This document shows positions 1 through 64,000 of a DNA stretch of 64,000 bases, one piece after another. Both the position numbers and the translations under genes were made by a program. The notes beneath the pieces were generated by a model, which was not told where the DNA came from, did not search any database, and saw only the letters and a list, made by a program, of their open reading frames with translations. Position 1 is the stretch's first letter. Every line of letters starts with the position of its first letter. This DNA comes from Nitrososphaerota archaeon (GTDB lineage: Archaea > Thermoproteota > Nitrososphaeria > Nitrososphaerales > Nitrosopumilaceae): contig JAGWFS010000003.1 in NCBI GenBank assembly GCA_028867785.1, positions 62,001 through 126,000 of the forward strand. Direction: 5' to 3'.

Positions 1-819
1 GCATTGGGAAAAGCACCAGATGCAGCACTGGCAAACATTTACGTATTCAAGAATGGAGTTAAAGGCTCTGGCATTATGGGCTTTCAGTCTGAAGTCTTCG
101 ATGCCATACCTACTGATCCAGCGTATAGTCCATTATGGAAAGTTAACTATGTTGAATGGAATGACCCAAGCAAGGCTACGGTGCTTGGCTCAGACGATGA
201 TATCTCGTCTGCACAGACAAATGGTCTTGTAACGATCACTCCTACAAATATAGTCGTCAACTGTCCTATTGTACAGTGGGGCGGTAACAAAGATGGAACT
301 ATCCCTGCTGGCAGCATGCAAGTAAGAAGTGATACAACTCTGACAGACACAACGCCATACGGCGGAGGGCAAGTTCTAAACATCGATACGCAAAAGATGC
401 AGGTGACATTTGTTGCTCATAGAGGCTTTGGTCCTGATGGTTCTACGATATACTATATCGTTACTGATACTGTCATGGCAGATCCAGCAAAGATGATGGG
501 AGTAATTTTGGCAAACAAGACACAGGCTACATTTTCCTCAAGCGCCTCATCTGACCTGTTCCAGTTTGGAAACGGTATCAAGGGAACAGGACCTATGGGA
601 TTCCAAGCTGGAATAGGCAGTACAAAACCAGGTGATCAGTTCTACAGTCCAATGTGGAGAATATCGGTAATATCGTGGAATGATCCGTCAACAGCTGCTG
701 TGCTTGAAAATTCTCATGACATAGCCACCCACTCAGACCAGACAAAAATAATGCCTATGAACATGATAGTCAATTGTCCGTTCTTTAGTGCAGACACTGT
801 ATTCTCTCACACCAAGTGA
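1..819 (+). CDS. Secreted-type hypothetical protein with two tandem domains (5' truncated)
   Basis: The reading frame is open to the first base of the window, so the N-terminus (and any signal peptide) lies outside. The visible 270 or so residues hold two copies of one domain of about 80 residues. Each has a GxGxMGFQ motif, then YSPxW, a WNDPS motif, and an NxIVNCP ending with a single conserved Cys. A non-repeated linker with a TFVAHRGFGPDG segment lies between them. I do not recognise a characterised family. The domain looks like an extracytoplasmic beta-rich module. Pyrimidine-rich sequence just after the stop may terminate transcription. Confidence 0.7.
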   Translation, partial: ALGKAPDAALANIYVFKNGVKGSGIMGFQSEVFDAIPTDPAYSPLWKVNYVEWNDPSKATVLGSDDDISSAQTNGLVTITPTNIVVNCPIVQWGGNKDGTIPAGSMQVRSDTTLTDTTPYGGGQVLNIDTQKMQVTFVAHRGFGPDGSTIYYIVTDTVMADPAKMMGVILANKTQATFSSSASSDLFQFGNGIKGTGPMGFQAGIGSTKPGDQFYSPMWRISVISWNDPSTAAVLENSHDIATHSDQTKIMPMNMIVNCPFFSADTVFSHTK

Positions 820-960
820 GAAATTTCCCACCTCTTTATTTTTCAACTATCTTGAATATTGATAATATCTAAATTTAATAATCATATCTAGAACACTTGG
901 CACATCGAATTGTCATAAACTTTTATTCCTTACATGTGAAAAGTCTTCTTTGGTTTGTAT

Positions 961-1290
961 TTATGGGTTCAAGAGTGCATACTTGCTTAAAATCTCATCA
1001 AAAACATCCATATTTACTTCTAACAATGAAGTGATAAAATAAGAGGCGCCATACCCTGTGTTATCTTTAGATACAAGGTTGTTCTTTTCAAGAACAGCTC
1101 CATGATGACGAATTGTTTGATAATCCATTTCCAATGCCGTTGAGAGTTGATATGCGTTAAGAGATCCCCTTCTTAACAAGGAGATGATTTTAATCCTAAC
1201 AGGCCCGCCTCTGGAGTTTACAAATATATGTGCAAATAGCATTTTTGTCTCCTTCGATGCCTTGCCGTGTAACAGCCTGGCTACAAGCAT
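961..1290 (-). CDS. Winged-helix transcriptional regulator (ArsR-like)
   Basis: A 109-residue protein with one wHTH domain: an FVNSRGGPVRIKIISLL first helix, then LNAYQLSTALEMDYQTIRHH as helix-turn-helix, then VLEKNNLVS and a beta-wing ending in YGASYF. It belongs to the same paralogous set as the proteins at 3533, 29398 and 29758 in this window, which share the RGG...RI, YxxIxxH and LEKNNL signatures. It probably binds DNA as a dimer. Unlike the copies at 3533 and 29758 it has no three-helix membrane partner beside it. Its targets are unknown. Confidence 0.8.
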   Translation of the reverse strand: MLVARLLHGKASKETKMLFAHIFVNSRGGPVRIKIISLLRRGSLNAYQLSTALEMDYQTIRHHGAVLEKNNLVSKDNTGYGASYFITSLLEVNMDVFDEILSKYALLNP

Positions 1291-1421
1291 TAGTTTTTTA
1301 CTTCAAAATTACTAATAAGAATACATCATAATTATCAAGATTGAAAATCAGTATTTTCGAATCTATGGATTTCTCATAGGCCCAAATCACACCATCTTAT
1401 CACAATGCATACTCAGCGGTC

Positions 1422-2207
1422 TTATCCAGCTAAAAAGCCCAGTACTAATTTGGAAAAATTCTCTGGTTGGTCAACATATGGAACATGGCCACATCCGCTC
1501 ATCTCTACATAATTGCAATTGTTAAGACATGAAAAAAAACTTTTGGCATTATCTGAAGGAATTACTCTGTCCTGTGACCCCCATACTATCAATGTCGGTA
1601 TTGAAATGGCCGAGAGTTTCTTGCAGTCTATCTTAGTTCTACTCACGTGCATAATAGTTGAAATAAAAGCTTCTTGGGCGCCAGGAAGCTTCAACCTCCT
1701 ACGAAAGTCATCAACTGTTGATTCGACTCCATTTAAACCATACATCATTTGAAATGCCTTCTTTGTGTTTTGCTCATCAGGGTTAAAGACTGTCATCATA
1801 TACGCTTCTAATGCTGGGGTAGAATATTCCATAAAGCCAGACGGAGAGACAAGGATCATTTTTTTTAATACCTGATTGTACTGAATGGCAAACTCTGCTA
1901 CAATTTGTCCGCCCAACGATGAACCAATCATAGTGCATTTTTTAATCCCAAGGCTATCCAAGAAATCAAACAGAAATCTTACGAATAGACTTACGGTATA
2001 ATCAACAGTAGGCTTATCGCTATAGCCAAATCCTATTAGATCTGGAATGACTACGCGATACTTTTTACTCAAGTGCGGAACTACATCTTGCCACCTTTCG
2101 GCAGAGGCGCCAAGGCCATGAATGAGAATAATTGTATCATTTGATCTTCCCTCTTCAAGATATCTTACTTTGTTTTGCCTCAATTTGATAAAATTCTCTT
2201 CTGTCAC
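1422..2207 (-). CDS. Alpha/beta hydrolase
   Basis: A 261-residue single-domain alpha/beta hydrolase. The oxyanion-hole motif HGLGAS is near residue 30. The nucleophile elbow GSSLGG (GxSxG type) is near residue 96. The acid lies in WGSQDRVIP near residue 212 and the catalytic His in GCGHVPYVDQPE near residue 240. The length and the PxLIVWG strand before the acid residue match the MhpC/haloperoxidase-like esterase group. No signal peptide is present, so it is probably cytosolic. The substrate cannot be told from sequence. It is a single gene, convergent with nothing close. Confidence 0.85.
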   Translation of the reverse strand: MTEENFIKLRQNKVRYLEEGRSNDTIILIHGLGASAERWQDVVPHLSKKYRVVIPDLIGFGYSDKPTVDYTVSLFVRFLFDFLDSLGIKKCTMIGSSLGGQIVAEFAIQYNQVLKKMILVSPSGFMEYSTPALEAYMMTVFNPDEQNTKKAFQMMYGLNGVESTVDDFRRRLKLPGAQEAFISTIMHVSRTKIDCKKLSAISIPTLIVWGSQDRVIPSDNAKSFFSCLNNCNYVEMSGCGHVPYVDQPENFSKLVLGFLAG

Positions 2208-2421
2208 TGCCTTCCATACGGAGCAGTGAACATAAATTTTATTCCAAAACTTTCTAACTTTCCAAATTAGGCAACAAAAAGAACAGAAAAATAAATTTAA
2301 AATTTAATTGTTCAAGAAAAGGTTTGATGTAAATTTTCTGATGAGCACAAACTAGAAATCTTGAAAATCAAAATGTAAGATTTGGGAAAATCCTTTTATG
2401 ATTTCAAGCTAACTTTGTGTA

Positions 2422-2820
2422 ATGACTTTCGTATCAAAAATAGATTTTCCTATCATGTCAATGTGGGGTGCTGGAGTGGAGTTTATCGCTGTAATTAATG
2501 AGCAAGGTAGAGTTGAAGAGCATGTATGTAAAAGTGACATTCCACTTGGGTTAGACAAAAAGGAGATCTTTTTCATGGGACTGAGACTTCAAAAGAACAT
2601 GCAAGCCGATTTTGATGAATTTCTTGGTCCTGCAGACTATACTGTTACAAGACGAGGAAATCTAAAGTTTGTCTCTGTTCCATTTTATTCTAAAATAATA
2701 TTTGCGGTACTTGATAAAGAAAAGAATCATCATAACATTGTTAGAAAAATAGCGTCACTTGCAAAATCTGTAAAAGCTATGAGAGGAAAAATATCAAAAG
2801 AGGAGGAAATGAATAATTGA
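2422..2820 (+). CDS. DUF6659 family protein (roadblock-like)
   Basis: A 132-residue protein with the layout of the thaumarchaeal DUF6659 family: GVEFIAVINEQGRVEE, then a helix with FFMGLRLQKNMQADFDEFLG, then a strand FVSVPFYSKIIFAVLD and a C-terminal helix. The fold pattern suggests a small roadblock/profilin-like domain, which is inference. Paralogues lie at 5997 and 42550. It overlaps the next gene by four bases (TTGA), so the two are probably translationally coupled. An AGGAGG sequence in its own 3' end serves as the ribosome-binding site of that gene. Function is unknown. Confidence 0.75.
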   Translation: MTFVSKIDFPIMSMWGAGVEFIAVINEQGRVEEHVCKSDIPLGLDKKEIFFMGLRLQKNMQADFDEFLGPADYTVTRRGNLKFVSVPFYSKIIFAVLDKEKNHHNIVRKIASLAKSVKAMRGKISKEEEMNN

Positions 2821-3023
2821 ACTTGTATGATCAAAAGTCAATCGCATGTAGCAAATGTGGAAGATTCATTGGTGAGATAGATTACGATGCCGTAGTTACA
2901 CTACCAATGTGTGGTAACTGTGCAAATCCACTGCCCTATGGTGATGACAAGGTAGCATATATTGTAAATAAGTATAACAAAAGGCCGAAAAGCCAGAGCT
3001 CACAATTTGGTGGTAATCAATAA
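2817..3023 (+). CDS. Small zinc-ribbon protein
   Basis: A 68-residue protein beginning at TTG, with a good AGGAGG about ten bases upstream. It contains two CxxC pairs (CSKC near residue 11 and CGNC near residue 33), a treble-clef or zinc-ribbon arrangement, followed by a basic polar tail. The start overlaps the stop of the DUF6659 gene and the stop lies one base before the next ATG, so 2422-3459 looks like one operon. It may be a protein-protein or RNA-binding adaptor, but there is no direct evidence. Confidence 0.7.
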   Translation: MNLYDQKSIACSKCGRFIGEIDYDAVVTLPMCGNCANPLPYGDDKVAYIVNKYNKRPKSQSSQFGGNQ

Positions 3024-3024
3024 T

Positions 3025-3459
3025 ATGACCAGCAATGTTACAAGCACCAAGTCTGAAAAGAGCACAGAAAATAATGAAACACTTTCTATATGCGACATCA
3101 TGAAAGACAATCTCGCCAAAATTATTGGAAAAATGGAATCCCAAGTTCCAACCTATGTCAAGACATACTCTGATATTTACACCGAATATCTCCATATGAT
3201 AGAAGACAGTTTTGGCACGTGCTATATTTCACAAAAAGAACTCTTTGATAAATTAGGATTTGATCAAAAAAATCTAAAAAACTTCAATAATTATTGGAAT
3301 GTTCTAACGCAGGTGATTACGTCTCAGATTGACATGTCAACTAATTTTATGAAAGTATATGCTCAAACTAGAATAGCAACAATCAAGTCATACGATCAGT
3401 ATATGCATCCATTGATGGATAATTATGCAAAAACACTGTCTCAATTTGTCAGATTTTGA
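3025..3459 (+). CDS. Helical hypothetical protein, phasin-like
   Basis: I chose the ATG at 3025, one base after the preceding stop, rather than the upstream TTG that overlaps it. The product (144 residues) is polar at its N-terminus and then almost wholly helical, with amphipathic segments rich in Tyr, Met, Gln and Asn. The pattern (YWNVLTQVITSQIDMSTNFMKVY) resembles phasins and other amphipathic surface-coating proteins. The protein at 14894 has the same general build. Similarity to phasins is by pattern only, and a polyhydroxyalkanoate role is speculative because no synthase is in the window. Confidence 0.6.
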   Translation: MTSNVTSTKSEKSTENNETLSICDIMKDNLAKIIGKMESQVPTYVKTYSDIYTEYLHMIEDSFGTCYISQKELFDKLGFDQKNLKNFNNYWNVLTQVITSQIDMSTNFMKVYAQTRIATIKSYDQYMHPLMDNYAKTLSQFVRF

Positions 3460-3532
3460 TAATTGGAAGCTTAGTGAATGGTGGATTTGGATACAATTTG
3501 GAAAACTGGTTTAATATAAGATAGTCAAAAAG

Positions 3533-3988
3533 ATGTTTATGAAAAATTGGAATATATCTGATATACAACAAGAGGAGCACTCAAGTGAACTGAAAAAGAT
3601 GATTCTAGAATACGTTTTAAAAAATGCTCTTGATTCTAACTCACAAACCCAAACAAATAGAAAAAGAATCGATCCTCAAGCAAAGAATCTGCTTGTCTAT
3701 CTCTTTACCGGTACACGTGGAGGCATCAACCGTCTTCGCATAGTGCTTCTGCTCACTGAAAGACCTCGTAATGCTCATCAGATAGCTAAAGCACTTGACC
3801 TTGATTATAATTCTGTCGAATACCACATACCATTGCTGGAAAAAAATAATCTGATTTTGCATGAGGGTAAAAAATATGGTACAACCTATCGCCTATCATC
3901 CTTTCTTGAATACAATATTGAAGCTTTTAATGAGATAATCTTGGAACTTCACAAGAAATGCAAGGAGAATGCAGTGGTAACACTATGA
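3533..3988 (+). CDS. Winged-helix transcriptional regulator paired with a membrane protein
   Basis: A 151-residue protein. The first 45 residues are polar, then a wHTH domain follows: LVYLFTGTRGGINRLRIVLLL, RNAHQIAKALDLDYNSVEYH and LLEKNNLILHEGKKYGTTYRLS. It closely resembles the regulator at 29758. The next gene, 26 bases downstream, encodes a small three-helix membrane protein, and the same pairing recurs at 29758/30132. The pair may form a membrane-linked regulatory switch, but this is inferred from gene order only. Confidence 0.8.
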   Translation: MFMKNWNISDIQQEEHSSELKKMILEYVLKNALDSNSQTQTNRKRIDPQAKNLLVYLFTGTRGGINRLRIVLLLTERPRNAHQIAKALDLDYNSVEYHIPLLEKNNLILHEGKKYGTTYRLSSFLEYNIEAFNEIILELHKKCKENAVVTL

Positions 3989-4014
3989 CTAATAAAACAA
4001 GGAGGCAGTATTGA

Positions 4015-4299
4015 ATGGAACCTGTGATGGTTGCAAGCACGGTAGTGTCAGGGGCCAACATGATCGTACTTGGAATATTGATTGGTGTTTTTGTAAAAAT
4101 ATACTCAAAAACCAAGGCTCAGCTTCCCTTAGGAATGATCTTCTTTGCTGGTTTGCTTTTTCTTCATAATTTGATAGGAGTTTATGCATACTTTTCAATG
4201 ATGGAACTTTACGCCCAAGCTCTCTTACCATATCTTCTGGCTGTACATATCGCAGAACTTGCAGGAATCTTGATACTCTTGAAGATTACATTACAATAG
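4015..4299 (+). CDS. Small three-helix membrane protein (partner of wHTH regulator)
   Basis: A 94-residue protein with three predicted membrane helices (about residues 5-27, 38-58 and 68-91). The loop between helices 1 and 2 has the conserved KIYSKTKAQLPLGMIFF. It is clearly homologous to the protein at 30132, sharing YSKTK, GMIFF, LLPxxLAV and the LKIT ending. An AGGAGG stands about ten bases before the ATG. The gene follows a wHTH regulator in both loci. It resembles haloarchaeal small membrane proteins encoded beside HTH genes (DUF7521-like), an assignment I hold only tentatively. Confidence 0.75.
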   Translation: MEPVMVASTVVSGANMIVLGILIGVFVKIYSKTKAQLPLGMIFFAGLLFLHNLIGVYAYFSMMELYAQALLPYLLAVHIAELAGILILLKITLQ

Positions 4300-4371
4300 A
4301 TTTTGGTCATGTGTAGAAAGAAACTGTCAATTTGGAAAAAACTGTAAATATTTCCTTGTGAAGAGTTTATC

Positions 4372-4536
4372 ATGGAATCGAGTGCATGGTGTTATTATTT
4401 AGTACCTACAAGCTTGGCTCTCTTTAGTTGTGGTATGGCTCTCTTTGTTTCTAAAGGTCTGAAAAAGAGAACAGGTAAGATAGAGCGTGAGCTTGCAATG
4501 CTGAGCTGTTTAAAGCTACAATTGTTAAAGGGATAG
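4372..4536 (+). CDS. Small single-pass membrane protein (54 aa)
   Basis: An ATG-started frame too short for most gene callers. The product starts with a hydrophobic stretch of about 20 residues (WCYYLVPTSLALFSCGMALFV) followed by a strongly basic segment (SKGLKKRTGKIERE), a typical single-pass topology with a cytosolic positive tail. It lies on the same strand as the wHTH/three-helix pair, 72 bases downstream of it. An opposite-strand frame over 4395-4676 has no convincing composition and was discarded. No family is recognised. Confidence 0.5.
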   Translation: MESSAWCYYLVPTSLALFSCGMALFVSKGLKKRTGKIERELAMLSCLKLQLLKG

Positions 4537-4670
4537 ATTTGGTAGAGGAAAAAACCTCCAATCATGGTTCTTCCTATATAATAATAAACAGAAATAGTTC
4601 TCCTCAAAGGGATGTAAATTAAGGTACTATCTTTTTTAGTGCCAAGCGGTAAAGATATTACACTATCAAT

Positions 4671-5117
4671 ATGCAACAGGACGAAACCCCTATCTCATTT
4701 GTTTTAAGATTTTCATTCTACACTATCAAGCGATCTGAGCATACTGGAAGTAATTTTGATACAATTCAAATCATAGAGGATGTCCGAAAAGCAATAACAA
4801 GATATCAAATCGAGCTTGTCAACCATGTAGCCAAGCCTATTTACGATGATGACAAAACAAAAATTGCTAGACATAAAATGTATCTAGATTTTCGTATAAG
4901 GATTGCCTCAAAACAAATAGATTTTTTCGAAGACAAAAACAGAGGTTTTTTGAGTACATTTGGAAAAAATGAGCCAGAACAATATTTTATGAAAAAATAC
5001 ATATCACTCCTAAACGAAATTCTCGAAGAAATTTCCGGTATTGACTATATCCCAGCTAGCTGTAATCCCTATGAATTGATATATTGCGAAGGTAGAGTAG
5101 ACATTATTTCAAAATGA
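4671..5117 (+). CDS. Hypothetical protein
   Basis: A 148-residue soluble protein of mixed charge, mostly helical, with no membrane segment or signal peptide. A central KIARHKMYLDFRIRIASKQIDFFE stretch looks like a long amphipathic helix. The C-terminal part holds the only two Cys residues (SCNPYELIYC). I do not recognise the family. Base composition and codon use match the neighbours, which supports a real gene. Confidence 0.55.
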   Translation: MQQDETPISFVLRFSFYTIKRSEHTGSNFDTIQIIEDVRKAITRYQIELVNHVAKPIYDDDKTKIARHKMYLDFRIRIASKQIDFFEDKNRGFLSTFGKNEPEQYFMKKYISLLNEILEEISGIDYIPASCNPYELIYCEGRVDIISK

Positions 5118-5168
5118 AATTGAACTGTTCTAGGATCTTCTTTTATGATTCATTGTATAATTGCCTCT

Positions 5169-5315
5169 ATGGAATCACTTCAAACAAAATGCAAAGCATG
5201 TGGTGCTACATTTAGAACCGAGGATGAACTTACAAGACACGGTAAGACTCATGAACCAGCACAACACAAGGAAAAGTCAGACTCTGATCAATCCTGTAGC
5301 TGTTGTTGCGACTAA
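5169..5315 (+). CDS. C2H2 zinc-finger microprotein
   Basis: A 48-residue protein from ATG 5169; an in-frame ATG at 5145 would add eight residues. It contains one classical C2H2 finger, CKAC followed by 12 residues and then HGKTH (C-x2-C-x12-H-x4-H). The tail is polar and ends in a Cys cluster, CSCCCD, that could bind a second metal. Other small C2H2 proteins in the window are at 18527 and 40588, and a finger is fused into the NDH-2 protein at 6987. It is probably a nucleic-acid or protein-binding factor. Confidence 0.65.
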   Translation: MESLQTKCKACGATFRTEDELTRHGKTHEPAQHKEKSDSDQSCSCCCD

Positions 5316-5354
5316 AAGATAATAAACTCCAGAAATGAGAAACTGAAATTATCT

Positions 5355-5924
5355 TCAATATGGAGTTCCCTTCTTTCTTTGATTTGAAAATGCCTCCATA
5401 TACCACTCAAACTCGTCCAAGAATCTGTTAGCTTTCTTGTCGTAATCTGTAGCAAGCAACTTACCATCATTATCGAATGTTTCCTGCACTCTAGAAATCT
5501 GCAATGAAGACGATATTGATGGAGCTCCAAGCTCGGCAAATATTTGGCGCAAATGCTGCGCTGCATTTATTCCCCCAAACTGCCCCACTGAATATGATAC
5601 AATAGCTGACGGCTTGAAGAAATACTCCTCCAAAAAGTAGTCAAGTGTATTTTTGAGTGCAGCAGAGGTACTGTGGTTATATTCTGGAGTCACCGGAAGA
5701 TATCCATCTGCATTTTTGATTTTTTCTCTTAGATCTCGTAGTTTTTCTGGTGGATTTGTCATTTCTTTATACATTCTGTCAAGCATTGGAAGTTGGAGTT
5801 CTAGCGGATCTATGAAATATACGTCATGACCTCTCTTCTCTAGTTTGTTGCTCATCCATCTCGCAACTTTAATGCCATGTCTGTCCTGACGAACAGACCC
5901 CACAAATAATGCAATCTTGGCCAT
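5355..5924 (-). CDS. NAD(P)H-dependent FMN reductase-like flavoprotein
   Basis: A 189-residue flavodoxin-like protein. The N-terminal FVGSVRQDRHG forms the FMN phosphate loop. PVTPEYNHSTSAALKNTLDYF is the signature of the NADPH-dependent FMN reductase family (azoreductase and chromate-reductase relatives). It is homologous to the protein at 22820, which has SPEYNSSISGVLKN. The family reduces free or bound FMN and often quinones or azo compounds; the substrate here is unknown. It is cytosolic and transcribed as a single gene. Confidence 0.85.
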   Translation of the reverse strand: MAKIALFVGSVRQDRHGIKVARWMSNKLEKRGHDVYFIDPLELQLPMLDRMYKEMTNPPEKLRDLREKIKNADGYLPVTPEYNHSTSAALKNTLDYFLEEYFFKPSAIVSYSVGQFGGINAAQHLRQIFAELGAPSISSSLQISRVQETFDNDGKLLATDYDKKANRFLDEFEWYMEAFSNQRKKGTPY

Positions 5925-5996
5925 ACTATGATATCTTTGATACTAAGGATAAATTATGTGTAAAAGGCATTTGGTCACAGATATACAGTTCGTACC

Positions 5997-6416
5997 TCAT
6001 TGTATTTTATCCAGCCTTGTAACAGCATGAGTAATTTTTTCGACTATTTTACGATGATTGGCCTTTTTTCCCATCACAACTAGCACAATGAATGAAAGTA
6101 TAGGAATACAGAGCGTCTTCAGATTTTCTCTTTCCATCAGAATATGAGACAGGGTGCTCATCATTCCATCAAAGTCTTTTTGCATGGAGCATTGCAAACG
6201 TATTCCCATAAAGAACATCTCAAGTTGCCCTCCTGGCATATCCATTTGGTTTTTGTATATTGCATCAACGAGTCTACCTCGTTCGTTTATTATTCCGATG
6301 TATTCTACACCATGCTTGAACAGAGGTTTTAGTGATGATAGGAATGAATTATCCAAGCAATTCTCATTTTTGCCTTGAAAAATTTGATCTTGGTCAATCT
6401 TCATTTCTTGTTCCAA
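5997..6416 (-). CDS. DUF6659 family protein
   Basis: A 139-residue paralogue of the proteins at 2422 and 42550. It has the shared GVEYIGIINERGRLVDAIYK strand pair, the FFMGIRLQCSMQKDFDGMM helix, and the LKTLCIPILSFIVLVVMGKK strand region. It differs by a longer polar N-terminus of about 25 residues. It stands alone between an FMN reductase and a membrane-anchored protein, all on the minus strand. Function is unknown. Confidence 0.75.
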   Translation of the reverse strand: MEQEMKIDQDQIFQGKNENCLDNSFLSSLKPLFKHGVEYIGIINERGRLVDAIYKNQMDMPGGQLEMFFMGIRLQCSMQKDFDGMMSTLSHILMERENLKTLCIPILSFIVLVVMGKKANHRKIVEKITHAVTRLDKIQ

Positions 6417-6480
6417 TCATCAACAAATTACATAAAGGTATTATCCTTAACTGTTCAATTTCATTTGAATCGTAATTTCG

Positions 6481-6942
6481 TTAAGGAGAACTAGTTACAT
6501 GAAGCGATTCTATGAACTCTACAAATTCGCTGGTATGAACTGTTCTTGTCTTTTCCCACACCTTTTTGAATTTAGGCACGGTCATTAGAATTTCAGCTAG
6601 ATATCTCCATCTCTGCCATAAATTTGGATCAATCAGTCTCGTTTTATACAATCTGAATATGTATTCCAAAAGATCAATGAAGGCAATTATGATATAGTAT
6701 TCTTCTGGCTTGTCGACTGCGCTGAAACGCTCTTGATAGGCAGGACTATCCCTTGCCATATTGGTAAAATATTCTGTACTTTCCAGCTTTAGCCTGGCCT
6801 CAAGTATTCGTGCGTATACTTGTTGTTCTGTTTGGATTCTCATACTCTTTTTGACTGTTGAGAATTGGAATATAGACAGACTCAGTATGCCTGCAAAAAT
6901 TACCGCAGATATTAACGGAACATATTGAAGAAAGGAGTCCAT
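6481..6942 (-). CDS. Membrane-anchored hypothetical protein
   Basis: A 153-residue protein with one N-terminal membrane helix (about residues 8-27) followed by a helical, charged domain facing most likely the cytosol. The soluble part includes RIQTEQQVYARILEARLKLES and LLEYIFRLYKTRLIDPNLWQRWR. This pattern resembles the DUF4760-type or similar one-helix proteins of bacteria and archaea, but I cannot name a function. It lies just downstream of the NDH-2 fusion gene on the same strand, 44 bases apart, and may share its transcript. Confidence 0.65.
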   Translation of the reverse strand: MDSFLQYVPLISAVIFAGILSLSIFQFSTVKKSMRIQTEQQVYARILEARLKLESTEYFTNMARDSPAYQERFSAVDKPEEYYIIIAFIDLLEYIFRLYKTRLIDPNLWQRWRYLAEILMTVPKFKKVWEKTRTVHTSEFVEFIESLHVTSSP

Positions 6943-6986
6943 GTTGATATCAGTACCAGAGATTTGTTAATTTGATTTATCTTGAA

Positions 6987-8963
6987 TCATTCTATTTCTG
7001 ATTTAACAGTTGAAACTTCTTGTGATGAAACTCTCGATTTCAGGTCCTCTTCGTTGAATTCCTCTTTTAGATTTCTGAGTCTTGTTATATCACGTTTTGC
7101 AAAAAAGTCGACAAGCCAGTCAAGAGCTACTCTTATCATCTTCTCTCTTGTTGGCAGGTTCGTTAAATAATACCATCTCCAAATTGCCCATGCAACAAGT
7201 CCACTAACATGCTTGCCCATGAGCACTGCCACACCAGTTCTCCTTCCAATCTTTGCCATCGTTCCCTTTGTCTTGTAAGTAAATCTCTGTGTTACATTCT
7301 GGCCATTAATGGAAGCGACCAGATTTTCTGCCACAGTTCTTGCCTCTCTTATTGCATGCTGAGCTGTAGGAGGATATGGTTTTCCAGAATGGATATCATT
7401 TATGGATGCACAGTCTCCTAGCGCAAATACATTTGTATATTGTCGAAGTCTTAGCTGTCCATCCACTGTTACCCTGCCTATCTTGTCATGCTCACATTCT
7501 AGCTTTGATATTACTGGATCGATTGCTACACCACCTGCCCAGATGATTGTACCACAGGATATTGTCTCTTGGTTGTCAAGAACAACAAAGTCCTTTCCAG
7601 CATCTACGATCTTGGTTTTAGATATGATCTCAACACCGGCCTTTTCTATTGCCTTGGCTGCAAAGTCGCCAAGCTCCGGTCCAACTTCGGGAAGAATCTT
7701 TTCGCCTGCACTAACCAAGATGGCTCTAATTTTGTCATTATCTATATTTCGATAAAAGTTCTCAGCTGACTCTCTTACAAAATCGTTTATCTCGCTTACA
7801 GTCTCAACGCCAGAAAATCCTCCTCCAGCTACTACAAATGTCATTAACTTACTTTGTATGTTGGGATCATCCTCTTGGTCAGCACTCTCAAGCATGGTTA
7901 GTATATGATTTCGTATATGCATCGCATCGCCAAGCGTCTTGATTGTCATTGAATACTTTTCTATATTCTTGTTTCCGAAAAAATTGGTTCTACTTCCCAT
8001 GGCAAGAACAAGATAATCGTATTGCAGCTCGGTTTTCTTTAGATCAAATGGCCTTACAATTGTAACGCGTTTTTCTTTCAGAGATATTGAATCAACGGTG
8101 GCTTCGTAGAACTTGGCACGTTTACAGAATGTCCTCACCGGGGTTGTTATGTGTCTTGGTTCTATTGTACCAGAAGAGATTTCAGGCAACATGGGAGTAA
8201 AAAGAAGAAAATTATCTTCAGCTACTAGGCGTATGTCCACATCTACATAGTCCTCAAATGCATCTTGAATTCTCCTGAGTACACCAGTACCCGCAAAGCC
8301 CCCGCCCAGTATCAAAATACGTTTCATCAAAGGCGAGGGATTGTCATGGATGTATTTTTTATGTTTCTCAAATGTTGGGATTTTTGAGAATTGAATATCA
8401 CATGTATGACACCTGTATCGCGCCCCAAATTTTGTCGTCAAGACTGATGATGTCATACCTACGGTTATTCCCCAAACAAGATGCGAAACCACACCGTCAA
8501 TCACAGTTTGAGTATAATTTTTTTGAACAAAATCTGTAGATTCAAGAAATGTCATTTTCGGATCTAATTGTGTTAACACCTCAGCCATGTTTGGTGCAAG
8601 TAAAAATTGATTGATTGGGATGAAAAAAATCACAAAGACTACAATACCACTTATAATACCAAAGATGATACCGTTTGAAATTTTTGATATGTTTAGAACT
8701 TTTAATGCCCTATAAAGAATCAGACCTCCGATTATTCCTATAATTGTAGCTACGAAAACATGTATTGAGATACCAACAATAATTGAATTAGAACCTATGG
8801 CATGTGCAAAAACAAGCCAGGTGATATAGTATTCCTTGCCCAAGCTTATGTCAAGCAATGTCCTTGGCACAAACATCACAAACGCACCTAAAATGGAACC
8901 AAGTGTAACAAAGAAGACCTCTTTTCTTAGGTAAAAGTCAACCCTAGGCTGCAGTTCTTTCAT
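6987..8963 (-). CDS. Type II NADH dehydrogenase fused to a membrane domain and a C2H2 zinc finger
   Basis: A 658-residue fusion. Residues 1-180 carry about five membrane helices. Residues 185-206 form a C2H2 finger (C185, C188, H201, H206). From residue 213 it is a complete NDH-2-like FAD/NAD oxidoreductase: a first Rossmann motif ILGGGFAG, the LLFTPMLPE segment, a second GGGFSGVETVSE motif, and an ALGDCA motif near the C-terminus. NDH-2 enzymes pass electrons from NAD(P)H to quinone without pumping protons. The paralogue at 53220 lacks the first 200 residues. The aldehyde dehydrogenase gene lies nine bases upstream, suggesting one operon that feeds NADH to the membrane. Confidence 0.85.
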   Translation of the reverse strand: MKELQPRVDFYLRKEVFFVTLGSILGAFVMFVPRTLLDISLGKEYYITWLVFAHAIGSNSIIVGISIHVFVATIIGIIGGLILYRALKVLNISKISNGIIFGIISGIVVFVIFFIPINQFLLAPNMAEVLTQLDPKMTFLESTDFVQKNYTQTVIDGVVSHLVWGITVGMTSSVLTTKFGARYRCHTCDIQFSKIPTFEKHKKYIHDNPSPLMKRILILGGGFAGTGVLRRIQDAFEDYVDVDIRLVAEDNFLLFTPMLPEISSGTIEPRHITTPVRTFCKRAKFYEATVDSISLKEKRVTIVRPFDLKKTELQYDYLVLAMGSRTNFFGNKNIEKYSMTIKTLGDAMHIRNHILTMLESADQEDDPNIQSKLMTFVVAGGGFSGVETVSEINDFVRESAENFYRNIDNDKIRAILVSAGEKILPEVGPELGDFAAKAIEKAGVEIISKTKIVDAGKDFVVLDNQETISCGTIIWAGGVAIDPVISKLECEHDKIGRVTVDGQLRLRQYTNVFALGDCASINDIHSGKPYPPTAQHAIREARTVAENLVASINGQNVTQRFTYKTKGTMAKIGRRTGVAVLMGKHVSGLVAWAIWRWYYLTNLPTREKMIRVALDWLVDFFAKRDITRLRNLKEEFNEEDLKSRVSSQEVSTVKSEIE

Positions 8964-8972
8964 TTCCAGTTA

Positions 8973-10361
8973 CTACTCAACATGGTGATGGTGTACAAGC
9001 TGGTCGTAGAATCGAATTGACTTGATGTTTACAAATTCTAGCATTCCATATTTTGAGAGTTCTCTGCCAAACCCACTCTTCTTTATCCCGCCAAATGGGA
9101 CTCGCGGGTCTGAAATCAAGACGTTGTTTACCGATACCATACCTGACTCTATTGCCTGTGAGAGCCTGTCTGCCTTCTCAAGATCCTCAGTCCATATAGT
9201 AGCACCAAGACCAAACTGTGATTCATTTGCGAGATTTATCGCTTCTTCTTCGTCGTTTACTATTGTGACAGAAGCAACAGGTCCAAAGGTTTCTTCAGAA
9301 AATATACGCATTTTACGTGTTATGTTTTTCAGTATGGTTGGCTTGTAAAAATAACCCTTATCCCCAATACGGCTACCACCCGTAAGAATCTCAGCACCAT
9401 TTTCTACCGCATCGATAACCTGTGCCCCGACAGTTATCAATCCGTTTTCATTAACAAGAGGACCAATATCGGTATCTTCAGAAAGCGGATCACCTACTCG
9501 TAGCTTTTCAGTCTTTTGCACAAATTTTTCGATAAACTCATCTGCGATATCCTTGACTACAAAGAATCTCTTGGAGGCAATACAGCTCTGTCCACAGTTG
9601 ATAAATCTGCCCTTTACTGCTCCACTTGATGCTTTTTCCATATCTGCGTCTGAACATACGATGAAAGGATCACTGCCACCAAGTTCTAGCACACATTTTT
9701 TAAGCTGAGATGTTGCTCTCTGTGCTACCTTGGCTCCCACTGGCACACTTCCGGTAAAAGTCACGGCGTTTACGTCTGAATCAATCAGCGATTCTGCTAC
9801 ACTGGAATCTCCTACCAAGGTCTGAAATACACCTTCTGGCAGCCCAATTCTTTGAAATGCTTTCTCTATCTCTATTCCACATTGAATTGTGGCACTAGCG
9901 GGCTTTAGAATTATAGTATTGCCAGTAATTAGGCTGGGCGCCGCAAATCTCAAGGCTTGCCAATAAGGAAAGTTCCATGGCATGATGCTTGCAATAATAC
10001 CAAGGGGCTGGAATGTGATGACACTCTTTCTAGCATCAGTGTTTATTACTTCGTTGTTGAGGAAGAGCTCACCATTATCGGCATAAAACTCCATAACCCA
10101 TGCGCATTTTTCTACTTCTGAAGAAGCTTCCTTTATCACCTTGCCCATTTCCATTGTTGCAACCCGTGCAAGTTCAGATTTTTTCTTTCTGAGTTCAGCT
10201 GCAAAATCTTGAACAAAGTCTGATCGGTTTTTAATGTCCTTCTTCCAGCTTTTGTACACTTCTTTTGATTTTTTTACTGCTGCAGCAACTTTTTCCTTAG
10301 TCATGATATCATATTCTGCCAATATCTGTTCAGTAGAAGGATTGACCGTCTTTACTTTCAA
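8973..10361 (-). CDS. NAD(P)-dependent aldehyde dehydrogenase, succinate-semialdehyde dehydrogenase-like
   Basis: A 462-residue member of the ALDH superfamily. PWNFPYW (residues 128-134) is the substrate/cofactor loop. FTGSVPVGAKVA is the cofactor-binding turn. E226 in LELGGS is the general base and C260 in GQSC is the nucleophile. LGIIASIMPWN and PFGGIKKSGFGRE are typical of the GabD/SSADH group. In thaumarchaea, semialdehydes arise in the 3-hydroxypropionate/4-hydroxybutyrate cycle, so succinate or malonate semialdehyde are possible substrates, which is inference. The C-terminus has an odd four-His run. It sits immediately upstream of the NDH-2 fusion gene. Confidence 0.85.
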   Translation of the reverse strand: MKVKTVNPSTEQILAEYDIMTKEKVAAAVKKSKEVYKSWKKDIKNRSDFVQDFAAELRKKKSELARVATMEMGKVIKEASSEVEKCAWVMEFYADNGELFLNNEVINTDARKSVITFQPLGIIASIMPWNFPYWQALRFAAPSLITGNTIILKPASATIQCGIEIEKAFQRIGLPEGVFQTLVGDSSVAESLIDSDVNAVTFTGSVPVGAKVAQRATSQLKKCVLELGGSDPFIVCSDADMEKASSGAVKGRFINCGQSCIASKRFFVVKDIADEFIEKFVQKTEKLRVGDPLSEDTDIGPLVNENGLITVGAQVIDAVENGAEILTGGSRIGDKGYFYKPTILKNITRKMRIFSEETFGPVASVTIVNDEEEAINLANESQFGLGATIWTEDLEKADRLSQAIESGMVSVNNVLISDPRVPFGGIKKSGFGRELSKYGMLEFVNIKSIRFYDQLVHHHHVE

Positions 10362-10487
10362 ATCAAACTATACATACTAACAAATTATAAGAACATCTAC
10401 TTTAATGATTCAAGATTTTTTGAACGATTAAAAGAGTAATTTTAATACTAAATTTTCTAATCTATATGAGACGAGTCTCGATGAATT

Positions 10488-11636
10488 TTGAATCAAGAAG
10501 AAAAATCAAACTTTGAAACAGTACTGATAATGCAGGGTGGAGGATCACTTGGAGCATACGAGTGCGGCGTTTACAAAACACTTGCAAAACACGAGATAAA
10601 ATTCGATATTGTTGCTGGGACATCCATTGGAGCAGTAAATGCTTCAATAATTGCAGGATCAAAGTCAGATAGGAGCGCAGAGAATTTGGAGGATTTCTGG
10701 ATTGAAATGTCAGAGACCTTTACACCTCTCCTTGAAAATGACAAGCTTCGCGCATTCTTTTCATCCATGCATGCTGCAATGTATGGCAACACAAATGGTT
10801 TCAGACCTATCTGGTTTACTCCAGATTTTTTTAGTTTCTCTTTTAACAACTGGCCATATCTATATGAGATTTATCCATTAAAGGAAACATTGCAAAAGTA
10901 TGTCGATTTTAAGAATCTTGGAAGCAAGGAAAGACCAAGACTTTTAGTTACCTCGACTGACATTCAGAACGGGCGCCCAGTCATTTTTGACAGCCAACAC
11001 GATCACATTTCTGCAGAGCATGTACTTGCAAGCGCAGGTTATCCATTCTATGGAATATCGTGGACACAGATAAAGGGAAGATATCTCTGGGACGGAACTT
11101 TGTTAAGCAACACTCCTCTGCGAGAGGTAATTTACGCCTCGCCCAGATGCGACAAGAAAGTTTACATCATAAGCCTATTTCCAAAAATTCACGAGGAGCT
11201 GCCAAAAAATATGTTTGAGGCATGGCACAGAGCGCGCGACCTCATGCATGTTGACAAGACTGATCATAGCGTCATGATGTCAAAGGTGATCTCAAGATAT
11301 CTTGTACTCCTAAAAGAGATGCACGATATCATTGGTCATGTGCCTCTTGATGATAAAATGAAAACAAGGTTTGGAAAGCTTGAACCAGAATATCACAAGC
11401 TGGCCAAGGAGCGCGGAGCAATAATAAAAGAGGTCATACGAATCGAGAGAAAGGAGGAGTCGTTCTTCATTTTCGAGGATGCAGACTTTTCACTGACTAC
11501 GATTAGGAAGTTAATAGAACAAGGAGAGAAAGACGCAGAAAGAGTTCTTGCCCAAAAGGATTCGAATGCAGATGTTTCCAGCAATAATGCTAAAGGAGCA
11601 TCCTCCAGTAAGAAACCTTCATTTAAGAAAATTTGA
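10488..11636 (+). CDS. Patatin-like phospholipase
   Basis: A 382-residue patatin-domain lipid acyl hydrolase. The oxyanion motif GGGSLGAYE starts at residue 17, the nucleophile elbow GTSIG has Ser46, and the dyad Asp is in WDGTLLSNTPL near residue 205. The TTG at 10488 is chosen because the resulting N-terminus matches that of the paralogue at 52135, although an internal ATG at 10530 exists. The C-terminal 130 residues are helical and charged. Both copies lie near an NDH-2 gene. It probably acts on membrane lipids or acyl thioesters; the true substrate in archaea, whose lipids are ethers, is unclear. Confidence 0.85.
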   Translation: MNQEEKSNFETVLIMQGGGSLGAYECGVYKTLAKHEIKFDIVAGTSIGAVNASIIAGSKSDRSAENLEDFWIEMSETFTPLLENDKLRAFFSSMHAAMYGNTNGFRPIWFTPDFFSFSFNNWPYLYEIYPLKETLQKYVDFKNLGSKERPRLLVTSTDIQNGRPVIFDSQHDHISAEHVLASAGYPFYGISWTQIKGRYLWDGTLLSNTPLREVIYASPRCDKKVYIISLFPKIHEELPKNMFEAWHRARDLMHVDKTDHSVMMSKVISRYLVLLKEMHDIIGHVPLDDKMKTRFGKLEPEYHKLAKERGAIIKEVIRIERKEESFFIFEDADFSLTTIRKLIEQGEKDAERVLAQKDSNADVSSNNAKGASSSKKPSFKKI

Positions 11637-11681
11637 ATAGTTCAAGAGAAATATCTTATAGCACACAATGTCTTTAATGCC

Positions 11682-12734
11682 ATGGAAGCAGCAAGAATTA
11701 TCAGAGTAAATGAACCGTTAGAAATCCAAAATCTTGATACGCCAAAACCAAAAGGCTCCCAAGTACTAATCAAGGTACAATCGTCCGGGGTTTGTCACAG
11801 CGACATACATCTTTGGGAAGGAGGTTACGAAGGAGTAGGCGGTCAAATCATCAAAACTACTGATAGAGGAGTAAAGTATCCTCTCACTCCCGGGCATGAA
11901 ATTGCCGGAATAATCGAAAGCATGGGAGAAGATGTAGAGGGATTTGCAAAGAATGAGAAAGTCATTGTCTTCCCATGGATAGGAGAAGGGCTGTGTCCTG
12001 CATGCAGGATAGGCGAAGAGAACCTGTGCGACAAGCCCCGATCACTTGGAGTGTACAATGATGGCGGTTACGCCGAGTATGTAATTGTACCAAGTTACAA
12101 GTACCTTGTAAAAATCGGCGATATGGATACTGATGCCAGCGCTCCCTTGTCTTGTTCTGCACTGACCGCGTATGGCGCAGTAAAAAATACCCAGCTAAAA
12201 CCAAATGATAATGTAGTAATTGTCGGTGCGGGAGGGCTAGGCTTGATGGCCATGCAACTCACAAAAGCTGTAACCGGTGCAAAGATAATAGCCATGGATA
12301 TAGATGATGGCAAGTTAGAGGTTGCAAAGCAAAATGGCGCCGATTTTATTGTGAATTCAAAAAAAGAAGATCCGATTAAAGCCATAATGGAATTAACAGA
12401 CAAGCTTGGTGCAGATGCGGTCATTGATTTTGTCAATGCCGGCAAGACTGTTGAAACTGACATGCAGATTCTTAGAAGAAGGGCCAGAGTCGTACTTGTA
12501 GGATTATTTGGCGGCGCATTGCAGTTGAACTTGGTAACTATACCAACAAGAGCTTACAAGATAATTGGTTCGTACACTGGTTCAATGAATGACTTGGTGG
12601 AACTAGTCTCACTTGCAAAAAGGGGCGTGATAAAGCCGATAATTTCAAACAGGTTTAAGCTAAGTCAGGCAACCGAAGCCTTGACAATGTTAAAAGCGGG
12701 CAAGATAATTGGGAGAGGAGTAATAAACCCCTAA
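11682..12734 (+). CDS. Zinc-dependent alcohol dehydrogenase (MDR family)
   Basis: A 350-residue medium-chain dehydrogenase. Catalytic zinc ligands are C38 (GVCHSD), H72/E73 (PGHE) and the Cys of LSCSALTAYG. The structural zinc site is E102, C105, C108 and C116. This Glu-Cys3 set has the same spacing as in the Sulfolobus solfataricus alcohol dehydrogenase. GAGGLGLMAMQ is the Rossmann motif, and MDIDDGKLE carries an acidic residue suggesting NAD rather than NADP. In thaumarchaea such enzymes are proposed as semialdehyde reductases of the carbon-fixation cycle. The gene follows the patatin gene by 45 bases. Confidence 0.85.
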   Translation: MEAARIIRVNEPLEIQNLDTPKPKGSQVLIKVQSSGVCHSDIHLWEGGYEGVGGQIIKTTDRGVKYPLTPGHEIAGIIESMGEDVEGFAKNEKVIVFPWIGEGLCPACRIGEENLCDKPRSLGVYNDGGYAEYVIVPSYKYLVKIGDMDTDASAPLSCSALTAYGAVKNTQLKPNDNVVIVGAGGLGLMAMQLTKAVTGAKIIAMDIDDGKLEVAKQNGADFIVNSKKEDPIKAIMELTDKLGADAVIDFVNAGKTVETDMQILRRRARVVLVGLFGGALQLNLVTIPTRAYKIIGSYTGSMNDLVELVSLAKRGVIKPIISNRFKLSQATEALTMLKAGKIIGRGVINP

Positions 12735-12800
12735 AAAATCTTGAAAATTTTTTAATGCATGATGATGCCGTGTTAAATTGATACTGCCAACCTAGGAAAA

Positions 12801-13718
12801 TTATGACGCAAATTTCTCAAGGAATCTAAGGGCATCTATTGCGGCCTGCGCACCAGAACCTGCAGCTGTTATTGCTTGTCTGTATTCAAAATCAAACACG
12901 TCTCCTGCCACAAAAACTCCTTCTACGCTAGTCTGACTCTTGTTTATTCTTTCAATGAATCCATTGGGATTAATCTTAACCTTTCCTCTAAAAATTTCCG
13001 TATTTGGCTTGTAGCCTATTGCAACAAATACTGCATCACAGGGAATTTCTGTGGTTTTACCGTCTTTGACATTTTCAGTTCTAATACCAGTGACTTTTTG
13101 CTGCCCAAGGATTTCTTTTACAACGTGCCACCAAACAAACTCAATTTTTGGCTCAGAGAAAGCTCGCTGTTGCATTATGTGACTTGATCTCAGCTCGTCT
13201 CTTCTGTTAATTACAGTAACTTTGTTTGCGATTTTTGCCAGGAATAAGGCATCTTCCATTGCAACATCGCCCCCGCCTACCAAGCAGACATTCTTTCCTT
13301 TAAAGAAGAAACCGTCGCAAGTGGCACATGCGGAAACGCCCCTGCCTTTGAGTCTCTCTTCAGATTCCAATCCAAGCCAGATTGCAGAGGCGCCGGTTGC
13401 TATTATTACGGTGTCTGCATTTAGCTCCTTATCCATAGTTTTGATCAGAAAAGGTCGTGCTGTGAAATCTACATCAGTAACACTACTATCCAAGAATTTT
13501 GCGCCAACCTTTGACGCCTGCTCTCTCATCTTTGTCATCAGATCGGGCCCCATTATTCCGCCTGGAAATCCGGGAAAATTTTCAACTTCGGTAGTGAATA
13601 TCAACTGTCCACCTGGCTGGTCTCCAGAGATTACAGTGGTTTCTATGCCAGCTCTTACTAGATAGATTGATGCTGTCAAGCCAGCAGGACCAGACCCGAT
13701 TACTACTACATTTGCCAT
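12801..13718 (-). CDS. trxB: Thioredoxin-disulfide reductase
   Basis: An FAD enzyme of about 305 residues. It has the N-terminal GSGPAGLTA motif, QPGGQL, the redox-active CATC pair (C131 and C134 counted from this start), a second GGGDVAMEDALFL motif for NADPH and a C-terminal VFVAGDVFD FAD motif. I start at MANVVVIG (13718); the frame extends upstream to 13757, but the intergenic promoter with the divergent gene argues against that longer form. A start five codons earlier (MCKKE) is possible. It reduces thioredoxin-like partners for the thiol redox system. Confidence 0.9.
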   Translation of the reverse strand: MANVVVIGSGPAGLTASIYLVRAGIETTVISGDQPGGQLIFTTEVENFPGFPGGIMGPDLMTKMREQASKVGAKFLDSSVTDVDFTARPFLIKTMDKELNADTVIIATGASAIWLGLESEERLKGRGVSACATCDGFFFKGKNVCLVGGGDVAMEDALFLAKIANKVTVINRRDELRSSHIMQQRAFSEPKIEFVWWHVVKEILGQQKVTGIRTENVKDGKTTEIPCDAVFVAIGYKPNTEIFRGKVKINPNGFIERINKSQTSVEGVFVAGDVFDFEYRQAITAAGSGAQAAIDALRFLEKFAS

Positions 13719-13757
13719 TTCTTTTTTACACATGCAGATCCTTGCAAGACTATACAA

Positions 13758-13790
13758 AGTTTTTTAACGAAAAAGTGTCTATACAAAAAC
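13758..13790. promoter_or_regulatory. Divergent promoter region between trxB and a small Cys-rich gene
   Basis: The short gap between the two divergent frames contains AT-rich TATA-like sequence (GTTTTTTAACG and GTCTATACAAA). The start codon at 13791 is close enough to imply a leaderless or nearly leaderless transcript. Both genes encode proteins linked to thiols, so co-regulation is possible, though only the arrangement supports this. Confidence 0.4.
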
Positions 13791-14123
13791 ATGTACGAAT
13801 GTGAAGAATGTAAGGAAAAGTCAGATTATTCCAAGTATACTGAACCAATAATAGTAGAATCAAAAAGTGGGAAAAAAATGCTAGTTCATCCTGAATGCTG
13901 TTCCACAGAGAATTTGGTTAAAGTACTGGGGCAGATAGCGGAATCGGAGAGATTGTTTTATGATGATGTGTTAAGCCTTGTAAGAAACTGCGATTTTACA
14001 AAATTGAAATCCTTTGAACAAAAGTATGGCACCTATGATGAAATTAGAAGTGGAATCTCTATTGACAGGTTCAAAGGAATACTTGCCATAGTGGCAGAAC
14101 TTGAGAGTCGTCATTTAAAATAA
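13791..14123 (+). CDS. Small Cys-containing hypothetical protein
   Basis: A 110-residue soluble protein whose N-terminus has a CEEC pair (residues 4-7) and later HPECC, a likely metal or disulfide site. The remaining 70 residues are helical and charged. It is divergent from thioredoxin reductase across a 33-base gap (measured from the longest trxB frame). I do not recognise the family; the Cys layout resembles treble-clef zinc proteins. Confidence 0.6.
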   Translation: MYECEECKEKSDYSKYTEPIIVESKSGKKMLVHPECCSTENLVKVLGQIAESERLFYDDVLSLVRNCDFTKLKSFEQKYGTYDEIRSGISIDRFKGILAIVAELESRHLK

Positions 14124-14261
14124 TATCACGTGCATTCACCGTAAAATCAAGGGATACTTCAATTTTATATGGAGTATTTCAAATGCCTCTTTTGGTCCAT
14201 ATGTGATTTTGAAGAAAAATGCAGTCTGCAAAAAGATAGGAATGAAATTCCAAAAATCTTT

Positions 14262-14468
14262 TTAGGGGTTTTTTGGAATTTCACTTGGCACACATACATG
14301 AAGACCGCATATTTGTTTATACGGTCCGTATAGTGCAGTGATGGGGTTATGGGCATAATTCTCGTTTATCTTCTCAGCACTTGCTGCGTTTAATTGAGTC
14401 ACTGAGACTAAAACTACCGCAAGTAGAAGAGCTACAAGAAGTCCCAAACGTCTTGTTTTTTGGTTCAT
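14262..14468 (-). CDS. Small secreted protein
   Basis: The preferred start is the ATG at 14468, which gives a standard signal peptide: MNQKTRR, then a hydrophobic core LGLLVALLLAVVLVSV, then an Ala-rich cleavage region (NAASA). A frame start at 14486 would only add MRRMYP. The mature part is about 40 residues with two Cys in a CGLHVC arrangement that may form a disulfide. No family is recognised. Confidence 0.55.
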   Translation of the reverse strand: MNQKTRRLGLLVALLLAVVLVSVTQLNAASAEKINENYAHNPITALYGPYKQICGLHVCVPSEIPKNP

Positions 14469-14768
14469 GGGATACATACGCCGCAAAATTAGAAAAACGT
14501 TATATCCAACCGTTCAATTAAAATTTGATCTGTTTTAGGTACTGGTTAAATTATTCACAGTAGAAATTATTCAGATGGAAACTGTAGGGTGGAGGTTGGC
14601 GAAAGGGTCATGATTAATCGCAAGTATCACTACACATACCTACAGCTCCGGCATCAAATCCCCATCTATGAATAAAGCCATTTCCTAGAACTGTTCAATA
14701 TCATATTTGATGGCTTTTCTTATCACTGCTGTGGTCGTTCCAAGACTAGATTTAGCAATTTCGTTATT

Positions 14769-14873
14769 TCATGATTCTAGCGGTTCTTTGCCTTTTCCAC
14801 AGACGTAGCAAAACTGGCGTTTGCCTAATTTTTCCCATATGTGTTTGTGTGTAAATTCTTGAATCTGAACCAT
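14769..14873 (-). CDS. Putative 34-residue CxxC microprotein
   Basis: A short ATG frame preceded by an AGAAGGAT ribosome-binding-like sequence, just 20 bases after the stop of the helical protein gene at 14894 on the same strand. The product contains HKHIWEKLGKRQFCYVCGKGKE, i.e. an HxH-W motif plus one CxxC, suggesting a metal site completed by His or by dimerisation. The small size makes this a tentative gene. Confidence 0.4.
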   Translation of the reverse strand: MVQIQEFTHKHIWEKLGKRQFCYVCGKGKEPLES

Positions 14874-14893
14874 GACCAACTATCCTTCTGACT

Positions 14894-15316
14894 TTAGTTT
14901 TGTTTGGGATTCCAAAAGGGAAACCAAGACTGCACCATGGCTGAATTCAGGTCTGCGATGCCATGAGAAGTATCATTTGTTGCTTTTATTATCTGCCTTG
15001 CAGTATCAATCATATTTGTCATGATTTGGTTTTGTGCAGCCAGCATCTTACTTGCTGCATCGGCAGACTCGTACGTCAGTTTTTGAAAGGTTTCATTATC
15101 TGGCAAATTTGGATTTGATTTGTCAAGAAAATTTCTTTGAAATTCCATTGTTGATTCAACAGTCTTTCTGCATGATCTTAGACATTCGCATTGCAAACCT
15201 GTAGCCAGTTGATGATATTGCCTGATTAATTTATCAGCCTCGTCGAAGAATTTGCCAAAGTCTAACTGGTTTCTTTGATTCGCGGTCTTCGTTTCTGTTA
15301 TACTAGACTTACTCAT
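14894..15316 (-). CDS. Helical hypothetical protein, phasin-like
   Basis: A 140-residue protein that is almost entirely helical and rich in Gln, Asn, Met and Ala: FDEADKLIRQYHQLATGLQ, then ESADAASKMLAAQNQIMTNMIDTARQIIKATND, ending in an aromatic tail WFPFWNPKQN. This is typical of phasins and other amphipathic granule or membrane-surface proteins, and its general build matches 3025-3459. Two nearby Cys (CECLRSC) are unusual. The assignment is by pattern, not by recognised homology. Confidence 0.6.
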   Translation of the reverse strand: MSKSSITETKTANQRNQLDFGKFFDEADKLIRQYHQLATGLQCECLRSCRKTVESTMEFQRNFLDKSNPNLPDNETFQKLTYESADAASKMLAAQNQIMTNMIDTARQIIKATNDTSHGIADLNSAMVQSWFPFWNPKQN

Positions 15317-15442
15317 ACCTCTTTCATTGACTCTGTTGTTAATAAGGGATAGATTGATTTTTAGAAGTGATAGTTTAACGGTTCAATTTTTTATTTGGTA
15401 ATTTTACACAAGACCTATAGATTTTTGTTTCCTATTATTGAT

Positions 15443-15613
15443 ATGAGGTCTAAATCGATTCCAGCAGAAAATATTTCGGACCATAAGAAGGAATCTGTAA
15501 AGAATCTCTACTTGTCTGGAATTTCAATAGAGTTTGTAGCCATGCAGATTGATCTCAGTACTGATGAGGTAGTGGGCATATTGAAAGAATTGGGAATTTA
15601 TCAAGTTCAATAA
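15443..15613 (+). CDS. Small helix-turn-helix protein
   Basis: I choose the ATG at 15443 (56 residues); the frame opens at 15395 but that part looks non-coding. After a short polar start comes KKESVKNLYLSGISIEFVAMQIDLSTDEVVGILKELGIY. This fits a resolvase/sigma-70-region-4-like HTH in which the recognition helix follows LS. It is a likely DNA-binding protein with no further domain. Confidence 0.6.
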   Translation: MRSKSIPAENISDHKKESVKNLYLSGISIEFVAMQIDLSTDEVVGILKELGIYQVQ

Positions 15614-15667
15614 GCTCATTCTAAAATTCAATTTATATCAGGTAAATTCTAAAATTCAAATGATGGG

Positions 15668-15686
15668 ACCTCCCAAATAAGGAGGT
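15668..15686 (+). promoter_or_regulatory. Small hairpin that would bury a Shine-Dalgarno sequence
   Basis: ACCTCC and GGAGGT are perfect inverted repeats separated by seven bases. The second arm is an excellent ribosome-binding site, placed six bases before an ATG that opens a 14-codon frame. Upstream, an ATTCTAAAATTCAA sequence occurs twice within 30 bases. It may be a leader or a remnant; no larger gene follows on this strand. Confidence 0.3.
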
Positions 15687-15897
15687 TGCCAATGGATGTT
15701 TTTCAATTCCCGGTCAGTGAGAGTTTTTTTCTGTAGTTTTTAAATGTCATTTTATTAGGTAAACTCTTGTAATTGGATGTGGGTTCTTTGGAATAGAGGA
15801 ACAGTATTTTTACATAACTTGCATGAATATCTCAGATTGCTATCTCTGCCTGATACATTTTTTGCAAACAAAATACAGCTATTGCCCGATCTAAAAT

Positions 15898-16650
15898 CTA
15901 ATGCTGTGAGATGAGTCGGGTATTCTTTATCGATATGACTACAATTGAAGAGATGGCAATAGCAAGGACTATTGCCGCAACAGGGCCAAATTCTGGGATG
16001 GTTTGTGTGTACATCGAGTCTATCACCGTTGAAAATACTGACGCTGGCTGACCGCCTTCTATTTTATTGGTCGTTCCATTAGGGCCAACTATGAGAAATG
16101 TTGGCGTACCCTGAACTCCCGCAGAAGTTGCCACATCCTTATTGTGAGAGACTCTGTCTGCATATTTTCCAGAATCCAGACATGTGTTAAATGCGGTTGT
16201 ATCTAGGCCCAGTGTTGATGCAAACTGTTTGAGGGAGCCAGAGCTGGCCCAGCCGCTCTGCACGCCGCCTTGATTTGTATATAGTGTGTCATGATACTGC
16301 CAGTACTTTCCCTGATCTGCGGCACAATAGGTAGCCTGAGCAGCAAGAGCTGAATCAGGTCCTAAATATGGAATGTCAACAAAATAGAGTTTGGCCTTGT
16401 CTGTATCTATATAGCTTGACTGTATAACTGGTTCCTCATTTTTGAACCAAGCATCACAGTGAGGACACTGATAATCGCCAAATTCAATTATTGTAACCGG
16501 TGCATTAGGCGAGCCTTTTACTGGAGATGCCATAGAAATATCGATACCCCCTATCGATTATGGGTTACTGGTATCAGCATATGCCGATGATGACGCCATT
16601 AAGGAAATTGCCATGGAAATAAAGAGAACAAGTCTAGTAAAATTTTTCAT
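15898..16650 (-). pseudogene. DsbA-like thiol oxidoreductase with PEFG sorting tail, interrupted by an in-frame stop
   Basis: The catalytic part (211 residues from ATG 16533) is a DsbA/thioredoxin-fold protein: FGDYQCPHCDAWF holds the CPHC site, GVQGTPTFL the cis-Pro loop, and the end has IPEFGPVAA, a membrane helix and KNTR, a PEFG-CTERM sorting tail. It has no signal peptide. Directly upstream in the same frame, from ATG 16650, lies a perfect signal peptide (MKNFTRLVLFIS..., cleavage after SSSAYA). A TAA at 16558-16560 separates the two; eight codons later the ATG occurs. The ancestral gene was evidently one frame. Either this is a nonsense mutation, a sequencing error, or the enzyme is now made without export. 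Confidence 0.75.
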
Positions 16651-16798
16651 CTTGCTGTTGAGTTGACATGTTCTCATTTAACTTTTTTTCTAAATTCTAA
16701 AATAAAATCTTGAATACGCAAGTTATTTCTTGAAAAGCAAAAATGAACAACAGATTTGGAATATCATTAAATAAGTTGTGTGACTTTATACAAATAGG

Positions 16799-17281
16799 TT
16801 GCATAAAGATACTCTAAAATTAGTATTTTCAAGAAAGCAGTATCTTGCATTGTCCATAGCCATATTTGTTGGGCTCTTGATAGCTATTTCCATAGCTTCA
16901 CAGTACATTTTCTTTTCACCATCTTTTCTTTTCTATGTGCCATCCTACCAGATTGCAGACTTTTCCTTAATTGTCATCATTGCCGCATTATCAGGTCTTG
17001 TAATGAGCTTGAGCATATATCGTATTCGTATGCTTGGGACGAAGGTAAGAAGATCAGGAACAGGATTTCTGGGTTCCATTATAGGAGCCAGCGCAGGAGC
17101 ATGTGGTTGCAGTTCGCTTGGATTTGCGGTGGTTTCTACTTTTGGTGCGGTTGGAGGAACGGCCACTGCGTTTCTTACAAACTATTCAATTCCCTTGCGA
17201 CTGGTCTCAATAACTATTCTATTATACACATATTATGTATCTGTCAAGGGAATAACTAGCACTTGCAAGATCACAAAATAA
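16799..17281 (+). CDS. Four-helix integral membrane protein with CGCSS motif
   Basis: A 160-residue protein with about four membrane helices and a Gly/Ala-rich third segment containing GASAGACGCSSLGFAVV. Two Cys in CGC and one further Cys near the end could be redox-active or metal-binding. The TTG start lies about 25 bases after a TTAAATAA box, which suggests a leaderless transcript. It is divergent from the DsbA-like gene, so a role in membrane thiol chemistry is possible but unproven. Confidence 0.65.
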   Translation: MHKDTLKLVFSRKQYLALSIAIFVGLLIAISIASQYIFFSPSFLFYVPSYQIADFSLIVIIAALSGLVMSLSIYRIRMLGTKVRRSGTGFLGSIIGASAGACGCSSLGFAVVSTFGAVGGTATAFLTNYSIPLRLVSITILLYTYYVSVKGITSTCKITK

Positions 17282-17474
17282 CAATGAAATTGAAAATGTC
17301 TCCTCAAAAACCAGTTTTTGGGGTGGACTTACCCATTCGGGCCTGCACACAGGCGACCGCATTTCAAATCGGGTTTAAAATTTACATTCTTCACCCAAAT
17401 CTCATGATTAAGGACTTTCAACATGGAAATAGTAGGGTAAAAATTTTTCAGATCTGTTATTTAATGGGGCGGTG

Positions 17475-17711
17475 TTAAACTGATTTAACAAAACCCACCC
17501 CCGGTATACACCTAAAAGTACAAAACCCCCACATCTGACTATAATGTGACAAATCAGCGTACCACTTCCAAGGCCGCAGACAGGATAGACATCTACAGAA
17601 CGCAGGACAATCGGTAAAAGGCCGTCGTACCAGAAAATACGCTGCACCGCCTATGACTATCAAAATTACTCACACAATTAAAGCAACACGAACTTTCAAC
17701 TGACAAACCAT
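17475..17711 (-). pseudogene. Possible decayed gene for a single-pass membrane protein
   Basis: From ATG 17711 the frame reads MVCQLKVRVALIV, then TGA at 17670-17672, then VILIVIGGAAYFLVRRP. Removing the stop gives one continuous N-terminal membrane anchor of a common archaeal type. After the anchor the frame becomes rich in Cys, Trp and Arg and does not look like normal protein, so a further frameshift is likely. The surrounding 17282-17902 region holds no other convincing gene. Confidence 0.3.
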
Positions 17712-17902
17712 CCTTTTCTTTTCTTATGAATAATCTCTAAAACAGTTCAAGATTATTTTGAAAGATTGTGGAAACAGGTTCTGTTACCTTTACGTCGGAT
17801 TAGATGTCATATGCTTCTAAATCCACGGTTTTGTTATGAATTCAAGTATATCTTGAACGTTTCAAGTTAATACTTTAGTATCAAGTAAACCAAACTTTAC
17901 TT

Positions 17903-18556
17903 GTGGTACAAAAGACCCTACAAATAGCTACGTTTGGACAAGACAAAGAAGGGATCCTGGCAGGGATACGCAACTTTCCTATTCACAAACTAGTACTGCT
18001 TCACTACAAAGATGATACAAAACTAGCAGAAGAATTTGTAGGAAACCTTCGCTCTACACTGGGAGTATTAATCACTCTTAGGGAAATTACTCAACCTGAC
18101 ATAATTAGAAGTGCTATGGAGCATGTATCTCAAATAATAAAAGACGAAGGTACAAACTATGAACAAATTCTGATAAATGTAAGTGCTGGTGACAAGATGA
18201 TAGGGTGTGCCGCACTTTCTTGTGCTTTTGTAAACGGAATCAAGGCGTTTGGCACTGACATGGAGGGAAACCCAATGCTGCTACCAATACTGAAGCTAAG
18301 TTACAACGAGATAATCTCTGACGCAAAGATCAAGATCTTGCAGGCACTCGACAAGGCAGGAGGATCTGTAGAGAGTTTGGACAATCTTACTAAACTCTGT
18401 GAGTTTGGCAAGCCACTACTAAGCTATCACATACAGGGGAGTGCAGAAACAAAAGGCTTGGTGCAGCTTGGCTTGGTAGATGTAGAAAGATTAGAGCGTG
18501 GAAGAACCAAAATTACGCTTAACACTCTAGGTAGGATGCTTGTTTCTATGAAATAG
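17903..18556 (+). CDS. CARF domain-wHTH regulator (Csa3/DUF6293-like), without CRISPR neighbours
   Basis: A 217-residue protein. The N-terminal 130 residues alternate strands and helices as in a CARF (Rossmann-like) domain, with the INVSAGDKMIGCAAL segment as the typical Gly-rich ligand loop. The C-terminal 75 residues form a winged helix (AKIKILQALDKAGGSVESLDNLT ... LSYHIQGSAETKGLVQLGLV). Csa3-type regulators sense cyclic oligoadenylate, but DUF6293 relatives occur outside CRISPR loci. No cas gene or repeat array is in the window. The GTG start has a TATA-like TTTAGTATC about 25 bases upstream. Its 3' end overlaps the convergent zinc-finger gene. Confidence 0.75.
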   Translation: MVQKTLQIATFGQDKEGILAGIRNFPIHKLVLLHYKDDTKLAEEFVGNLRSTLGVLITLREITQPDIIRSAMEHVSQIIKDEGTNYEQILINVSAGDKMIGCAALSCAFVNGIKAFGTDMEGNPMLLPILKLSYNEIISDAKIKILQALDKAGGSVESLDNLTKLCEFGKPLLSYHIQGSAETKGLVQLGLVDVERLERGRTKITLNTLGRMLVSMK

Positions 18557-18709
18557 ATTCGATATTCTTCGTATTGCCATGTCTATAGGACAGGTATCAC
18601 AGTAGACAGCAGAGTGATTTGACTGGTGTTCCTCTAACTTTTCTTTTGATTCAAATTCCATGTTGCATTCTGTACATATGATTTTGTTCTCTTTTCGTAG
18701 ATTATCCAT
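18527..18709 (-). CDS. Double zinc-finger small protein
   Basis: A 60-residue protein with a C2H2 finger (CTEC, 12 residues, HQSNH) followed by a second possible site, CDTC with HRNKH at the end. It overlaps the 3' end of the convergent CARF regulator gene by 30 bases. Its relatives in this window are at 5169 and 40588. It probably binds nucleic acid or protein; the target is unknown. Confidence 0.7.
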   Translation of the reverse strand: MDNLRKENKIICTECNMEFESKEKLEEHQSNHSAVYCDTCPIDMAIRRISNLFHRNKHPT

Positions 18710-18817
18710 GAATTACGTTATTCCAAGTACAATAAAAATAAACTCTTTAACAGTTCAATTTTTAATTCGACGATTTGGAAAAATCTATTTAATCTACCTT
18801 AGCGAATTGCGTAAAAT

Positions 18818-19615
18818 ATGACAATGCAAACAGCTCAGTATAGGGCAGGAAAATCTATCGGTGCTGGAATTGCAGGAGGTGTTGCAGGTGGAGCCGCAAT
18901 GTACGGGGTAATGAGTGCAATAATGACCTCGATTGGGATGGGACCAAATTGTTTTGCCATTATAATGGGTATGATAACAGGTCAACCGTATGATGCAGCA
19001 ATTGGACCCGGAATAGCAGCTCACTTTGGTACTAGCATTGCAATTGGTGCAATATTTGGTGTTATTGTAAGTACTAGAAAACTTCAACTCTCTGGATTTC
19101 CAAAAGGAATTGGACTAGGAATCGCAACAGGAGTAATTGCCTATGTGGTAATATTTCTGCCTATATCGATGACTGTGATGCCTCCGCATATGATGGACCT
19201 TATGAAGATGATGCCAATGGGAAACGTGGCAGGCAACATGGGAGGAAATATGCAGGAAGGTACCATGAATGGACAATCCTCCATGGGTAGTGATTCGATG
19301 AATGAGCCACAAGGAAAGATGATGAGTAATAGTTCAGAGATGAATCAGCAAGGAGCCATGGGTGGCGGTTCAATGCAAGGCAGTTCCATGGGTGAGAAAT
19401 CTTCGATGCAGGGTAGTTCAATGAATCAGAGCGCAATGAACGAAAAGCCCTCCATGGGTAGCAACTCCAACATGGAAGCTATGAATAAGATGATGATGGA
19501 ACAGATGAATAAGATTATTCCATCAATCTTGGGTGGTGCACTAGCTGGTCACATAGTATTTGGAGCAGTACTCGGTGTTGTTGCTACGGCCATTGTTAGA
19601 GTCTCCCGCAAGTAA
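18818..19615 (+). CDS. Membrane protein with a Met-rich loop
   Basis: A 265-residue protein. Residues 10-130 contain Gly/Ala-rich membrane helices. Residues about 130-230 form a hydrophilic insert made almost only of Met, Ser, Gly, Asn and Gln, with repeated units such as MQGSSM, GSMGEKSSM and NQSAMNEKPSM. A final helix (ILGGALAGHIVFGAVLGVVATAI) returns to the membrane. Met-rich loops of this sort bind Cu(I) in known copper transporters, so a copper or silver role is plausible. The helical part resembles a duplicated small membrane module. No catalytic motif is seen. Confidence 0.65.
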   Translation: MTMQTAQYRAGKSIGAGIAGGVAGGAAMYGVMSAIMTSIGMGPNCFAIIMGMITGQPYDAAIGPGIAAHFGTSIAIGAIFGVIVSTRKLQLSGFPKGIGLGIATGVIAYVVIFLPISMTVMPPHMMDLMKMMPMGNVAGNMGGNMQEGTMNGQSSMGSDSMNEPQGKMMSNSSEMNQQGAMGGGSMQGSSMGEKSSMQGSSMNQSAMNEKPSMGSNSNMEAMNKMMMEQMNKIIPSILGGALAGHIVFGAVLGVVATAIVRVSRK

Positions 19616-19777
19616 ATAGAATTTGTTTCAGAAATAAAATTAGGCTGAATCCTCATCTAATCCCTTTTTTCTTGAATGGTTGTTAAACAAAATTTATTTT
19701 GTGATAGTATCTATACAGTTCAAACAAAAGCAAAAAGTTGCAGTTTTCTTTAAACCTAGAAAAACTATTGTGAGGAT

Positions 19778-20773
19778 CTAGTAATCTTTTATTGCTTTGA
19801 GCAAGGGAATGTTATATGCTAGGTGATTCTCAGGATAACAGTCAAGCATAATTCCATTCTTTATTTCATTAAATTTCCAATTACTGCATGACGTATCATA
19901 CTCGAACTGTGAATTGTCAAATTTCCATCCAAAACCATTGCTTATATTTGGTTCAGGATAACCATGACCTCTAAGAAGCGTAATTGTATTTTGATCATAA
20001 TTTACTATTATCTTGGCATATAGCGAATTTGGGTATAGATAAATCACATGTGGATGAGAGATAATTGCATCAAATTCTTTTTGTGTCACATATTCATTAT
20101 GTAGTACAATTACCTTGTCATATTGAGATAAAATTCCGGGATTCTTGTCTACGTCAATATCAGTAATAGTATGATAACCAAGAGACCGCAAAACATCTAC
20201 TGCGAATTCGCTTGCTGAATACCCCAGTGGTCCCCTAGCATATATTGTTGCAGAAAGACAAGTTGAATCGCACTTGCCAAGATAGTACGAATAAAATCCA
20301 TGCTTAGAATACGCAGTTGCTGTGAATACGGGAACTATGACAACAGGTTTCTTTGCATCGTTCCATACAGAAACTTGGCCTAGTTCTTCCTTTATAATTT
20401 TAGATGTCAAATTCTCATTTAATTCGATTACTCCGTTACTGATCAAATATTGAATTCCACCCAGAAAGGCAGAATCAGGAATCCTGTCTTGAGTCCAGTA
20501 ATATGCAATATTTTTTATTGAATCTGGTGTTAACTGACTTTCTGTCTCCTCCATGAGGTCTGCTACTGGAAGAATCCTGTTTTCTACTAGCCAACGCATT
20601 CCATTGATAAAATCAACATCAGAGATTTTTCCCTGTGCCCACCACAGTGCATCATGTTTGATCCAACTTGGTACCAGACCTGATGTATCATCTGCCTCTG
20701 CTTTTACAAGTGGGGCAAATAGAAGAAAGACAAGAAAACTTGTAATGATCGTTGGTTTAATGATAGATTTCAC
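19778..20773 (-). CDS. Secreted protein with N-terminal WIKxxAxWW repeats
   Basis: A 331-residue exported protein with a clear signal peptide (LVFLLFAPLVKAEA). The first mature part holds two copies of a roughly 45-residue helical repeat: PSWIKHDALWWAQGKISDVDF and a divergent IKNIAYYWTQDRIPDSAFLGGI. The same repeat occurs twice at the C-terminus of the protein at 31578. The remaining 200 residues form a globular domain with YYLGKCDSTCL and a Rossmann-like VIVLHNEYVT segment; two more Cys lie near the end. The domain is not recognised. It probably acts at the cell surface. Confidence 0.65.
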   Translation of the reverse strand: MKSIIKPTIITSFLVFLLFAPLVKAEADDTSGLVPSWIKHDALWWAQGKISDVDFINGMRWLVENRILPVADLMEETESQLTPDSIKNIAYYWTQDRIPDSAFLGGIQYLISNGVIELNENLTSKIIKEELGQVSVWNDAKKPVVIVPVFTATAYSKHGFYSYYLGKCDSTCLSATIYARGPLGYSASEFAVDVLRSLGYHTITDIDVDKNPGILSQYDKVIVLHNEYVTQKEFDAIISHPHVIYLYPNSLYAKIIVNYDQNTITLLRGHGYPEPNISNGFGWKFDNSQFEYDTSCSNWKFNEIKNGIMLDCYPENHLAYNIPLLKAIKDY

Positions 20774-21001
20774 ACAGATATTCCATAGTGGAAATTTTTA
20801 GATATTGCTCATAACTGTATCTAAAAGGATCTTTAGATCATCACATCTAAATACATAGGTTCAAGTTCTGTAAAGATTCGGATATTCATAGATCTGACCC
20901 CGTTTGAATCCGATGGTTACCGCGATAACTGTTGTAGTGAGCACGTTCCAGTTTTTTATTTCAACTTGAACCTAAAGTGAATTAGGCAAAGGGTCAATTA
21001 T

Positions 21002-22012
21002 CTAATTTTTGCCACGAATTGAAACCTTTGAAAAGATTACAATCGAAATTAAAGCCACTATCAAGACATATACTGGAATAGGAAATTCTGGTACCGGTAG
21101 AATTACTTTGGAAATATTAGAGAGCGTTATGGTATGAGTGGAAAAGTGAGGAATTGAAACAATTATCTGTGCACCGTGTTGTGTTATAAGAATAGCATAG
21201 CTTGGCTCATCAGTACTTTTTGGATGTAGCACTGCATTTACGTCAGTGGCAGGCGCTATTGGATGACCATCATATGTGACGTGTAGGTACTTTACATTTG
21301 AAACATCGATTGTGGTGCTGTTGAGATTGAAGACCATCACCTTGGGACCCGACTCTGTCTTTGAATCCACAGTAACGCTAACAGCATCACTTGTGGAATT
21401 CGTGTGCACGTCGATGTTACTGTCAATTGATTTGGTTTCTTCATTTCCTTGCCCGATATTAACTTCTGCCGCAACAGTCTTGTTTTCTATTGCATTTTCT
21501 ACATTATTAGCATCTTGCTGGTTTTCTTGATGTGTAGCATTTTCATTATTGTTTTCATTATTAATTTCGTCTATTCCCTCTTGATTAGCTTGAGGCTGAT
21601 TTTCTCCTTCGGTTTTATTTTGATTATTTTCATTTGATGATTGCTGATTATATTCTGATTGATGTTCGTTTTCTCCAAGATGCTCAGTTTCATTTTCTCC
21701 TTGATGTTCTGAGTAGGTTTGATTGTTCTCTTCATTAATTTGTGTATTATTACCTTTTGATTGCTGTTCATTTTTGGTTTGATCACTTTCTGTGCTGTGT
21801 TCAGATGAACTATTGTTACTGGCATTATTGGATTCTGCAAATGCCTCGCCAAAAAGACTACCAGTCTGAGAATTCAGATGTGAATCTATGGAAGCATAGT
21901 TTTTGTCAGATTTTTGGAAAATAATTGGATTAATTTGAAAGCCCAAAATTAAGATAGAAATAAGAAAAATACTTCCAACTCTATTACTAATCACATAGAA
22001 ACGCCTTACCAC
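21002..22012 (-). CDS. Surface protein with Asn/Gln/Glu-rich region and PEF sorting tail
   Basis: A 336-residue exported protein. It has an N-terminal membrane or signal segment (IFLISILILGFQI), then about 150 residues of low-complexity sequence dominated by Asn, Gln, Glu, Ser and Thr, then a compact beta domain of about 90 residues (HVTYDGHPI, ILITQHGAQIIVSIPHFSTHTITL). It ends with VPEFPIPVYVLIVALISIVIF and a basic tail, a PEF-type sorting signal. Many NxS/T sites in the low-complexity region suggest heavy N-glycosylation. It looks like a surface stalk protein. Confidence 0.65.
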   Translation of the reverse strand: MVRRFYVISNRVGSIFLISILILGFQINPIIFQKSDKNYASIDSHLNSQTGSLFGEAFAESNNASNNSSSEHSTESDQTKNEQQSKGNNTQINEENNQTYSEHQGENETEHLGENEHQSEYNQQSSNENNQNKTEGENQPQANQEGIDEINNENNNENATHQENQQDANNVENAIENKTVAAEVNIGQGNEETKSIDSNIDVHTNSTSDAVSVTVDSKTESGPKVMVFNLNSTTIDVSNVKYLHVTYDGHPIAPATDVNAVLHPKSTDEPSYAILITQHGAQIIVSIPHFSTHTITLSNISKVILPVPEFPIPVYVLIVALISIVIFSKVSIRGKN

Positions 22013-22147
22013 ATGTATTTAACTTTTTTCCAAAAAAGTTCTTCCATTTTATTTTTCAAATCTTAAGAAAATTGGTTTCTGATCAAATTGGTTTACGTCA
22101 GACATGGTTCAAAAAATATTTAATACGAAATTTCCTGTTCATAAATA

Positions 22148-22780
22148 TTGTTTAATGAGTTAATGGAAGTTGGCGGTTTATTTTGGTCTTTGACATATGT
22201 ATTCATAATAATACGCGGGTTCAAGGACAAGACATTTGGAATGCCTTTCATTGCACTTTGTGCAAACATTGCGTGGGAAACAATATTTTCTTTTGTGTAT
22301 CCACATTTACCTCCACAGATTTACATAGATTATGCTTGGTTTTCACTTGATTGTATCATAGTTTTTCAATTTTTAAGATACGGCATATCGGAATTCAGGT
22401 TTTCAAGACCAAAGTTTTATCTGCTTTTTATTGCGATGGCAGTAGCTGCAGGTTATGCCATTTATTACACAAGCTATGCATCAGACGACTGGCAGGGAGC
22501 ATACGCAGCATTTGGCCAAAATCTAGTAATGTCAGTTTTGTTTATCAGAATGATCTTTAAGAGGAATAGCTTGAAGGGGCAATCATTTTACATCGCTTTA
22601 TTCAAAATGCTGGGAAGTGGAATAATCAGCATTGCCTATTACTTGTATCAGCCAATTTCACATCAGACCATAGTGTTACCGGCATGTTATGTTTCAATAG
22701 CAGCCTGCGACATCATCTATACAATAATAGTTTACAGTAAATACAAAGAGCAGAAAATTTCTTGTTTTAGATCGTTTTAG
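22148..22780 (+). CDS. Membrane protein resembling Pyr4/PaxB-type transmembrane terpene cyclases
   Basis: A 210-residue protein with about seven membrane helices. The region ANIAWETIFSFVYP (E44) followed by WFSLDCIIVFQFLRYG (D68) matches, in my recollection, the conserved first half of the Pyr4/PaxB membrane terpene cyclase family (GNxxWEFxYxFxYP...LDxxxxxxxxxxG). Those enzymes protonate and cyclise isoprenoid chains. Archaea have abundant isoprenoid substrates. The TTG start lies about 25 bases after a TTTAATAC box; a second possible start is ATG 22163. The neighbouring genes give no pathway context. Function is inferred from motif only. Confidence 0.55.
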   Translation: MFNELMEVGGLFWSLTYVFIIIRGFKDKTFGMPFIALCANIAWETIFSFVYPHLPPQIYIDYAWFSLDCIIVFQFLRYGISEFRFSRPKFYLLFIAMAVAAGYAIYYTSYASDDWQGAYAAFGQNLVMSVLFIRMIFKRNSLKGQSFYIALFKMLGSGIISIAYYLYQPISHQTIVLPACYVSIAACDIIYTIIVYSKYKEQKISCFRSF

Positions 22781-22819
22781 ACTATCCCCTAAAAAACAAG
22801 TTTATCCGGTTGAAGCATC

Positions 22820-23398
22820 TCAAGTGTTTATTTTACTCAATAGTCCGGCTACGCTAGCACCAATCTTTTTAACGCGTTCTTCTTGTTTTTTGTCTTTTAG
22901 CGTACCGTCAGTATTGAAGGCCTCATGTGCTTTGGATACTGCCATCTGATCAGGCATCACAAGAATCCCGATGTTTTCAAGAATTGCACGTACGTGAACC
23001 AAGCCGCGAAGACCGCCTAGCGCTCCAGGAGAGGCACTCATTATGCCTGCAACCTTCCCCGTAAAACAGGCAAGAGGGATCTCACCTGCTGATTGACGAG
23101 ACGTCCAATCAATGACATTCTTGAGAACGCCCGAGATTGAACTGTTGTATTCCGGGGAGGAGATGAGAAATCCCTGATGCTCTAGCATGAGATCTTTTAG
23201 CTTGCGTACTGCAGATGGAAGCCCATCGCGCTGTTCCAAGTCCCCGTCATAGAGCGGCATTGCAAACTCACGAAGATCAACTACAGTAACGTCAGCACCA
23301 GAATCCCTTGCGCCATCTGCGGCAATTTTGACCAGTTTTTTATTATAAGAGTCAGTCCTGGTGCTTCCCGCAAATGCAAGAATTCTTGGTTTTGTCAC
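22820..23398 (-). CDS. NAD(P)H-dependent FMN reductase-like flavoprotein
   Basis: A 192-residue flavodoxin-like protein with FAGSTRTDSYNKKL as the FMN phosphate loop and SPEYNSSISGVLKNVIDW as the family signature, plus GKVAGIMSASPGALGGLRG. This is closer to the bacterial NADPH:FMN reductase/quinone reductase type (ArsH/ChrR relatives) than the 5355 paralogue. Its base composition is slightly richer in GC than its neighbours, a weak hint of transfer. The likely role is quinone or xenobiotic reduction. Confidence 0.85.
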   Translation of the reverse strand: MTKPRILAFAGSTRTDSYNKKLVKIAADGARDSGADVTVVDLREFAMPLYDGDLEQRDGLPSAVRKLKDLMLEHQGFLISSPEYNSSISGVLKNVIDWTSRQSAGEIPLACFTGKVAGIMSASPGALGGLRGLVHVRAILENIGILVMPDQMAVSKAHEAFNTDGTLKDKKQEERVKKIGASVAGLLSKINT

Positions 23399-23548
23399 GC
23401 ATGACTTTCTTCAAGGAGATTTAACAAGTTTTCCATCGCGTTAATGAAATCAAATTTGTCATTGATAAAACATTTGACAGACGTAATTACTGGTTCAAGA
23501 CCATGAAAACAGTGTGGCAATCCTTTGAGTTCTGCAATCAGGGTTGTT

Positions 23549-24019
23549 TTACAGGAAGGCCCTCAACATCCAGGCCATTTTTTCATGCTGCTCCATCAAC
23601 CCAGTTAGAAAGTCCGTAGTTCCGGCATCCTGATATTTACTAGTGCACGTCTCAAGATCTTCACGCATTGTACGGATTACTGATTCATGATCTCCCAACA
23701 GGTTACGCAGCATTGTTTTCGAGTCAGGGTATGTGTTTGGCTCTTCTTTCAATCTGGTATTCTTTGTAAACTCTCCAAGTGTTGCAATACTCATCACTCC
23801 AAGCGTCCTGATTCTTTCTGCAATTTCGTCTATGATGTCATCTATCTCTTCATACTGGGATTCAAAGAACTTGTGCAAGTCGTTGAATTGCTGTCCCGTG
23901 ACATTCCAGTGATAGTTCCTTGTCTTGGTATACAGTACGTATTCATCAGATAACAATTTTTTGAGTATGTCAGCCACGCTGCTTAGGTTCTGGGACGAAA
24001 TCCCTATGTTTGGCTCCAT
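23549..24019 (-). CDS. dps: Dps family ferritin-like protein
   Basis: A 156-residue four-helix protein with the Dps signature: TKTRNYHWNVTGQQFNDLHKFFESQYEEIDDIIDEIAERIR. It contains the His of NYHWN, the His of LHKF and the Asp/Glu ligands that form the ferroxidase site between subunits. The second half has LGDHESVIRTMRED and GLMEQHEKMAWMLRAFL. The length is usual for Dps dodecamers. It stores iron while consuming peroxide and may protect DNA. The gene is monocistronic. Confidence 0.9.
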   Translation of the reverse strand: MEPNIGISSQNLSSVADILKKLLSDEYVLYTKTRNYHWNVTGQQFNDLHKFFESQYEEIDDIIDEIAERIRTLGVMSIATLGEFTKNTRLKEEPNTYPDSKTMLRNLLGDHESVIRTMREDLETCTSKYQDAGTTDFLTGLMEQHEKMAWMLRAFL

Positions 24020-24215
24020 GTAAATTTCTCACAACCCCACAATAAAAGTCTGATCATAGTTTCCATATCTCAATCTACAACCAAAACGTGGACCAATTCT
24101 TTTGACCTAAATCACGAACGCACAGGCAATTGACTATGAACATTTTGACAGTTTTTGTGTCCTGTGTTTTCCAAGCTCGAATAAATTTTTAAGATACGAA
24201 TGAAAATACCGCATA

Positions 24216-24521
24216 TTGAATGAGGAGCAGAAAAAGGATCAATGGGCAGGATTTAAAGAGAAAATCGGAGAAAAGCTGGACAAAGTTACCGACATTAAAG
24301 ATTCCGTCCTAGACAAGATAAGCGACATTAAAGAAACTACTGAAGAAAACGCATCTGTTGCAAAGGAATTGGCCAGCTACCAGATTAACAACATGAAAAA
24401 AGAGGGGCAGTTTCTCAAAAAGATTTTCCAGCACAAAGAAATGGTATTAATGAAAACTGATGCCACTATCGTAGTTTTGCGCAAACTTGGCGCTAATGAA
24501 GAGTTCTTTGAGTTATTTTGA
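24216..24521 (+). CDS. Charged helical hypothetical protein
   Basis: A 101-residue protein starting at TTG. The N-terminal 60 residues are a heptad-like charged helix with a repeated unit (KVTDIKDSVLDKISDIKETTEE), suggesting a coiled coil. The rest is more basic and ends in LGANEEFFELF. It overlaps a second short frame by 26 bases. No family is recognised. Confidence 0.55.
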   Translation: MNEEQKKDQWAGFKEKIGEKLDKVTDIKDSVLDKISDIKETTEENASVAKELASYQINNMKKEGQFLKKIFQHKEMVLMKTDATIVVLRKLGANEEFFELF

Positions 24522-24645
24522 TAAACTAACAAAAGAAGGCTACAGAATGACTCTAAAAGAGGATATACGAAATTTTCCTCTAGGATTTGGATTTGACTAT
24601 CCAGTAGGAAGTCTTTACTTTTTCCAACATACAAAATACGTTTAA
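24496..24645 (+). CDS. Putative 49-residue protein overlapping the previous gene
   Basis: An ATG frame beginning inside the last 26 bases of the preceding gene, in another frame, and running to 24645. The product is MKSSLSYFDKLTKEGYRMTL and continues as an aromatic-rich stretch (FPLGFGFDYPVGSLYFFQH). The composition is protein-like, but there is no ribosome-binding site or recognised family, so this is tentative. Confidence 0.3.
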   Translation: MKSSLSYFDKLTKEGYRMTLKEDIRNFPLGFGFDYPVGSLYFFQHTKYV

Positions 24646-24688
24646 AAAAACATGCAAAGAATGCTCTGTGTTGAAGATATTCCAGAGA

Positions 24689-25882
24689 CTAGTATTTTGG
24701 CACGAACTTGAAACCAGTCTTTGAGGATATTGTAATTACAGATATGATTGAGGCCACCAATACAAGAGCTGCAAGAGGACCAAACTCTGGAACAGTTTGA
24801 CTGGTTTGTCCCAGTGCCTGTGCATATCTCGGGTCTGCAGCAAGATTCAGGGCAATTACAGTGCCGTTTGTAAATATAGTTGCATACAGTTTCTGGTTGT
24901 CAGAATCAATAGCTGTGGAAAACGGGTTGGCCACAATATCATAGCCACCAACAAGTGTATTTGTTTTTGTATCAACTAGTTCTACCCGGTCTACAAAACT
25001 TGAAGCTGTAACAGGGCTAGCTGGAGTATATGTGATAGCCATGATGCCGTTTTTAGAATTATAAGCAATGGAATGAGTTGGAGCCTTTAGTTTTATCTGT
25101 GTGAGAACAGAATTATTTGTCAAATCAATTACTGAAACATTTGGAGACGCATGGTTGGTAACGTATAGCCGCTTGTTTACTGGATCAATGGCCATCTGAT
25201 CTGGAACAGAACCTACCCTCAAGTCTCCTATAACTTTGTTAGAGTTCAGATCTATTACCGTAACATCGTTTGATTCCCAGTTGGTAACATATCCAGTATT
25301 GGTTTCATTGTAAATTTGTATCAGTACAGGCGTAATTCCTACAGGTATTGTGCCAACTACTAAATCCTTGGTAGTGTCTATCACACTTATGCTGTTTGTT
25401 CCTGCGTGTATGACGTAAAGCATTTGATTTTTGGAATCATATGCCAATCCTCCTCCGCTTGTTTGAAATGAGACATAGGGTTGTTCTGTCTCCCACAGAT
25501 GGGCGTTGTTGTATTGATTAATCTGTGACGGTCCTAAACTAATATCATTTATTTTTTGCAGAGTATTCAAATTAAAAACAGATACGGTGTTTTGAGAATC
25601 ATAAGTAGCATAAAGTTTGTTCTTGTCTTGTGCCACTGCAAATAATATTACTCCCTTTCCAGCGTCTATCGTGCCTACAACCTTGTCTGAGTTTTCATCA
25701 ATTACTACAATTGTCCCATCCAATGGGTTTGTAACGTAAGCCTTGCCATCAACAACTTCCACCCACAAGGCTGAACTGCCAACATTGATTTCTTTGCGAT
25801 AATCTACCTGACCACTAACCTGGGTTAATGGCACTGCAATTAATACGGCAAAAACTATTGAAAGCATCAAGTTTTTCTTCAT
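24689..25882 (-). CDS. YVTN-type beta-propeller surface protein with PEFG sorting tail
   Basis: A 397-residue exported protein with a signal peptide (LSIVFAVLIAVPLTQVSG). It holds about seven propeller repeats with units such as ISVIDTTKDLVVGTIPVG, VTVIDLNSNKVIGDLRVG and KRLYVTNHASPNVSVIDL, the YVTN/NHL-like pattern typical of archaeal surface layers. It ends with TVPEFGPLAALVLVASI and a basic tail (PEFG-CTERM). It is probably glycosylated and anchored at the cell surface. Propellers of this type usually bind proteins or sugars; the ligand is unknown. Confidence 0.85.
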   Translation of the reverse strand: MKKNLMLSIVFAVLIAVPLTQVSGQVDYRKEINVGSSALWVEVVDGKAYVTNPLDGTIVVIDENSDKVVGTIDAGKGVILFAVAQDKNKLYATYDSQNTVSVFNLNTLQKINDISLGPSQINQYNNAHLWETEQPYVSFQTSGGGLAYDSKNQMLYVIHAGTNSISVIDTTKDLVVGTIPVGITPVLIQIYNETNTGYVTNWESNDVTVIDLNSNKVIGDLRVGSVPDQMAIDPVNKRLYVTNHASPNVSVIDLTNNSVLTQIKLKAPTHSIAYNSKNGIMAITYTPASPVTASSFVDRVELVDTKTNTLVGGYDIVANPFSTAIDSDNQKLYATIFTNGTVIALNLAADPRYAQALGQTSQTVPEFGPLAALVLVASIISVITISSKTGFKFVPKY

Positions 25883-26220
25883 TTTAATTAATTCGTTTAG
25901 ACTAGAAACAGGGAGGAAATATATTTTTCTGTTTTTGCCTGTCGCTGAAATTAATCACATATCACTACTTTTGGAGGTATTTTCAGATAAATATGATTTT
26001 AACTGCTGATCAGATGAAATAATTACAAGAAAAAGAAAAATCCGCCATATTGTGTAAATAAATCCAGATTGGATAACATATCAAAAGATGGAAATGATTT
26101 TCTCAAACTACATTACAATCAAAGTTCTAACAATAACAAACAATGTACAAGAATTAAAAAAAAGAGGACACTCCCAAACGTAAAGCCAAACATCACGTTC
26201 TGGCATTACATTGGTTGTTT
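25883..26220. other. Intergenic region with no gene seen
   Basis: AT-rich sequence between two minus-strand genes. I see no open frame of protein-like composition on either strand and no RNA gene. The part next to 25883 must contain the promoter of the propeller gene. The part next to 26220 follows the stop of the repeat protein at 26221. Confidence 0.5.
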
Positions 26221-26847
26221 TTACGAGGAGTGATCTGCCAAGCTTGGTGCCGGTCTTTGTATCCACGTGAAGGTCGGTTTTCCTCCGTTTGCAGATGCGT
26301 GTGCAACCATCATCAAGTCAGGAGTCGATTTTGGCGCAGGTATGCCGTCTATGTTCTCAGCTGGTCTTGGCACCAACATGAAAGTAGCTTTCCCTCCCTT
26401 GTGAGCTGGAGAAACTGCTACAAGCATCATTGGGCTTGGGTCGGTAGACTCTTGAGACGCCTCCATCACCGGATTTTGTTGAACCGGCTTTGGAATAGGT
26501 ATGCCATCTATACCTTCTATTGGCCTTTGTATCCATGTAAGAATAGGCTTGCCGCCTTGCTGTAATGGCTGCACAACCAATATCATGTCAGGCGGTGCCT
26601 GCCTTTGTATTGGTATTCCGTCTACGTTCTCAGCTGGTCTTGGCATCAACATGAAAATAGCTTTATCTCCCTTGTGAGTTGGAGATACTGCAACCAACAT
26701 CATGGTGCCTGTGGATCCAAACGTTTGTGATGTCATCTTGGTAGCATCGCTTTGTGGATCAGTCATTGCAAATGCAGAGACTTGTGTTCCTATGCCTAGG
26801 GCTAACACTATTGCCGCAACTGCAATTCCCGAAATTATTCTAGTCAT
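26221..26847 (-). CDS. Secreted protein built from internal duplications
   Basis: A 208-residue exported protein with a signal peptide (VAAIVLALGIGTQVSAFA). The mature part is a pair of units repeated twice: MMLVAVSPxHKGxKAxFMLxPRPAENxDGIP and, 45 residues later, DMILVVQPLQQGGKPILTWIQRP or DLMMVAHASANGGKPTFTWIQRP. The repeated DGIP motif recurs three to four times. It is rich in Pro, Met and Gly and has no Cys. The gene is divergent from the cupredoxin at 27186 and shares its promoter-type element. Function is unknown; a copper or surface role is possible from context. Confidence 0.65.
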   Translation of the reverse strand: MTRIISGIAVAAIVLALGIGTQVSAFAMTDPQSDATKMTSQTFGSTGTMMLVAVSPTHKGDKAIFMLMPRPAENVDGIPIQRQAPPDMILVVQPLQQGGKPILTWIQRPIEGIDGIPIPKPVQQNPVMEASQESTDPSPMMLVAVSPAHKGGKATFMLVPRPAENIDGIPAPKSTPDLMMVAHASANGGKPTFTWIQRPAPSLADHSS

Positions 26848-26867
26848 TGGAATCTGAATTCAAAATT

Positions 26868-26912
26868 TATTATTTAGCGATATTTCAGATTCACACACAA
26901 ATTACATGCAAA
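26868..26912 (-). promoter_or_regulatory. Promoter element resembling those of the two copper-protein genes
   Basis: Read on the minus strand, this segment contains TTTGCATGTAATTTG and then GAAATATCGCTAAATAATAA, about 25 bases before the start codon at 26847. The same two parts, in the same order, precede the genes at 27186 and 27940. Confidence 0.5.
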
Positions 26913-26982
26913 TCATAAAACTGCAAAATGACTTTGAAAATCAGTATGTGATTTTAGACATTTCGCATTGAAAATTTTTATT

Positions 26983-27031
26983 GGTTCGATTCAAAGGGGT
27001 TATGGAGATGACGCTGAAATTGAATCGAACC
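26983..27031. repeat. 12-bp perfect inverted repeat in a divergent promoter region
   Basis: GGTTCGATTCAA (26983-26994) and its exact complement TTGAATCGAACC (27020-27031) are separated by 25 bases. The pair lies between the divergent genes at 26847 and 27186. It could be an operator for a dimeric regulator, or form a hairpin in a transcript. The arms resemble a tRNA T-arm sequence, but no tRNA can be folded here. Confidence 0.6.
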
Positions 27032-27117
27032 GCTCATACGATAACATGATGACATAAAGATATTTTTCCAAATCATGTGCAAATTATTGTAGTTTCCCAG
27101 TATTGATCCAGAGATGA

Positions 27118-27162
27118 TTTGTACATAATTTGCATGTCATTTTGAAATATTTCTAAATAGTT
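27118..27162 (+). promoter_or_regulatory. Promoter element upstream of cupredoxin gene
   Basis: TTTGTACATAATTTGCATG, TCATTTTGAAATATT and CTAAATAG occur in this order, ending about 25 bases before ATG 27186. The CTAAATAG part is the likely TATA box, implying a leaderless mRNA. About 40 of 45 positions match the segment at 27874. Confidence 0.65.
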
Positions 27163-27185
27163 TTTCCATAAACCCTCTTGACTAT

Positions 27186-27716
27186 ATGGAAAATCTAAAC
27201 AAGGGAATAATTCTCGGCCTGACAATAGCTGCAGCAGCTGGAGTCATTGCCACGATCTCTCTTGAAGGACAGATATTCGGACAAACCAGCACAGCCTCTG
27301 CCACATCACAAAAGACATTCTACATAGCAACAGTCCACTTGGATGGCATAACCAGCATTTATCCAGGTTCTGATCACCCGTCAGAGCCATATCCCAACTC
27401 TACCCTTCCATCAGGAGGCGGATTGGTGATAAAGAAGATAGACAACATAGGAGGCTGGAAAGTAAGACAGTACATGTTTGCGCCTTCAGTAATTGTTGTA
27501 AACCAAGGCGACCAGGTTACTCTTAACTTTGTAGACGTGCAAGGACCGGAACACATGATAACTGTAGATGGAATTTCCCCCCAGTTTGACATTCACAGAG
27601 GGGAGATGAGGACGGTTACCTTTACAGCAAACAACGCAGGAACAATCGACTTTTGGTGTTCGATGCACGAACCAAACATGCGTGGCGAGATAGTGGTCCT
27701 TCCGAGAACCACCTAG
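27186..27716 (+). CDS. Membrane-anchored cupredoxin
   Basis: A 176-residue exported protein with an N-terminal membrane helix (LGLTIAAAAGVIATISL). The last 90 residues form a cupredoxin domain with copper ligands His in GPEHMITV, Cys in FWCSMHEPNM (C-x2-H-x3-M), the following His and Met. An inserted region with a Pro/Ser-rich loop precedes it. The IDFWCSMHEPNMRGEIVVL ending is like that of nitrosocyanin and cytochrome oxidase subunit II relatives, but only one Cys is present, so it is a mononuclear type 1 site. It probably carries electrons outside the membrane. Confidence 0.85.
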   Translation: MENLNKGIILGLTIAAAAGVIATISLEGQIFGQTSTASATSQKTFYIATVHLDGITSIYPGSDHPSEPYPNSTLPSGGGLVIKKIDNIGGWKVRQYMFAPSVIVVNQGDQVTLNFVDVQGPEHMITVDGISPQFDIHRGEMRTVTFTANNAGTIDFWCSMHEPNMRGEIVVLPRTT

Positions 27717-27769
27717 AACATGATGCCGTAACATGATCAGCGGATCGTGTCTGGCAATAGCATTGTGTT

Positions 27770-27786
27770 ATTTTTTTAATTTTTTT
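27770..27786 (+). terminator. Poly-T transcription terminator
   Basis: Two runs of seven and six T residues follow the cupredoxin gene at 27716 by about 50 bases, the usual archaeal termination signal. Confidence 0.5.
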
Positions 27787-27873
27787 ACACAGCCAGATCT
27801 AACAATAATTTATCCAAAGTTTATTCCATGTTTGGCATCAAATGATTTAGTTGCCAGTAAAAACAACTCGAGA

Positions 27874-27922
27874 GATTTGCACATAATTTATACGTCATTT
27901 TGAAATATTGCTAAATAATTTT
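27874..27922 (+). promoter_or_regulatory. Promoter element upstream of the multidomain copper protein
   Basis: The segment repeats the element at 27118: TTTGCACATAATTTATACG, TCATTTTGAAATATTGCTAAATAATTTT. The CTAAATAA part lies about 25 bases before ATG 27940, as for a leaderless gene. Similarity to the 27118 copy extends beyond what core promoter elements alone would require. Confidence 0.65.
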
Positions 27923-27939
27923 CTCGGCAGAACCATCCC

Positions 27940-29307
27940 ATGCAAACAAACCTAGCTATTACAACAATAGTCATAGCAACTGTTGCTGTACTTGCAATGA
28001 TTGTACCGCTTGATCTCATGTCACATGACAGCAAGATGCAGGGACTAGGACAAGCCAATGCAGAGATGGCAGACAATTCGATGGCTGCCCCACACCACGA
28101 CATGGTAGCCATGATGATGGGACAGGATTCGATGAGCTCTGACCAGTCAAATGAAACACAGGACAACGATGCACAGAATACGTCACTCTCAAAGACATCA
28201 GATAATGTCACAGTGGACTTTGCCGCGACCCCGATGATCCAGACAAATAGTCTGGCATCAATCCAGATGCACGTAAAAGACTCCAAGTCCGGAGCAAAGC
28301 TCAGCCATGTAGATTGGGCAATCACAGTCAGAGATCCTGACGGAAACCTGATTTACAAGACAACAACCGGGCATTCACACATGGGAAACATGGGCTTTAG
28401 TGTAGCTTTTCCAAAAGCTGGTGAAAGCACGGTATACCTGACAGTATCATCAATTGGAACTCAAATGATGGGACTGGAAGTAGAACCTAAAGGAAGAACA
28501 CATACCATGCTATCTGGAAGCCCGAAAGGCTTTGCGACAGATCCAACAAACGATTTTGGAGCACGAGAGTTTGAGTTTCCAGTTTATGTGCAAACCATAG
28601 ACCAAACACACACACTCAACGGAACAGTTCCTGGAACCGCAGTCAATTTTGAGATGAGCACTATGGCAAAGAAGATTGTAGCAGGACAGCCCGTAACATT
28701 CGTTTTTACAGCGACAAAGGCGAAAGATGGTTCAATGATTACCCATCCCGATACGCAGGTTACTGTATCAACCGAGGGTTATGTTTTGGCACAGTCCGCT
28801 GCAGTTGAAGGGGCAATGACAATGAATGGAGCAGTCCATGGCCATACAGGAGTGATGACCGTAACTGAGATCTTTCCAAGTGCAGGCCCATACGTTCTAG
28901 ACGTCAAACTTCAGCCAAGCCCGCTTTCAGACTACATGTGGGGGCAGGCATACACTGATTTTAACGTGTTCGTCTCAGAACCAACTGGAAGTGTGTCGTC
29001 ATCTGCAACTGAAACAAGCGACAATCCCCCACCAAACACAGTAGACATCAACGGTTTGGAATCGCCGTTCTTTACTCCAGATGTGCTCAACATCAAGGCA
29101 GGAACAACTGTGACCTTTGTCAATACCGACGGCAATACACATACAGTCACATCAGTCAAGCCCGGAACTACTGACGCCGATGGAACCTTTGATAGCGGAT
29201 TAATCAAGGCAGGAAAGACATTCACGTTTACCTTCAACAAGCCTGGAACATACCAGTACATCTGTATGATCCACACACACATGCACGGAACCATAGTCGT
29301 TTCCTAA
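27940..29307 (+). CDS. Multidomain copper protein: Met/His-rich head, YtkA-like domain and plastocyanin domain
   Basis: A 455-residue exported protein. After a membrane anchor comes a Met/His-rich stretch (PHHDMVAMMMGQDSMSS) that may hold Cu(I). Residues about 85-345 are beta-rich with repeated immunoglobulin-like strands (VDWAITVRDPDGN, AGESTVYLTVSS) of the YtkA/FixH type. Residues about 365-455 form a plastocyanin domain with His in NTHTVTS and YICMIHTHMHG providing Cys, His and Met. The combination suggests copper delivery or extracellular electron transfer. A T-run follows its stop. Confidence 0.8.
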   Translation: MQTNLAITTIVIATVAVLAMIVPLDLMSHDSKMQGLGQANAEMADNSMAAPHHDMVAMMMGQDSMSSDQSNETQDNDAQNTSLSKTSDNVTVDFAATPMIQTNSLASIQMHVKDSKSGAKLSHVDWAITVRDPDGNLIYKTTTGHSHMGNMGFSVAFPKAGESTVYLTVSSIGTQMMGLEVEPKGRTHTMLSGSPKGFATDPTNDFGAREFEFPVYVQTIDQTHTLNGTVPGTAVNFEMSTMAKKIVAGQPVTFVFTATKAKDGSMITHPDTQVTVSTEGYVLAQSAAVEGAMTMNGAVHGHTGVMTVTEIFPSAGPYVLDVKLQPSPLSDYMWGQAYTDFNVFVSEPTGSVSSSATETSDNPPPNTVDINGLESPFFTPDVLNIKAGTTVTFVNTDGNTHTVTSVKPGTTDADGTFDSGLIKAGKTFTFTFNKPGTYQYICMIHTHMHGTIVVS

Positions 29308-29310
29308 CCT

Positions 29311-29326
29311 TCCCTCCTTTTTTTAA
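29311..29326 (+). terminator. Poly-T transcription terminator
   Basis: CCTTTTTTT immediately after the stop codon of the copper protein gene, without a strong hairpin, as usual for archaeal termination. Confidence 0.5.
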
Positions 29327-29397
29327 TGCAAGTTCTGTGAACCATTCAAGCTCATAAACGTCTTTAAACCGTATTATGTTGATGTCTAGTCATTCAA

Positions 29398-29703
29398 ATG
29401 CCGAGTCTGCCATACGCAAAAAATCTTCTCTTCTTCGTTTTTGCCAGTTCAAGAGGCGGGGAGAACAGGGCCAAAATCATGAGCGGGCTGCTAAAATCTC
29501 CCCGCAATGCAAACCAGCTGGCAAATGATCTCGGACTAAACTACAGGGCAATACAGCATCACATAGAGGTGCTAGAAAAGAACAACATGGTTACCAAGGT
29601 CGGTGAAAAATATGGCACGACCTATTTTCCATCAGCATTTTTTGAGGCAAATATAGAGACATACAATGAAATAATATCAGCAATACACAGGAGCACCAAG
29701 TAG
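29398..29703 (+). CDS. Winged-helix transcriptional regulator
   Basis: A 101-residue wHTH protein with FVFASSRGGENRAKIMSGLL, RNANQLANDLGLNYRAIQHHIEVLEKNNMV and a wing GEKYGTTYFPS. It is very similar to the regulator encoded next to it (29758-30135), so the two probably arose by tandem duplication and may form heterodimers. A C-terminal helix (FEANIETYNEIISAIHRS) is likely used for dimerisation. It lies just downstream of the copper protein genes and may control them. Confidence 0.8.
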   Translation: MPSLPYAKNLLFFVFASSRGGENRAKIMSGLLKSPRNANQLANDLGLNYRAIQHHIEVLEKNNMVTKVGEKYGTTYFPSAFFEANIETYNEIISAIHRSTK

Positions 29704-29757
29704 GATTTGTACTCAATCTTGAAAAATGTATTTATGTCATCATGCAAAGAAGCCCAC

Positions 29758-30135
29758 ATGATCACACAATATAACGTATCATCACATCATACCCCGAGGG
29801 ATTCAGATCAGAGAGGAACGGAACTTCCCTATGCAAGAAATCTGCTGTGGATGGTATTTGCAAATTCCAGAGGCGGTCAGAACAGAATAAGGATTATCTT
29901 TTCTCTGAAAAAGTCGCCGCTTAATGCACACCAGCTTGCAAAAGAGATTGGACTAAACTACAGGGCAATACAGCATCACATAGGAGTTCTTGAGAAGAAT
30001 AACCTCGTATCGCATGTTGGTGAAAAATACGGAACCGTCTATTTTCTTTCCACTTTTCTTGAGGTAAACATTGCTATCTTTGATGAGCTTGTCGCCAGCC
30101 TGCATCAGGGCAGAAAGCCGGGGCGGACAAATTGA
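29758..30135 (+). CDS. Winged-helix transcriptional regulator paired with a membrane protein
   Basis: I choose ATG 29758 (125 residues); the frame opens at 29707, but the TATA-like GTATTTATG lies about 25 bases before 29758. The product has a polar N-terminus, then wHTH elements FANSRGGQNRIRIIFSLKKS, LNAHQLAKEIGLNYRAIQHHIGVLEKNNLV and GEKYGTVYFLS. The stop overlaps the next start (TTGA), coupling it to a three-helix membrane protein. The same gene pair occurs at 3533/4015. Confidence 0.8.
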   Translation: MITQYNVSSHHTPRDSDQRGTELPYARNLLWMVFANSRGGQNRIRIIFSLKKSPLNAHQLAKEIGLNYRAIQHHIGVLEKNNLVSHVGEKYGTVYFLSTFLEVNIAIFDELVASLHQGRKPGRTN

Positions 30136-30416
30136 TCCCAATCATTCCATATTGTGCCATTATTGCAATGGCAAACATGGTGGTGTTCAGCGTTCTAATC
30201 GCCACCTTTACAAAGATGTATTCAAAAACAAAATCACAGGTCCACATAGGAATGATCTTCTTTGTAGGAATGCTGTTCTTGGATAATGCGATTAATGTAT
30301 ACACGTATTTTTTCATGTTCGACTTGTACCAGGCAGCACTATTGCCGTTTGTTCTTGCGGTTCGTATAGTCCAGTTGGCTGGCTCTCTAGTATTCCTAAA
30401 GATAACATGGCAGTAG
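30132..30416 (+). CDS. Small three-helix membrane protein (partner of wHTH regulator)
   Basis: A 94-residue protein with three membrane helices. It is clearly homologous to the protein at 4015: YSKTKSQVHIGMIFFVGMLFL, LLPFVLAVRI and the LKITWQ ending are shared. The TTG start overlaps the stop of the wHTH gene, so the two are made together. It may sense a membrane or lipid state and act on the regulator, which is inferred from the repeated pairing. Confidence 0.75.
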   Translation: MIPIIPYCAIIAMANMVVFSVLIATFTKMYSKTKSQVHIGMIFFVGMLFLDNAINVYTYFFMFDLYQAALLPFVLAVRIVQLAGSLVFLKITWQ

Positions 30417-30632
30417 AACACGTTACATGAAGTAGGCACTATTGACTTCCAGTCCACAACCAAATTCTTTGATCCTTACGAGTCGAATGCCTGTCAAGGC
30501 CTTCAAATCCAAATTCTTTCAGAAGATCTTTTGGTGTGTCATATTGAGAGTAATTTCGCGTGCTATTGCTTTGGTTTCATTTATCAATAGTAACAGTTAA
30601 ATGATACATTAATTATTGAACTATTGAATATT

Positions 30633-30944
30633 ATGGGCTCGCAATGGAAAGCATTGGCAGACGACAACAGAAGAGAGATCCTATTATTATTAAGAAAACA
30701 CGATATGACGCCAACTGAGATGGCAGAACATTTCAAATTTACACTTCCCGCACTGTCTACGCACCTTCGCATATTGAAAGATGCGGATCTGGTAACAGAA
30801 AAAAAAGAAGGCAAGAACAGATTCTATTCTTTAAACGAAAGAAAATCCTACGAAATGCTAAATTATTTTGAGCAAATGTGGGGATACAAGCTTAACTCGC
30901 TCAAAGAATTTGTGGAAAATAAAGAGAGGAAGGAGAAACAATGA
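30633..30944 (+). CDS. ArsR family transcriptional regulator
   Basis: A 103-residue regulator from ATG 30633 (the frame opens with TTG at 30624). It has WKALADDNRREILLLLRK, MTPTEMAEHFKFTLPALSTHLRILKDADLVT and a wing EKKEGKNRFYSL. There is no metal-binding Cys set. It overlaps the next gene by ATGA, the common ArsR/AHSA1 pairing found in many bacteria and some archaea. Confidence 0.85.
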   Translation: MGSQWKALADDNRREILLLLRKHDMTPTEMAEHFKFTLPALSTHLRILKDADLVTEKKEGKNRFYSLNERKSYEMLNYFEQMWGYKLNSLKEFVENKERKEKQ

Positions 30945-31390
30945 CTAGGAATGAAGTAAGAAAGATAATTGAAATTGATGCCTTGCCTGAAGTAGTATTC
31001 AAGGCTATTTCTGATCCAACAGAATTGACCAACTGGTTTCCTGATGCTGCAATACTTGAGCCCAATGTTGGCGGGAAATTCAAATTCACGTTTTACAAGG
31101 ATTCCACAAGATGTATAAAAAAGAAGGATGAAGATTCTCTCACAGAAGGAAAAGTTATTGAATTTGTTCCAAATAAAAAACTTTCATATTCCTGGCAACA
31201 CAACAATATTCCAGATTTTCCCGAAACTGTCGTAACATGGGAATTGGAACAGATAAGCAAGAACAAAACCAGAGTTACATTGACTCACTCAGGATTTACA
31301 GGCAAAGAAGGAGACAAGGGAATTGAGGCACACGACCAAGGGTGGACATTCTTCCTTAATGAATTGTCTTTGTATTGTAGAAACAAATAG
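30941..31390 (+). CDS. AHSA1/SRPBCC domain protein
   Basis: A 149-residue START/Bet v1-like protein: VFKAISDPTELTNWFPD near the start, then VGGKFKFTFYK, FVPNKKLSYSWQHNN, VTWELEQISKNKTRVTLTHSGF and a final helix QGWTFFLNELSLY. These match AHSA1-type SRPBCC proteins, which bind a hydrophobic ligand in a deep pocket. It is translationally coupled to an ArsR regulator and is probably its partner or target. Confidence 0.85.
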   Translation: MTRNEVRKIIEIDALPEVVFKAISDPTELTNWFPDAAILEPNVGGKFKFTFYKDSTRCIKKKDEDSLTEGKVIEFVPNKKLSYSWQHNNIPDFPETVVTWELEQISKNKTRVTLTHSGFTGKEGDKGIEAHDQGWTFFLNELSLYCRNK

Positions 31391-31577
31391 TACAAGATAC
31401 GATTCCTAGAACTGACTAAATAAAACACATAGGCATCGGATTAAGCTAACCATCCCATATGCACACAATATGACAAAAGATCAGAATTTTCTCCATTTAT
31501 CAAATACGCCTCTTAAAACTTTCATTACAAGAGATGGTCATTCTGACACGTATGTACGGTTTGTTTTGATGTGTGTA

Positions 31578-33047
31578 TTATTGAGAGTTTACTGCAATTA
31601 TTCCATTGGCAACTAGGTATTCTATCCCTTTAACAAATTCATCGTCTGATATTTGCCCGCTTGCCCACCACCCTGCGTTATTTTTCACCCAGGCAGGAAT
31701 ACCTTGAGAGTGTGATGCTGTCACGCTGGTCTTGGGTATCTTCATCATTCCATTTTGAATCAGATACTGTATTCCTTGTACGAATTGACTGTCGTCTACT
31801 TGTCCCTGAGACCACCATTTTGCGTTATTTTTAATCCATGAGGGAATTTCAACGCTTGGAGTATTGTTGACAGTGGTACTAGTCCTATTTACAAGGCCAG
31901 TGGCGCTAGATGACGGCTGTGAAAAGGGAGGAGCTATCTTTACATCAATTTTTACCATGCCAGCTTGGCTTACGTCAGTTACTCCTGATTCAGGTCCAGT
32001 GCCTGCAACATAGATTACATAGTGAGCCACTGGTGGAGGCTGGTTTTCTATGAAATTTTGTTCGTCGTTACCTACCGCAGAGTAAATATCTGTTCTTCCA
32101 ATGCTTTGTGCTAATGAGCTAAGCTCGTGCCCTTGGCTATCCACAGCATAAATGTCATAATGAATATCTGAGACTTTTTGAGTTTGAGAATATACTGGTT
32201 CAAAGGATATTCTCCATCCCATTGGACATCCTTGATGTGGTACTGATGGGCTGTAATAGTACTCTACAGCAAGACTGCCAGAGTCTGTTGATTGCGTGTC
32301 ATGGACAGCGTCAGATGCATAATCAGGCGAGGGGCATTGCGGGTTTCCTCCAAGAGGATTTGTTGATTGGACATTGAGGAATGCGGGAGGTTGCGCACTG
32401 TTTCCATGTTCTAGTAGACTGTACTGATAACCAATGGTAGGAGCTCCACTTGTTTTAATTGCATACACTTGGGCCTTTACTGGAAATGCCAAGGACGGGG
32501 CCACCCAGAGGTAGCTGTCAACCCCGCTGTCATGAAAGTGTAGAGTTGATGCACTAAAGGAACCGGCAGGAACTGTTACATTCTGCATCCCTATAGAGCC
32601 AATCGAGACCTCGCCATAGATTCCAGTCTGCCCCCAGACCGGGCTTAGTATGTCCACAGGATGTGTCTTTATGGCAAAAGAATCAAGCCAAGTCAATGTT
32701 AACCTGTAGACGTTTACGTAATTGGCAAGATTGGTTGGAGTGTATGTCGGATCAGGAGTAATGTTACCTATAGTGACAGTACCCTTTTGCACTATGGAAC
32801 CATCGTGGACTACCATCTGCAAGTTATAGCCGCCGCTACTTGTCTGGTTCTGCACCCAAAAATCCATCTCAAAGGGCTCCAGATTATGATAGAAAACGTC
32901 AGCTATGCTGTATCTATAGTAATCCCCAGGTTTCAGCCCTTGGCCTACATACCAAGTAGTAGCAAATGCAGAAGGTACCAGCGGAGCCATACCAGAGAGT
33001 ACGATTACAGACATGGTGAAAATTGCCAATAGGGATCTAAATTCCAT
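31578..33047 (-). CDS. Large secreted protein with C-terminal WIKNNAxWW repeats
   Basis: A 489-residue exported protein with a signal peptide (LSGMAPLVPSAFA). The first 380 residues are beta-rich with several glycosylation-type sites and no recognised family; VGQGLKPGDYYRYSIADVFYHN opens the mature part. The C-terminal 90 residues carry two clear copies of a 45-residue helical repeat, IPSWIKNNAKWWSQGQVDDSQF and IPAWVKNNAGWWASGQISDDEF, also found at the N-terminus of the protein at 19778. The repeat probably binds the cell wall or membrane surface. Confidence 0.65.
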   Translation of the reverse strand: MEFRSLLAIFTMSVIVLSGMAPLVPSAFATTWYVGQGLKPGDYYRYSIADVFYHNLEPFEMDFWVQNQTSSGGYNLQMVVHDGSIVQKGTVTIGNITPDPTYTPTNLANYVNVYRLTLTWLDSFAIKTHPVDILSPVWGQTGIYGEVSIGSIGMQNVTVPAGSFSASTLHFHDSGVDSYLWVAPSLAFPVKAQVYAIKTSGAPTIGYQYSLLEHGNSAQPPAFLNVQSTNPLGGNPQCPSPDYASDAVHDTQSTDSGSLAVEYYYSPSVPHQGCPMGWRISFEPVYSQTQKVSDIHYDIYAVDSQGHELSSLAQSIGRTDIYSAVGNDEQNFIENQPPPVAHYVIYVAGTGPESGVTDVSQAGMVKIDVKIAPPFSQPSSSATGLVNRTSTTVNNTPSVEIPSWIKNNAKWWSQGQVDDSQFVQGIQYLIQNGMMKIPKTSVTASHSQGIPAWVKNNAGWWASGQISDDEFVKGIEYLVANGIIAVNSQ

Positions 33048-33213
33048 CCTAATTCAAAAATGTGCCAAGCTTACAGATAAACCAAGCGCATATTCTCAGT
33101 AATATGACCCTGCAAATTCATGCCTGCCATATTAACACCATATGCCACCATACATCACCAGTTGCACATAAAATAAGCAGCAACGAGGATTTCTAGATTC
33201 AAAAACTAACCAT

Positions 33214-33681
33214 CTACGACGTTAGAGCTCCTGGAACAATATCCACCTCGCCTTTCATCCACGGGTGCACCTTGCAAAAGTACGGAATCTGGGCGGTCTG
33301 GGTAAACAGGAAGGTATACGTCTTCCCGGGCATTATTGCGTCAGAGCCAAAGGCCCCACTGTATGTGTCCTTGTAACCTGTTTTGGGCGTGACATAGTGG
33401 GCTGCCGAATCATGGTTGGTCCATACTACCAGATTGGCCACTCCCAGCTGCACGTCTTGTTTCTTTGGCACAAAGTTTTGCTGCTGGTTCGGATTTACGG
33501 CCCCGGTTACAATTGAAATCTGTGTAGTCTGGCCCGGTTTGAGGACCTTCTCAGGTATGACGGGTTTTGCGTTATACTCCGGAATGTAATAGAGCTGATA
33601 ATATGATACACCGACAGCTGCTCCCACTATGACTGCTATTAGCGCTATCCCATATGCGTGGCTTGATGTAGGATGACTCAT
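33214..33681 (-). CDS. Membrane-anchored plastocyanin-like cupredoxin
   Basis: A 155-residue protein with an N-terminal membrane helix (IALIAVIVGAAVGVSYYQLYYI). The cupredoxin domain has His in DSAAHYV and, at the end, YFCKVHPWMKGEV giving Cys, His and Met, a standard type 1 copper site. Thaumarchaea use many such proteins as mobile or anchored electron carriers. It is convergent with nothing and has its own promoter. Confidence 0.85.
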   Translation of the reverse strand: MSHPTSSHAYGIALIAVIVGAAVGVSYYQLYYIPEYNAKPVIPEKVLKPGQTTQISIVTGAVNPNQQQNFVPKKQDVQLGVANLVVWTNHDSAAHYVTPKTGYKDTYSGAFGSDAIMPGKTYTFLFTQTAQIPYFCKVHPWMKGEVDIVPGALTS

Positions 33682-33801
33682 TTTGGTTCAAGATGCGTCA
33701 TGTTTTGATAAAAACCATTGCCATGTCTATGATGTCCATACAAATTTTTCCAATGGTGGAAAACCAGAAAAATCAATTATTTGAAATACATCAGCAGAGA
33801 C

Positions 33802-33936
33802 ATGAAAAATAAATCAAATACAGAACGCATTAGAACTGTTGTTTTTAGGACTGATTCAAACACGTTAATGAAATTGAAAGATCCAGACAAAGAAGACACA
33901 ATCAGCCAAATATCAAATACATATGATATTCGTTGA
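33802..33936 (+). CDS. Putative 44-residue protein
   Basis: An ATG frame in the 280-base gap between two minus-strand genes. The product (MKNKSNTERIRTVVFRTDSN, then LMKLKDPDKEDTISQIS) is charged and protein-like, with a strand-then-helix pattern that weakly suggests a ribbon-helix-helix DNA-binding protein. There is no strong ribosome-binding site. Tentative. Confidence 0.35.
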   Translation: MKNKSNTERIRTVVFRTDSNTLMKLKDPDKEDTISQISNTYDIR

Positions 33937-33958
33937 ACAGGATGTAACCCCGATTGGG

Positions 33959-34582
33959 TTATCTAGACATCTTTTTCTTGCGGTTTAGAGAAATTTTTAT
34001 CCAGATAAGAACCGATGCAACGGCCACACACGCCGCAATTATGAGATAAGAGAAAATAAAACCAAAACCTGTCAGCACTGGAACGTTAAAGACGTATGTT
34101 TCCAGCGGATCATTTTCAGCCACATCATAAAGATTAACTTTCAGCACATGATTTCCAGATTCACGGAATACATAGTCAAAGCTCCATGAGTTTCCTTCAT
34201 GCAATGCTTCAGGAATTTCATATACAAGATTGTCATTGTAGTATATTTTGGCACCCATGAGGAAATGATTAACCCCAATCGATGCATAGTTTGATTTGCT
34301 GCCATAGGGCCCCTCATTGTAATTAAAGACTTTTAGTTGTATGTGCGTAGTTTGGTTTACGTTAGGGGTGTATGGATCTGTTATAAGTACGACTTCGTAA
34401 TTCCCAATTGCCTCAGAGTCAGAGGTCAGAGGTTCTGGTTGCCAGTTAAGATCTCCAAATATGCCCTCAGTAACTGCGTGTTCAGATAACGGGTATGCAC
34501 TGGCAAGCTGAGGTATGAAAAATAAAGAGAAGAGAAAAAATATCATCGAGCCTTGTTTCATCACGTACATACGATATGTCAT
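33959..34582 (-). CDS. Exported Ig-like protein with C-terminal membrane anchor
   Basis: A 207-residue frame from 34582; the TATA-like position suggests the real start is one of the ATGs four or seven codons later. It has a signal peptide (MIFFLFSLFFIPQLASA), a beta-sandwich domain of about 130 residues (EVVLITDPYTPNVNQTTHI, GNHVLKVNLYDVAEND), a C-terminal helix (IFSYLIIAACVAVASVLIWI) and a basic tail. The fold pattern resembles the copper-linked YtkA/FixH domains. It is divergent from a similar protein at 34713. Confidence 0.6.
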   Translation of the reverse strand: MTYRMYVMKQGSMIFFLFSLFFIPQLASAYPLSEHAVTEGIFGDLNWQPEPLTSDSEAIGNYEVVLITDPYTPNVNQTTHIQLKVFNYNEGPYGSKSNYASIGVNHFLMGAKIYYNDNLVYEIPEALHEGNSWSFDYVFRESGNHVLKVNLYDVAENDPLETYVFNVPVLTGFGFIFSYLIIAACVAVASVLIWIKISLNRKKKMSR

Positions 34583-34712
34583 CCTTTCTTAAATATTACA
34601 ATCCGGCGCAATTTCTTCGTGCATGGTTTAAAGATCATTTTACCACCGGTGCAAGCATGAAACTTGTGAAAAAACATTACAATATAAGACTAGATGACGC
34701 GCATATTGATAA

Positions 34713-35258
34713 TTGAAAGTTTTATCTCATATTAATTGGAATTTATTTTCAATTATTCTTCTTTTAAGTGTGTTTTTTTCTCCCAGCTTACCATCATATG
34801 GCCATCTATACGGGTATAATTTTCAAGAATGGAGAAATCAAAAGGACAATCTTCTAATCCAATTTGACACCGACCCCCAGACCCCCATAGCAGGAAACAT
34901 GTCAACATTGATGTTTAGCGTACAAAATCTAAGAACCGGCCAACACCTGCAGAATTTTACAGCTAGAATAGCCATCGTTAATGCTAGCTCAAACAATCCC
35001 ATTAGCGTATTTGTGAATAAGGATGGGGTTGGGGATTTTGCTCAAAAATACGCCTTTCCAGCTGGCGGCACTTATGAGATTTTATTGCGCGTAGATTCGC
35101 CTTCTTCAATAGACGTTTCAAGGTTTACAGTATTTGCCTCATCCCCATCATTTCAAGTCATGAATTTGGTTTATCTTCTATTGCCTATCATTATTTTATT
35201 AGCACTATTGGGCGTTGCGTTTGCGTTTATCGTACGGTTTGTGTATAAGAAAAAATAA
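34713..35258 (+). CDS. Exported YtkA/FixH-like domain protein with membrane anchor
   Basis: A 181-residue protein from TTG 34713. The N-terminus is a signal or anchor (LFSIILLLSVFFSPSLPSYG), followed by a beta-sandwich domain with FDTDPQTPIAGNMSTLMFSV and FPAGGTYEILLRVDSP, then a helix (LVYLLLPIIILLALLGVAFAFIV) and KKK. The same order of parts is found in its divergent neighbour at 33959 and in the middle of the copper protein at 27940. A role in copper-site assembly is possible. Confidence 0.6.
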   Translation: MKVLSHINWNLFSIILLLSVFFSPSLPSYGHLYGYNFQEWRNQKDNLLIQFDTDPQTPIAGNMSTLMFSVQNLRTGQHLQNFTARIAIVNASSNNPISVFVNKDGVGDFAQKYAFPAGGTYEILLRVDSPSSIDVSRFTVFASSPSFQVMNLVYLLLPIIILLALLGVAFAFIVRFVYKKK

Positions 35259-35451
35259 AAAAGAATTGTTTCGTTTTTCTATCAAGCAAAATTAAAATCA
35301 ATATTTCACAGGTTGCCATGCATTGTACAATCTAAATCGAATCTAATTTTTCATTATTGATAAAACAATGTGGAATAATGCAGCATAATGCAAAATACAG
35401 GCATTATAAAGATGAGCTTTTAGAGAAAGTCTTGGAAAGAAGGCCATAGGA

Positions 35452-35469
35452 CTAGAGTTCAAACTCTAG
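35452..35469. promoter_or_regulatory. Palindromic element just before a UspA gene
   Basis: CTAGAGTT and AACTCTAG are perfect inverted arms separated by two bases, ending nine bases before ATG 35478. A CATTATAAAG box about 50 bases further upstream would place the palindrome in the 5' UTR or at the transcription start, so it could act as an operator or RNA hairpin. Confidence 0.45.
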
Positions 35470-35477
35470 ATTGCATC

Positions 35478-35966
35478 ATGTTAAAAACTGCAGTCACGGA
35501 TGAGAATATAACAAACCTACAATACAGACCAGATGTGAGAGGATTTATGGAAGCGCGACCAATTAAAAAGATCCTAGTTCCTTTGGACGGTTCAAAAAAC
35601 TCACTGAAGGGTTTGGAGACTGCAGTTCATCTCGCAGGCGAACACGAGGCATCACTTGTTGTCATTCATGTGATTCATGCGTTTTCCCAGCGAGTACGCA
35701 TGCAACAAAAATCAGGAGAGGAGGAAGTCCCACCGTCGTTTATCATACAAGCAAAAAAAATTGCCATGAAGAATAAAGTACCGTTTTCTAGCAGAATACT
35801 AACAGGAGACCCCGGACATGTCATAATCGAGTATGCCAACACACGCGACATAGACCTGATTGTCATAGCGGCAAGAGGCCTTAGTACATTTAAGAAGATC
35901 TTTCTCGGAAGCGTATCAAGCTATGTATTACACAAATCAAAGGTTGCTGTAATGCTGGTCAGATAA
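35478..35966 (+). CDS. Universal stress protein (UspA family)
   Basis: A 162-residue UspA protein. After about 25 extra residues come [20 protein letters not shown] and, near the end, AARGLSTFKKIFLGSVSSYV. The family ATP motif is G-x2-G-x9-G-S/T; here the first Gly is replaced by Ala, so nucleotide binding may be weakened. A later start at the second Met (MEARPIKK) is possible. Other UspA genes lie at 42119, 55224 and 55882. It precedes the malic enzyme gene by 45 bases and could share regulation. Confidence 0.85.
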   Translation: MLKTAVTDENITNLQYRPDVRGFMEARPIKKILVPLDGSKNSLKGLETAVHLAGEHEASLVVIHVIHAFSQRVRMQQKSGEEEVPPSFIIQAKKIAMKNKVPFSSRILTGDPGHVIIEYANTRDIDLIVIAARGLSTFKKIFLGSVSSYVLHKSKVAVMLVR

Positions 35967-36010
35967 CCACAGGATCATCACAAATGACAAACAGGATGCA
36001 AGTGATTTAG

Positions 36011-37717
36011 ATGGATGGAGACAGGTCAATCATTGAAACAGAAATGTCTGGAAAAGCTTTGATGTCGGATCCAATTCTCAACAAGGGAACGGCTTTTACC
36101 GACGATGAGCGGACTCTATTTGAGTTACACGGGTTGTTGCCTCCAGTTGTAGAGACATTAGAACAGCAGTGCTCACGTGCGTATGAGGCATACAAGAGAA
36201 AGAACGACGATTTGGAGAGACACATATTCCTTCGCGCGTTACAAGATACAAACGAGACTCTCTTCTATGCCTTGCTTTACCGCCATATTGCAGAGATGGC
36301 CCCCATTGTCTATACTCCGGTGGTAGCACAGGGGTGCATTAATTTTTCACATATTTATCGCCGTCCGCGAGGCCTGTTTTTGTCCTATCCACTTGCTGAC
36401 AAGATGGACGAAATAATAGAAAACCGTCCATACCGTGATGTCGATGTAATTGTTGTAACAGACGGAGAACGCATTCTTGGGATTGGCGATCAGGGAGCCG
36501 GTGGCATGGGCATCCCAATTGGCAAGCTTTCACTTTACACACTGATTGGTGGAATTGATCCACGGCGCACGCTTCCGATCCTGCTTGATGTCGGTACGAA
36601 TAATGTTGAACGGTTGCATGAACCAGAGTACATAGGCTGGCGTCACGAAAGAATTACAGGGCAGGCATACTGGGATTTTGTGGACAGGTTTGTAAATTCA
36701 ATCAAGCGCAAACTTCCAAATGTCTTGTTGCAGTGGGAGGACTTTGCAAAACCGCATGCACGTCCAATCCTTGACAGGTACCGTGACACCCTCTGCACCT
36801 TTAACGACGATATTCAGGGTACTGCTGCGGTGACGCTGGGGGCAATGCACCGTGCTCTAAACATTACAAAGAAGAAATTTTCAGATCAGCAGGTTGTCAT
36901 TCTTGGTGCTGGAAGTGCTGGAACAGGCATAGCTGAGTACATGCTAACAGCAATGGCAGAGGAAGGAATCAGGGATACAGACGCCCGCAGACATTTTCTT
37001 CTTCTGGATAGCAAAGGATTGCTGCACACAGGCAGGTCTGACCTGTCTCCGGTTCAACAGAAATTCGCACAGCCTTTTGAACTGGTGTCTAGCTGGAAGA
37101 CAAGTGATGACCAGATAGGTCTTGCCGATGTCATCAGGAATGTTACTGCTACGATCCTCATCGGAGTCTCAAGCCAGCCCGGGCAGTTTACTGAATCCAT
37201 TATCAAAGACATGGCAGGCAGGGTCAAAAGACCGATTATTTTCCCTTTGTCAAACCCTTCTGATCATGCGGAAGCCGTACCGGAAGATCTAGTCCGATGG
37301 ACAGACGGCCGTGCACTCATTGCTACCGGAACAGAGTTCCCACCAGTATCGTTTAATGGAAAAAAAATTGCCATAGCCCAGTGCAACAATTTTTACGTTT
37401 TTCCTGCAATAGGCCTTGCCGTAACAGCTTCTGGGGCAAAACGTGTGACTGACAGGATGATGGTGGCAGCGGCCCTTGCTCTTGGGAGTTTTCCTTTGGA
37501 CTTGGCTGATCCTGATGCGCCACTTCTTCCACCAATAGAATACATGAGAGATGTAGCCGTTCATGTTGCGGTGAAGGTTGGACTGCAAGCTCAGAAGGAC
37601 GGTATTGCACAAAAAACGAGCGAACAGGAGCTAGATGAACGTGTACGTAAAACATTCTGGACTCCAGAATATTGCAGCTACAAATTTATCGGAAAGGATA
37701 TCTCAAATGAGCGATAA
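36011..37717 (+). CDS. maeA: NAD-dependent malic enzyme (oxaloacetate-decarboxylating type)
   Basis: A 568-residue full-length malic enzyme of the large bacterial/eukaryotic class (E. coli MaeA is of similar length). YTPVVAQGC is the substrate loop, RGLFLSYPLADK and GIGDQGAGGMGIPIGK the central signature, FNDDIQGTAAV the metal site, and ILGAGSAGTGIAEY the NAD fold. It converts malate to pyruvate and CO2. Base composition is clearly richer in GC than neighbouring genes, and the closest relatives of such proteins are bacterial; transfer is likely. The stop lies 11 bases into a microprotein gene that leads into PoxB. Confidence 0.9.
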   Translation: MDGDRSIIETEMSGKALMSDPILNKGTAFTDDERTLFELHGLLPPVVETLEQQCSRAYEAYKRKNDDLERHIFLRALQDTNETLFYALLYRHIAEMAPIVYTPVVAQGCINFSHIYRRPRGLFLSYPLADKMDEIIENRPYRDVDVIVVTDGERILGIGDQGAGGMGIPIGKLSLYTLIGGIDPRRTLPILLDVGTNNVERLHEPEYIGWRHERITGQAYWDFVDRFVNSIKRKLPNVLLQWEDFAKPHARPILDRYRDTLCTFNDDIQGTAAVTLGAMHRALNITKKKFSDQQVVILGAGSAGTGIAEYMLTAMAEEGIRDTDARRHFLLLDSKGLLHTGRSDLSPVQQKFAQPFELVSSWKTSDDQIGLADVIRNVTATILIGVSSQPGQFTESIIKDMAGRVKRPIIFPLSNPSDHAEAVPEDLVRWTDGRALIATGTEFPPVSFNGKKIAIAQCNNFYVFPAIGLAVTASGAKRVTDRMMVAAALALGSFPLDLADPDAPLLPPIEYMRDVAVHVAVKVGLQAQKDGIAQKTSEQELDERVRKTFWTPEYCSYKFIGKDISNER

Positions 37718-37817
37718 TGAATTTTCAGCACATCATATGATCAAAATGTTCAATACCAAAGATAATCATCAAAATTTTCCAGCGGATTACAGATGCTGGT
37801 GTGACTGCCAGTCATGA
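37707..37817 (+). CDS. Cys-rich microprotein embedded between malic enzyme and PoxB genes
   Basis: A 36-residue frame from ATG 37707, which begins inside the last codons of the malic enzyme gene and ends in TGA overlapping the ATG of the PoxB gene (ATGA). The product has two HH/NH pairs and a terminal RCWCDCQS, so CxCxC could bind metal. The double overlap strongly suggests that it is translated as part of the operon and couples the two enzymes. Confidence 0.6.
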   Translation: MSDNEFSAHHMIKMFNTKDNHQNFPADYRCWCDCQS

Positions 37818-39541
37818 CAAAAAAAGTTGCCGACGTAATGGTCGAGTCGTTAATTGCATCTGGCGTAAGGAGAATATACGGTGTCTCGGGAGACTCGCTC
37901 AATGGCATAACCGATTCAATACGAGTACATGACAAGAATATTTCTTGGATACATGTTCGCCACGAGGAGACGGCTGCGTTTGCGGCAGGTGCCGAGGCTC
38001 ATCTCACGGGAAACCTAGGTGTCTGTGCCGGAAGCTGCGGGCCTGGAAACATGCATCTTGTCAACGGATTGTATGATTGCTACCGAAGCCGGGTGCCGGT
38101 CCTTGCAATTGCAGCACACATACCAAGCAGAGAGATAGGAAGTGCCTACTTTCAGGAGACTCATCCCGAGCTTTTGTTCAAGGAATGCAGTCACTATTGT
38201 GAACTTGTCTCCCATTCAGAACAAATCCCGCGCGTTCTTGATATCGCAATGCGTACTGCCATCTCTTTGCGTGGCGTTGCTGTCATCGTATTACCAGGCG
38301 ACATTGCATTGCAGGATGCAGCATCTGGCAGACCAATCACTTCCTGCGCACAACCAAAAACAATAATCTGCCCGTCCAAAGAAGAGATTGCAAAGGTTGC
38401 AGAGGCTGCCAATTTGGCCAAGAAGGTGACCATCCTTGGAGGAGCAGGATGTGCCGGCGCACACTCTGAGCTAATCGAGGTTGCCGGTCTGCTTCAGGCT
38501 CCAATAGTACACGCATTGCGCGGCAAGGAGTTCATAGAATATGACAATCCGTACGACGTAGGAATGACCGGTCTGCTTGGATTTTCGTCTGGATATTATG
38601 CTATGATGGACTCGGACTTGCTGCTCATGCTGGGAACTGACTTTCCCTACCAACAGTTCTATCCCCCACATGCGACCATAATACAGGTGGACATTCGAGG
38701 CGAACAGATAGGGAGGCGGACAAAGGTTGATCTTGGGCTTGTCGGAGACGTACGTCAAACTCTGGCTGCGTTGAAACCCCTGCTCCATCAGAAAGATGAC
38801 GGGGGACACCTAAAGGTATCACTGAATCATTACAGGAAAACCCGGCAGGATCTTAATTCAGATGCCACAGGAAAGACAGGAGATTCCCCAATCCATCCGC
38901 AGTATGTAGCAAGGATGATAAATGAACTGGCTGCGGATGATGCAATCTTTACATGTGATGTTGGCACTCCAACTGTCTGGGCTGCACGCTATCTATACAT
39001 GAATGGCAAGCGGAGGTTGCTTGGTTCTTTTTCACATGGCTCCATGGCAAATGCCCTCCCACAGGCAATAGGAGCCCAACAGGTATTTCCAGACCGTCAG
39101 GTAATCTCACTTTCCGGCGACGGCGGGTTTTCAATGCTCATGGGCGACTTGATCTCATTGAAACAGTTGGATCTTCCTGTCAAGATTGTAATATTCAACA
39201 ACTGTGCCCTGGGTTTCGTAGAGCTTGAGATGAAGGCTGCCGGGATACTCCCCTATGGTACTGATCTTGTGAAAACCGATTTCTCAAAGGTGGCAGAAGC
39301 TGTCGGAATTCTGGGGTTACGTGCTGAGAAACCTGAACAGGTAAGACCAATGTTAACTCAAGCTTTGGAGCACGACGGACCGTCTCTTGTAGATGTGGCA
39401 GTGAACCGCCAAGAGCTGCTAATGCCGCCAAGCGTAAATCTTGCGATGATGAAGGGCTTTACACTATACATGATAAAAGCGGTGCTCAACGGTCGTGGAG
39501 ATGAGATAGTGGATCTTGCCAAAAGAAATCTGTTCGGATAA
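37814..39541 (+). CDS. poxB: Pyruvate:quinone oxidoreductase (ThDP-dependent, PoxB type)
   Basis: A 575-residue thiamine-diphosphate enzyme. The catalytic Glu lies in RHEETAAF near residue 51. SGDGGFSMLMGDL followed by VIFNNCALGF gives the GDG...NN metal/ThDP motif. AGSCGPGNMHL and HIPSREIGSAYFQET fit pyruvate oxidases rather than acetolactate synthases. The C-terminal MKGFTLYMIKAVLNGRGDEIVDLAKRNLF matches the membrane-binding tail of E. coli PoxB. It converts pyruvate to acetate and CO2 and passes electrons to quinone. GC-rich like the malic enzyme, it is probably co-transferred from bacteria. Confidence 0.9.
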   Translation: MTKKVADVMVESLIASGVRRIYGVSGDSLNGITDSIRVHDKNISWIHVRHEETAAFAAGAEAHLTGNLGVCAGSCGPGNMHLVNGLYDCYRSRVPVLAIAAHIPSREIGSAYFQETHPELLFKECSHYCELVSHSEQIPRVLDIAMRTAISLRGVAVIVLPGDIALQDAASGRPITSCAQPKTIICPSKEEIAKVAEAANLAKKVTILGGAGCAGAHSELIEVAGLLQAPIVHALRGKEFIEYDNPYDVGMTGLLGFSSGYYAMMDSDLLLMLGTDFPYQQFYPPHATIIQVDIRGEQIGRRTKVDLGLVGDVRQTLAALKPLLHQKDDGGHLKVSLNHYRKTRQDLNSDATGKTGDSPIHPQYVARMINELAADDAIFTCDVGTPTVWAARYLYMNGKRRLLGSFSHGSMANALPQAIGAQQVFPDRQVISLSGDGGFSMLMGDLISLKQLDLPVKIVIFNNCALGFVELEMKAAGILPYGTDLVKTDFSKVAEAVGILGLRAEKPEQVRPMLTQALEHDGPSLVDVAVNRQELLMPPSVNLAMMKGFTLYMIKAVLNGRGDEIVDLAKRNLFG

Positions 39542-39623
39542 CTGCTGATTTCTACAGTGGAGAACTTTCAAAAACAGGCAGATTGTCGAATAACCTAAAT
39601 TGTAGGTCGCGGTATTTGACTAG

Positions 39624-39719
39624 GTGGAAAGCGAAGAGGCCCGGGAAGAAGAGCACGAGTTTGAAGATGCAGAGCAAGAAGAACAGGACGAAAGGGACGA
39701 AGAGACAGACGAAGAATAA
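39624..39719 (+). CDS. Putative highly acidic microprotein
   Basis: A GTG frame of 31 codons in the gap after PoxB. Roughly two thirds of the residues are Glu or Asp (EEAREEEHEFED, EQEEQDERDEE). Such a run is rare by chance, but no ribosome-binding site is obvious and no homologue is known to me. It could also be the 3' remnant of a longer acidic gene. Confidence 0.3.
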   Translation: MESEEAREEEHEFEDAEQEEQDERDEETDEE

Positions 39720-39867
39720 AATTTGAACTAGACCTGATACTATTTTTCATGGCCGGAATGGCATAGTCGCCATTGCACGCCAATCGTGATCTCCGACCTG
39801 TCGAGGAACGCGATGATGATTTCTGGATTATGCGAAGAATCATTAACAATCAGGAGACTACAAATGC

Positions 39868-40464
39868 ATGGCTTCGGATATTTTTGGGGATTTAATCAAG
39901 TCGGTCATAGCATTACTTGTGGTGATTGACCCGATTGCCAGCGTACCTGTCATCATGACACTTACAAGCAAGATGGAAGCAAGGCAGAGGACATCCATTT
40001 CAAACGTTACTATTGTTACAGTGGCAATACTGCTCTTTGTTTTTGCATTTGTCGGAAATGCAATTTTCTCAATATTTGGAATCTCCATGTTCAGTTTTAT
40101 GATTGCCGGAGGTGTTCTGCTTTTCATTGTGGCAATTGAGCTGCTTACACACGGCGAATGGAAATTCGGCAGCCAAAGCTTGGAAGATGAATCAGGGATT
40201 GTCCCGCTTGCTTTTCCACTACTTGCGGGGCCAGGTGCCCTGGCATTGGTGATTCTCACATTTGAAAAGTATGGTGCGCTTGTAACAGTACTATCCATCA
40301 TAATCGTTCTCGGCATAACGTATGCGGTTTTGCGCCTGGTAAGACCCATCCATCGGTTATTGGGTAAGAGGGGTTCCATGATAATAACGAGGATTTTTGC
40401 AATTATCGTAGCAGCCTTTGCGGTACAGTTCATTATTGACGGAATAAGACAGATGTTTCACTGA
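39868..40464 (+). CDS. MarC family integral membrane protein
   Basis: A 198-residue protein with six membrane helices. The opening VIALLVVIDPIASVPVIMTLT and the later GIVPLAFPLLAGPGALALVI are the two conserved half-site motifs of the MarC (UPF0056) family. MarC proteins are widespread but their transported substrate remains unsettled. The gene is preceded by about 330 bases with only the small acidic frame. Confidence 0.85.
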   Translation: MASDIFGDLIKSVIALLVVIDPIASVPVIMTLTSKMEARQRTSISNVTIVTVAILLFVFAFVGNAIFSIFGISMFSFMIAGGVLLFIVAIELLTHGEWKFGSQSLEDESGIVPLAFPLLAGPGALALVILTFEKYGALVTVLSIIIVLGITYAVLRLVRPIHRLLGKRGSMIITRIFAIIVAAFAVQFIIDGIRQMFH

Positions 40465-40587
40465 GCATTAAACGGAAAAAACTTTTGTTCTTTTCCGCAC
40501 ATTCATGCATAGTGAAACAGAGAAAAAGACATTTTTGGAATTTACTCGTAAAGTCTTTATCCTGCCGGTTTGACTCATCTAGTAAGA

Positions 40588-40878
40588 ATGAAGATATTCG
40601 GCAAAAAGTTTTCGTGTGACCAATGTAAAGACAAATTCAAGACCTATCAGGAATTGATAGATCATGCCCGTCACGAACATAAGCACGCCATTGTCAAGTG
40701 TAAGGAATGCGGGCAGGAATTCATCCACGAAGCAGACAGACTTCATCATGTGAGAAAGGAACATGAGGAAGAAATGGCCAAGCGCCTTCACAAGAACGCA
40801 CACAAGCATGAGAACAAAAACCCAAGCCCTCAGGATGAGGTTGACGCGCACACTCGCAATTTTAGCGACAATTTTTGA
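40588..40878 (+). CDS. Double C2H2 zinc-finger protein
   Basis: A 96-residue protein from ATG 40588 (a TTG at 40570 is also in frame). It has two C2H2 fingers: CDQCKDKFKTYQELIDHARHEH and CKECGQEFIHEADRLHHVRKEH, followed by a His/Lys/Glu-rich tail. The layout is that of the small eukaryote-like fingers found in thaumarchaea, and it probably binds DNA or RNA. Confidence 0.75.
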   Translation: MKIFGKKFSCDQCKDKFKTYQELIDHARHEHKHAIVKCKECGQEFIHEADRLHHVRKEHEEEMAKRLHKNAHKHENKNPSPQDEVDAHTRNFSDNF

Positions 40879-40933
40879 TAGCTAGTTTTCCATTTGAACT
40901 ATAAAATCGACTTTAACGAGCCCAATACCAGAT

Positions 40934-41317
40934 ATGATAGCCCGACTTGAAAAAGAACATCGTTATTTCAGGACAGAGATAGATAGATCAACTAATTTGC
41001 TAGAAAATAATCGAGACGTCGCAATTGATGTACTGAATAATCTAAGCTCGAAAATCATCCAGCATGCAGTAGAAGAAGAGGTGAGGCTTGTAAGGATAAT
41101 AATGGAAAAAGCTAAGGCAGAATCTGAGCAATCTATTCATGTGATGCAAGAACATAATTACGTAGTAGATTTCATCAAGCACAAGCTGCCTGAATTGTAT
41201 AAACTCCAATTTAGCGATGCGCGTAACGAAATAGCAAAATTCACAAGTGCTCTAAAAGAACATTTTGTGGAAGAAGAGAAGATAGTGTTTCCTCTTGCGC
41301 TCAGACTAGCATCTTGA
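40934..41317 (+). CDS. Hemerythrin-like HHE domain protein
   Basis: A 127-residue four-helix protein with the di-iron ligand pattern: His near the start (EKEHRYF), H-x3-E in QHAVEEE, His in MQEHNYV, and H-x3-E in KEHFVEEE. This matches HHE/hemerythrin domains, which bind O2 or act in iron-sulfur repair. It is cytosolic and single-domain, with its own promoter. Confidence 0.8.
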   Translation: MIARLEKEHRYFRTEIDRSTNLLENNRDVAIDVLNNLSSKIIQHAVEEEVRLVRIIMEKAKAESEQSIHVMQEHNYVVDFIKHKLPELYKLQFSDARNEIAKFTSALKEHFVEEEKIVFPLALRLAS

Positions 41318-41432
41318 GTGTCGATATGAGACAGTCTGGTTCTAGTACAAGCTAATTCAATCCCAAACCTATGTCAGAAAATAATTCCGTAATGTTAAGG
41401 TGTTATATTTTCTGTCTACGGTCTGCAGATTT

Positions 41433-41606
41433 TTAATCTACTCCAATACCCTCATCGTAATCACAATCTAGACAAGACAGAGTACTATCGCCTTTCTCAC
41501 CCATCATAAGAATATTCCAACTTCCACATTTAGGACATCTTGTTTTTTCTTCGTCTATTTCGTGATTCTGGTGTTTTCGGTTTTTTGACTTGTGAACAGG
41601 CGTCAT
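41433..41606 (-). CDS. Small zinc-ribbon protein
   Basis: A 57-residue protein starting ten bases after the ferredoxin stop on the same strand. The N-terminus is basic (HKSKNRKHQNHE), followed by a ribbon with CPKC and, 17 residues later, CLDC. It looks like the last gene of an operon with DUF6659, UspA and ferredoxin genes. It may be a nucleic-acid binding or chaperone-like zinc protein. Confidence 0.65.
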   Translation of the reverse strand: MTPVHKSKNRKHQNHEIDEEKTRCPKCGSWNILMMGEKGDSTLSCLDCDYDEGIGVD

Positions 41607-41615
41607 GTCTTTAAT

Positions 41616-42119
41616 TTATTTTTCATATTTTTCTGCCATTTCTTGATGAATTTTTTGGTTTGACTGATCCACCTTGATTGCCTGCGTGGGACATACAGAA
41701 ACACATGCCATGCACCATATACAGTCATGTTCGCGGATTGGTTCTGATTTGTCAGTGTAATCTTTGCGACCTTCCTTGTCATGATCCACGCCAGTTCCTG
41801 CACTAGTGGCATTAATCATTTGGGCTGCAGGAACATCATTTTCGGTTCTGTACCACTGGTAGACCTGCACCGGACAGACCTCGATGCAACCACCGTCTGC
41901 AATACACGAATCCCAGTCTACCGCAACAAAAGTTCCATGAATTCCCAGTGGCACGTATTGTTCGCCTCTCTGCTTGTATGCATTTTGTACGTCATCATTA
42001 GTAGATGACTCTCCGTCTTCCTTTCCAGGCCCCCAGACAAAATGAAAGTGTTCTCTGTCTGCATTTTTGTGTAAACCTATAACCTTGTGATTTTTTGGAA
42101 ACTCCAAATCCATTGGCAT
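41616..42119 (-). CDS. zfx: Zinc-containing 7Fe ferredoxin
   Basis: A 167-residue archaeal ferredoxin. The N-terminal extension carries several His ([18 protein letters not shown]) expected to bind zinc as in Sulfolobus ferredoxin. The cluster motifs are [12 protein letters not shown] (C-x5-C-x3-C, 3Fe-4S type) and [12 protein letters not shown] (C-x2-C-x2-C-x3-C, 4Fe-4S type). It shuttles electrons from 2-oxoacid oxidoreductases or other donors. It overlaps the upstream UspA gene by one base (TAATG). A truncated copy of its N-terminal domain is found at 50931. Confidence 0.85.
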
Positions 42120-42553
42120 TATTTTATCACCAGTACAGGAACTTGGGATCTGTGAACCACAGAGTTTGCCACACTACCAAGAAATAACTCTTTGAGACCG
42201 CTTCTTCCTCGCGATCCTATGACTATAAGATCATACTTTTTGGCATTGGCAAAATTTGTTATCTCTAGCGAGGCATCTCCATAGACAAGTTTTCCTTGAA
42301 ACTCAACATCGTTTCTTGAAGCCAGTTTTTTTGCATCTGCCATGAACTTGGCTGCACTGTCTGTCATGGATGACTTGAATGAAGCCTGTGATGATCCTAT
42401 CACTGGTATTGGAGGGGTTGACGGAATTACGCACAGGCCAGTAATACTTGCTTCAAATGGTTTGGCAATCTCGATTGCTTCATGCAGTCCGTCCATGGAA
42501 TTTTTTGAGCCATCAAGTGGTACCAGTATCCTCTTGATTTTTCTACTAGTCAT
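42119..42553 (-). CDS. Universal stress protein (UspA family)
   Basis: A 144-residue UspA protein from ATG 42553; the frame opens further upstream at 42571, but the ATGA overlap with the preceding gene fixes the shorter start. It has [20 protein letters not shown] and a complete ATP motif [18 protein letters not shown]. It sits inside a tightly overlapping operon between a DUF6659 gene and a ferredoxin gene. Confidence 0.9.
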
Positions 42554-42954
42554 TTGCCATGTCCTCCACACACTGGTTCTAGTTCAGTGATGTTTGGGTT
42601 ACAACATTCCTCAATTTCCTTGATTTTGTTGACTAGAGACTTGTGGTCCACATCATTCTTCATTACCATGACCACATTGTACACGTCAAATGGAACTGAT
42701 ACCAACTTTGTCCTGCCTCTGTGGATGACAAAGTGACTTACAGGTTCAAATTCATCATCAAACTCTCGTAACAAAGAGTGGTGAAGCCTAAAACCCATGA
42801 AAAAAATCTCCTGTCTTTCTTTTGAGAGGGTGATTTTGCTTCTTGAAAAGACGGATTCTGCCCTGCCGTTTCGGTTTATCACCATTATATGGTCAATTCC
42901 TTTGTGTAGCAGTGATTCAAGATTTTTTTGTTCAATCAATTTTTTGTCTAACAT
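42550..42954 (-). CDS. DUF6659 family protein
   Basis: A 134-residue paralogue of 2422 and 5997, with the strand IDHIMVINRNGRAESVFS, the FFMGFRLHHSLLREFDDEF helix, and LVSVPFDVYNVVMVMKND. It is the first gene of the operon DUF6659-UspA-ferredoxin-zinc ribbon. The C-terminus ends in CGGHGK with one more Cys before it, not present in the other two copies. Confidence 0.75.
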   Translation of the reverse strand: MLDKKLIEQKNLESLLHKGIDHIMVINRNGRAESVFSRSKITLSKERQEIFFMGFRLHHSLLREFDDEFEPVSHFVIHRGRTKLVSVPFDVYNVVMVMKNDVDHKSLVNKIKEIEECCNPNITELEPVCGGHGK

Positions 42955-43049
42955 GAGTTATCAATACGGTATAATGTAGAAAAAGTCTTGCAGGAATTTG
43001 CACTAACTTTATTGCACGTCGTTTGGATTTGTATGATCTAAAACAGATG

Positions 43050-43598
43050 TTATCGATGCCATGATGATGCCTTGTCCTTGTCTATTTTAATTACCAAGGT
43101 ATTTTCAGTGAAATCAAATTCTGTCTTTACTCCTAGATCATGGAAGACGTTTTCGTAGAATGTCTTAAAGTATAACGACCAGTTTTCTCCCATGTCGTGC
43201 TGCATGACAATCTCAAACTTTCCGTCTTCCTCGTATTCAGTCCAATTAAAGCCTGATCTTGACGATCTGGCCCTCAAGATGGACAGCCACGAATCCAGGT
43301 TATGTTTGCCTCGCATGTATAGATTCATCTCTTTTGCCATGCGGACAGACAGGTTGGCAATTGTTTTTTCCACCTTGTCCTTGTCTATTAGCTTGAACAG
43401 TTCTACAAGAAATGGCTTTGGCATGACTGCCCAGCCTGCCGCTACTGCATTCATCTCCCATTCAACATGCGAGTCAAGTATCTGACTGACCAGTGCGTTT
43501 GGACTGGTTTTTTGCTTGCCTGCAAAAACCTTGAGCCTGTTCCAAGTGTTGGTATCCAAGCGAAGCGATACTGACTCGGTTTGTTTCTTTTCAGCCAT
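43050..43598 (-). CDS. Ribbon-helix-helix regulator with C-terminal domain
   Basis: A 182-residue protein. The first 50 residues are a ribbon-helix-helix motif (ESVSLRLDTNTWNRLKVFAGKQKTSPNALVSQIL). The remaining 130 residues form an alpha/beta domain with WLSILRARSSRSGF, QHDMGENWSLYFKTFYENVF and LVIKIDKDK. The protein at 44850 has the same order of parts and closely matching motifs, so the two are tandem paralogues. They probably bind DNA as dimers with the C-terminal domain used for a ligand or tetramerisation. Confidence 0.7.
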   Translation of the reverse strand: MAEKKQTESVSLRLDTNTWNRLKVFAGKQKTSPNALVSQILDSHVEWEMNAVAAGWAVMPKPFLVELFKLIDKDKVEKTIANLSVRMAKEMNLYMRGKHNLDSWLSILRARSSRSGFNWTEYEEDGKFEIVMQHDMGENWSLYFKTFYENVFHDLGVKTEFDFTENTLVIKIDKDKASSWHR

Positions 43599-43862
43599 TT
43601 CTATGTATTGTTGTTCTTAATCATCATTTAATGATTTTGGAAGCCATGGCAAAATATTTCTCTGCACAATCTAGATGGATTTGGTCAAAGTCTCTTTTCC
43701 TTTTCTTCTACGTGTCAGGTAGACCAAGACTAGTAATGCTAGTATTGATTACATGGAAATGACATGATGTACACAGCGTGCATGTTTTCAAGATATTTAT
43801 TATCAAAATAGTTTTGTCTGAGGAATGGTCGCATTAAAGACTCGTAATTGTGCTTGATTATC

Positions 43863-43943
43863 ATGTCCAAGATTCCAACAGTTAGACCACTTGAATTGAT
43901 AAAGTACCTAGAGGGAAGAGGATTTGAGTGCGGATACGAATAG
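43863..43943 (+). pseudogene. HicA-like toxin remnant
   Basis: The 26-codon ORF MSKIPTVRPLELIKYLEGRG has the exact start pattern of HicA/YcfA mRNA-interferase toxins (KLPxxSGKEVIKALEKxGF), but stops at a TAG before the expected GSH and HK catalytic part. No HicB antitoxin is nearby. This is most likely a decayed toxin gene. Confidence 0.45.
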
Positions 43944-44027
43944 AAGGCGAGAACTTGGAAGTATTAAAGAAATTTGGTGAGCATTCAAAAGAAGACACCA
44001 TGGAATAGAATACTCTATGGCTCTTTA

Positions 44028-44141
44028 ATGCAAATCCTTGTTCGTAAGACCGAGAAAAATCCAAGGCTTATCGAGATTGAGCTAAACGAAGATGAGATCG
44101 GAACAATCATTTCAATATTAGATTTTTCCTGCACTGCTTGA
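44028..44141 (+). CDS. Putative 37-residue protein
   Basis: An ATG frame encoding MQILVRKTEKNPRLIEIELN, then DEIGTIISILDFS. The strand-rich start followed by a helix is protein-like and the codon use fits. It might be an antitoxin-like or HTH fragment, and it may belong to the same decayed locus as the HicA remnant. Tentative. Confidence 0.35.
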   Translation: MQILVRKTEKNPRLIEIELNEDEIGTIISILDFSCTA

Positions 44142-44380
44142 CCAGTCTCGCAACTAAATAACAACATCAGGATTGATAATGGACTGATTCAGTAAATAAT
44201 ACTAAAGCTGCTTGAAAAAATAATGCTATTGTAGATTTGTGCTGATGGCATTATGGCAAATTCGCTGATTTGGCATAGACTCATACTGAAATAAGATTCT
44301 ATATGGATTTCCAATCTCTTGTCATGCTCTGGATAATTTCCTGTCTACAATTTAAAAAATCTAAAAACTAGAAGGCAATC

Positions 44381-44530
44381 CTAGTGAAGTAGGACTGCCA
44401 CTGCAATCCCAGCACCCATCATGGCTCCAAGCACCATGAACAGGACATCAAAGGCTATTACCTTCTTAAAGGAGGCATGAACCATGACTTTCCAGACGCT
44501 GAGTCTTTTGTTCCGCATTTGTTCTTCCAT
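44381..44530 (-). CDS. Small single-pass membrane protein (49 aa)
   Basis: An ATG-started frame too short for common callers. The N-terminus is basic and polar (MEEQMRNKRLSVWKVMVHAS). After FKKV comes a membrane helix (AFDVLFMVLGAMMGAGIAVAV) running nearly to the end. It is the only convincing gene on the minus strand between the two ribbon-helix-helix paralogues. Confidence 0.5.
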   Translation of the reverse strand: MEEQMRNKRLSVWKVMVHASFKKVIAFDVLFMVLGAMMGAGIAVAVLLH

Positions 44531-44645
44531 GTTTAACTTGACTGTTTTTCTACAGATAAGTCAGTAGCATTGCATTGAATGAAAATTCGTGCATGCCTCC
44601 TAAATAATTGTTCATCTCTATGTATTGCAGTGACTTATAGAATTG

Positions 44646-44798
44646 GTGTCAGCAAACGATTCAATTACACGGTTAGGAGAAAGGAGAATAAAGAGTAGAA
44701 AAAAAATTCGCATTTGTATAAAATGCGGTTCGACTATGATTCTAAGGGAGGAAGACGATATGTTCTGCAAAGAGTGTGGTGCAGTAGTATTTTTCTAA
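44646..44798 (+). CDS. Small zinc-ribbon protein
   Basis: A 50-residue protein from GTG 44646 (a TTG one codon earlier is possible). It is basic at the N-terminus (RLGERRIKSRKKIR) and then has CIKC and, 16 residues on, CKEC, forming a zinc ribbon. It lies just before the convergent second ribbon-helix-helix gene. It may bind nucleic acid. Confidence 0.6.
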   Translation: MSANDSITRLGERRIKSRKKIRICIKCGSTMILREEDDMFCKECGAVVFF

Positions 44799-44849
44799 AC
44801 TGTTATGCGGTTTGGCTAATCTACAAAAATTACCTGTTTTCTTTGATTC

Positions 44850-45404
44850 TCAAACCTTACGATTGCTGACAGGCCCACCTGCTGTATCCAATTTTATTGC
44901 CAAAGTGTTTTCTGTGTAGTCAAAATCAGCTTTTATACCAAGATCATAGAAGACATTTTCATAAAATGTCTTAAAGTACCTTGACCACTTTTTGCCCATA
45001 TCATGTTGTATTACAAGCTCCAGTGTGTTTCCTTCTCCGTATTCAGTGAGTTCAAAACCAGATCTTGCAGATCTGGCCCTAATTATAGAAAGCCAAGATT
45101 CCACATCATGTTTGCCCCTCATGTATAGATCCATGTCTTTTGCCATTTCTTTGGAGAGTTTTGATATGATTCTCTCCATCTCCTTTTCATCAACTAATTT
45201 CATAAATTCTACAAGAAATGACTTGGGCATAGAAATCCATCCAGCTGCCGCAGCACTGAGTTCCCATTCAAGATGAGAGCCAAGAATCTGCCCTGCCAAA
45301 GAATTAGGGGTTATCTTTTGTCTTTTAGCTACCTCTCTCAAGTTATCTAGGATCGATTTTTCTATCCTAAATGTTATTGACTCTGTCTGTCTCTTTTCAG
45401 CCAC
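44850..45404 (-). CDS. Ribbon-helix-helix regulator with C-terminal domain
   Basis: A 184-residue paralogue of 43050. It shares the ESITFRIEKSILDNLREVAK RHH start, HLEWELSAAAAGWISMPKSFLVEF, DVESWLSIIRARSARSGFEL, IQHDMGKKWSRYFKTFYENVF and the AIKLDTA ending. The upstream gap to 45744 contains an inverted repeat (45535-45561) that could be its operator. The presence of two such regulators within 2.4 kb suggests tandem duplication with diverged DNA targets. Confidence 0.7.
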   Translation of the reverse strand: MAEKRQTESITFRIEKSILDNLREVAKRQKITPNSLAGQILGSHLEWELSAAAAGWISMPKSFLVEFMKLVDEKEMERIISKLSKEMAKDMDLYMRGKHDVESWLSIIRARSARSGFELTEYGEGNTLELVIQHDMGKKWSRYFKTFYENVFYDLGIKADFDYTENTLAIKLDTAGGPVSNRKV

Positions 45405-45743
45405 GATAGGTCTTGTGGAAAGATGAATCTAAACTTTCACAGATAAGAAAATAAGTACAGTAAAGATAGGCCTTGATGCTTCAAGCAGGATGTTGAAATA
45501 TAAGAAATGAAATTTTTCGACTCTGTTCAATCCGCGAGACCTATGAATTAATTAGGTCTCGTAAATTTAACAAAACCGTATTTTTATTGTTGATAATACC
45601 ACCAAACCTTGCAGTGAAATGACATAGTTATAACGCACATCACAAATCATGCTGCAAATGAGATAGTATTTTAGTAAAATCTGTATTAAAATTATTGCAA
45701 ATTACCAGATGCCTTTTTCTATAATGCCAGCATACTGTTTCTA
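45405..45743. other. Intergenic region with no gene seen apart from an inverted repeat
   Basis: An AT-rich gap between the divergent genes at 45404 and 45744. No open frame of protein-like composition is present on either strand. It must contain both promoters. The notable element is the inverted repeat at 45535-45561, annotated separately. Confidence 0.5.
45535..45561. promoter_or_regulatory. 9-bp inverted repeat in a divergent intergenic region
   Basis: CGAGACCTA and TAGGTCTCG are exact complements, separated by nine AT-rich bases. The element lies about 130 bases from the ribbon-helix-helix gene and 180 bases from the FAD reductase gene. It may be an operator or a hairpin; its spacing is suitable for a dimeric regulator. 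Confidence 0.45.
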
Positions 45744-47030
45744 ATGAGTCAAGAATCTGCGAACATATTAAAAGATGTTAAGACGATTGGGAGTGGAAAT
45801 ATGCGAGAGTTTGACTATGTCATAGTAGGAGGAGGTCTTGCAGGAGGAAATGCCGCAATTTCAATTAGGGAAAATGACGCTACAGGTAGCATCTGTATCA
45901 TTACAGACGAAAACCATGTTCCATATGATCGCGTCCCACTTTCAAAAAATTACCTGCTTGGCAAGATGAAAAGAGAGGTACTGTATGTCAAAAAACCTGA
46001 CTTTTACACGACCCAAAAAATAGAGATGATTATCGGTATCAAGGTAACTGGGCTTGACCCAAAAAATCATGTTGTCAGGACAAGTAATGGAACCGATATT
46101 CATTACAAGAAACTCTTGCTTGCCACAGGCGGTCAGGCAAGACGGCTCTCAATCCTAGGGGCCGAACTGGATGGCGTATTCTATCTTAGGACTGTTGACG
46201 ATGCAGAGAAAATTGAGGCAGCAATGAAACAATCCAAGAGCGCCATAGTGATAGGTGGCGGCTTTATTGGATGCGAACTTGCTTCCACCTTTGCAAAAAA
46301 TGGCACCTCTACTACCATAATTGAGGCTGGGCCCAAGATACTTGGACGGGCATTTGACTCTGACACAGCAAGCTGGATTGAAAGCTACTTTGAAAGAAGG
46401 GGAGTCAGGATAATGACAAAAACCACGCCGGTAGAACTGCAAGATAACAATGGAAAGGTCACTGGAGTAAAGACACAGTCAGGTCAGGTCATACCTGCAG
46501 ATTTTGTAGTAATCGGTATCGGGATAAATCCAAATGTCGAGCTTGCAAAGGAAGCAGGACTGCAGACGGACAACGGCATAATAGTGAATGAATACATGCA
46601 GACGTCTTATCCCGACATTTATGCTGCAAGCGATGTTGCCAGGTTCTACAGTCTAGTCTTTGGCAGACATATGAGGCTGGAACACTATGACCTTGCTGTA
46701 AAACAGGGAAGACTAGCCGGGGAGAACATGACAGGCAAGTCCAAGCCGTTTGAAGATCTGCCCTATTTCTTTTCGTTCATGTTTGACATTAGAATTGAGG
46801 CATATGGCGATCTGAGCAAGTATGATACCGTAATAACAAGAGGTAATCCTACTGAAAATGGCAATTTCACCAAGTTTTATCTTGACAATGGCACAGTAAA
46901 TGCGGTAATGATGGTGACTAGAAAAGAGAATGTTGAAGATATCAAGCAACTGATTCGCTTGCGAAAAAAAATAGACGAACCTGCATCTCTGGGCAATGAA
47001 TCAACTAAAATTGAGGCAATGATTACTTGA
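45744..47030 (+). CDS. FAD/NAD-dependent ferredoxin reductase-like oxidoreductase
   Basis: A 428-residue flavoprotein. VIVGGGLAGGNAAISIRE is the FAD motif, VPYDRVPLSKNYLLGK is typical of the rubredoxin/ferredoxin reductases (BphA4, NirB N-part), VIGGGFIGCELA is the NAD motif, and IYAASDVARF is the second FAD motif. It overlaps the downstream Rieske gene (TTGA), the usual reductase/ferredoxin order of multicomponent oxygenase electron chains, but no oxygenase gene is nearby. Cytosolic. Confidence 0.85.
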   Translation: MSQESANILKDVKTIGSGNMREFDYVIVGGGLAGGNAAISIRENDATGSICIITDENHVPYDRVPLSKNYLLGKMKREVLYVKKPDFYTTQKIEMIIGIKVTGLDPKNHVVRTSNGTDIHYKKLLLATGGQARRLSILGAELDGVFYLRTVDDAEKIEAAMKQSKSAIVIGGGFIGCELASTFAKNGTSTTIIEAGPKILGRAFDSDTASWIESYFERRGVRIMTKTTPVELQDNNGKVTGVKTQSGQVIPADFVVIGIGINPNVELAKEAGLQTDNGIIVNEYMQTSYPDIYAASDVARFYSLVFGRHMRLEHYDLAVKQGRLAGENMTGKSKPFEDLPYFFSFMFDIRIEAYGDLSKYDTVITRGNPTENGNFTKFYLDNGTVNAVMMVTRKENVEDIKQLIRLRKKIDEPASLGNESTKIEAMIT

Positions 47031-47341
47031 GCGAATTTGTCAAGGCGGCACAAAGACAGGAGATTCCTGTAGGAACCATGAGGGAGGTCAAGTACAATGA
47101 GGAATCAGTCTGTTTGGCAAACATCGGGGGAAAATATTATGCAATAGGAAACATATGCACTCATGAAGGCGGTCCTCTAGCCGAAGGGACGCTTCAAGAT
47201 TTCGAGGTAGAATGTCCCTGGCACAATGCCAGATTCGATATGAGAACAGGAGAAGTTCTATCACCTCCAGCAGAAAAACCTGTTCCGCTCTACGAAGTCA
47301 TGGTAAAAGAAGATGACATACTCATTAGAAAAATCGAATAA
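47027..47341 (+). CDS. Rieske-type [2Fe-2S] ferredoxin
   Basis: A 104-residue protein with the two Rieske motifs CTHEGGPLAEG (CxH) and CPWHNARFD (CxxH), the BphF/NirD-like soluble type. The TTG start overlaps the preceding stop, so it is translationally coupled to the FAD reductase. It would take electrons from that enzyme and pass them to an unknown acceptor. Confidence 0.85.
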   Translation: MSEFVKAAQRQEIPVGTMREVKYNEESVCLANIGGKYYAIGNICTHEGGPLAEGTLQDFEVECPWHNARFDMRTGEVLSPPAEKPVPLYEVMVKEDDILIRKIE

Positions 47342-47447
47342 AGCAAAGATCAAGCGCACATGTAAAAGGTGCAAGACAGAGTTTGATGATGATAACGGAT
47401 ATCCTGTATGCAACTATTGCTTGAAGATGCTGGACAATTGGGAATGA
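47313..47447 (+). CDS. Small zinc-ribbon protein at the end of the Rieske operon
   Basis: A 44-residue frame overlapping the last 29 bases of the Rieske gene. It contains CKRC and, 15 residues on, CNYC, with a basic N-terminus (NKAKIKRT). The overlap suggests translation from the same mRNA. It could be a zinc or iron-site protein serving the reductase/Rieske pair. Confidence 0.5.
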   Translation: MTYSLEKSNKAKIKRTCKRCKTEFDDDNGYPVCNYCLKMLDNWE

Positions 47448-47516
47448 CAGTATCTTGATTGCATTTTCTTGGTGTCATGTCAATATTTTTATGTTACAAG
47501 CGAGAACGATGCTAGC

Positions 47517-48104
47517 ATGCAGCTAACTGACGGCAAAGATCAGATGGATGTAAACTACAATAACCTGATACAGTGCTGCCTAGAAGTATTAGATGAGGTT
47601 AGTAATTTGTCATCACATTTGGGAAACATACGCACTGAATCAACCACAAAAAATATTGAAGAATTACGCCGATTTCTTTTATTACTGCTCGATATACAGA
47701 GAAAAACTGCTTGGGGATACATCCCTTATAGTTACAAGAAAATCATGTCGGAACAATCAGGCTTGTTATCAAAAAACCTAGTTCAGTCCATACGTAATCT
47801 GGACTTTGCCTACTCTTATTTTGCGACGCAATACCTGCAGAACTCTAGAATCTGGTCTGACTATGCATCCATCTTGATGCAAAACACGGTAGGCGCGTGG
47901 GGCGTTTATGTAAATTATCAGCCATCCGCATATGGTTTTCTTTACGAGCAAGACAAGCAGTTCGTGGAAGCAATATGTGACATTGAAAAGGAGTATGAAA
48001 ATTTCGATCATTCACAAAATCCCAATAGAAAAACAAAATCTAAAAGTGTTCAAAATTACAGCAAAACAACAGACGATACATCTGAATCTTCCATGACTCA
48101 ATGA
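47517..48104 (+). CDS. Hypothetical helical protein, phasin-like
   Basis: I choose ATG 47517 (195 residues); the frame opens at 47469 without good coding character. The product is helical and rich in Tyr, Asn, Gln and Ser, with a middle part [20 protein letters not shown] and a polar low-complexity end. Its composition resembles 3025 and 14894, but no family is recognised. The stop overlaps the YeaO-like gene by ATGA. Confidence 0.5.
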
Positions 48105-48446
48105 TAAAGACAAAACGAGCATATGACAAGCCTTCCAAAGAGGACGGCTACAGGATTCTTGTTGACAGATTGTGGCCAAGAGGGATCTCAAAAGAGGATG
48201 CCAAGATTGATCTTTGGTTAAAAGAGATCTCTCCGTCCGACGAATTACGAGAATGGTTCTCGCACGATCCAAAGAAATTGGAAGGTTTCAAATCCAAGTA
48301 TAAAGGCGAGCTAAAAGAAAGAACAGAATTTATCAAGGAAATAAAAAAGCTTGAAAAAGAAAAGAAGATCGTTACGCTTCTCTGCAAAAGATGAGCAATA
48401 CAACAATGTAATAGTCCTAAGTGAGATTCTAAAAAACAGGAAATGA
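48101..48446 (+). pseudogene. DUF488 (YeaO-like) protein with a frameshift near the C-terminus
   Basis: The frame from ATG 48101 gives 97 residues: [19 protein letters not shown] is the YeaO-type DUF488 signature, followed by [16 protein letters not shown] and the start of a TLL strand. It stops at TGA after CKR. Reading from 48384 in the +1 frame gives [20 protein letters not shown] and a stop at 48444-48446, the expected C-terminus of the family (compare YeaO ending AKNTTQNHALVLADWL). One base is extra or two are missing near 48383. It is a recent lesion, sequencing error, or recoding site. Confidence 0.7.
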
Positions 48447-48476
48447 TGATATTCCGAATAGTTTGTAGTTTATCGA

Positions 48477-48761
48477 TTATGCCTTATCTCGTTTTTTCAG
48501 TTCATATCTGAGTCTTTTCAAAGACAGGTATTTTTCATCTATGTCCTCGACGATCTCTTTTAACTCGTCATATTCCAAGCTTAAAAGCTTCCAGTCCTCC
48601 CAATTTTCCGAATCTATGGTTCTTTTCTTTTTATCTAGAAGCTTTTCTCTGAGGATTTCAAAGTTACTCTCAATCTTTTTTCTTTTCGAAATTAATGCGT
48701 CTATCTCTTTTAGGATACCGTCAGAAACGTTTGTTATGTGTATTTTTGAAGATACCGACAA
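48477..48761 (-). CDS. Coiled-coil hypothetical protein
   Basis: A 94-residue protein that is highly charged and helical (KEIDALISKRKKIESNFEILREK, EYDELKEIVEDIDEKYLSLKRL), fitting a two-stranded coiled coil. It lacks Cys, membrane segments and recognised domains. It may be a structural or adaptor protein. Confidence 0.55.
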   Translation of the reverse strand: MSVSSKIHITNVSDGILKEIDALISKRKKIESNFEILREKLLDKKKRTIDSENWEDWKLLSLEYDELKEIVEDIDEKYLSLKRLRYELKKRDKA

Positions 48762-49014
48762 ACCAGAATCTCCTTTGTATCACACATTCCTTGACCGTTC
48801 GACCATATGTTCAAACAACAAATAGAAGCACAGGTACAGAAAGTTAATCAAATTGTTCTTCTTCCGTGTTTCACTTGAGATCTTGTTTGTTTTTATCATC
48901 ATACGTCAACGTTAGCTTCCAAGCCTATTTAGCATAGAGCATGAAATTGTAACAATTCTATTGCAAACTCTTTATCAGAAAGATTGAGTACATAGCAATC
49001 GAGGTAAATGTCTG

Positions 49015-49173
49015 ATGGACAAACAGATTATCCCGGATGAAAAGGAAATCAGGACGCTAGTTGAGATATTGAGGTTTGCAGAGGGAGCATGTCCTGTTGA
49101 GAGTATAAATCAAGACTTTGCAATAGATGCAGAAAAAATCGAAGCGTTGCTTGCAAAGCTAGAAAAAGTGTAA
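49015..49173 (+). CDS. Small hypothetical protein upstream of a DUF488 gene
   Basis: A 52-residue helical, charged protein (MDKQIIPDEKEIRTLVEILR, then CPVESINQDFAIDAEKIEAL) ending eight bases before the ATG of the DUF488 gene. The pattern resembles a small two-helix HTH-like domain. Proximity suggests co-translation. Confidence 0.5.
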   Translation: MDKQIIPDEKEIRTLVEILRFAEGACPVESINQDFAIDAEKIEALLAKLEKV

Positions 49174-49181
49174 GAGTGAAT

Positions 49182-49694
49182 ATGTCTACAATATTTGTAG
49201 TTGGCCATTCAACACGAACAATAGCGTCTTTTGTGGATTTATTGAAGGCACATTCGATCAATCTTCTTGTAGATATCAGAACCATACCCAGGTCAAGGTA
49301 CAATCCACAGTTTAATGAAGACAGTCTCAAGAAAAAGATGAAGGACAATAAGATAGATTACCTGCATATGAAGGGTTTGGGTGGCTTGAGGCATTCTGAT
49401 AAGAATTCGATTAACTTGGGCTGGCATAATCTGTCATTTCGCGGGTTTGCAGATTACATGCAAACAAAGGAATTTAATTCTTCGATAAAAGAATTGATCA
49501 AATTAAGCAAGACACGTATTGTTGCAATCATGTGCGCAGAGGGAAATCCCTTTCGATGTCACAGATCGCTTGTAGCAGACGCTTTACTTGTGCGACATGT
49601 CAAGGCTCTTCACATATCAAGCAAGATCTCTGCCCGCGAACACGTCCTCACACCATTTGCCAGAGTAAGTGGTAAAAAGATTACATATCCGTGA
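49182..49694 (+). CDS. DUF488 domain protein
   Basis: A 170-residue protein from ATG 49182 (a GTG at 49176 is in frame). It has FVVGHSTRTIASFVDLLKAH, VDIRTIPRSRYNPQF and MCAEGNPFRCHRSLVADALL, the full DUF488 set including the conserved Cys and HRS. The family lacks a proven function but is often linked to nucleic-acid metabolism. It overlaps the Mug-like gene by four bases. Confidence 0.8.
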   Translation: MSTIFVVGHSTRTIASFVDLLKAHSINLLVDIRTIPRSRYNPQFNEDSLKKKMKDNKIDYLHMKGLGGLRHSDKNSINLGWHNLSFRGFADYMQTKEFNSSIKELIKLSKTRIVAIMCAEGNPFRCHRSLVADALLVRHVKALHISSKISAREHVLTPFARVSGKKITYP

Positions 49695-50200
49695 TTTTTA
49701 TGATAAGATACAAGTTTTCAAAAAACATGAGAGTCCTCTTTGTTGGGATTAATCCATCTCCTGGTACATATGATCGCGGTGTTCCCTTTTCAAATAACAA
49801 GACATTCTGGTATCTTTTAAACAGGGCAGGATTGATTGATGAAAAAATTTCAGACCTGAGAGATGATGCAAAACTAAAACAAATTTACAATAAAAAATTC
49901 AATCTGGTTTACAAATTTGGCTTGGTCAACGTGATAAACAGACCTACTCCAGACGTATCGTCACTAGTCAAAGGCGAGGAGAAAGAAGGAAGAAAAAAAG
50001 TCGCTGACATAATAAAGAGATACAAACCCCGAGTCGTTTGCTTTGTAGGAAAGATAGCATACGAAAAATTTTCACATGAAAAAAGATTTAGTTTTGGCTG
50101 GCAGGATGACATTTATCATTCCAGATCATATGTGATGCATTTTCCCTTGCATGGAAAGGCATCCGTAAGGATACGGGATCTAAAATTAATCGTGGTATGA
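49691..50200 (+). CDS. mug: Mismatch-specific uracil/thymine DNA glycosylase (Mug/TDG-like)
   Basis: A 169-residue protein from GTG 49691 (ATG 49700 is possible). VLFVGINPSPGTYD is the Mug/TDG catalytic-loop signature (GINPG), with the Asn that activates water. FWYLLNRAGL and NVINRPTPDVSSL are the neighbouring family motifs. It removes uracil or damaged bases from DNA. The overlap with DUF488 suggests a shared nucleic-acid repair role. Confidence 0.8.
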   Translation: MIFMIRYKFSKNMRVLFVGINPSPGTYDRGVPFSNNKTFWYLLNRAGLIDEKISDLRDDAKLKQIYNKKFNLVYKFGLVNVINRPTPDVSSLVKGEEKEGRKKVADIIKRYKPRVVCFVGKIAYEKFSHEKRFSFGWQDDIYHSRSYVMHFPLHGKASVRIRDLKLIVV

Positions 50201-50272
50201 TATGGTCCTTATGAGACATTGTAATGCATTGGATTAGTAGAACGCTGATTTAAGAATTGAAGGCAAATGTAA

Positions 50273-50347
50273 TTCTGGCACGAGTGGAATGATGAACCAA
50301 AACAACATGTAAGGATATTTGGAATTACAAAGTACAGGAAAGAGTAG
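50273..50347 (+). pseudogene. Short coding remnant
   Basis: An open stretch without a start codon that reads FWHEWNDEPKQHVRIFGITK and then YRKE before TAG. The composition is protein-like, and an in-frame TAA immediately precedes it. It is probably the 3' end of a decayed gene. Weak on its own, it fits the other remnants around the toxin-antitoxin pair. Confidence 0.25.
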
Positions 50348-50454
50348 CATGAGCGGCATGGGAATGACACACCATTAATCTAATTGCTAAAAGTTTTTTG
50401 AAAGAAGAGTGTAAAGACATAAAACTTGATTGACAAAATCTCATAAATATAACC

Positions 50455-50724
50455 CTAGTCGTTTCCATACGATTGCTTGTGATCACCAACATGGATTAAC
50501 TCTATTACATGTTTTGGATGTATATCGCGATAAATTATTCTGTAATTACGTCCTACGTGGTAGGAAAACGAACCGCCGTAAAGATGCGGTTTGTAAACTC
50601 CTAGTAATCCAGGGTTGTCCACATTAGCCAACTCAAGGAGAGCATCTTTGACCCTTTTTTGTAATTCAGGGCTGAGATTCTTGAAGCGGCTCTTGAATGT
50701 ATGATCTATCTCAAACTTCCACAA
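50455..50724 (-). CDS. RelE/ParE-type toxin
   Basis: An 89-residue protein: FEIDHTFKSRFKNLSPELQKRV, then LYGGSFSYHVGRNYRIIYRDI and a final VIELIHVGDHKQSYG. This is the RelE/ParE fold pattern with the RIIY strand and an His near the end. RelE proteins cut mRNA at ribosomes; ParE proteins poison gyrase. The TTG start lies three bases after the antitoxin stop. The pair is surrounded by gene remnants. Confidence 0.8.
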   Translation of the reverse strand: MWKFEIDHTFKSRFKNLSPELQKRVKDALLELANVDNPGLLGVYKPHLYGGSFSYHVGRNYRIIYRDIHPKHVIELIHVGDHKQSYGND

Positions 50725-50727
50725 TTC

Positions 50728-50850
50728 CTACTCTCCCAAATGCTTTAGCAGATCATGCACACTTGCAAACCTTAATCGTTTTTTCTTGTCGGAGTAAAAG
50801 TTCTTTATGGCTTCGACCTCCTCTTTTGAGAACTCACTCCATGGTTTCAT
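50728..50850 (-). CDS. Small antitoxin partner of the RelE-type toxin
   Basis: A 40-residue protein from ATG 50850, directly upstream of the toxin. It is charged (MKPWSEFSKEEVEAIKNFY, then SDKKKRLRFASVHDLLKHL) and ends in a helix suited to bind a toxin groove. It has no recognised DNA-binding domain, so autoregulation would need another protein. Position and size support the antitoxin role. Confidence 0.65.
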   Translation of the reverse strand: MKPWSEFSKEEVEAIKNFYSDKKKRLRFASVHDLLKHLGE

Positions 50851-50930
50851 TGGTAAAAATTATTCCATACCGATATATCTTTGATTCTTTAAGAGATCTA
50901 AATTGGATCAAAGTAATTTATCTGTACAAG

Positions 50931-51098
50931 ATGCTTTTGATATGCGAAAGTCCAAAAAATCACAAACCCATAGGTAAACACATCTATTCTGATAATGAAC
51001 ATTTTCATTTTGTGTGTGGCTTGGAAAAGCAGGATGTCGAGTCTTCAACTGACATAGAAAATGCAAGACCTTCAATATTTGATAGCGTGTATGTCTAA
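50931..51098 (+). pseudogene. Truncated N-terminal fragment of a zinc-type ferredoxin
   Basis: The 55-residue frame from ATG 50931 contains ESPKNHKPIGKHIYSDNEHF, HFVCGLEKQDVESSTDIENA, closely matching residues 7-47 of the ferredoxin at 41616 ([36 protein letters not shown]). It then diverges and stops before any cluster-binding Cys. It is a partial copy of the zinc-binding domain only, most likely a duplication remnant, though a free zinc-domain protein cannot be excluded. Confidence 0.6.
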
Positions 51099-51302
51099 TT
51101 TGTTATGTTGTACGATATAGACAGAAAGTATTATCATGGTAGACAATAAAGAAAGGACAAATTGTTTTGTGAAATCCAATAAAATTCCTCTTGATAGTTT
51201 ATGGCTTGACAGGATTTCTATTTTGAGATTCAATTTTCAAATTCAGATCATAGTATTTGATATCTAGCTAGAGTCAAATATGGGAAGACGTATCTGACAT
51301 AC

Positions 51303-52067
51303 ATGGGGTTAAAAATAGACGAATTTTTAGTTGGCAATTACATGTCAGAATATCCGATATCGGTAAAACCAGAAGTTTCGTTCAAAACAGTAGTTAGTTT
51401 TATGGCTGAAAACAGATTTTCTACATTAATTGTAATGGAGGAAGAAAAACTAATGCCAATCGGCATATTTACAGAAAGAGGAATTATTCGCCATATTGTA
51501 TCTGGGGAAAACATGGATCAAAGTATAAGACAGGATCTTATCCAATCTTTTGCTTCTGTCACACCCGACACTACGATAATCGAGGCTGCAAAATTAATGA
51601 TCTCAAAAAAGTCAAGGATTTTGGTATTTGCAGATGCCGATAAACTGGTTGGAACCATCACTGCTTCTGATATGCTAAGAGCATTTGGAGAAACAGATAG
51701 GGCACCAAGTTTGGAGACTGTCATTAGCAGTAAAGTCTATCACTGTCCGTTTGATACATCAATTTTAGATGCAGTAAAACTTCTTGACGAAAAAAATATC
51801 GGCAGCATACTGGTATCACATGATTCATCATGGGGAATATTTACACAGAGAGATCTGGTCAAGGTTCTTGCAAATGAAGTAGACTTGCAAAGCACTGTGG
51901 GGAAATATTCTTCATTTCCACTTGTTACGGCAAAGAAGAATATTTTAGCAAACGAAGCGGCAAAAATCATGGCATCAAAGAACATCAAAAGACTTGGACT
52001 GACAGAAAATAATTCCCTTATTGGAATTGTTACCGCACGAGATATTGTAGATGCATATCATATGTAG
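51303..52067 (+). CDS. Protein with two CBS-domain pairs
   Basis: A 254-residue protein made of four CBS repeats in two tandem pairs. Typical elements are MSEYPISVKPEVSFKTVVSFM, GIFTERGIIRHIVSG, GTITASDMLRAFG, GSILVSHDSSWGIFTQRDLVKVL and GIVTARDIVDAYHM. CBS pairs bind adenine nucleotides and sense energy charge. No catalytic domain is attached, so it is probably a regulatory partner of an unknown protein. Confidence 0.85.
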   Translation: MGLKIDEFLVGNYMSEYPISVKPEVSFKTVVSFMAENRFSTLIVMEEEKLMPIGIFTERGIIRHIVSGENMDQSIRQDLIQSFASVTPDTTIIEAAKLMISKKSRILVFADADKLVGTITASDMLRAFGETDRAPSLETVISSKVYHCPFDTSILDAVKLLDEKNIGSILVSHDSSWGIFTQRDLVKVLANEVDLQSTVGKYSSFPLVTAKKNILANEAAKIMASKNIKRLGLTENNSLIGIVTARDIVDAYHM

Positions 52068-52134
52068 GTATCCGAGGCTTGGGCACAATTAATCGTAAAA
52101 TAGCGAAATACAAAAATTTCGTCTTTAAGATCTT

Positions 52135-53223
52135 CTAGGTCTGCAAAATCTTTTCAGCATCGTTTTCTCCTTGTTCAATAAGCTTTGTTATCGTCTCAGA
52201 TGAAAAATCGACATCTTCAAAAAGATAATGTGTGTCTTCTTTTCGTTCTATTCTAATCATTTTTTTAATTACTGCGCCCTGTTCAAATACAAGTCTGCGA
52301 TATTCTTGCTCAATCTCCTCAAACTTTTCCTTGTTTTTCTCGTCAAGACTACTTTTTTCCAAGATGTCATGCATTTTTTGCATAAGATCAAGATGCTTTT
52401 CTGTTCTTTTCGAGACATCGATAGCCCACTGCGTCTTGTCTGCAAACATAATGTCACGGGCCCTGTGCCACGATTCCATCATGTTTTTGGGAAGATCGTC
52501 CTGTTCATGTGGAAAGAGGTCGGTTACAAACACAATCTTGTGATTCTTCGGGGAAGCGTCCATTACAGCAATCAATGGCGTGTTGTTAAGCAGTGCACCA
52601 TCCCAAAAATACCTTCCATTTATCTCCGTCCACGCGATTCCGTAAAAAGGATAACCGATGCTTGCAAGTATGTTTTCAATCGTGATCTCATGCCGCTTGC
52701 TATCGAATACCACTCGTGTCCCTTTTTTTATGTCAGTTGAGGTTACAATAAGACGCGGTCTGTCAGGATTCTTTAGTTTACCAAAGTCTACAAACTCTTC
52801 AAGTGTTTCTTTGAGTGGAGCTGTATCATAGATATACGGATGGTTAACAGAGGCAACAAACATCCATGGGTTTAGCCACAGCGCAGTAAAAGCACTCGGG
52901 TTTCCATAAAAGCTTGAATATACCGAGGACAGCATTGCCCTGAATTTCTGCAATGGAAACGACGGAATCGACTTTTCAATAAGCCTAGTCCAAAAGTCTT
53001 CTAGATCCTTGGATGGGTTGTCGTTTTTACTTGCCGCAATTATTGCAGCATTAATTGCTCCAATAGATGTGCCTGATACAATGTCAAACTTGACATTGTG
53101 CTTTGCAAGTGTCTTAAAGGCGCCGCACTCATAAGCACCAAGTGAGCCTCCCCCTTGCAATACAAGCACGTTTTCAAGATCAGGGTTTTTTTCTTTTGAT
53201 GTAATCTCGTTCTTGTGTATCAA
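52135..53223 (-). CDS. Patatin-like phospholipase
   Basis: A 362-residue paralogue of 10488. It has LQGGGSLGAYECGAFKTLAK, the nucleophile motif GTSIGAINAAI and the catalytic Asp in WDGALLNNTPL. Its ATG overlaps the stop of the NDH-2 gene (ATGA), so the two enzymes are made together. The near association of patatin and NDH-2 at both loci suggests a linked membrane-lipid or quinone function. Confidence 0.85.
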   Translation of the reverse strand: MIHKNEITSKEKNPDLENVLVLQGGGSLGAYECGAFKTLAKHNVKFDIVSGTSIGAINAAIIAASKNDNPSKDLEDFWTRLIEKSIPSFPLQKFRAMLSSVYSSFYGNPSAFTALWLNPWMFVASVNHPYIYDTAPLKETLEEFVDFGKLKNPDRPRLIVTSTDIKKGTRVVFDSKRHEITIENILASIGYPFYGIAWTEINGRYFWDGALLNNTPLIAVMDASPKNHKIVFVTDLFPHEQDDLPKNMMESWHRARDIMFADKTQWAIDVSKRTEKHLDLMQKMHDILEKSSLDEKNKEKFEEIEQEYRRLVFEQGAVIKKMIRIERKEDTHYLFEDVDFSSETITKLIEQGENDAEKILQT

Positions 53224-54623
53224 GTCGTATCGCTTTTAGCTTCATGTTTTGACGCCAAATTCTCTGTATCTGATAAAGCCTTTGCCTGTATCTCCTGGTT
53301 TTCTGTAAAGATATTCAATCGAGTGATATCCGGTTTGAAAAACATGTCGATTGTCCAGTCTGTCAGTACCCTCAGTTTCTTTTCCAGAGTGGGCAAACTA
53401 CTTAGATAGTAGGATCTCCAAATCATCCACGCAAGAAGGCCGTGAGTCTTTATACCAAACAGTATGCCGACGCCTTTTCTTTTTCCAATTTGGGCCATTA
53501 TTCCTCTTGACTTGTAATTGAAACTGATTTTGTTTCCCCCTCTTATTGCTGATATCAGATTGTTTGCCACAACTTTTGCTTCCTCTACTGCATTTTGTGC
53601 AGTTGGCGGATACGGTCTCCCGGTATGTGTATCTGTTATGGATGCACAGTCTCCGAGCGCATACACACCGGCAATCCCCTTGACCTCCAGATATCTGTCA
53701 ACCACAATTCGTCCACTTTTGTCATGTTCGCATTGTAATTCTTTGACAATCTTTTCCGGGGTCACGCCTCCCGCCCATACTAGCGTGTGTGTCACTATAA
53801 CAGTACCATCCTTTAGCTTCACATCATACTGGGTTGCCGAACTGACGGGATTTTGCAGGATTATATCTATTCCAGATTCTTTCAGCTTTTGTGTTGCAAA
53901 TTTTGAAAGGTCATCTGTTACTTCGGGCAATATTTTTCCCCCGGCATCCACAAGAACCATCCGTATATCTTTGACATCTATATCATGATAAAAGTCCCTA
54001 ACTGCATCCCTGACTAGTGCGTTCAATTCGCCAACCGTCTCTATGCCTGCAAACCCGCCTCCGACAACAACAAAGGTCATCAAACCCTGCCTTGATTCGC
54101 TGTCTTGTTCCATACTAGCCTGCTCCAGCATGTCAATGACATGATTGCGCAGAATAATTGCGTCACCTAGACTTTTCATTGTATAGGAACACTTTCTGAC
54201 ATCATCCATGCCAAAGAAATTAGTCTCACCGCCAAGAGACACTACCAAGTAGTCATAATCCAAGGTGTGATCATGGTAATTTACAGACCCGTTTCTGTTG
54301 CCTGTTACGCTTGATATGACGGCCTGTCTTTTTTGAAAATCAATAGAGCTTACTGTTGCCTCGTAAAATCTGGCTCTTTTGCAAAACGCTCTTATCGGTG
54401 TTACTATGTGCCTTGTTTCTATCATGCCCGAAGCCACCTCTGGCAGCATGGGAGTAAAGAGAAGAAAGTTGTTCTTGCTCACCATGCTAACGTCTATAGT
54501 AAAATCATTTTCAAACTTTTTTTCCAGTCTTCTTAAGACCTCGATTCCTGCAAATCCTCCTCCTATGACAAGTATTCTTTTTTGATCGCTTACGTCAATG
54601 TTGTTCTTTCCGCTTTTTTTCAT
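53220..54623 (-). CDS. Type II NADH dehydrogenase
   Basis: A 467-residue NDH-2-like flavoprotein: ILVIGGGFAGIEVLRRLE (FAD), NNFLLFTPMLPEVASGMIETRHI, a second GGGFAGIETVGELN (NAD) and VYALGDCASITDTHTGRPYPPTAQ. The C-terminal half includes LLAWMIWRSYYLSSLPTLEKKLRV, probably the membrane-facing helix. Unlike the paralogue at 6987 it has no N-terminal membrane domain or zinc finger. It would oxidise NAD(P)H and reduce quinone without proton pumping. Confidence 0.9.
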   Translation of the reverse strand: MKKSGKNNIDVSDQKRILVIGGGFAGIEVLRRLEKKFENDFTIDVSMVSKNNFLLFTPMLPEVASGMIETRHIVTPIRAFCKRARFYEATVSSIDFQKRQAVISSVTGNRNGSVNYHDHTLDYDYLVVSLGGETNFFGMDDVRKCSYTMKSLGDAIILRNHVIDMLEQASMEQDSESRQGLMTFVVVGGGFAGIETVGELNALVRDAVRDFYHDIDVKDIRMVLVDAGGKILPEVTDDLSKFATQKLKESGIDIILQNPVSSATQYDVKLKDGTVIVTHTLVWAGGVTPEKIVKELQCEHDKSGRIVVDRYLEVKGIAGVYALGDCASITDTHTGRPYPPTAQNAVEEAKVVANNLISAIRGGNKISFNYKSRGIMAQIGKRKGVGILFGIKTHGLLAWMIWRSYYLSSLPTLEKKLRVLTDWTIDMFFKPDITRLNIFTENQEIQAKALSDTENLASKHEAKSDTT

Positions 54624-54804
54624 GTACCAGGTACTGAGTTCGTCTAATTTAATACCATATGAAAATTCCCAATTGTAATTGATTACTATCTTATCGTATT
54701 ATAATCAATGATACGAAAGCAGCGAGAATTGTTTAGTAAAAGGATCATTAGAGATGCAGACGTTTGAGGCTCCAAGTCAGGAGATTCACAAGTTTTGATA
54801 AAAG

Positions 54805-55029
54805 TCAACTAAAATTTTTGCAGACTTCATCAGACTGCTTGATTTCGATCCTTGTCCCGTCTTTATCATACATGTAAAGTTTTCGAGGCTCTTCTCCAGC
54901 AGTTTTTTTGTGAGAACTGTCACAGAATGGCTGGTTTTTACTCAAACCGCACATGCACATCCACTTGGATTCATTCCCTACCTTGATCTCCATCGGACCG
55001 GTAGCATCCTTTCGTACTAATCTTGCCAT
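54805..55029 (-). CDS. CDGSH iron-sulfur protein
   Basis: A 74-residue protein with the cluster motif CMCGLSKNQPFCDSSHK, where three Cys and one His bind a [2Fe-2S] cluster as in mitoNEET-type proteins. The start MARLVRKDATGPMEI is typical of prokaryotic CDGSH proteins. It is cytosolic, single-domain, and probably acts in redox sensing or cluster transfer. Confidence 0.85.
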   Translation of the reverse strand: MARLVRKDATGPMEIKVGNESKWMCMCGLSKNQPFCDSSHKKTAGEEPRKLYMYDKDGTRIEIKQSDEVCKNFS

Positions 55030-55223
55030 TACTGATCATGAATATCGCAATAACATAAAAATTAGATGTTGATTATCACAGGTCTTTACTCATATAATCA
55101 GGGTTCTCTCAAGTTTGAGTTCTTTGGAAGTGTAGAATTCACAATTGGTTGAATGTTTGCGATAATAGACGCGTTCCTAGTAGCAGAGAGTATTACTTTT
55201 TGGTTCAAAAAAAGATTTGGAGT

Positions 55224-55652
55224 CTATTTTACAACAAGCACTGGAATCTTTGACTTGTGCACGATAGCATTTGCAACGCTTCCCAGAAACATCTCTTTAA
55301 CGGCACCCAGTCCTCTTGAACTTATTATTATGATATCGAACTTTTTGGATGAGGCAAAGTCTGTTATCTCCCACACCTCATTGCGGTACAATATTTTTTC
55401 ATAAAACACGATTCCGTTCTGAGCTGCGATTCTTTTTGCCTCACGCATGAATTTCTTGACTTCTTTTTCATTCTCCTTCCTAAGTGGGGTAAGAAACCTT
55501 CCTAGGTTTACAGTATAAAGAGGTATCACGCACAATCCAGTTATAGTGGCACCACACTGTCTTGCAAGATAGATTGCCTCATTTAGCCCCTTGAAAGAAT
55601 TCTTGGAACCGTCAAGCGGTACAAGGATTTTTTTAATTTTTGGTTTCATCAA
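55224..55652 (-). CDS. Universal stress protein (UspA family)
   Basis: A 142-residue UspA protein with [20 protein letters not shown] and SSRGLGAVKEMFLGSVANAI. The ATP motif's first Gly is replaced by Ser, the others are kept. It is most similar to 42119 (shared [10 protein letters not shown] region). It faces the next UspA gene at 55882, separated by about 230 bases. Confidence 0.9.
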   Translation of the reverse strand: MMKPKIKKILVPLDGSKNSFKGLNEAIYLARQCGATITGLCVIPLYTVNLGRFLTPLRKENEKEVKKFMREAKRIAAQNGIVFYEKILYRNEVWEITDFASSKKFDIIIISSRGLGAVKEMFLGSVANAIVHKSKIPVLVVK

Positions 55653-55881
55653 AGACTATCTAGTGCGCCTACTACTTGTTTTCTTATAATGTTTTTGACA
55701 TAGTTCAGCTCATGCTAATCAAGTAATCTCAAATTTTTCAAAACAAGGGTGGTAAACTGACGTCCTCGACCATAATTATATCGTCTTTGTTTCTATCCAA
55801 TTAAGCGCCTGTGTCATTTTCACCCGTGATTAGCACGCCTGTTAGGTAGATTCTTTAGCAACAAGCGCAAAACACACGCAT

Positions 55882-56310
55882 ATGATTAAACACATCATGA
55901 TTCCATATGATCAGTCAGAGCCCGCCAGCAGAGCTCTAGAGTTTGCAACAGACTTGGCTATAAAATACGATTCAAAGATCAGTATTGTAACATGTATTGT
56001 ACCGCAGGTACCTATGAATCCGGTAATGTCGGCGTCTTATGCAGAGACGTTGGTGTCGATGCGAAAAAACGCCGCCGATGCAGTGTCAGAAATTGAATCA
56101 AAAATCAAGGGCCTTGGAATACCAGCAAAAGCCGAGATCTTGGAAGGAGTATCAGTATCCAACGAACTGCTGTCCTATGCAGAATCTCACCAGGTAGACC
56201 TTATAGTGATGGGCTCTCGCGGACTGGGGGGGTTTAAGAAACTGCTTCTTGGCAGCGTGGCAGGTAGCGTATCTCAGCATTCGACATGCCCTGTTCTGAT
56301 AGTAAAGTAG
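55882..56310 (+). CDS. Universal stress protein (UspA family)
   Basis: A 142-residue UspA protein with KHIMIPYDQSEPASRALEFA and a complete ATP motif GSRGLGGFKKLLLGSVAGSV. It differs from the other three copies in the first loop (YDQSEPA instead of LDGSKNS), a separate subgroup. It lies just before the MFS transporter gene on the same strand. Confidence 0.9.
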   Translation: MIKHIMIPYDQSEPASRALEFATDLAIKYDSKISIVTCIVPQVPMNPVMSASYAETLVSMRKNAADAVSEIESKIKGLGIPAKAEILEGVSVSNELLSYAESHQVDLIVMGSRGLGGFKKLLLGSVAGSVSQHSTCPVLIVK

Positions 56311-56421
56311 CATACGGTGAACACTACGTGGCGTATTGTCAGTTTCTGACATGCCAGATGATCTCGTTTGCAACTAATCTCAACCCAACAGATTAAAGAA
56401 TAGTTTAGCGCACAATACAGT

Positions 56422-57675
56422 ACGAAAGAGATCATCCCAAGAGGAAACATTGCCGTACTTGTCATTGCAACGTCGATTTCTGGTGCAAGCAATGTAGCGC
56501 TCTCGTTTCTGCCTATTTATTTTACCTCGCTTGGGGGAACTGTACTCCAGTACGGAACAATCACAACATTTGCCACGCTAATTGGGATACCGGCAACAAT
56601 TGGTGGCGGAGCAATTGCAGGAAGACACAGTCTCAAAAAGATCGCAATCCTGACATCATGGATAGGACCTGCCGTAATTTTTGGCTATTACTTTTCGAGC
56701 AGCTGGACCGTGCTTTCAATTCCGATACTGATTGGCGCCGTAGGTGCAGTCGGCTCTACTGCCTGGCGACAGCTTGTGTCTGACGCCACCGTACAAAAAA
56801 GCAGAACTGCGCAGCTATCGCTTTACCAAACTCTTACCACGTTGCCCTCCATGTTTGCACCTCTTGTTGGTGGATACCTAGTGCATACGATGGGAACAGT
56901 TGATGGATTCAGGGTAGGGGCACTGGTTGCGCTTGCAATGTCTCCAATTTCCACAATATTGCTAGTCAAGTTCTTGCGTGAAAAAGGCTCGAATATGATA
57001 CAAATAGAACACAGACAGTCGGCACACAATAGGCCCGAACCACTAGAATCTGCGTCTCGCTATACAAAGGACTTTTGGTCTAACTTTACCAAGCTTCCAA
57101 AGGCATTGATTCCACTGCTATCGGCCTATGTGCTTGTCATAGTGGCAAATTCCACAACAAGCCCGTACCTGATATTTTACGGAACTGCCATTGCAAAATT
57201 TGACAGTTTTCAGTGGGGAATAATCCTGAGCTTGCAGCTCTTGTTTGCAAACATGGTCAGGACTCCGCTTGGAATCATATCTGATAGGTTTGACAAGAGA
57301 AAGGTACTGCTGGTATCTGTCATCACGACAGCACCGCTCTCAACATTTCTCATACTGGAGAATTCTTTTTGGGGCATACTTGGGATATTGCTTGCCATGA
57401 TTGCTACAGGTGTAAGCTATGGGCCCACGCATGAGGCCATTCAGATTGAGATGACCCCAAGGGAGAGAAGACCGGCATTGTTTGCAATATACGACGTGCT
57501 GCGAAACGCATCAGTGTCAGCTGGAACAATGATTGGCGCAGTGCTTTTTACCATAAACTACGCACTACCGTTTTACGGTTTTACCATCATAGAAGTGTGC
57601 GCGGGGGCAATCATAGCCTGTGCATTCTTTAGAAAATCTTGGAGACAAAAACCGGTTGCTGTCACATCACAATAA
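56422..57675 (+). CDS. MFS transporter lacking a canonical start codon
   Basis: A 12-helix MFS protein. ATG/GTG/TTG start only appears at 56710, which would delete the first three helices. In the same frame, from ACG 56422, the sequence reads KEIIPRGNIAVLVIATSISG, then ALSFLPIYFTSLGG and the conserved loop GRHSLKK, giving a normal 417-residue protein. A TATA-like TTAAAGAATAGTTTA lies about 25 bases before 56422. Either the ancestral ATG mutated to ACG, or ACG is used. GIISDRFDKRKVLL is the second-half loop motif. Substrate unknown. Confidence 0.7.
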   Translation, partial: TKEIIPRGNIAVLVIATSISGASNVALSFLPIYFTSLGGTVLQYGTITTFATLIGIPATIGGGAIAGRHSLKKIAILTSWIGPAVIFGYYFSSSWTVLSIPILIGAVGAVGSTAWRQLVSDATVQKSRTAQLSLYQTLTTLPSMFAPLVGGYLVHTMGTVDGFRVGALVALAMSPISTILLVKFLREKGSNMIQIEHRQSAHNRPEPLESASRYTKDFWSNFTKLPKALIPLLSAYVLVIVANSTTSPYLIFYGTAIAKFDSFQWGIILSLQLLFANMVRTPLGIISDRFDKRKVLLVSVITTAPLSTFLILENSFWGILGILLAMIATGVSYGPTHEAIQIEMTPRERRPALFAIYDVLRNASVSAGTMIGAVLFTINYALPFYGFTIIEVCAGAIIACAFFRKSWRQKPVAVTSQ

Positions 57676-57676
57676 A

Positions 57677-58441
57677 TTACAATGCCTGTGCAGTATACAG
57701 CGACTGTATCGAGCCGTAAAATCTCTGCAGGTCGGAGATCGAGCCTGCATCGACGTCTCCAGATTTTTCAAGGCCCTGCCTTCTTGACAGGACCTCATCA
57801 CATTGTTCCGTATACCTGTTTGTAACGTCCTCTATCCTGTCCTGAGAAAAGGCAATCACATAGACATACTGTTTTTTCCAGTTTCTTTCGTAATAGTGCG
57901 GATTGTCAAAAGAGTGAGGGTACTGGAACGTAGAGTCTGTATGGAACCACCTGTTATCAAGAAGTACTTCATTCCAGCAGTGATCCAGATAGTCGTATGC
58001 AATTCGTGATTGGATGGATACGGAATTCAGTACGGCACCAAAGAGTATGGACCACTCGCCGCACCTTCCATATCGAGTCTCTGCTATTTTCAACACGTCA
58101 CTGTATCTTGGAATTGTCTTTTCTGCGCCACACTTGCTGCAGGTATGAATCTCGGTCTTGCGCACCTGCCAAGAATTTCCTGTCTCTACTTTTACTTGCA
58201 TGGGAGAGTCGCCTCCTGCGTTGCATTTGTCACATGCAATCCTGTTTGGAGTCCAAGTCATGAAATTTTTGAACCATTGCAACAGCGATGGGACCGGGTC
58301 TCCTTCCAGTACGTCTTTTGGTATGATGTTTCTGACAGATTTTAGGACTTGCGGGTCGTTGTACTGGCTTGTAATTGTCTTGTAGAAGAGAAAAGAGTTC
58401 TTGATTGCGTCAAAATCAAGACTAGAACAGTTTGGCTGCAT
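57677..58441 (-). CDS. Transglutaminase-fold protein with peptide:N-glycanase-like active site
   Basis: A 254-residue soluble protein. A zinc site is formed by C70/C73 (CDKC) and C101/C104 (CSKC). The catalytic triad is C127 in GRCGEWSILF, H154 in DHCWNEVLL and D169 in WFHTDST. This order, the RCGEW and DHxWxEV motifs and the W-x-H-x-D end are those of Png1/NGLY1, which removes N-glycans from misfolded glycoproteins; Cys-to-His spacing (27) equals the yeast enzyme. It lacks the eukaryotic PUB domain. It is convergent with the MFS gene (one base apart). A transglutaminase or protease role is the alternative. Confidence 0.7.
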   Translation of the reverse strand: MQPNCSSLDFDAIKNSFLFYKTITSQYNDPQVLKSVRNIIPKDVLEGDPVPSLLQWFKNFMTWTPNRIACDKCNAGGDSPMQVKVETGNSWQVRKTEIHTCSKCGAEKTIPRYSDVLKIAETRYGRCGEWSILFGAVLNSVSIQSRIAYDYLDHCWNEVLLDNRWFHTDSTFQYPHSFDNPHYYERNWKKQYVYVIAFSQDRIEDVTNRYTEQCDEVLSRRQGLEKSGDVDAGSISDLQRFYGSIQSLYTAQAL

Positions 58442-58518
58442 TATTTTTCATTGTGAAAACAGAAAGATATGCTTTTTCTCAAAGCAAGGTTTCTATAATT
58501 TAAAGAACAATAACAGGC

Positions 58519-59055
58519 ATGAATCGCATCATAGTAGTTTCAGGCATAGCCGTATTTATCGCAGTCATATTTGGGATCATACCTGCCGCCAGCTCTTACA
58601 TGGTAGGAACTCATGAGAGATATCTTTACTGCCCATATCAGTCAAAAAATTCTTACGCAAAGGAATTTTACATAACAATAGACGGGGAGTCTGACATGAA
58701 AAGTTGTACGCTGACCCATTCCTGTTACAGGCCTCAGGTACTGGTCGTAGATTGTTATTCCAAAGTTACATGGCAAAACAACGATGCTAGCACGCACTTG
58801 ATCTCAAGTGGAAGTCGAGATGACGGTCCAAAAGGATGGTTTGCAAGCACTATGCTAAATCCAGGCGATATCTACTCTTACGTGTTTGAGCGACCTGGAA
58901 TATACAGATATTATGATCCTACGCACAGCTGGGCAGAGGGAACAGTAATAGTAAAGAGCGGCAACAAGGACATAGATTCAGAATGGATAAAATTTGTAAA
59001 TGGACCAAACTGCACTTTGGGCGAACCCAATTGTACCCATCCTAACTTGAAATGA
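58519..59055 (+). CDS. Exported cupredoxin-fold protein without the copper Cys
   Basis: A 178-residue protein with an N-terminal signal or anchor (IAVFIAVIFGIIPAASSYM) and a cupredoxin-like domain: VTWQNNDASTHLISSG has the first His; PGIYRYYDPTHSWAEGTVIV is the C-terminal loop, in which Asp stands where type 1 copper proteins have Cys. Five other Cys could form disulfides. It may bind copper differently (type 2) or no longer bind it. It is divergent from the PNGase-like gene. Confidence 0.65.
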   Translation: MNRIIVVSGIAVFIAVIFGIIPAASSYMVGTHERYLYCPYQSKNSYAKEFYITIDGESDMKSCTLTHSCYRPQVLVVDCYSKVTWQNNDASTHLISSGSRDDGPKGWFASTMLNPGDIYSYVFERPGIYRYYDPTHSWAEGTVIVKSGNKDIDSEWIKFVNGPNCTLGEPNCTHPNLK

Positions 59056-59133
59056 AAAAACGCCCCAGTATTTCGTATGCGTCAATTTACGCAATCCAAA
59101 AATTAAAACAGAAGCGTTAGATCGTTTTGTCTC

Positions 59134-60141
59134 TCAAGCCGTAGGCATGTCCTTGCCTGGCTTGTGCAGTATAGTGACCTGCTTGTTCATCAGTTCCTTT
59201 GTCGGTATGACTATGCTCTCATTTTTCTCGTTTGCAACTATGACGTGCAAGAGTTCGACTGCAGTGATTGTTCCTGAGATGTCCCCTACCTTGATTCTCT
59301 GGCCAATCTTGAAGACTGTTCTCTGGGTTGACGCACCTGCTATTGCAGCAGGCAGCACGTCTTTGAGGGTAAATCCAAGTCCCACAGCGACGGCAGCACC
59401 TATGGCAATTGCGATGCTCCATGAGAATGCAGAGACAAGCGTTGGAATCACAGACTGGCCTACTCCAATCTGTGTCAGACCCACTGCAAAGACAATGCTG
59501 TAAATTACTGTCTTTACTCCGATTCCGACATATCTTGTACCGCCATAGTGTCTTACCATCATTTCGTGGTTTACCCACTTGATTACATAGTTTGCAATTA
59601 TAGATCCTATGAGAACAATTAGTACAAAGGCAAGCAGGTTTGGAATCCAGAGCCACAGCGAGGTCATTGCAGTAGTCAGTTGCTGCAGTTGCAATGCGTT
59701 GATTGCTGCCACTACAAAGAACAGGTAGACAAACCACTTTATTGTAGAGGCAATTAGATTGACAGAATCAAACTTGCCGACAGTTTCTTCCACCAGATGA
59801 AAATCTGAGATGTTCTCCACGTTTGCTTTTTGCATTATCTTTCTTGCAGTCTTTTCTACCACTCTGCCAACTAGCTTTCCTGCAACAAAGCCAATTGTCA
59901 AAAGTATGCCGGCTGCTATTATTTTAGGGGCAGCTCCTGCAACAGAGCTTGCAAAGGCAGTGATTGCTGCTGTCTCAGGCTCGTAAAACTTGCCAGTCGA
60001 GGTATCGGTTTGTGCATACGCAGAGTTTATGCCAATACCTAACACAATTACTGAAAATATCATTACGCCGTAAATGGACAGAGTCAAACTGTTTCGGATT
60101 TTTCCTGATGCCAGCATTTTTTTCTCTGCGTTGCGTGGCAT
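59134..60141 (-). CDS. MscS-type mechanosensitive channel
   Basis: A 335-residue membrane protein. An N-terminal hydrophobic segment ending in AYAQTD looks like a signal sequence. Three or four membrane helices follow, with a pore-type Gly/Ala-rich helix AIAIGAAVAVGLGFTLKDVL and a beta domain FKIGQRIKVGDISGTITAVEL, VIPTKELMNKQVTI. These are the MscS fold signatures. It releases solutes on hypo-osmotic shock. Confidence 0.85.
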   Translation of the reverse strand: MPRNAEKKMLASGKIRNSLTLSIYGVMIFSVIVLGIGINSAYAQTDTSTGKFYEPETAAITAFASSVAGAAPKIIAAGILLTIGFVAGKLVGRVVEKTARKIMQKANVENISDFHLVEETVGKFDSVNLIASTIKWFVYLFFVVAAINALQLQQLTTAMTSLWLWIPNLLAFVLIVLIGSIIANYVIKWVNHEMMVRHYGGTRYVGIGVKTVIYSIVFAVGLTQIGVGQSVIPTLVSAFSWSIAIAIGAAVAVGLGFTLKDVLPAAIAGASTQRTVFKIGQRIKVGDISGTITAVELLHVIVANEKNESIVIPTKELMNKQVTILHKPGKDMPTA

Positions 60142-60420
60142 ATTTCTGCATAGTCACGCAGACTCTGCTCACAGCCGACTAAAATCTTCTCGACCTCTAG
60201 TTTTGAGCGCGAGTTTTTTCAGATTTGATCATTCTGACAAGATTAAATCTCTTCGCACCTAGCAGTAGAAAAGAAAAATTTACATTAAAAAGATCAAATT
60301 GAAAATAATTCAATCCCTGTTTTTCCGCTAACCACACAACAACCTTGATCATAAACCACAAATTTTGGCACATTTTGCAACATTTCAGCTAACTTTGAGA
60401 TCTTTTTTTGATTTTTAGCT

Positions 60421-61665
60421 GTGTTTGAGGCCAAAGTTAATGTTAAATTGGTTTGCCCCTCCAAACTTGGAATGGACGAGTTCGAAGAGTTTGCGTTTGC
60501 CCTTTTGGACCAGATTTCAGTTGAGATCACAGAAGAAAATACAATAAAAGAATCCCAGTCAAAGGCTACACAGGCCTTTGCCTCAAAGATGGCCTTTGAT
60601 GACATCATGACAATATCTGAAAAAATCCTTCCAAGCATTGGCCAAGAGGTGTCACAGTTTACAGGAATCGAAGTGCCTGACAACAAGATAGAGTTCCCCG
60701 ACCTGTTAGAGTTCAAGCAGCTAAAGGGCCGCAAGGTCTTTCCGGCAAAAAACTCGGCTGCATTTGTAGACGAGCTCTTTACCGCACTAGCTCAGGAAAA
60801 CGCGGAGAAAATAGCGCATCTTGCAAAAAACAGCACCCGGCAGTTTCTTGTATACTCTACATATGCAAAAGGATACATCTCACAGATATCTACAACGTAT
60901 GGAGATTTTTACGAGTCTGCAATATACCTAAACAAGTTTGTTCTTTCAAGCTATCCCCAGATAATTTTGCACAAGCAGGGGCCTCCCTACGAATCAAAGT
61001 TTGATCAGGTAAACTCTGGATACTTGGGTGCCTTGAAGATGACAATACTTGAGGAACAGGTCCATTCCATCCAAAAAAACCTCTATGAAATAAACAAGAA
61101 TGCGGTGACTCGCGTAAATGAGATAAACGAAGAGCTTGCAGACATAATTTTGTCCCTTGACAGCACCAAAGTAAAAAACCTCTACGAATATCTGCAGCTT
61201 CCGCTTGTGCCAGACGAGTACCCAATAGCACAGAGAGCAAACCTCTTTTTCGCCCTAAACCCTGACAACTTCATAGTCAGAGTGCTCGGCCCTGACGTGA
61301 TGACATTTAACAAGGTGTCAGTTGACCCAAAGATTCTTGAATTCATACCTCAGCTGCTTGACATCTACCAAAGATGGCTTGTTCCGATACAGACCCACCA
61401 TGCTGCATTTACAACAATGGAAGGAATGGCAGAATTTTCAGTCAGAAACATACTAAAAGACGACCAAGATTTTCACAGTTATCTTGTCACGTTTGCAAAC
61501 ACGGACATTTCATCATATCAGGTAAGAAAGAGCATGGGAATGGATTTCACAGAATATGTGACTGGAAAAATTGGCAAGGGTGCGTACAAGATGTTAATTG
61601 ATAATCCACCTACAACAAGAGAGATCAAGAATCCTGAAAGTTATACCAAGAGAACATATGAGTAG
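60421..61665 (+). CDS. Hypothetical 414-residue helical protein
   Basis: A large soluble protein from GTG 60421, without Cys-rich or membrane regions. It is mostly helical, with one short acidic stretch (MDEFEEFAFALLDQISVEI). HHAAFTTMEGMAEFSVRN and YVTGKIGKGAYKMLID near the end are possible active-site or ligand regions. Its stop overlaps the start of the SirB1-like gene. The family is unknown to me; high conservation among thaumarchaea would be expected for such a long soluble protein. Confidence 0.6.
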   Translation: MFEAKVNVKLVCPSKLGMDEFEEFAFALLDQISVEITEENTIKESQSKATQAFASKMAFDDIMTISEKILPSIGQEVSQFTGIEVPDNKIEFPDLLEFKQLKGRKVFPAKNSAAFVDELFTALAQENAEKIAHLAKNSTRQFLVYSTYAKGYISQISTTYGDFYESAIYLNKFVLSSYPQIILHKQGPPYESKFDQVNSGYLGALKMTILEEQVHSIQKNLYEINKNAVTRVNEINEELADIILSLDSTKVKNLYEYLQLPLVPDEYPIAQRANLFFALNPDNFIVRVLGPDVMTFNKVSVDPKILEFIPQLLDIYQRWLVPIQTHHAAFTTMEGMAEFSVRNILKDDQDFHSYLVTFANTDISSYQVRKSMGMDFTEYVTGKIGKGAYKMLIDNPPTTREIKNPESYTKRTYE

Positions 61666-62482
61666 TTTTGATCCATTTATAGAAGAATGGGTTGCGTATG
61701 CAAAAAATCCGCGATATTCCCTTGTGGAAAAGTGCCTAAAGCTTGCCCAGACTCTGGAGTTTCCCGACCTTGATGTGACTCATTATGCGAGAAAGCTAAA
61801 CTCCATGGGAGAAGAGCTGCGAAACACAGTCTCTGATGTGAAGAACCCTACGTACCTTGTCTCCATGTTAAACGAGTACATGTTTGACAACCTGGGATTT
61901 TTAGTAAACAGTGATGACTATTACAACCCAAGAAACAATTTTTTGAACATAGTAATTGACAGAAAAACTGGGATTCCAATTACACTGTCAATAATTTACA
62001 TCCAGCTTGGAAGATACATAGGGCTGGAACTAAAACCAGTCGGTTTTCCAGGGCACTTTTTGGTGAAGTATTCAGAAGAGATGATACTTGATCCCTTCAA
62101 CAGGGGCGCACTACTGGATGTTGACGACCTGCAGACGATGCTTGACAACATCCATGGCAGCGGAGTGCAGTTCAGTCCAGAGTATCTAAACGAGATAGAG
62201 CCTGAGAACATACTTGTTCGAATTGCAAAAAACCTCAAAAACTCTTACATACAGTCATTTAACTACAAGATGGCCATGCACTGCATTAACATGGTTCTTG
62301 GCCTGCACCCTGACGAACCAGATGAGATAAGGGACATGGGAATCGTACAGTCTCGACTGCTCCAAAATAACCTTGCATTAAGGCTGCTTGAAAGATATCT
62401 TGAACTTGCACCTGAGGCAAATGACGTAGACTATGTGCTGGATTTGATAAGAAGCATCAAGGAAAAGTCTACTCAACGATAG
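61658..62482 (+). CDS. SirB1-like transglutaminase/TPR protein
   Basis: A 274-residue protein from ATG 61658, overlapping the previous stop; the frame extends upstream to 61598 but the overlapping ATG is preferred. NPRNNFLNIVIDRKTGIPITLSIIYIQLGRYIGLELKPVGFPGHFLVKY is a SirB1/TgpA-like transglutaminase core with the conserved GFPGHF and DPFNRG, although the canonical catalytic Cys is absent. The C-terminal 90 residues look like TPR helices. It is probably regulatory. Confidence 0.75.
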   Translation: MSSFDPFIEEWVAYAKNPRYSLVEKCLKLAQTLEFPDLDVTHYARKLNSMGEELRNTVSDVKNPTYLVSMLNEYMFDNLGFLVNSDDYYNPRNNFLNIVIDRKTGIPITLSIIYIQLGRYIGLELKPVGFPGHFLVKYSEEMILDPFNRGALLDVDDLQTMLDNIHGSGVQFSPEYLNEIEPENILVRIAKNLKNSYIQSFNYKMAMHCINMVLGLHPDEPDEIRDMGIVQSRLLQNNLALRLLERYLELAPEANDVDYVLDLIRSIKEKSTQR

Positions 62483-62642
62483 ACTTGACGTCTGTTCCCT
62501 TCTTTATTAGCCGGTGCTCGTATCGAACTATCTTGTTTCTCATTGTACCTTTCATAATGTCCACCTCGTGCCGTAGCATAGCAACCTCGTCCTCGAGTCT
62601 GGCTACTCTCTCATAGATAGATTCTTCTGCGTCTTGAGCCAT
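62469..62642 (-). CDS. Small coiled-coil protein
   Basis: A 57-residue protein that is charged and heptad-like (ESIYERVARLEDEVAMLRHE, then VDIMKGTMRNKIVRYEHRL), predicted to form a coiled-coil dimer. Its 3' end overlaps the convergent SirB1 gene by 14 bases. No family is recognised. Confidence 0.55.
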   Translation of the reverse strand: MAQDAEESIYERVARLEDEVAMLRHEVDIMKGTMRNKIVRYEHRLIKKGTDVKSIVE

Positions 62643-62714
62643 ATATCCAATCTGCGCTAGATCTGAATCTTAAAAATTGATGGTTTATTTTGTTGAGGGT
62701 TTTGTCAGTATTTT

Positions 62715-62876
62715 CTACAGGTCAAACTCGCCGTTGCATGCTTGGCATTTGCCTTTCTCGCTGCCAATCACGCCTATAATCAAAATTTTCCCGATTGTCC
62801 CGCATTTTGGACATAGACCTGTTGTAATGTTTTTTGGACCGCTTGCTCTTGGTTTTACTGTTTTTCTCCTTACCAT
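62715..62876 (-). CDS. Small zinc-ribbon protein
   Basis: A 53-residue protein with a basic N-terminus (MVRRKTVKPRASGPKNITTG) followed by CPKC and, about 20 residues later, CQAC, forming a zinc ribbon. Its build resembles ribosome-associated or transcription-linked zinc ribbons. It lies between a coiled-coil gene and a tRNA gene, all on the minus strand. Confidence 0.65.
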   Translation of the reverse strand: MVRRKTVKPRASGPKNITTGLCPKCGTIGKILIIGVIGSEKGKCQACNGEFDL

Positions 62877-62929
62877 TATTGGAAAGAATAAAATTCAGTT
62901 TATTAAGTCTAAGCGTAGATCGCAGAAGG

Positions 62930-63013
62930 CGCGGGGAGTGGGATTTGAACCCACGGGTCCTTACGGACATGGGATTAGCAATCCCACGCCCTACCAGGCT
63001 AGGCGACCCCCGC
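62930..63013 (-). tRNA. tRNA-Ser (anticodon GCU)
   Basis: On the minus strand the sequence folds as a class II tRNA: acceptor stem GCGGGGG pairing with the 3' end, a D arm, anticodon stem GGGAT with loop TTGCTAA (anticodon GCT), a long variable arm (TGTCCGTAAGGACC) and a T arm GTGGGTTCAAATCCCAC. The long variable arm and discriminator G fit serine. CCA is not encoded and no intron is seen. Confidence 0.9.
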
Positions 63014-63064
63014 ACAGATGTTGCTGAAAATAGAACTGTTATTTAATCTTGGGTAGGCAGTTAC

Positions 63065-63811
63065 CTATTCTTCGCCGAAACGCTTGTAGTTTTCAACAAG
63101 GTCTTTTAGCGACATCCTCTTGCCGCCGACTATTTTCAAGTCTACTTTTATCTTGCCTTTTTCGACGTTGATAATATTGTAGGTATTTTCAAAAAGGCCT
63201 CTCATTCTTTCTGACGATGCGGTTCCTGCGTTTGCAATTGTAATGTGCCCAAAATGCCAAAACCATGGCCTGTGTTTGTGACCGCAGATTACCAAGTCTA
63301 TCTTGCTTGCAAGTGCCGTACGCAATACATCTCCCGAATCAATCACTGTAACCCTGTCAGTCCCCGTATCTGGCACGCCAATTAGATGATGATGCATTGC
63401 GAGTATCTTTGTCCTGCCTTCATATTTTTTCATGGTTCTCTCAAGCCATAGGTTTTGCCTGTACCCGACCTCGCCTTCGTCTCTGTCAGGCCTTGCAGTG
63501 CCTATTGTTACAAGTACGGTGCTATCGTCAAGCTCGTTTACGGAATCTATTGGAAAGAATTTTTTGAACAGGAGGTATCCGGTATTTCTATAATCATGGT
63601 TGCCGCTGATTGCAATTATTTTGTCTGTCTCAAACTCTGAAAACTTTATTTTGCATTTTTCATATTCTTTGAGTAATCCTTCGTTGGTCAGATCGCCTGT
63701 CACTACAATGGCTGAAGGCCTGAGTTCGTTTACCTCTGATACCACTTGGTCAAACACGTCTTCTTGAAATTGTCCCCCCACGTGAATATCTGAGAGCTGT
63801 ACTATACGCAT
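63065..63811 (-). CDS. Calcineurin-type metallophosphoesterase
   Basis: A 248-residue protein from ATG 63811, giving MRIVQLSDIHVGG; a longer frame to 63826 would add MLLEH. Metal ligands are DIH, GDLTNEG (with Asp), SGNHDYR (with Asn and His), AMHHH and CGHKHRP, the full calcineurin-like phosphoesterase set of the CpdA/YfcE kind. It hydrolyses phosphodiesters, possibly cyclic nucleotides or nucleotide derivatives. Convergent with the tRNA gene region. Confidence 0.85.
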   Translation of the reverse strand: MRIVQLSDIHVGGQFQEDVFDQVVSEVNELRPSAIVVTGDLTNEGLLKEYEKCKIKFSEFETDKIIAISGNHDYRNTGYLLFKKFFPIDSVNELDDSTVLVTIGTARPDRDEGEVGYRQNLWLERTMKKYEGRTKILAMHHHLIGVPDTGTDRVTVIDSGDVLRTALASKIDLVICGHKHRPWFWHFGHITIANAGTASSERMRGLFENTYNIINVEKGKIKVDLKIVGGKRMSLKDLVENYKRFGEE

Positions 63812-63919
63812 ATGCTCCAATAGCACATAGGGATTTGTTTAAGGGTTGGGATCTGCATTGGATTGATGCCACAAGATCCAGTTAGAATTAAATAGACTGG
63901 ATCTGAAAGCTCGCCTGTT

Positions 63920-64000
63920 TTGGGCAAAAAGGCTGCGGTGATAAGAGGAGACGGTATAGGACCTGAGATCGTAGATGCAATGCTGCATGTGTTGCGATCG
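63920..64000 (+). CDS. Isocitrate/3-isopropylmalate dehydrogenase, N-terminus only
   Basis: The window ends 27 codons into this gene. From TTG 63920 the product begins LGKKAAVIRGDGIGPEIVDA, the nucleotide-binding start of the isocitrate/isopropylmalate dehydrogenase family (GDGIGPEI). Which of the two cannot be decided from the visible part. Confidence 0.7.
   Translation, partial: MGKKAAVIRGDGIGPEIVDAMLHVLRS

Follow-up and report, generated by a model that had tools for sequence, protein, structure and literature searches.

Does a soil ammonia-oxidizing archaeon encode a relative of Png1/NGLY1, the cytosolic peptide:N-glycanase (PNGase) that eukaryotic cells use to remove the sugar chains of discarded glycoproteins, and what might such an enzyme act on? 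Published work presents cytosolic PNGase as an enzyme conserved in eukaryotes (PMC12753239, PMC8997433), and knowledge of archaeal proteins from the wider transglutaminase superfamily goes back to 1999 (Makarova et al., as cited in PMC2866665 and PMC8997433). Full-text searches of open-access papers turned up none that names an archaeal Png1; subscription papers and database annotations lay beyond their reach, and prior notice is possible.

The gene considered here, png1, lies in a stretch of 64,000 nucleotides from a Nitrososphaerota archaeon (the window, to which all positions refer). A first-pass annotation of this DNA had proposed that one open reading frame (ORF) carries a complete PNGase-type active site. 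Its placement of the ORF was exact, and its residue numbers, motifs and Cys-His spacing were all right; the strand, absent from that annotation, is minus. The frame begins with ATG and encodes 254 residues, and its sequence, architecture and fold lend strong support to the PNGase-type assignment.

Sequence, active site and predicted fold

In a phmmer search against all PDB sequences, the significant matches are mouse PNGase (2f4m, E 3.5e-32, 115 bits) and yeast PNGase (1x3w, E 6.8e-29; 3esw, E 7.3e-29) only, the sole further entry listed having an E of 1.5. A profile built from nine close archaeal relatives recovers the same three PNGase sequences (E 1.3e-35 to 1.9e-32). Pfam gives only the general Transglut_core model (PF01841, E 5.8e-12) and a sub-threshold Rad4 match (residues 175-225, E 4.1e-5, 23.7 bits where the cut-off is 27), so an automatic pipeline would probably label it "transglutaminase-like protein". 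Neither the PUB (p97-binding) nor the PAW (mannose-binding) domain of animal members is found by Pfam in the 254-residue protein, and the source genome encodes no other PF01841 protein. Viral contigs (searched by profile) and phage records hold no closer relative, and plasmids yield two weak partial matches, neither of them closer. No signal peptide or transmembrane segment was found in the protein (highest 19-residue mean hydropathy 1.05), and from this lack of a hydrophobic segment it is predicted to be cytosolic.

A PNGase as the best PDB match is weak evidence by itself, because a control, a membrane-anchored archaeal transglutaminase-like protein of another family, also matches PNGases best (37 bits against 115), in an alignment that does not cover a zinc region. 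As read from the sequence, the case for kinship is carried by the score, the zinc ribbon, a set of Arg, Trp, Glu and Trp residues, and an RR tail (Table 1). The motifs run in the order C70xxC73, C101xxC104, R126-C127-G-E-W, D153-H154-C-W-N-E-V and W165-F-H-T-D169. Residues were mapped through one alignment (A3), and human numbers were assigned by counting along the mouse PDB sequence from its catalytic Cys. The Cys-His-Asp triad is invariant in the 37 archaeal rows of a second alignment (A2), and the triad and all four zinc cysteines are kept in the full-length relatives from two families of ammonia oxidizers. The Cys-His spacing of 27 equals that of yeast (C191/H218). The His-Asp spacing is 15 rather than the 17 of yeast (H218/D235), and 15 is also the spacing in Dictyostelium PNGase, whose triad is C210/H237/D252 (PMC3502110). 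The Arg, Trp, Glu and Trp highlighted in the Dictyostelium enzyme have counterparts in R146, W156, E158 and W165 (PMC3502110). Among human NGLY1 positions with catalogued disease-associated variants (PMC9102325), the archaeal protein has the identical residue at W236, W244, C283, E311, R328, D386, R390 and R402, the last of which is deleted in one patient; it differs at Y342, C355 and L318.

Table 1. Positions of png1, its mapped residues and its named neighbours in the window
Feature	Position	Strand	Basis
Predicted Png1/NGLY1-type peptide:N-glycanase homologue	57677..58441	-	ORF and translation, PDB sequence matches, model and fold search
First zinc CxxC pair, C70 and C73 (yeast C129/C132)	58223..58234	-	A3 mapping; yeast zinc cysteines per PMC9102325
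Second zinc CxxC pair, C101 and C104 (yeast C165/C168; human C283/C286)	58130..58141	-	A3 mapping; PMC9102325
Catalytic Cys C127 in RCGEW (yeast C191, human C309)	58061..58063	-	Alignment; invariant in 37/37 rows of A2
R146 (yeast R210, human R328, Dictyostelium R229)	58004..58006	-	Alignment; invariant in A2
Catalytic His H154 in DHCWNEV (yeast H218), with W156 and E158 (yeast W220, E222)	57980..57982	-	Alignment
Catalytic Asp D169 (yeast D235), after W165 (yeast W231)	57935..57937	-	Alignment
SRR tail motif, S219-R220-R221 (human S400-R401-R402)	57779..57787	-	Alignment; missing from zinc-less short archaeal forms
MFS transporter, convergent with png1	56404..57675	+	Pfam MFS_1, 8.3e-31
MscS-type mechanosensitive channel gene (mscS), upstream of png1 on the same strand	59134..60141	-	Pfam; synteny and empty-site comparison

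An AlphaFold2 model built on an alignment of 37 archaeal sequences has a pLDDT of 93.6 and a pTM of 0.91. The first-pass annotation had named a fold match to a non-PNGase transglutaminase subfamily as counting against its proposal; no such outcome was seen, and in a Foldseek search of the PDB the PNGase entries 2f4m, 2f4o, 1x3w and 3esw rank first (E 3.2e-16 to 3.3e-14, TM to query 0.65-0.74). XPC/Rad4 entries form the second group (best E 7.9e-7) and a bacterial putative cysteine protease comes third (E 2.0e-4 to 4.2e-4); other transglutaminase-fold entries stand at 2e-4 or weaker, with transglutaminase 2 at 6.8e-3 or weaker. The Foldseek rmsd is high, 5.7-16 A over 269-307 alignment columns, which means that domain placement differs or that poorly fitting parts are included in the alignments.

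The ORF is thus, on sequence and predicted structure, a close relative of eukaryotic cytosolic PNGase. With Png1/NGLY1 it shares an N-terminal helix, a zinc ribbon with four aligned cysteines, a transglutaminase core with the Cys-His-Asp triad and the Arg/Trp/Glu/Trp set, at about 40% identity across the aligned core, and with mouse PNGase it also shares the RR tail. It differs in being three residues longer after the catalytic Asp, in its archaeal host and, compared with animal members, in having no PUB or PAW domain. These two domains do not define the family, because the published description of yeast Png1 lists only zinc, core and Rad23-binding regions (PMC9102325). Set apart by description are PNGase F, PNGase A and PNGase H+, which catalyze the same class of reaction, the release of Asn-linked glycans. 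These enzymes belong to unrelated folds or families, are secreted and act on native glycoproteins.

Distribution and genomic context

The source organism is a soil ammonia-oxidizing archaeon. Its genome has two copies of archaeal amoA, on contigs C261 and C222 outside the window, and two amoA genes also occur in two other genomes of the genus (G268 and G303). Other tested genomes of the window's family (f1) and of a second ammonia-oxidizer family (f3) have amoA, and none tested from families f27, f37 and f5 does. The named relatives come from Thaumarchaeota/Nitrosopumilaceae metagenome bins.

Full-length zinc-type png1 is present in 11 of the 31 genomes of the window's genus and in 34 of the 70 f3 genomes, spread over 10 of 12 genera; the copies in G503 and G556 carry internal stops. 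Among 398 genomes across the phylum and 300 across the class, no further family with this full-length form was found. Other families of the phylum instead have a short zinc-less form (about 170 residues) or membrane-anchored forms. The short proteins (L017-L023, for example L023:1336-1842) have the N-terminal helix and a PNGase-like core with the triad, but neither the zinc ribbon nor the RR tail. Their best PDB match is mouse PNGase (E 1.2e-23), which they resemble very closely in triad and core, and they occur in families lacking amoA, with one match of that kind in the window's own family (G644). They are possibly an older or minimal version of the enzyme. In loci L024-L028, from other families of the phylum, PNGase-like transglutaminase cores form part of longer proteins whose hydrophobic ends are probably anchored in the membrane.

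Selection on png1 is purifying, and the gene is being kept as a protein. The dN/dS ratio against five relatives (NG86) is 0.04-0.11, with dS near saturation for four of them; the closest pair (with L002) has the only unsaturated dS, 0.388, at a dN of 0.043.

The stop codons of png1 and the convergent MFS gene are one base apart. The MFS frame is open from 56404 and contains no ATG, GTG or TTG until 56710, so its true start is unsure; it may use an uncommon start codon or have an altered 5' end. Within the window's genus, the MFS gene was found in 9 of the 11 genomes with png1 and in none of the 20 without it, and it adjoins png1 in the same place in two f3 genomes (G227 and G452). In G378, a genome that lacks png1, genes for a SirB1-like protein, a hypothetical protein and the MscS channel occur in order, and neither png1 nor MFS follows mscS. 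The two genes behave like a single cassette, acquired or lost as a unit. In six f3 loci (L080, L089, L090, L093, L109 and L110), an M1-family aminopeptidase gene is instead divergent from png1, and most other f3 loci have neither neighbour beside it. Such neighbours give a hint, no more, of a part in peptide or glycan catabolism.

Several other features of these loci were observed. The M1-family aminopeptidase of the six f3 loci has HEAT repeats. Between png1 and mscS, positions 58519-59055 encode a small protein with a hydrophobic N-terminus that appears cupredoxin-like by eye and has no Pfam match; the gene is also present in L002, and in pieces in L006. At 61598-62482 there is a second transglutaminase-fold protein, SirB1-like with Transglut_core2 and TPR matches, which is unrelated to the PNGase branch.

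Phylogenetic placement

A maximum-likelihood tree was built on the core domain, leaving out the zinc ribbon; its eukaryotic rows are mouse and yeast only, and it includes no Asgard sequence. In this tree, the 31 rows from ammonia oxidizers form one clade (99/95), which is sister to mouse and yeast Png1 (99/99) and apart from the short forms. The zinc ribbon and RR tail, common to the eukaryotic and ammonia-oxidizer forms, agree with this arrangement. Constraining either the ammonia-oxidizer proteins or the eukaryotic ones to group with the short forms costs 17.9 log units in each case (AU p 0.053), and long branches are present. These rival placements are thus disfavoured, although their rejection is not firm.

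With two eukaryotic rows to go by, the sister relationship may reflect transfer from eukaryotes, transfer to eukaryotes or common descent. The patchiness of the gene, and the position of two sequences from the window's genus (L047 and L048) nearer to those of f3, suggest transfer among ammonia oxidizers too. Indels of two and three residues beside the catalytic Asp, for which mouse, yeast and the short archaeal forms have one state and the zinc-ribbon archaeal forms the other, were considered as a marker of descent and dropped: Dictyostelium has the archaeal His-Asp spacing (PMC3502110), so that the spacing varies within eukaryotes. It may even be, although this is a speculative and rather doubtful scenario, that eukaryotic Png1 descended from, or is co-ancestral with, the zinc-ribbon enzymes of ammonia oxidizers. 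The removal of N-glycans in the cytosol would then predate the eukaryotic endoplasmic reticulum and its degradation pathway, and the archaeal role would be the turnover of chitobiose-type N-glycoproteins with recovery of ammonia.

Probable function, substrate and significance

The product of the gene is probably an archaeal representative of the Png1/NGLY1 family that works as a cytosolic PNGase, with catalysis, substrate and cellular role read across from the eukaryotic enzymes. The C127 thiolate, activated by H154 and D169, would attack the side-chain amide carbonyl of an Asn bearing an N-linked GlcNAc-type sugar. A thioester would form and the glycan would depart as a glycosylamine, later decaying to free glycan and ammonia, while water would resolve the thioester, and the residue left in the peptide chain would be Asp. 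The zinc ribbon (C70/C73/C101/C104) would hold the second wall of the substrate cleft. The probable role would be the cytosolic clearing of chitobiose-linked N-glycans from unfolded glycoproteins or glycopeptides, in turnover or uptake. Ammonia is the energy substrate of ammonia-oxidizing archaea, and its release may be an attractive benefit to them.

What such an enzyme would act on is less straightforward. The first-pass annotation had pointed to surface proteins in the window rich in NxS/T sites, an argument that fails: there are 103 sequons against 105.4 expected after shuffling, and the only sequon-rich candidate (21005-22012, 12 against 7.7 expected) has a hydrophobic N-terminus. The plausibility of a substrate rests on better evidence, the single STT3/AglB gene of the source genome and, by analogy, the N-glycan of another soil ammonia oxidizer, Nitrososphaera viennensis. 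Its S-layer and multicopper oxidase proteins bear a hexasaccharide at N-x-S/T, the first two sugars of which are a chitobiose core (PMC12153357). Such cores are common to Thermoproteota and eukaryotes (PMC8993221). The first sugar in N. viennensis is Hex(NAc)2 and not plain GlcNAc, so the specificity of the enzyme would have to differ somewhat, and the marine Nitrosopumilus piranensis has no apparent N-glycosylation (PMC12153357). The main puzzle is how a cytosolic enzyme would come upon glycoproteins that lie beyond the cytoplasm. In archaea, N-glycans are attached on the outer side of the cytoplasmic membrane, whereas the protein carries no signal peptide and, to our knowledge, no archaeal retrotranslocation has been described. 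Unfolded glycoproteins or glycopeptides would have to come back into the cytosol, or else the cell would take up its substrate from its surroundings.

Import is the basis of a reading that keeps the same chemistry and changes its role. Glycopeptides from other soil organisms would be taken up and deglycosylated in the cytosol for their peptide, sugar or ammonia, with the MFS transporter or the M1 aminopeptidase acting in the same route. This would remove the topology problem and supply the energy source of these archaea, and the association of png1 with both neighbours is consistent with it. However, the MFS protein matches mostly drug-efflux-type models, most f3 loci have neither gene, and the genes of a short, linked cassette can be inherited as a unit without a common function; scavenging is a possible role, if a somewhat unlikely one. 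It is improbable that the Png1 fold and triad instead serve a transglutaminase, deamidase or isopeptidase acting on non-glycosylated proteins. The protein does belong to the transglutaminase superfamily, AtPng1 has been reported with transglutaminase as well as PNGase activity (as cited in PMC2866665), and it is not obvious which glycoproteins an archaeal enzyme in the cytosol could act on, but R146, W156, E158, W165 and the zinc ribbon are conserved PNGase features beyond the triad, and in fold the other transglutaminases match far more weakly.

A DNA-repair factor related to XPC/Rad4, an inactive branch of the same fold, is a highly improbable identity. XPC/Rad4 proteins have lost the active triad and have BHD (beta-hairpin) DNA-binding domains. 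The sub-threshold Rad4 match and the second place in the fold search are the points in favour of such a factor; the archaeal triad is intact, the chain stops at residue 254 with no BHD model matched, and PNGases fit better by about nine orders of magnitude. A true N-glycanase activity is the likely one for the archaeal Png1 homologue, judged from sequence and model. Counting against it is the patchy occurrence of the gene, missing from 20 of the 31 genomes of the genus and 36 of the 70 in f3. High identity is also no guarantee of deglycosylating activity, because Drosophila Pngl is reported to have none (PMC2866665) and filamentous fungi have lost triad residues of their PNGase (PMC9102325).

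The window encodes a complete, well-preserved Png1/NGLY1 relative in an ammonia-oxidizing archaeon. The finding matters on two counts: the literature treats the family as eukaryotic, and the surface proteins of these archaea themselves bear a similar sugar core. The family is also of medical interest through human NGLY1 deficiency, and an archaeal protein as small as this one could make a convenient structural model or reagent. We know of no described enzyme for the recycling of N-glycoproteins by archaea, and a homologue in two families of ammonia oxidizers makes such recycling testable. It likewise makes testable the source of the eukaryotic deglycosylation step, beside archaeal chitobiose synthesis, which has already been traced (Agl24, PMC8993221).
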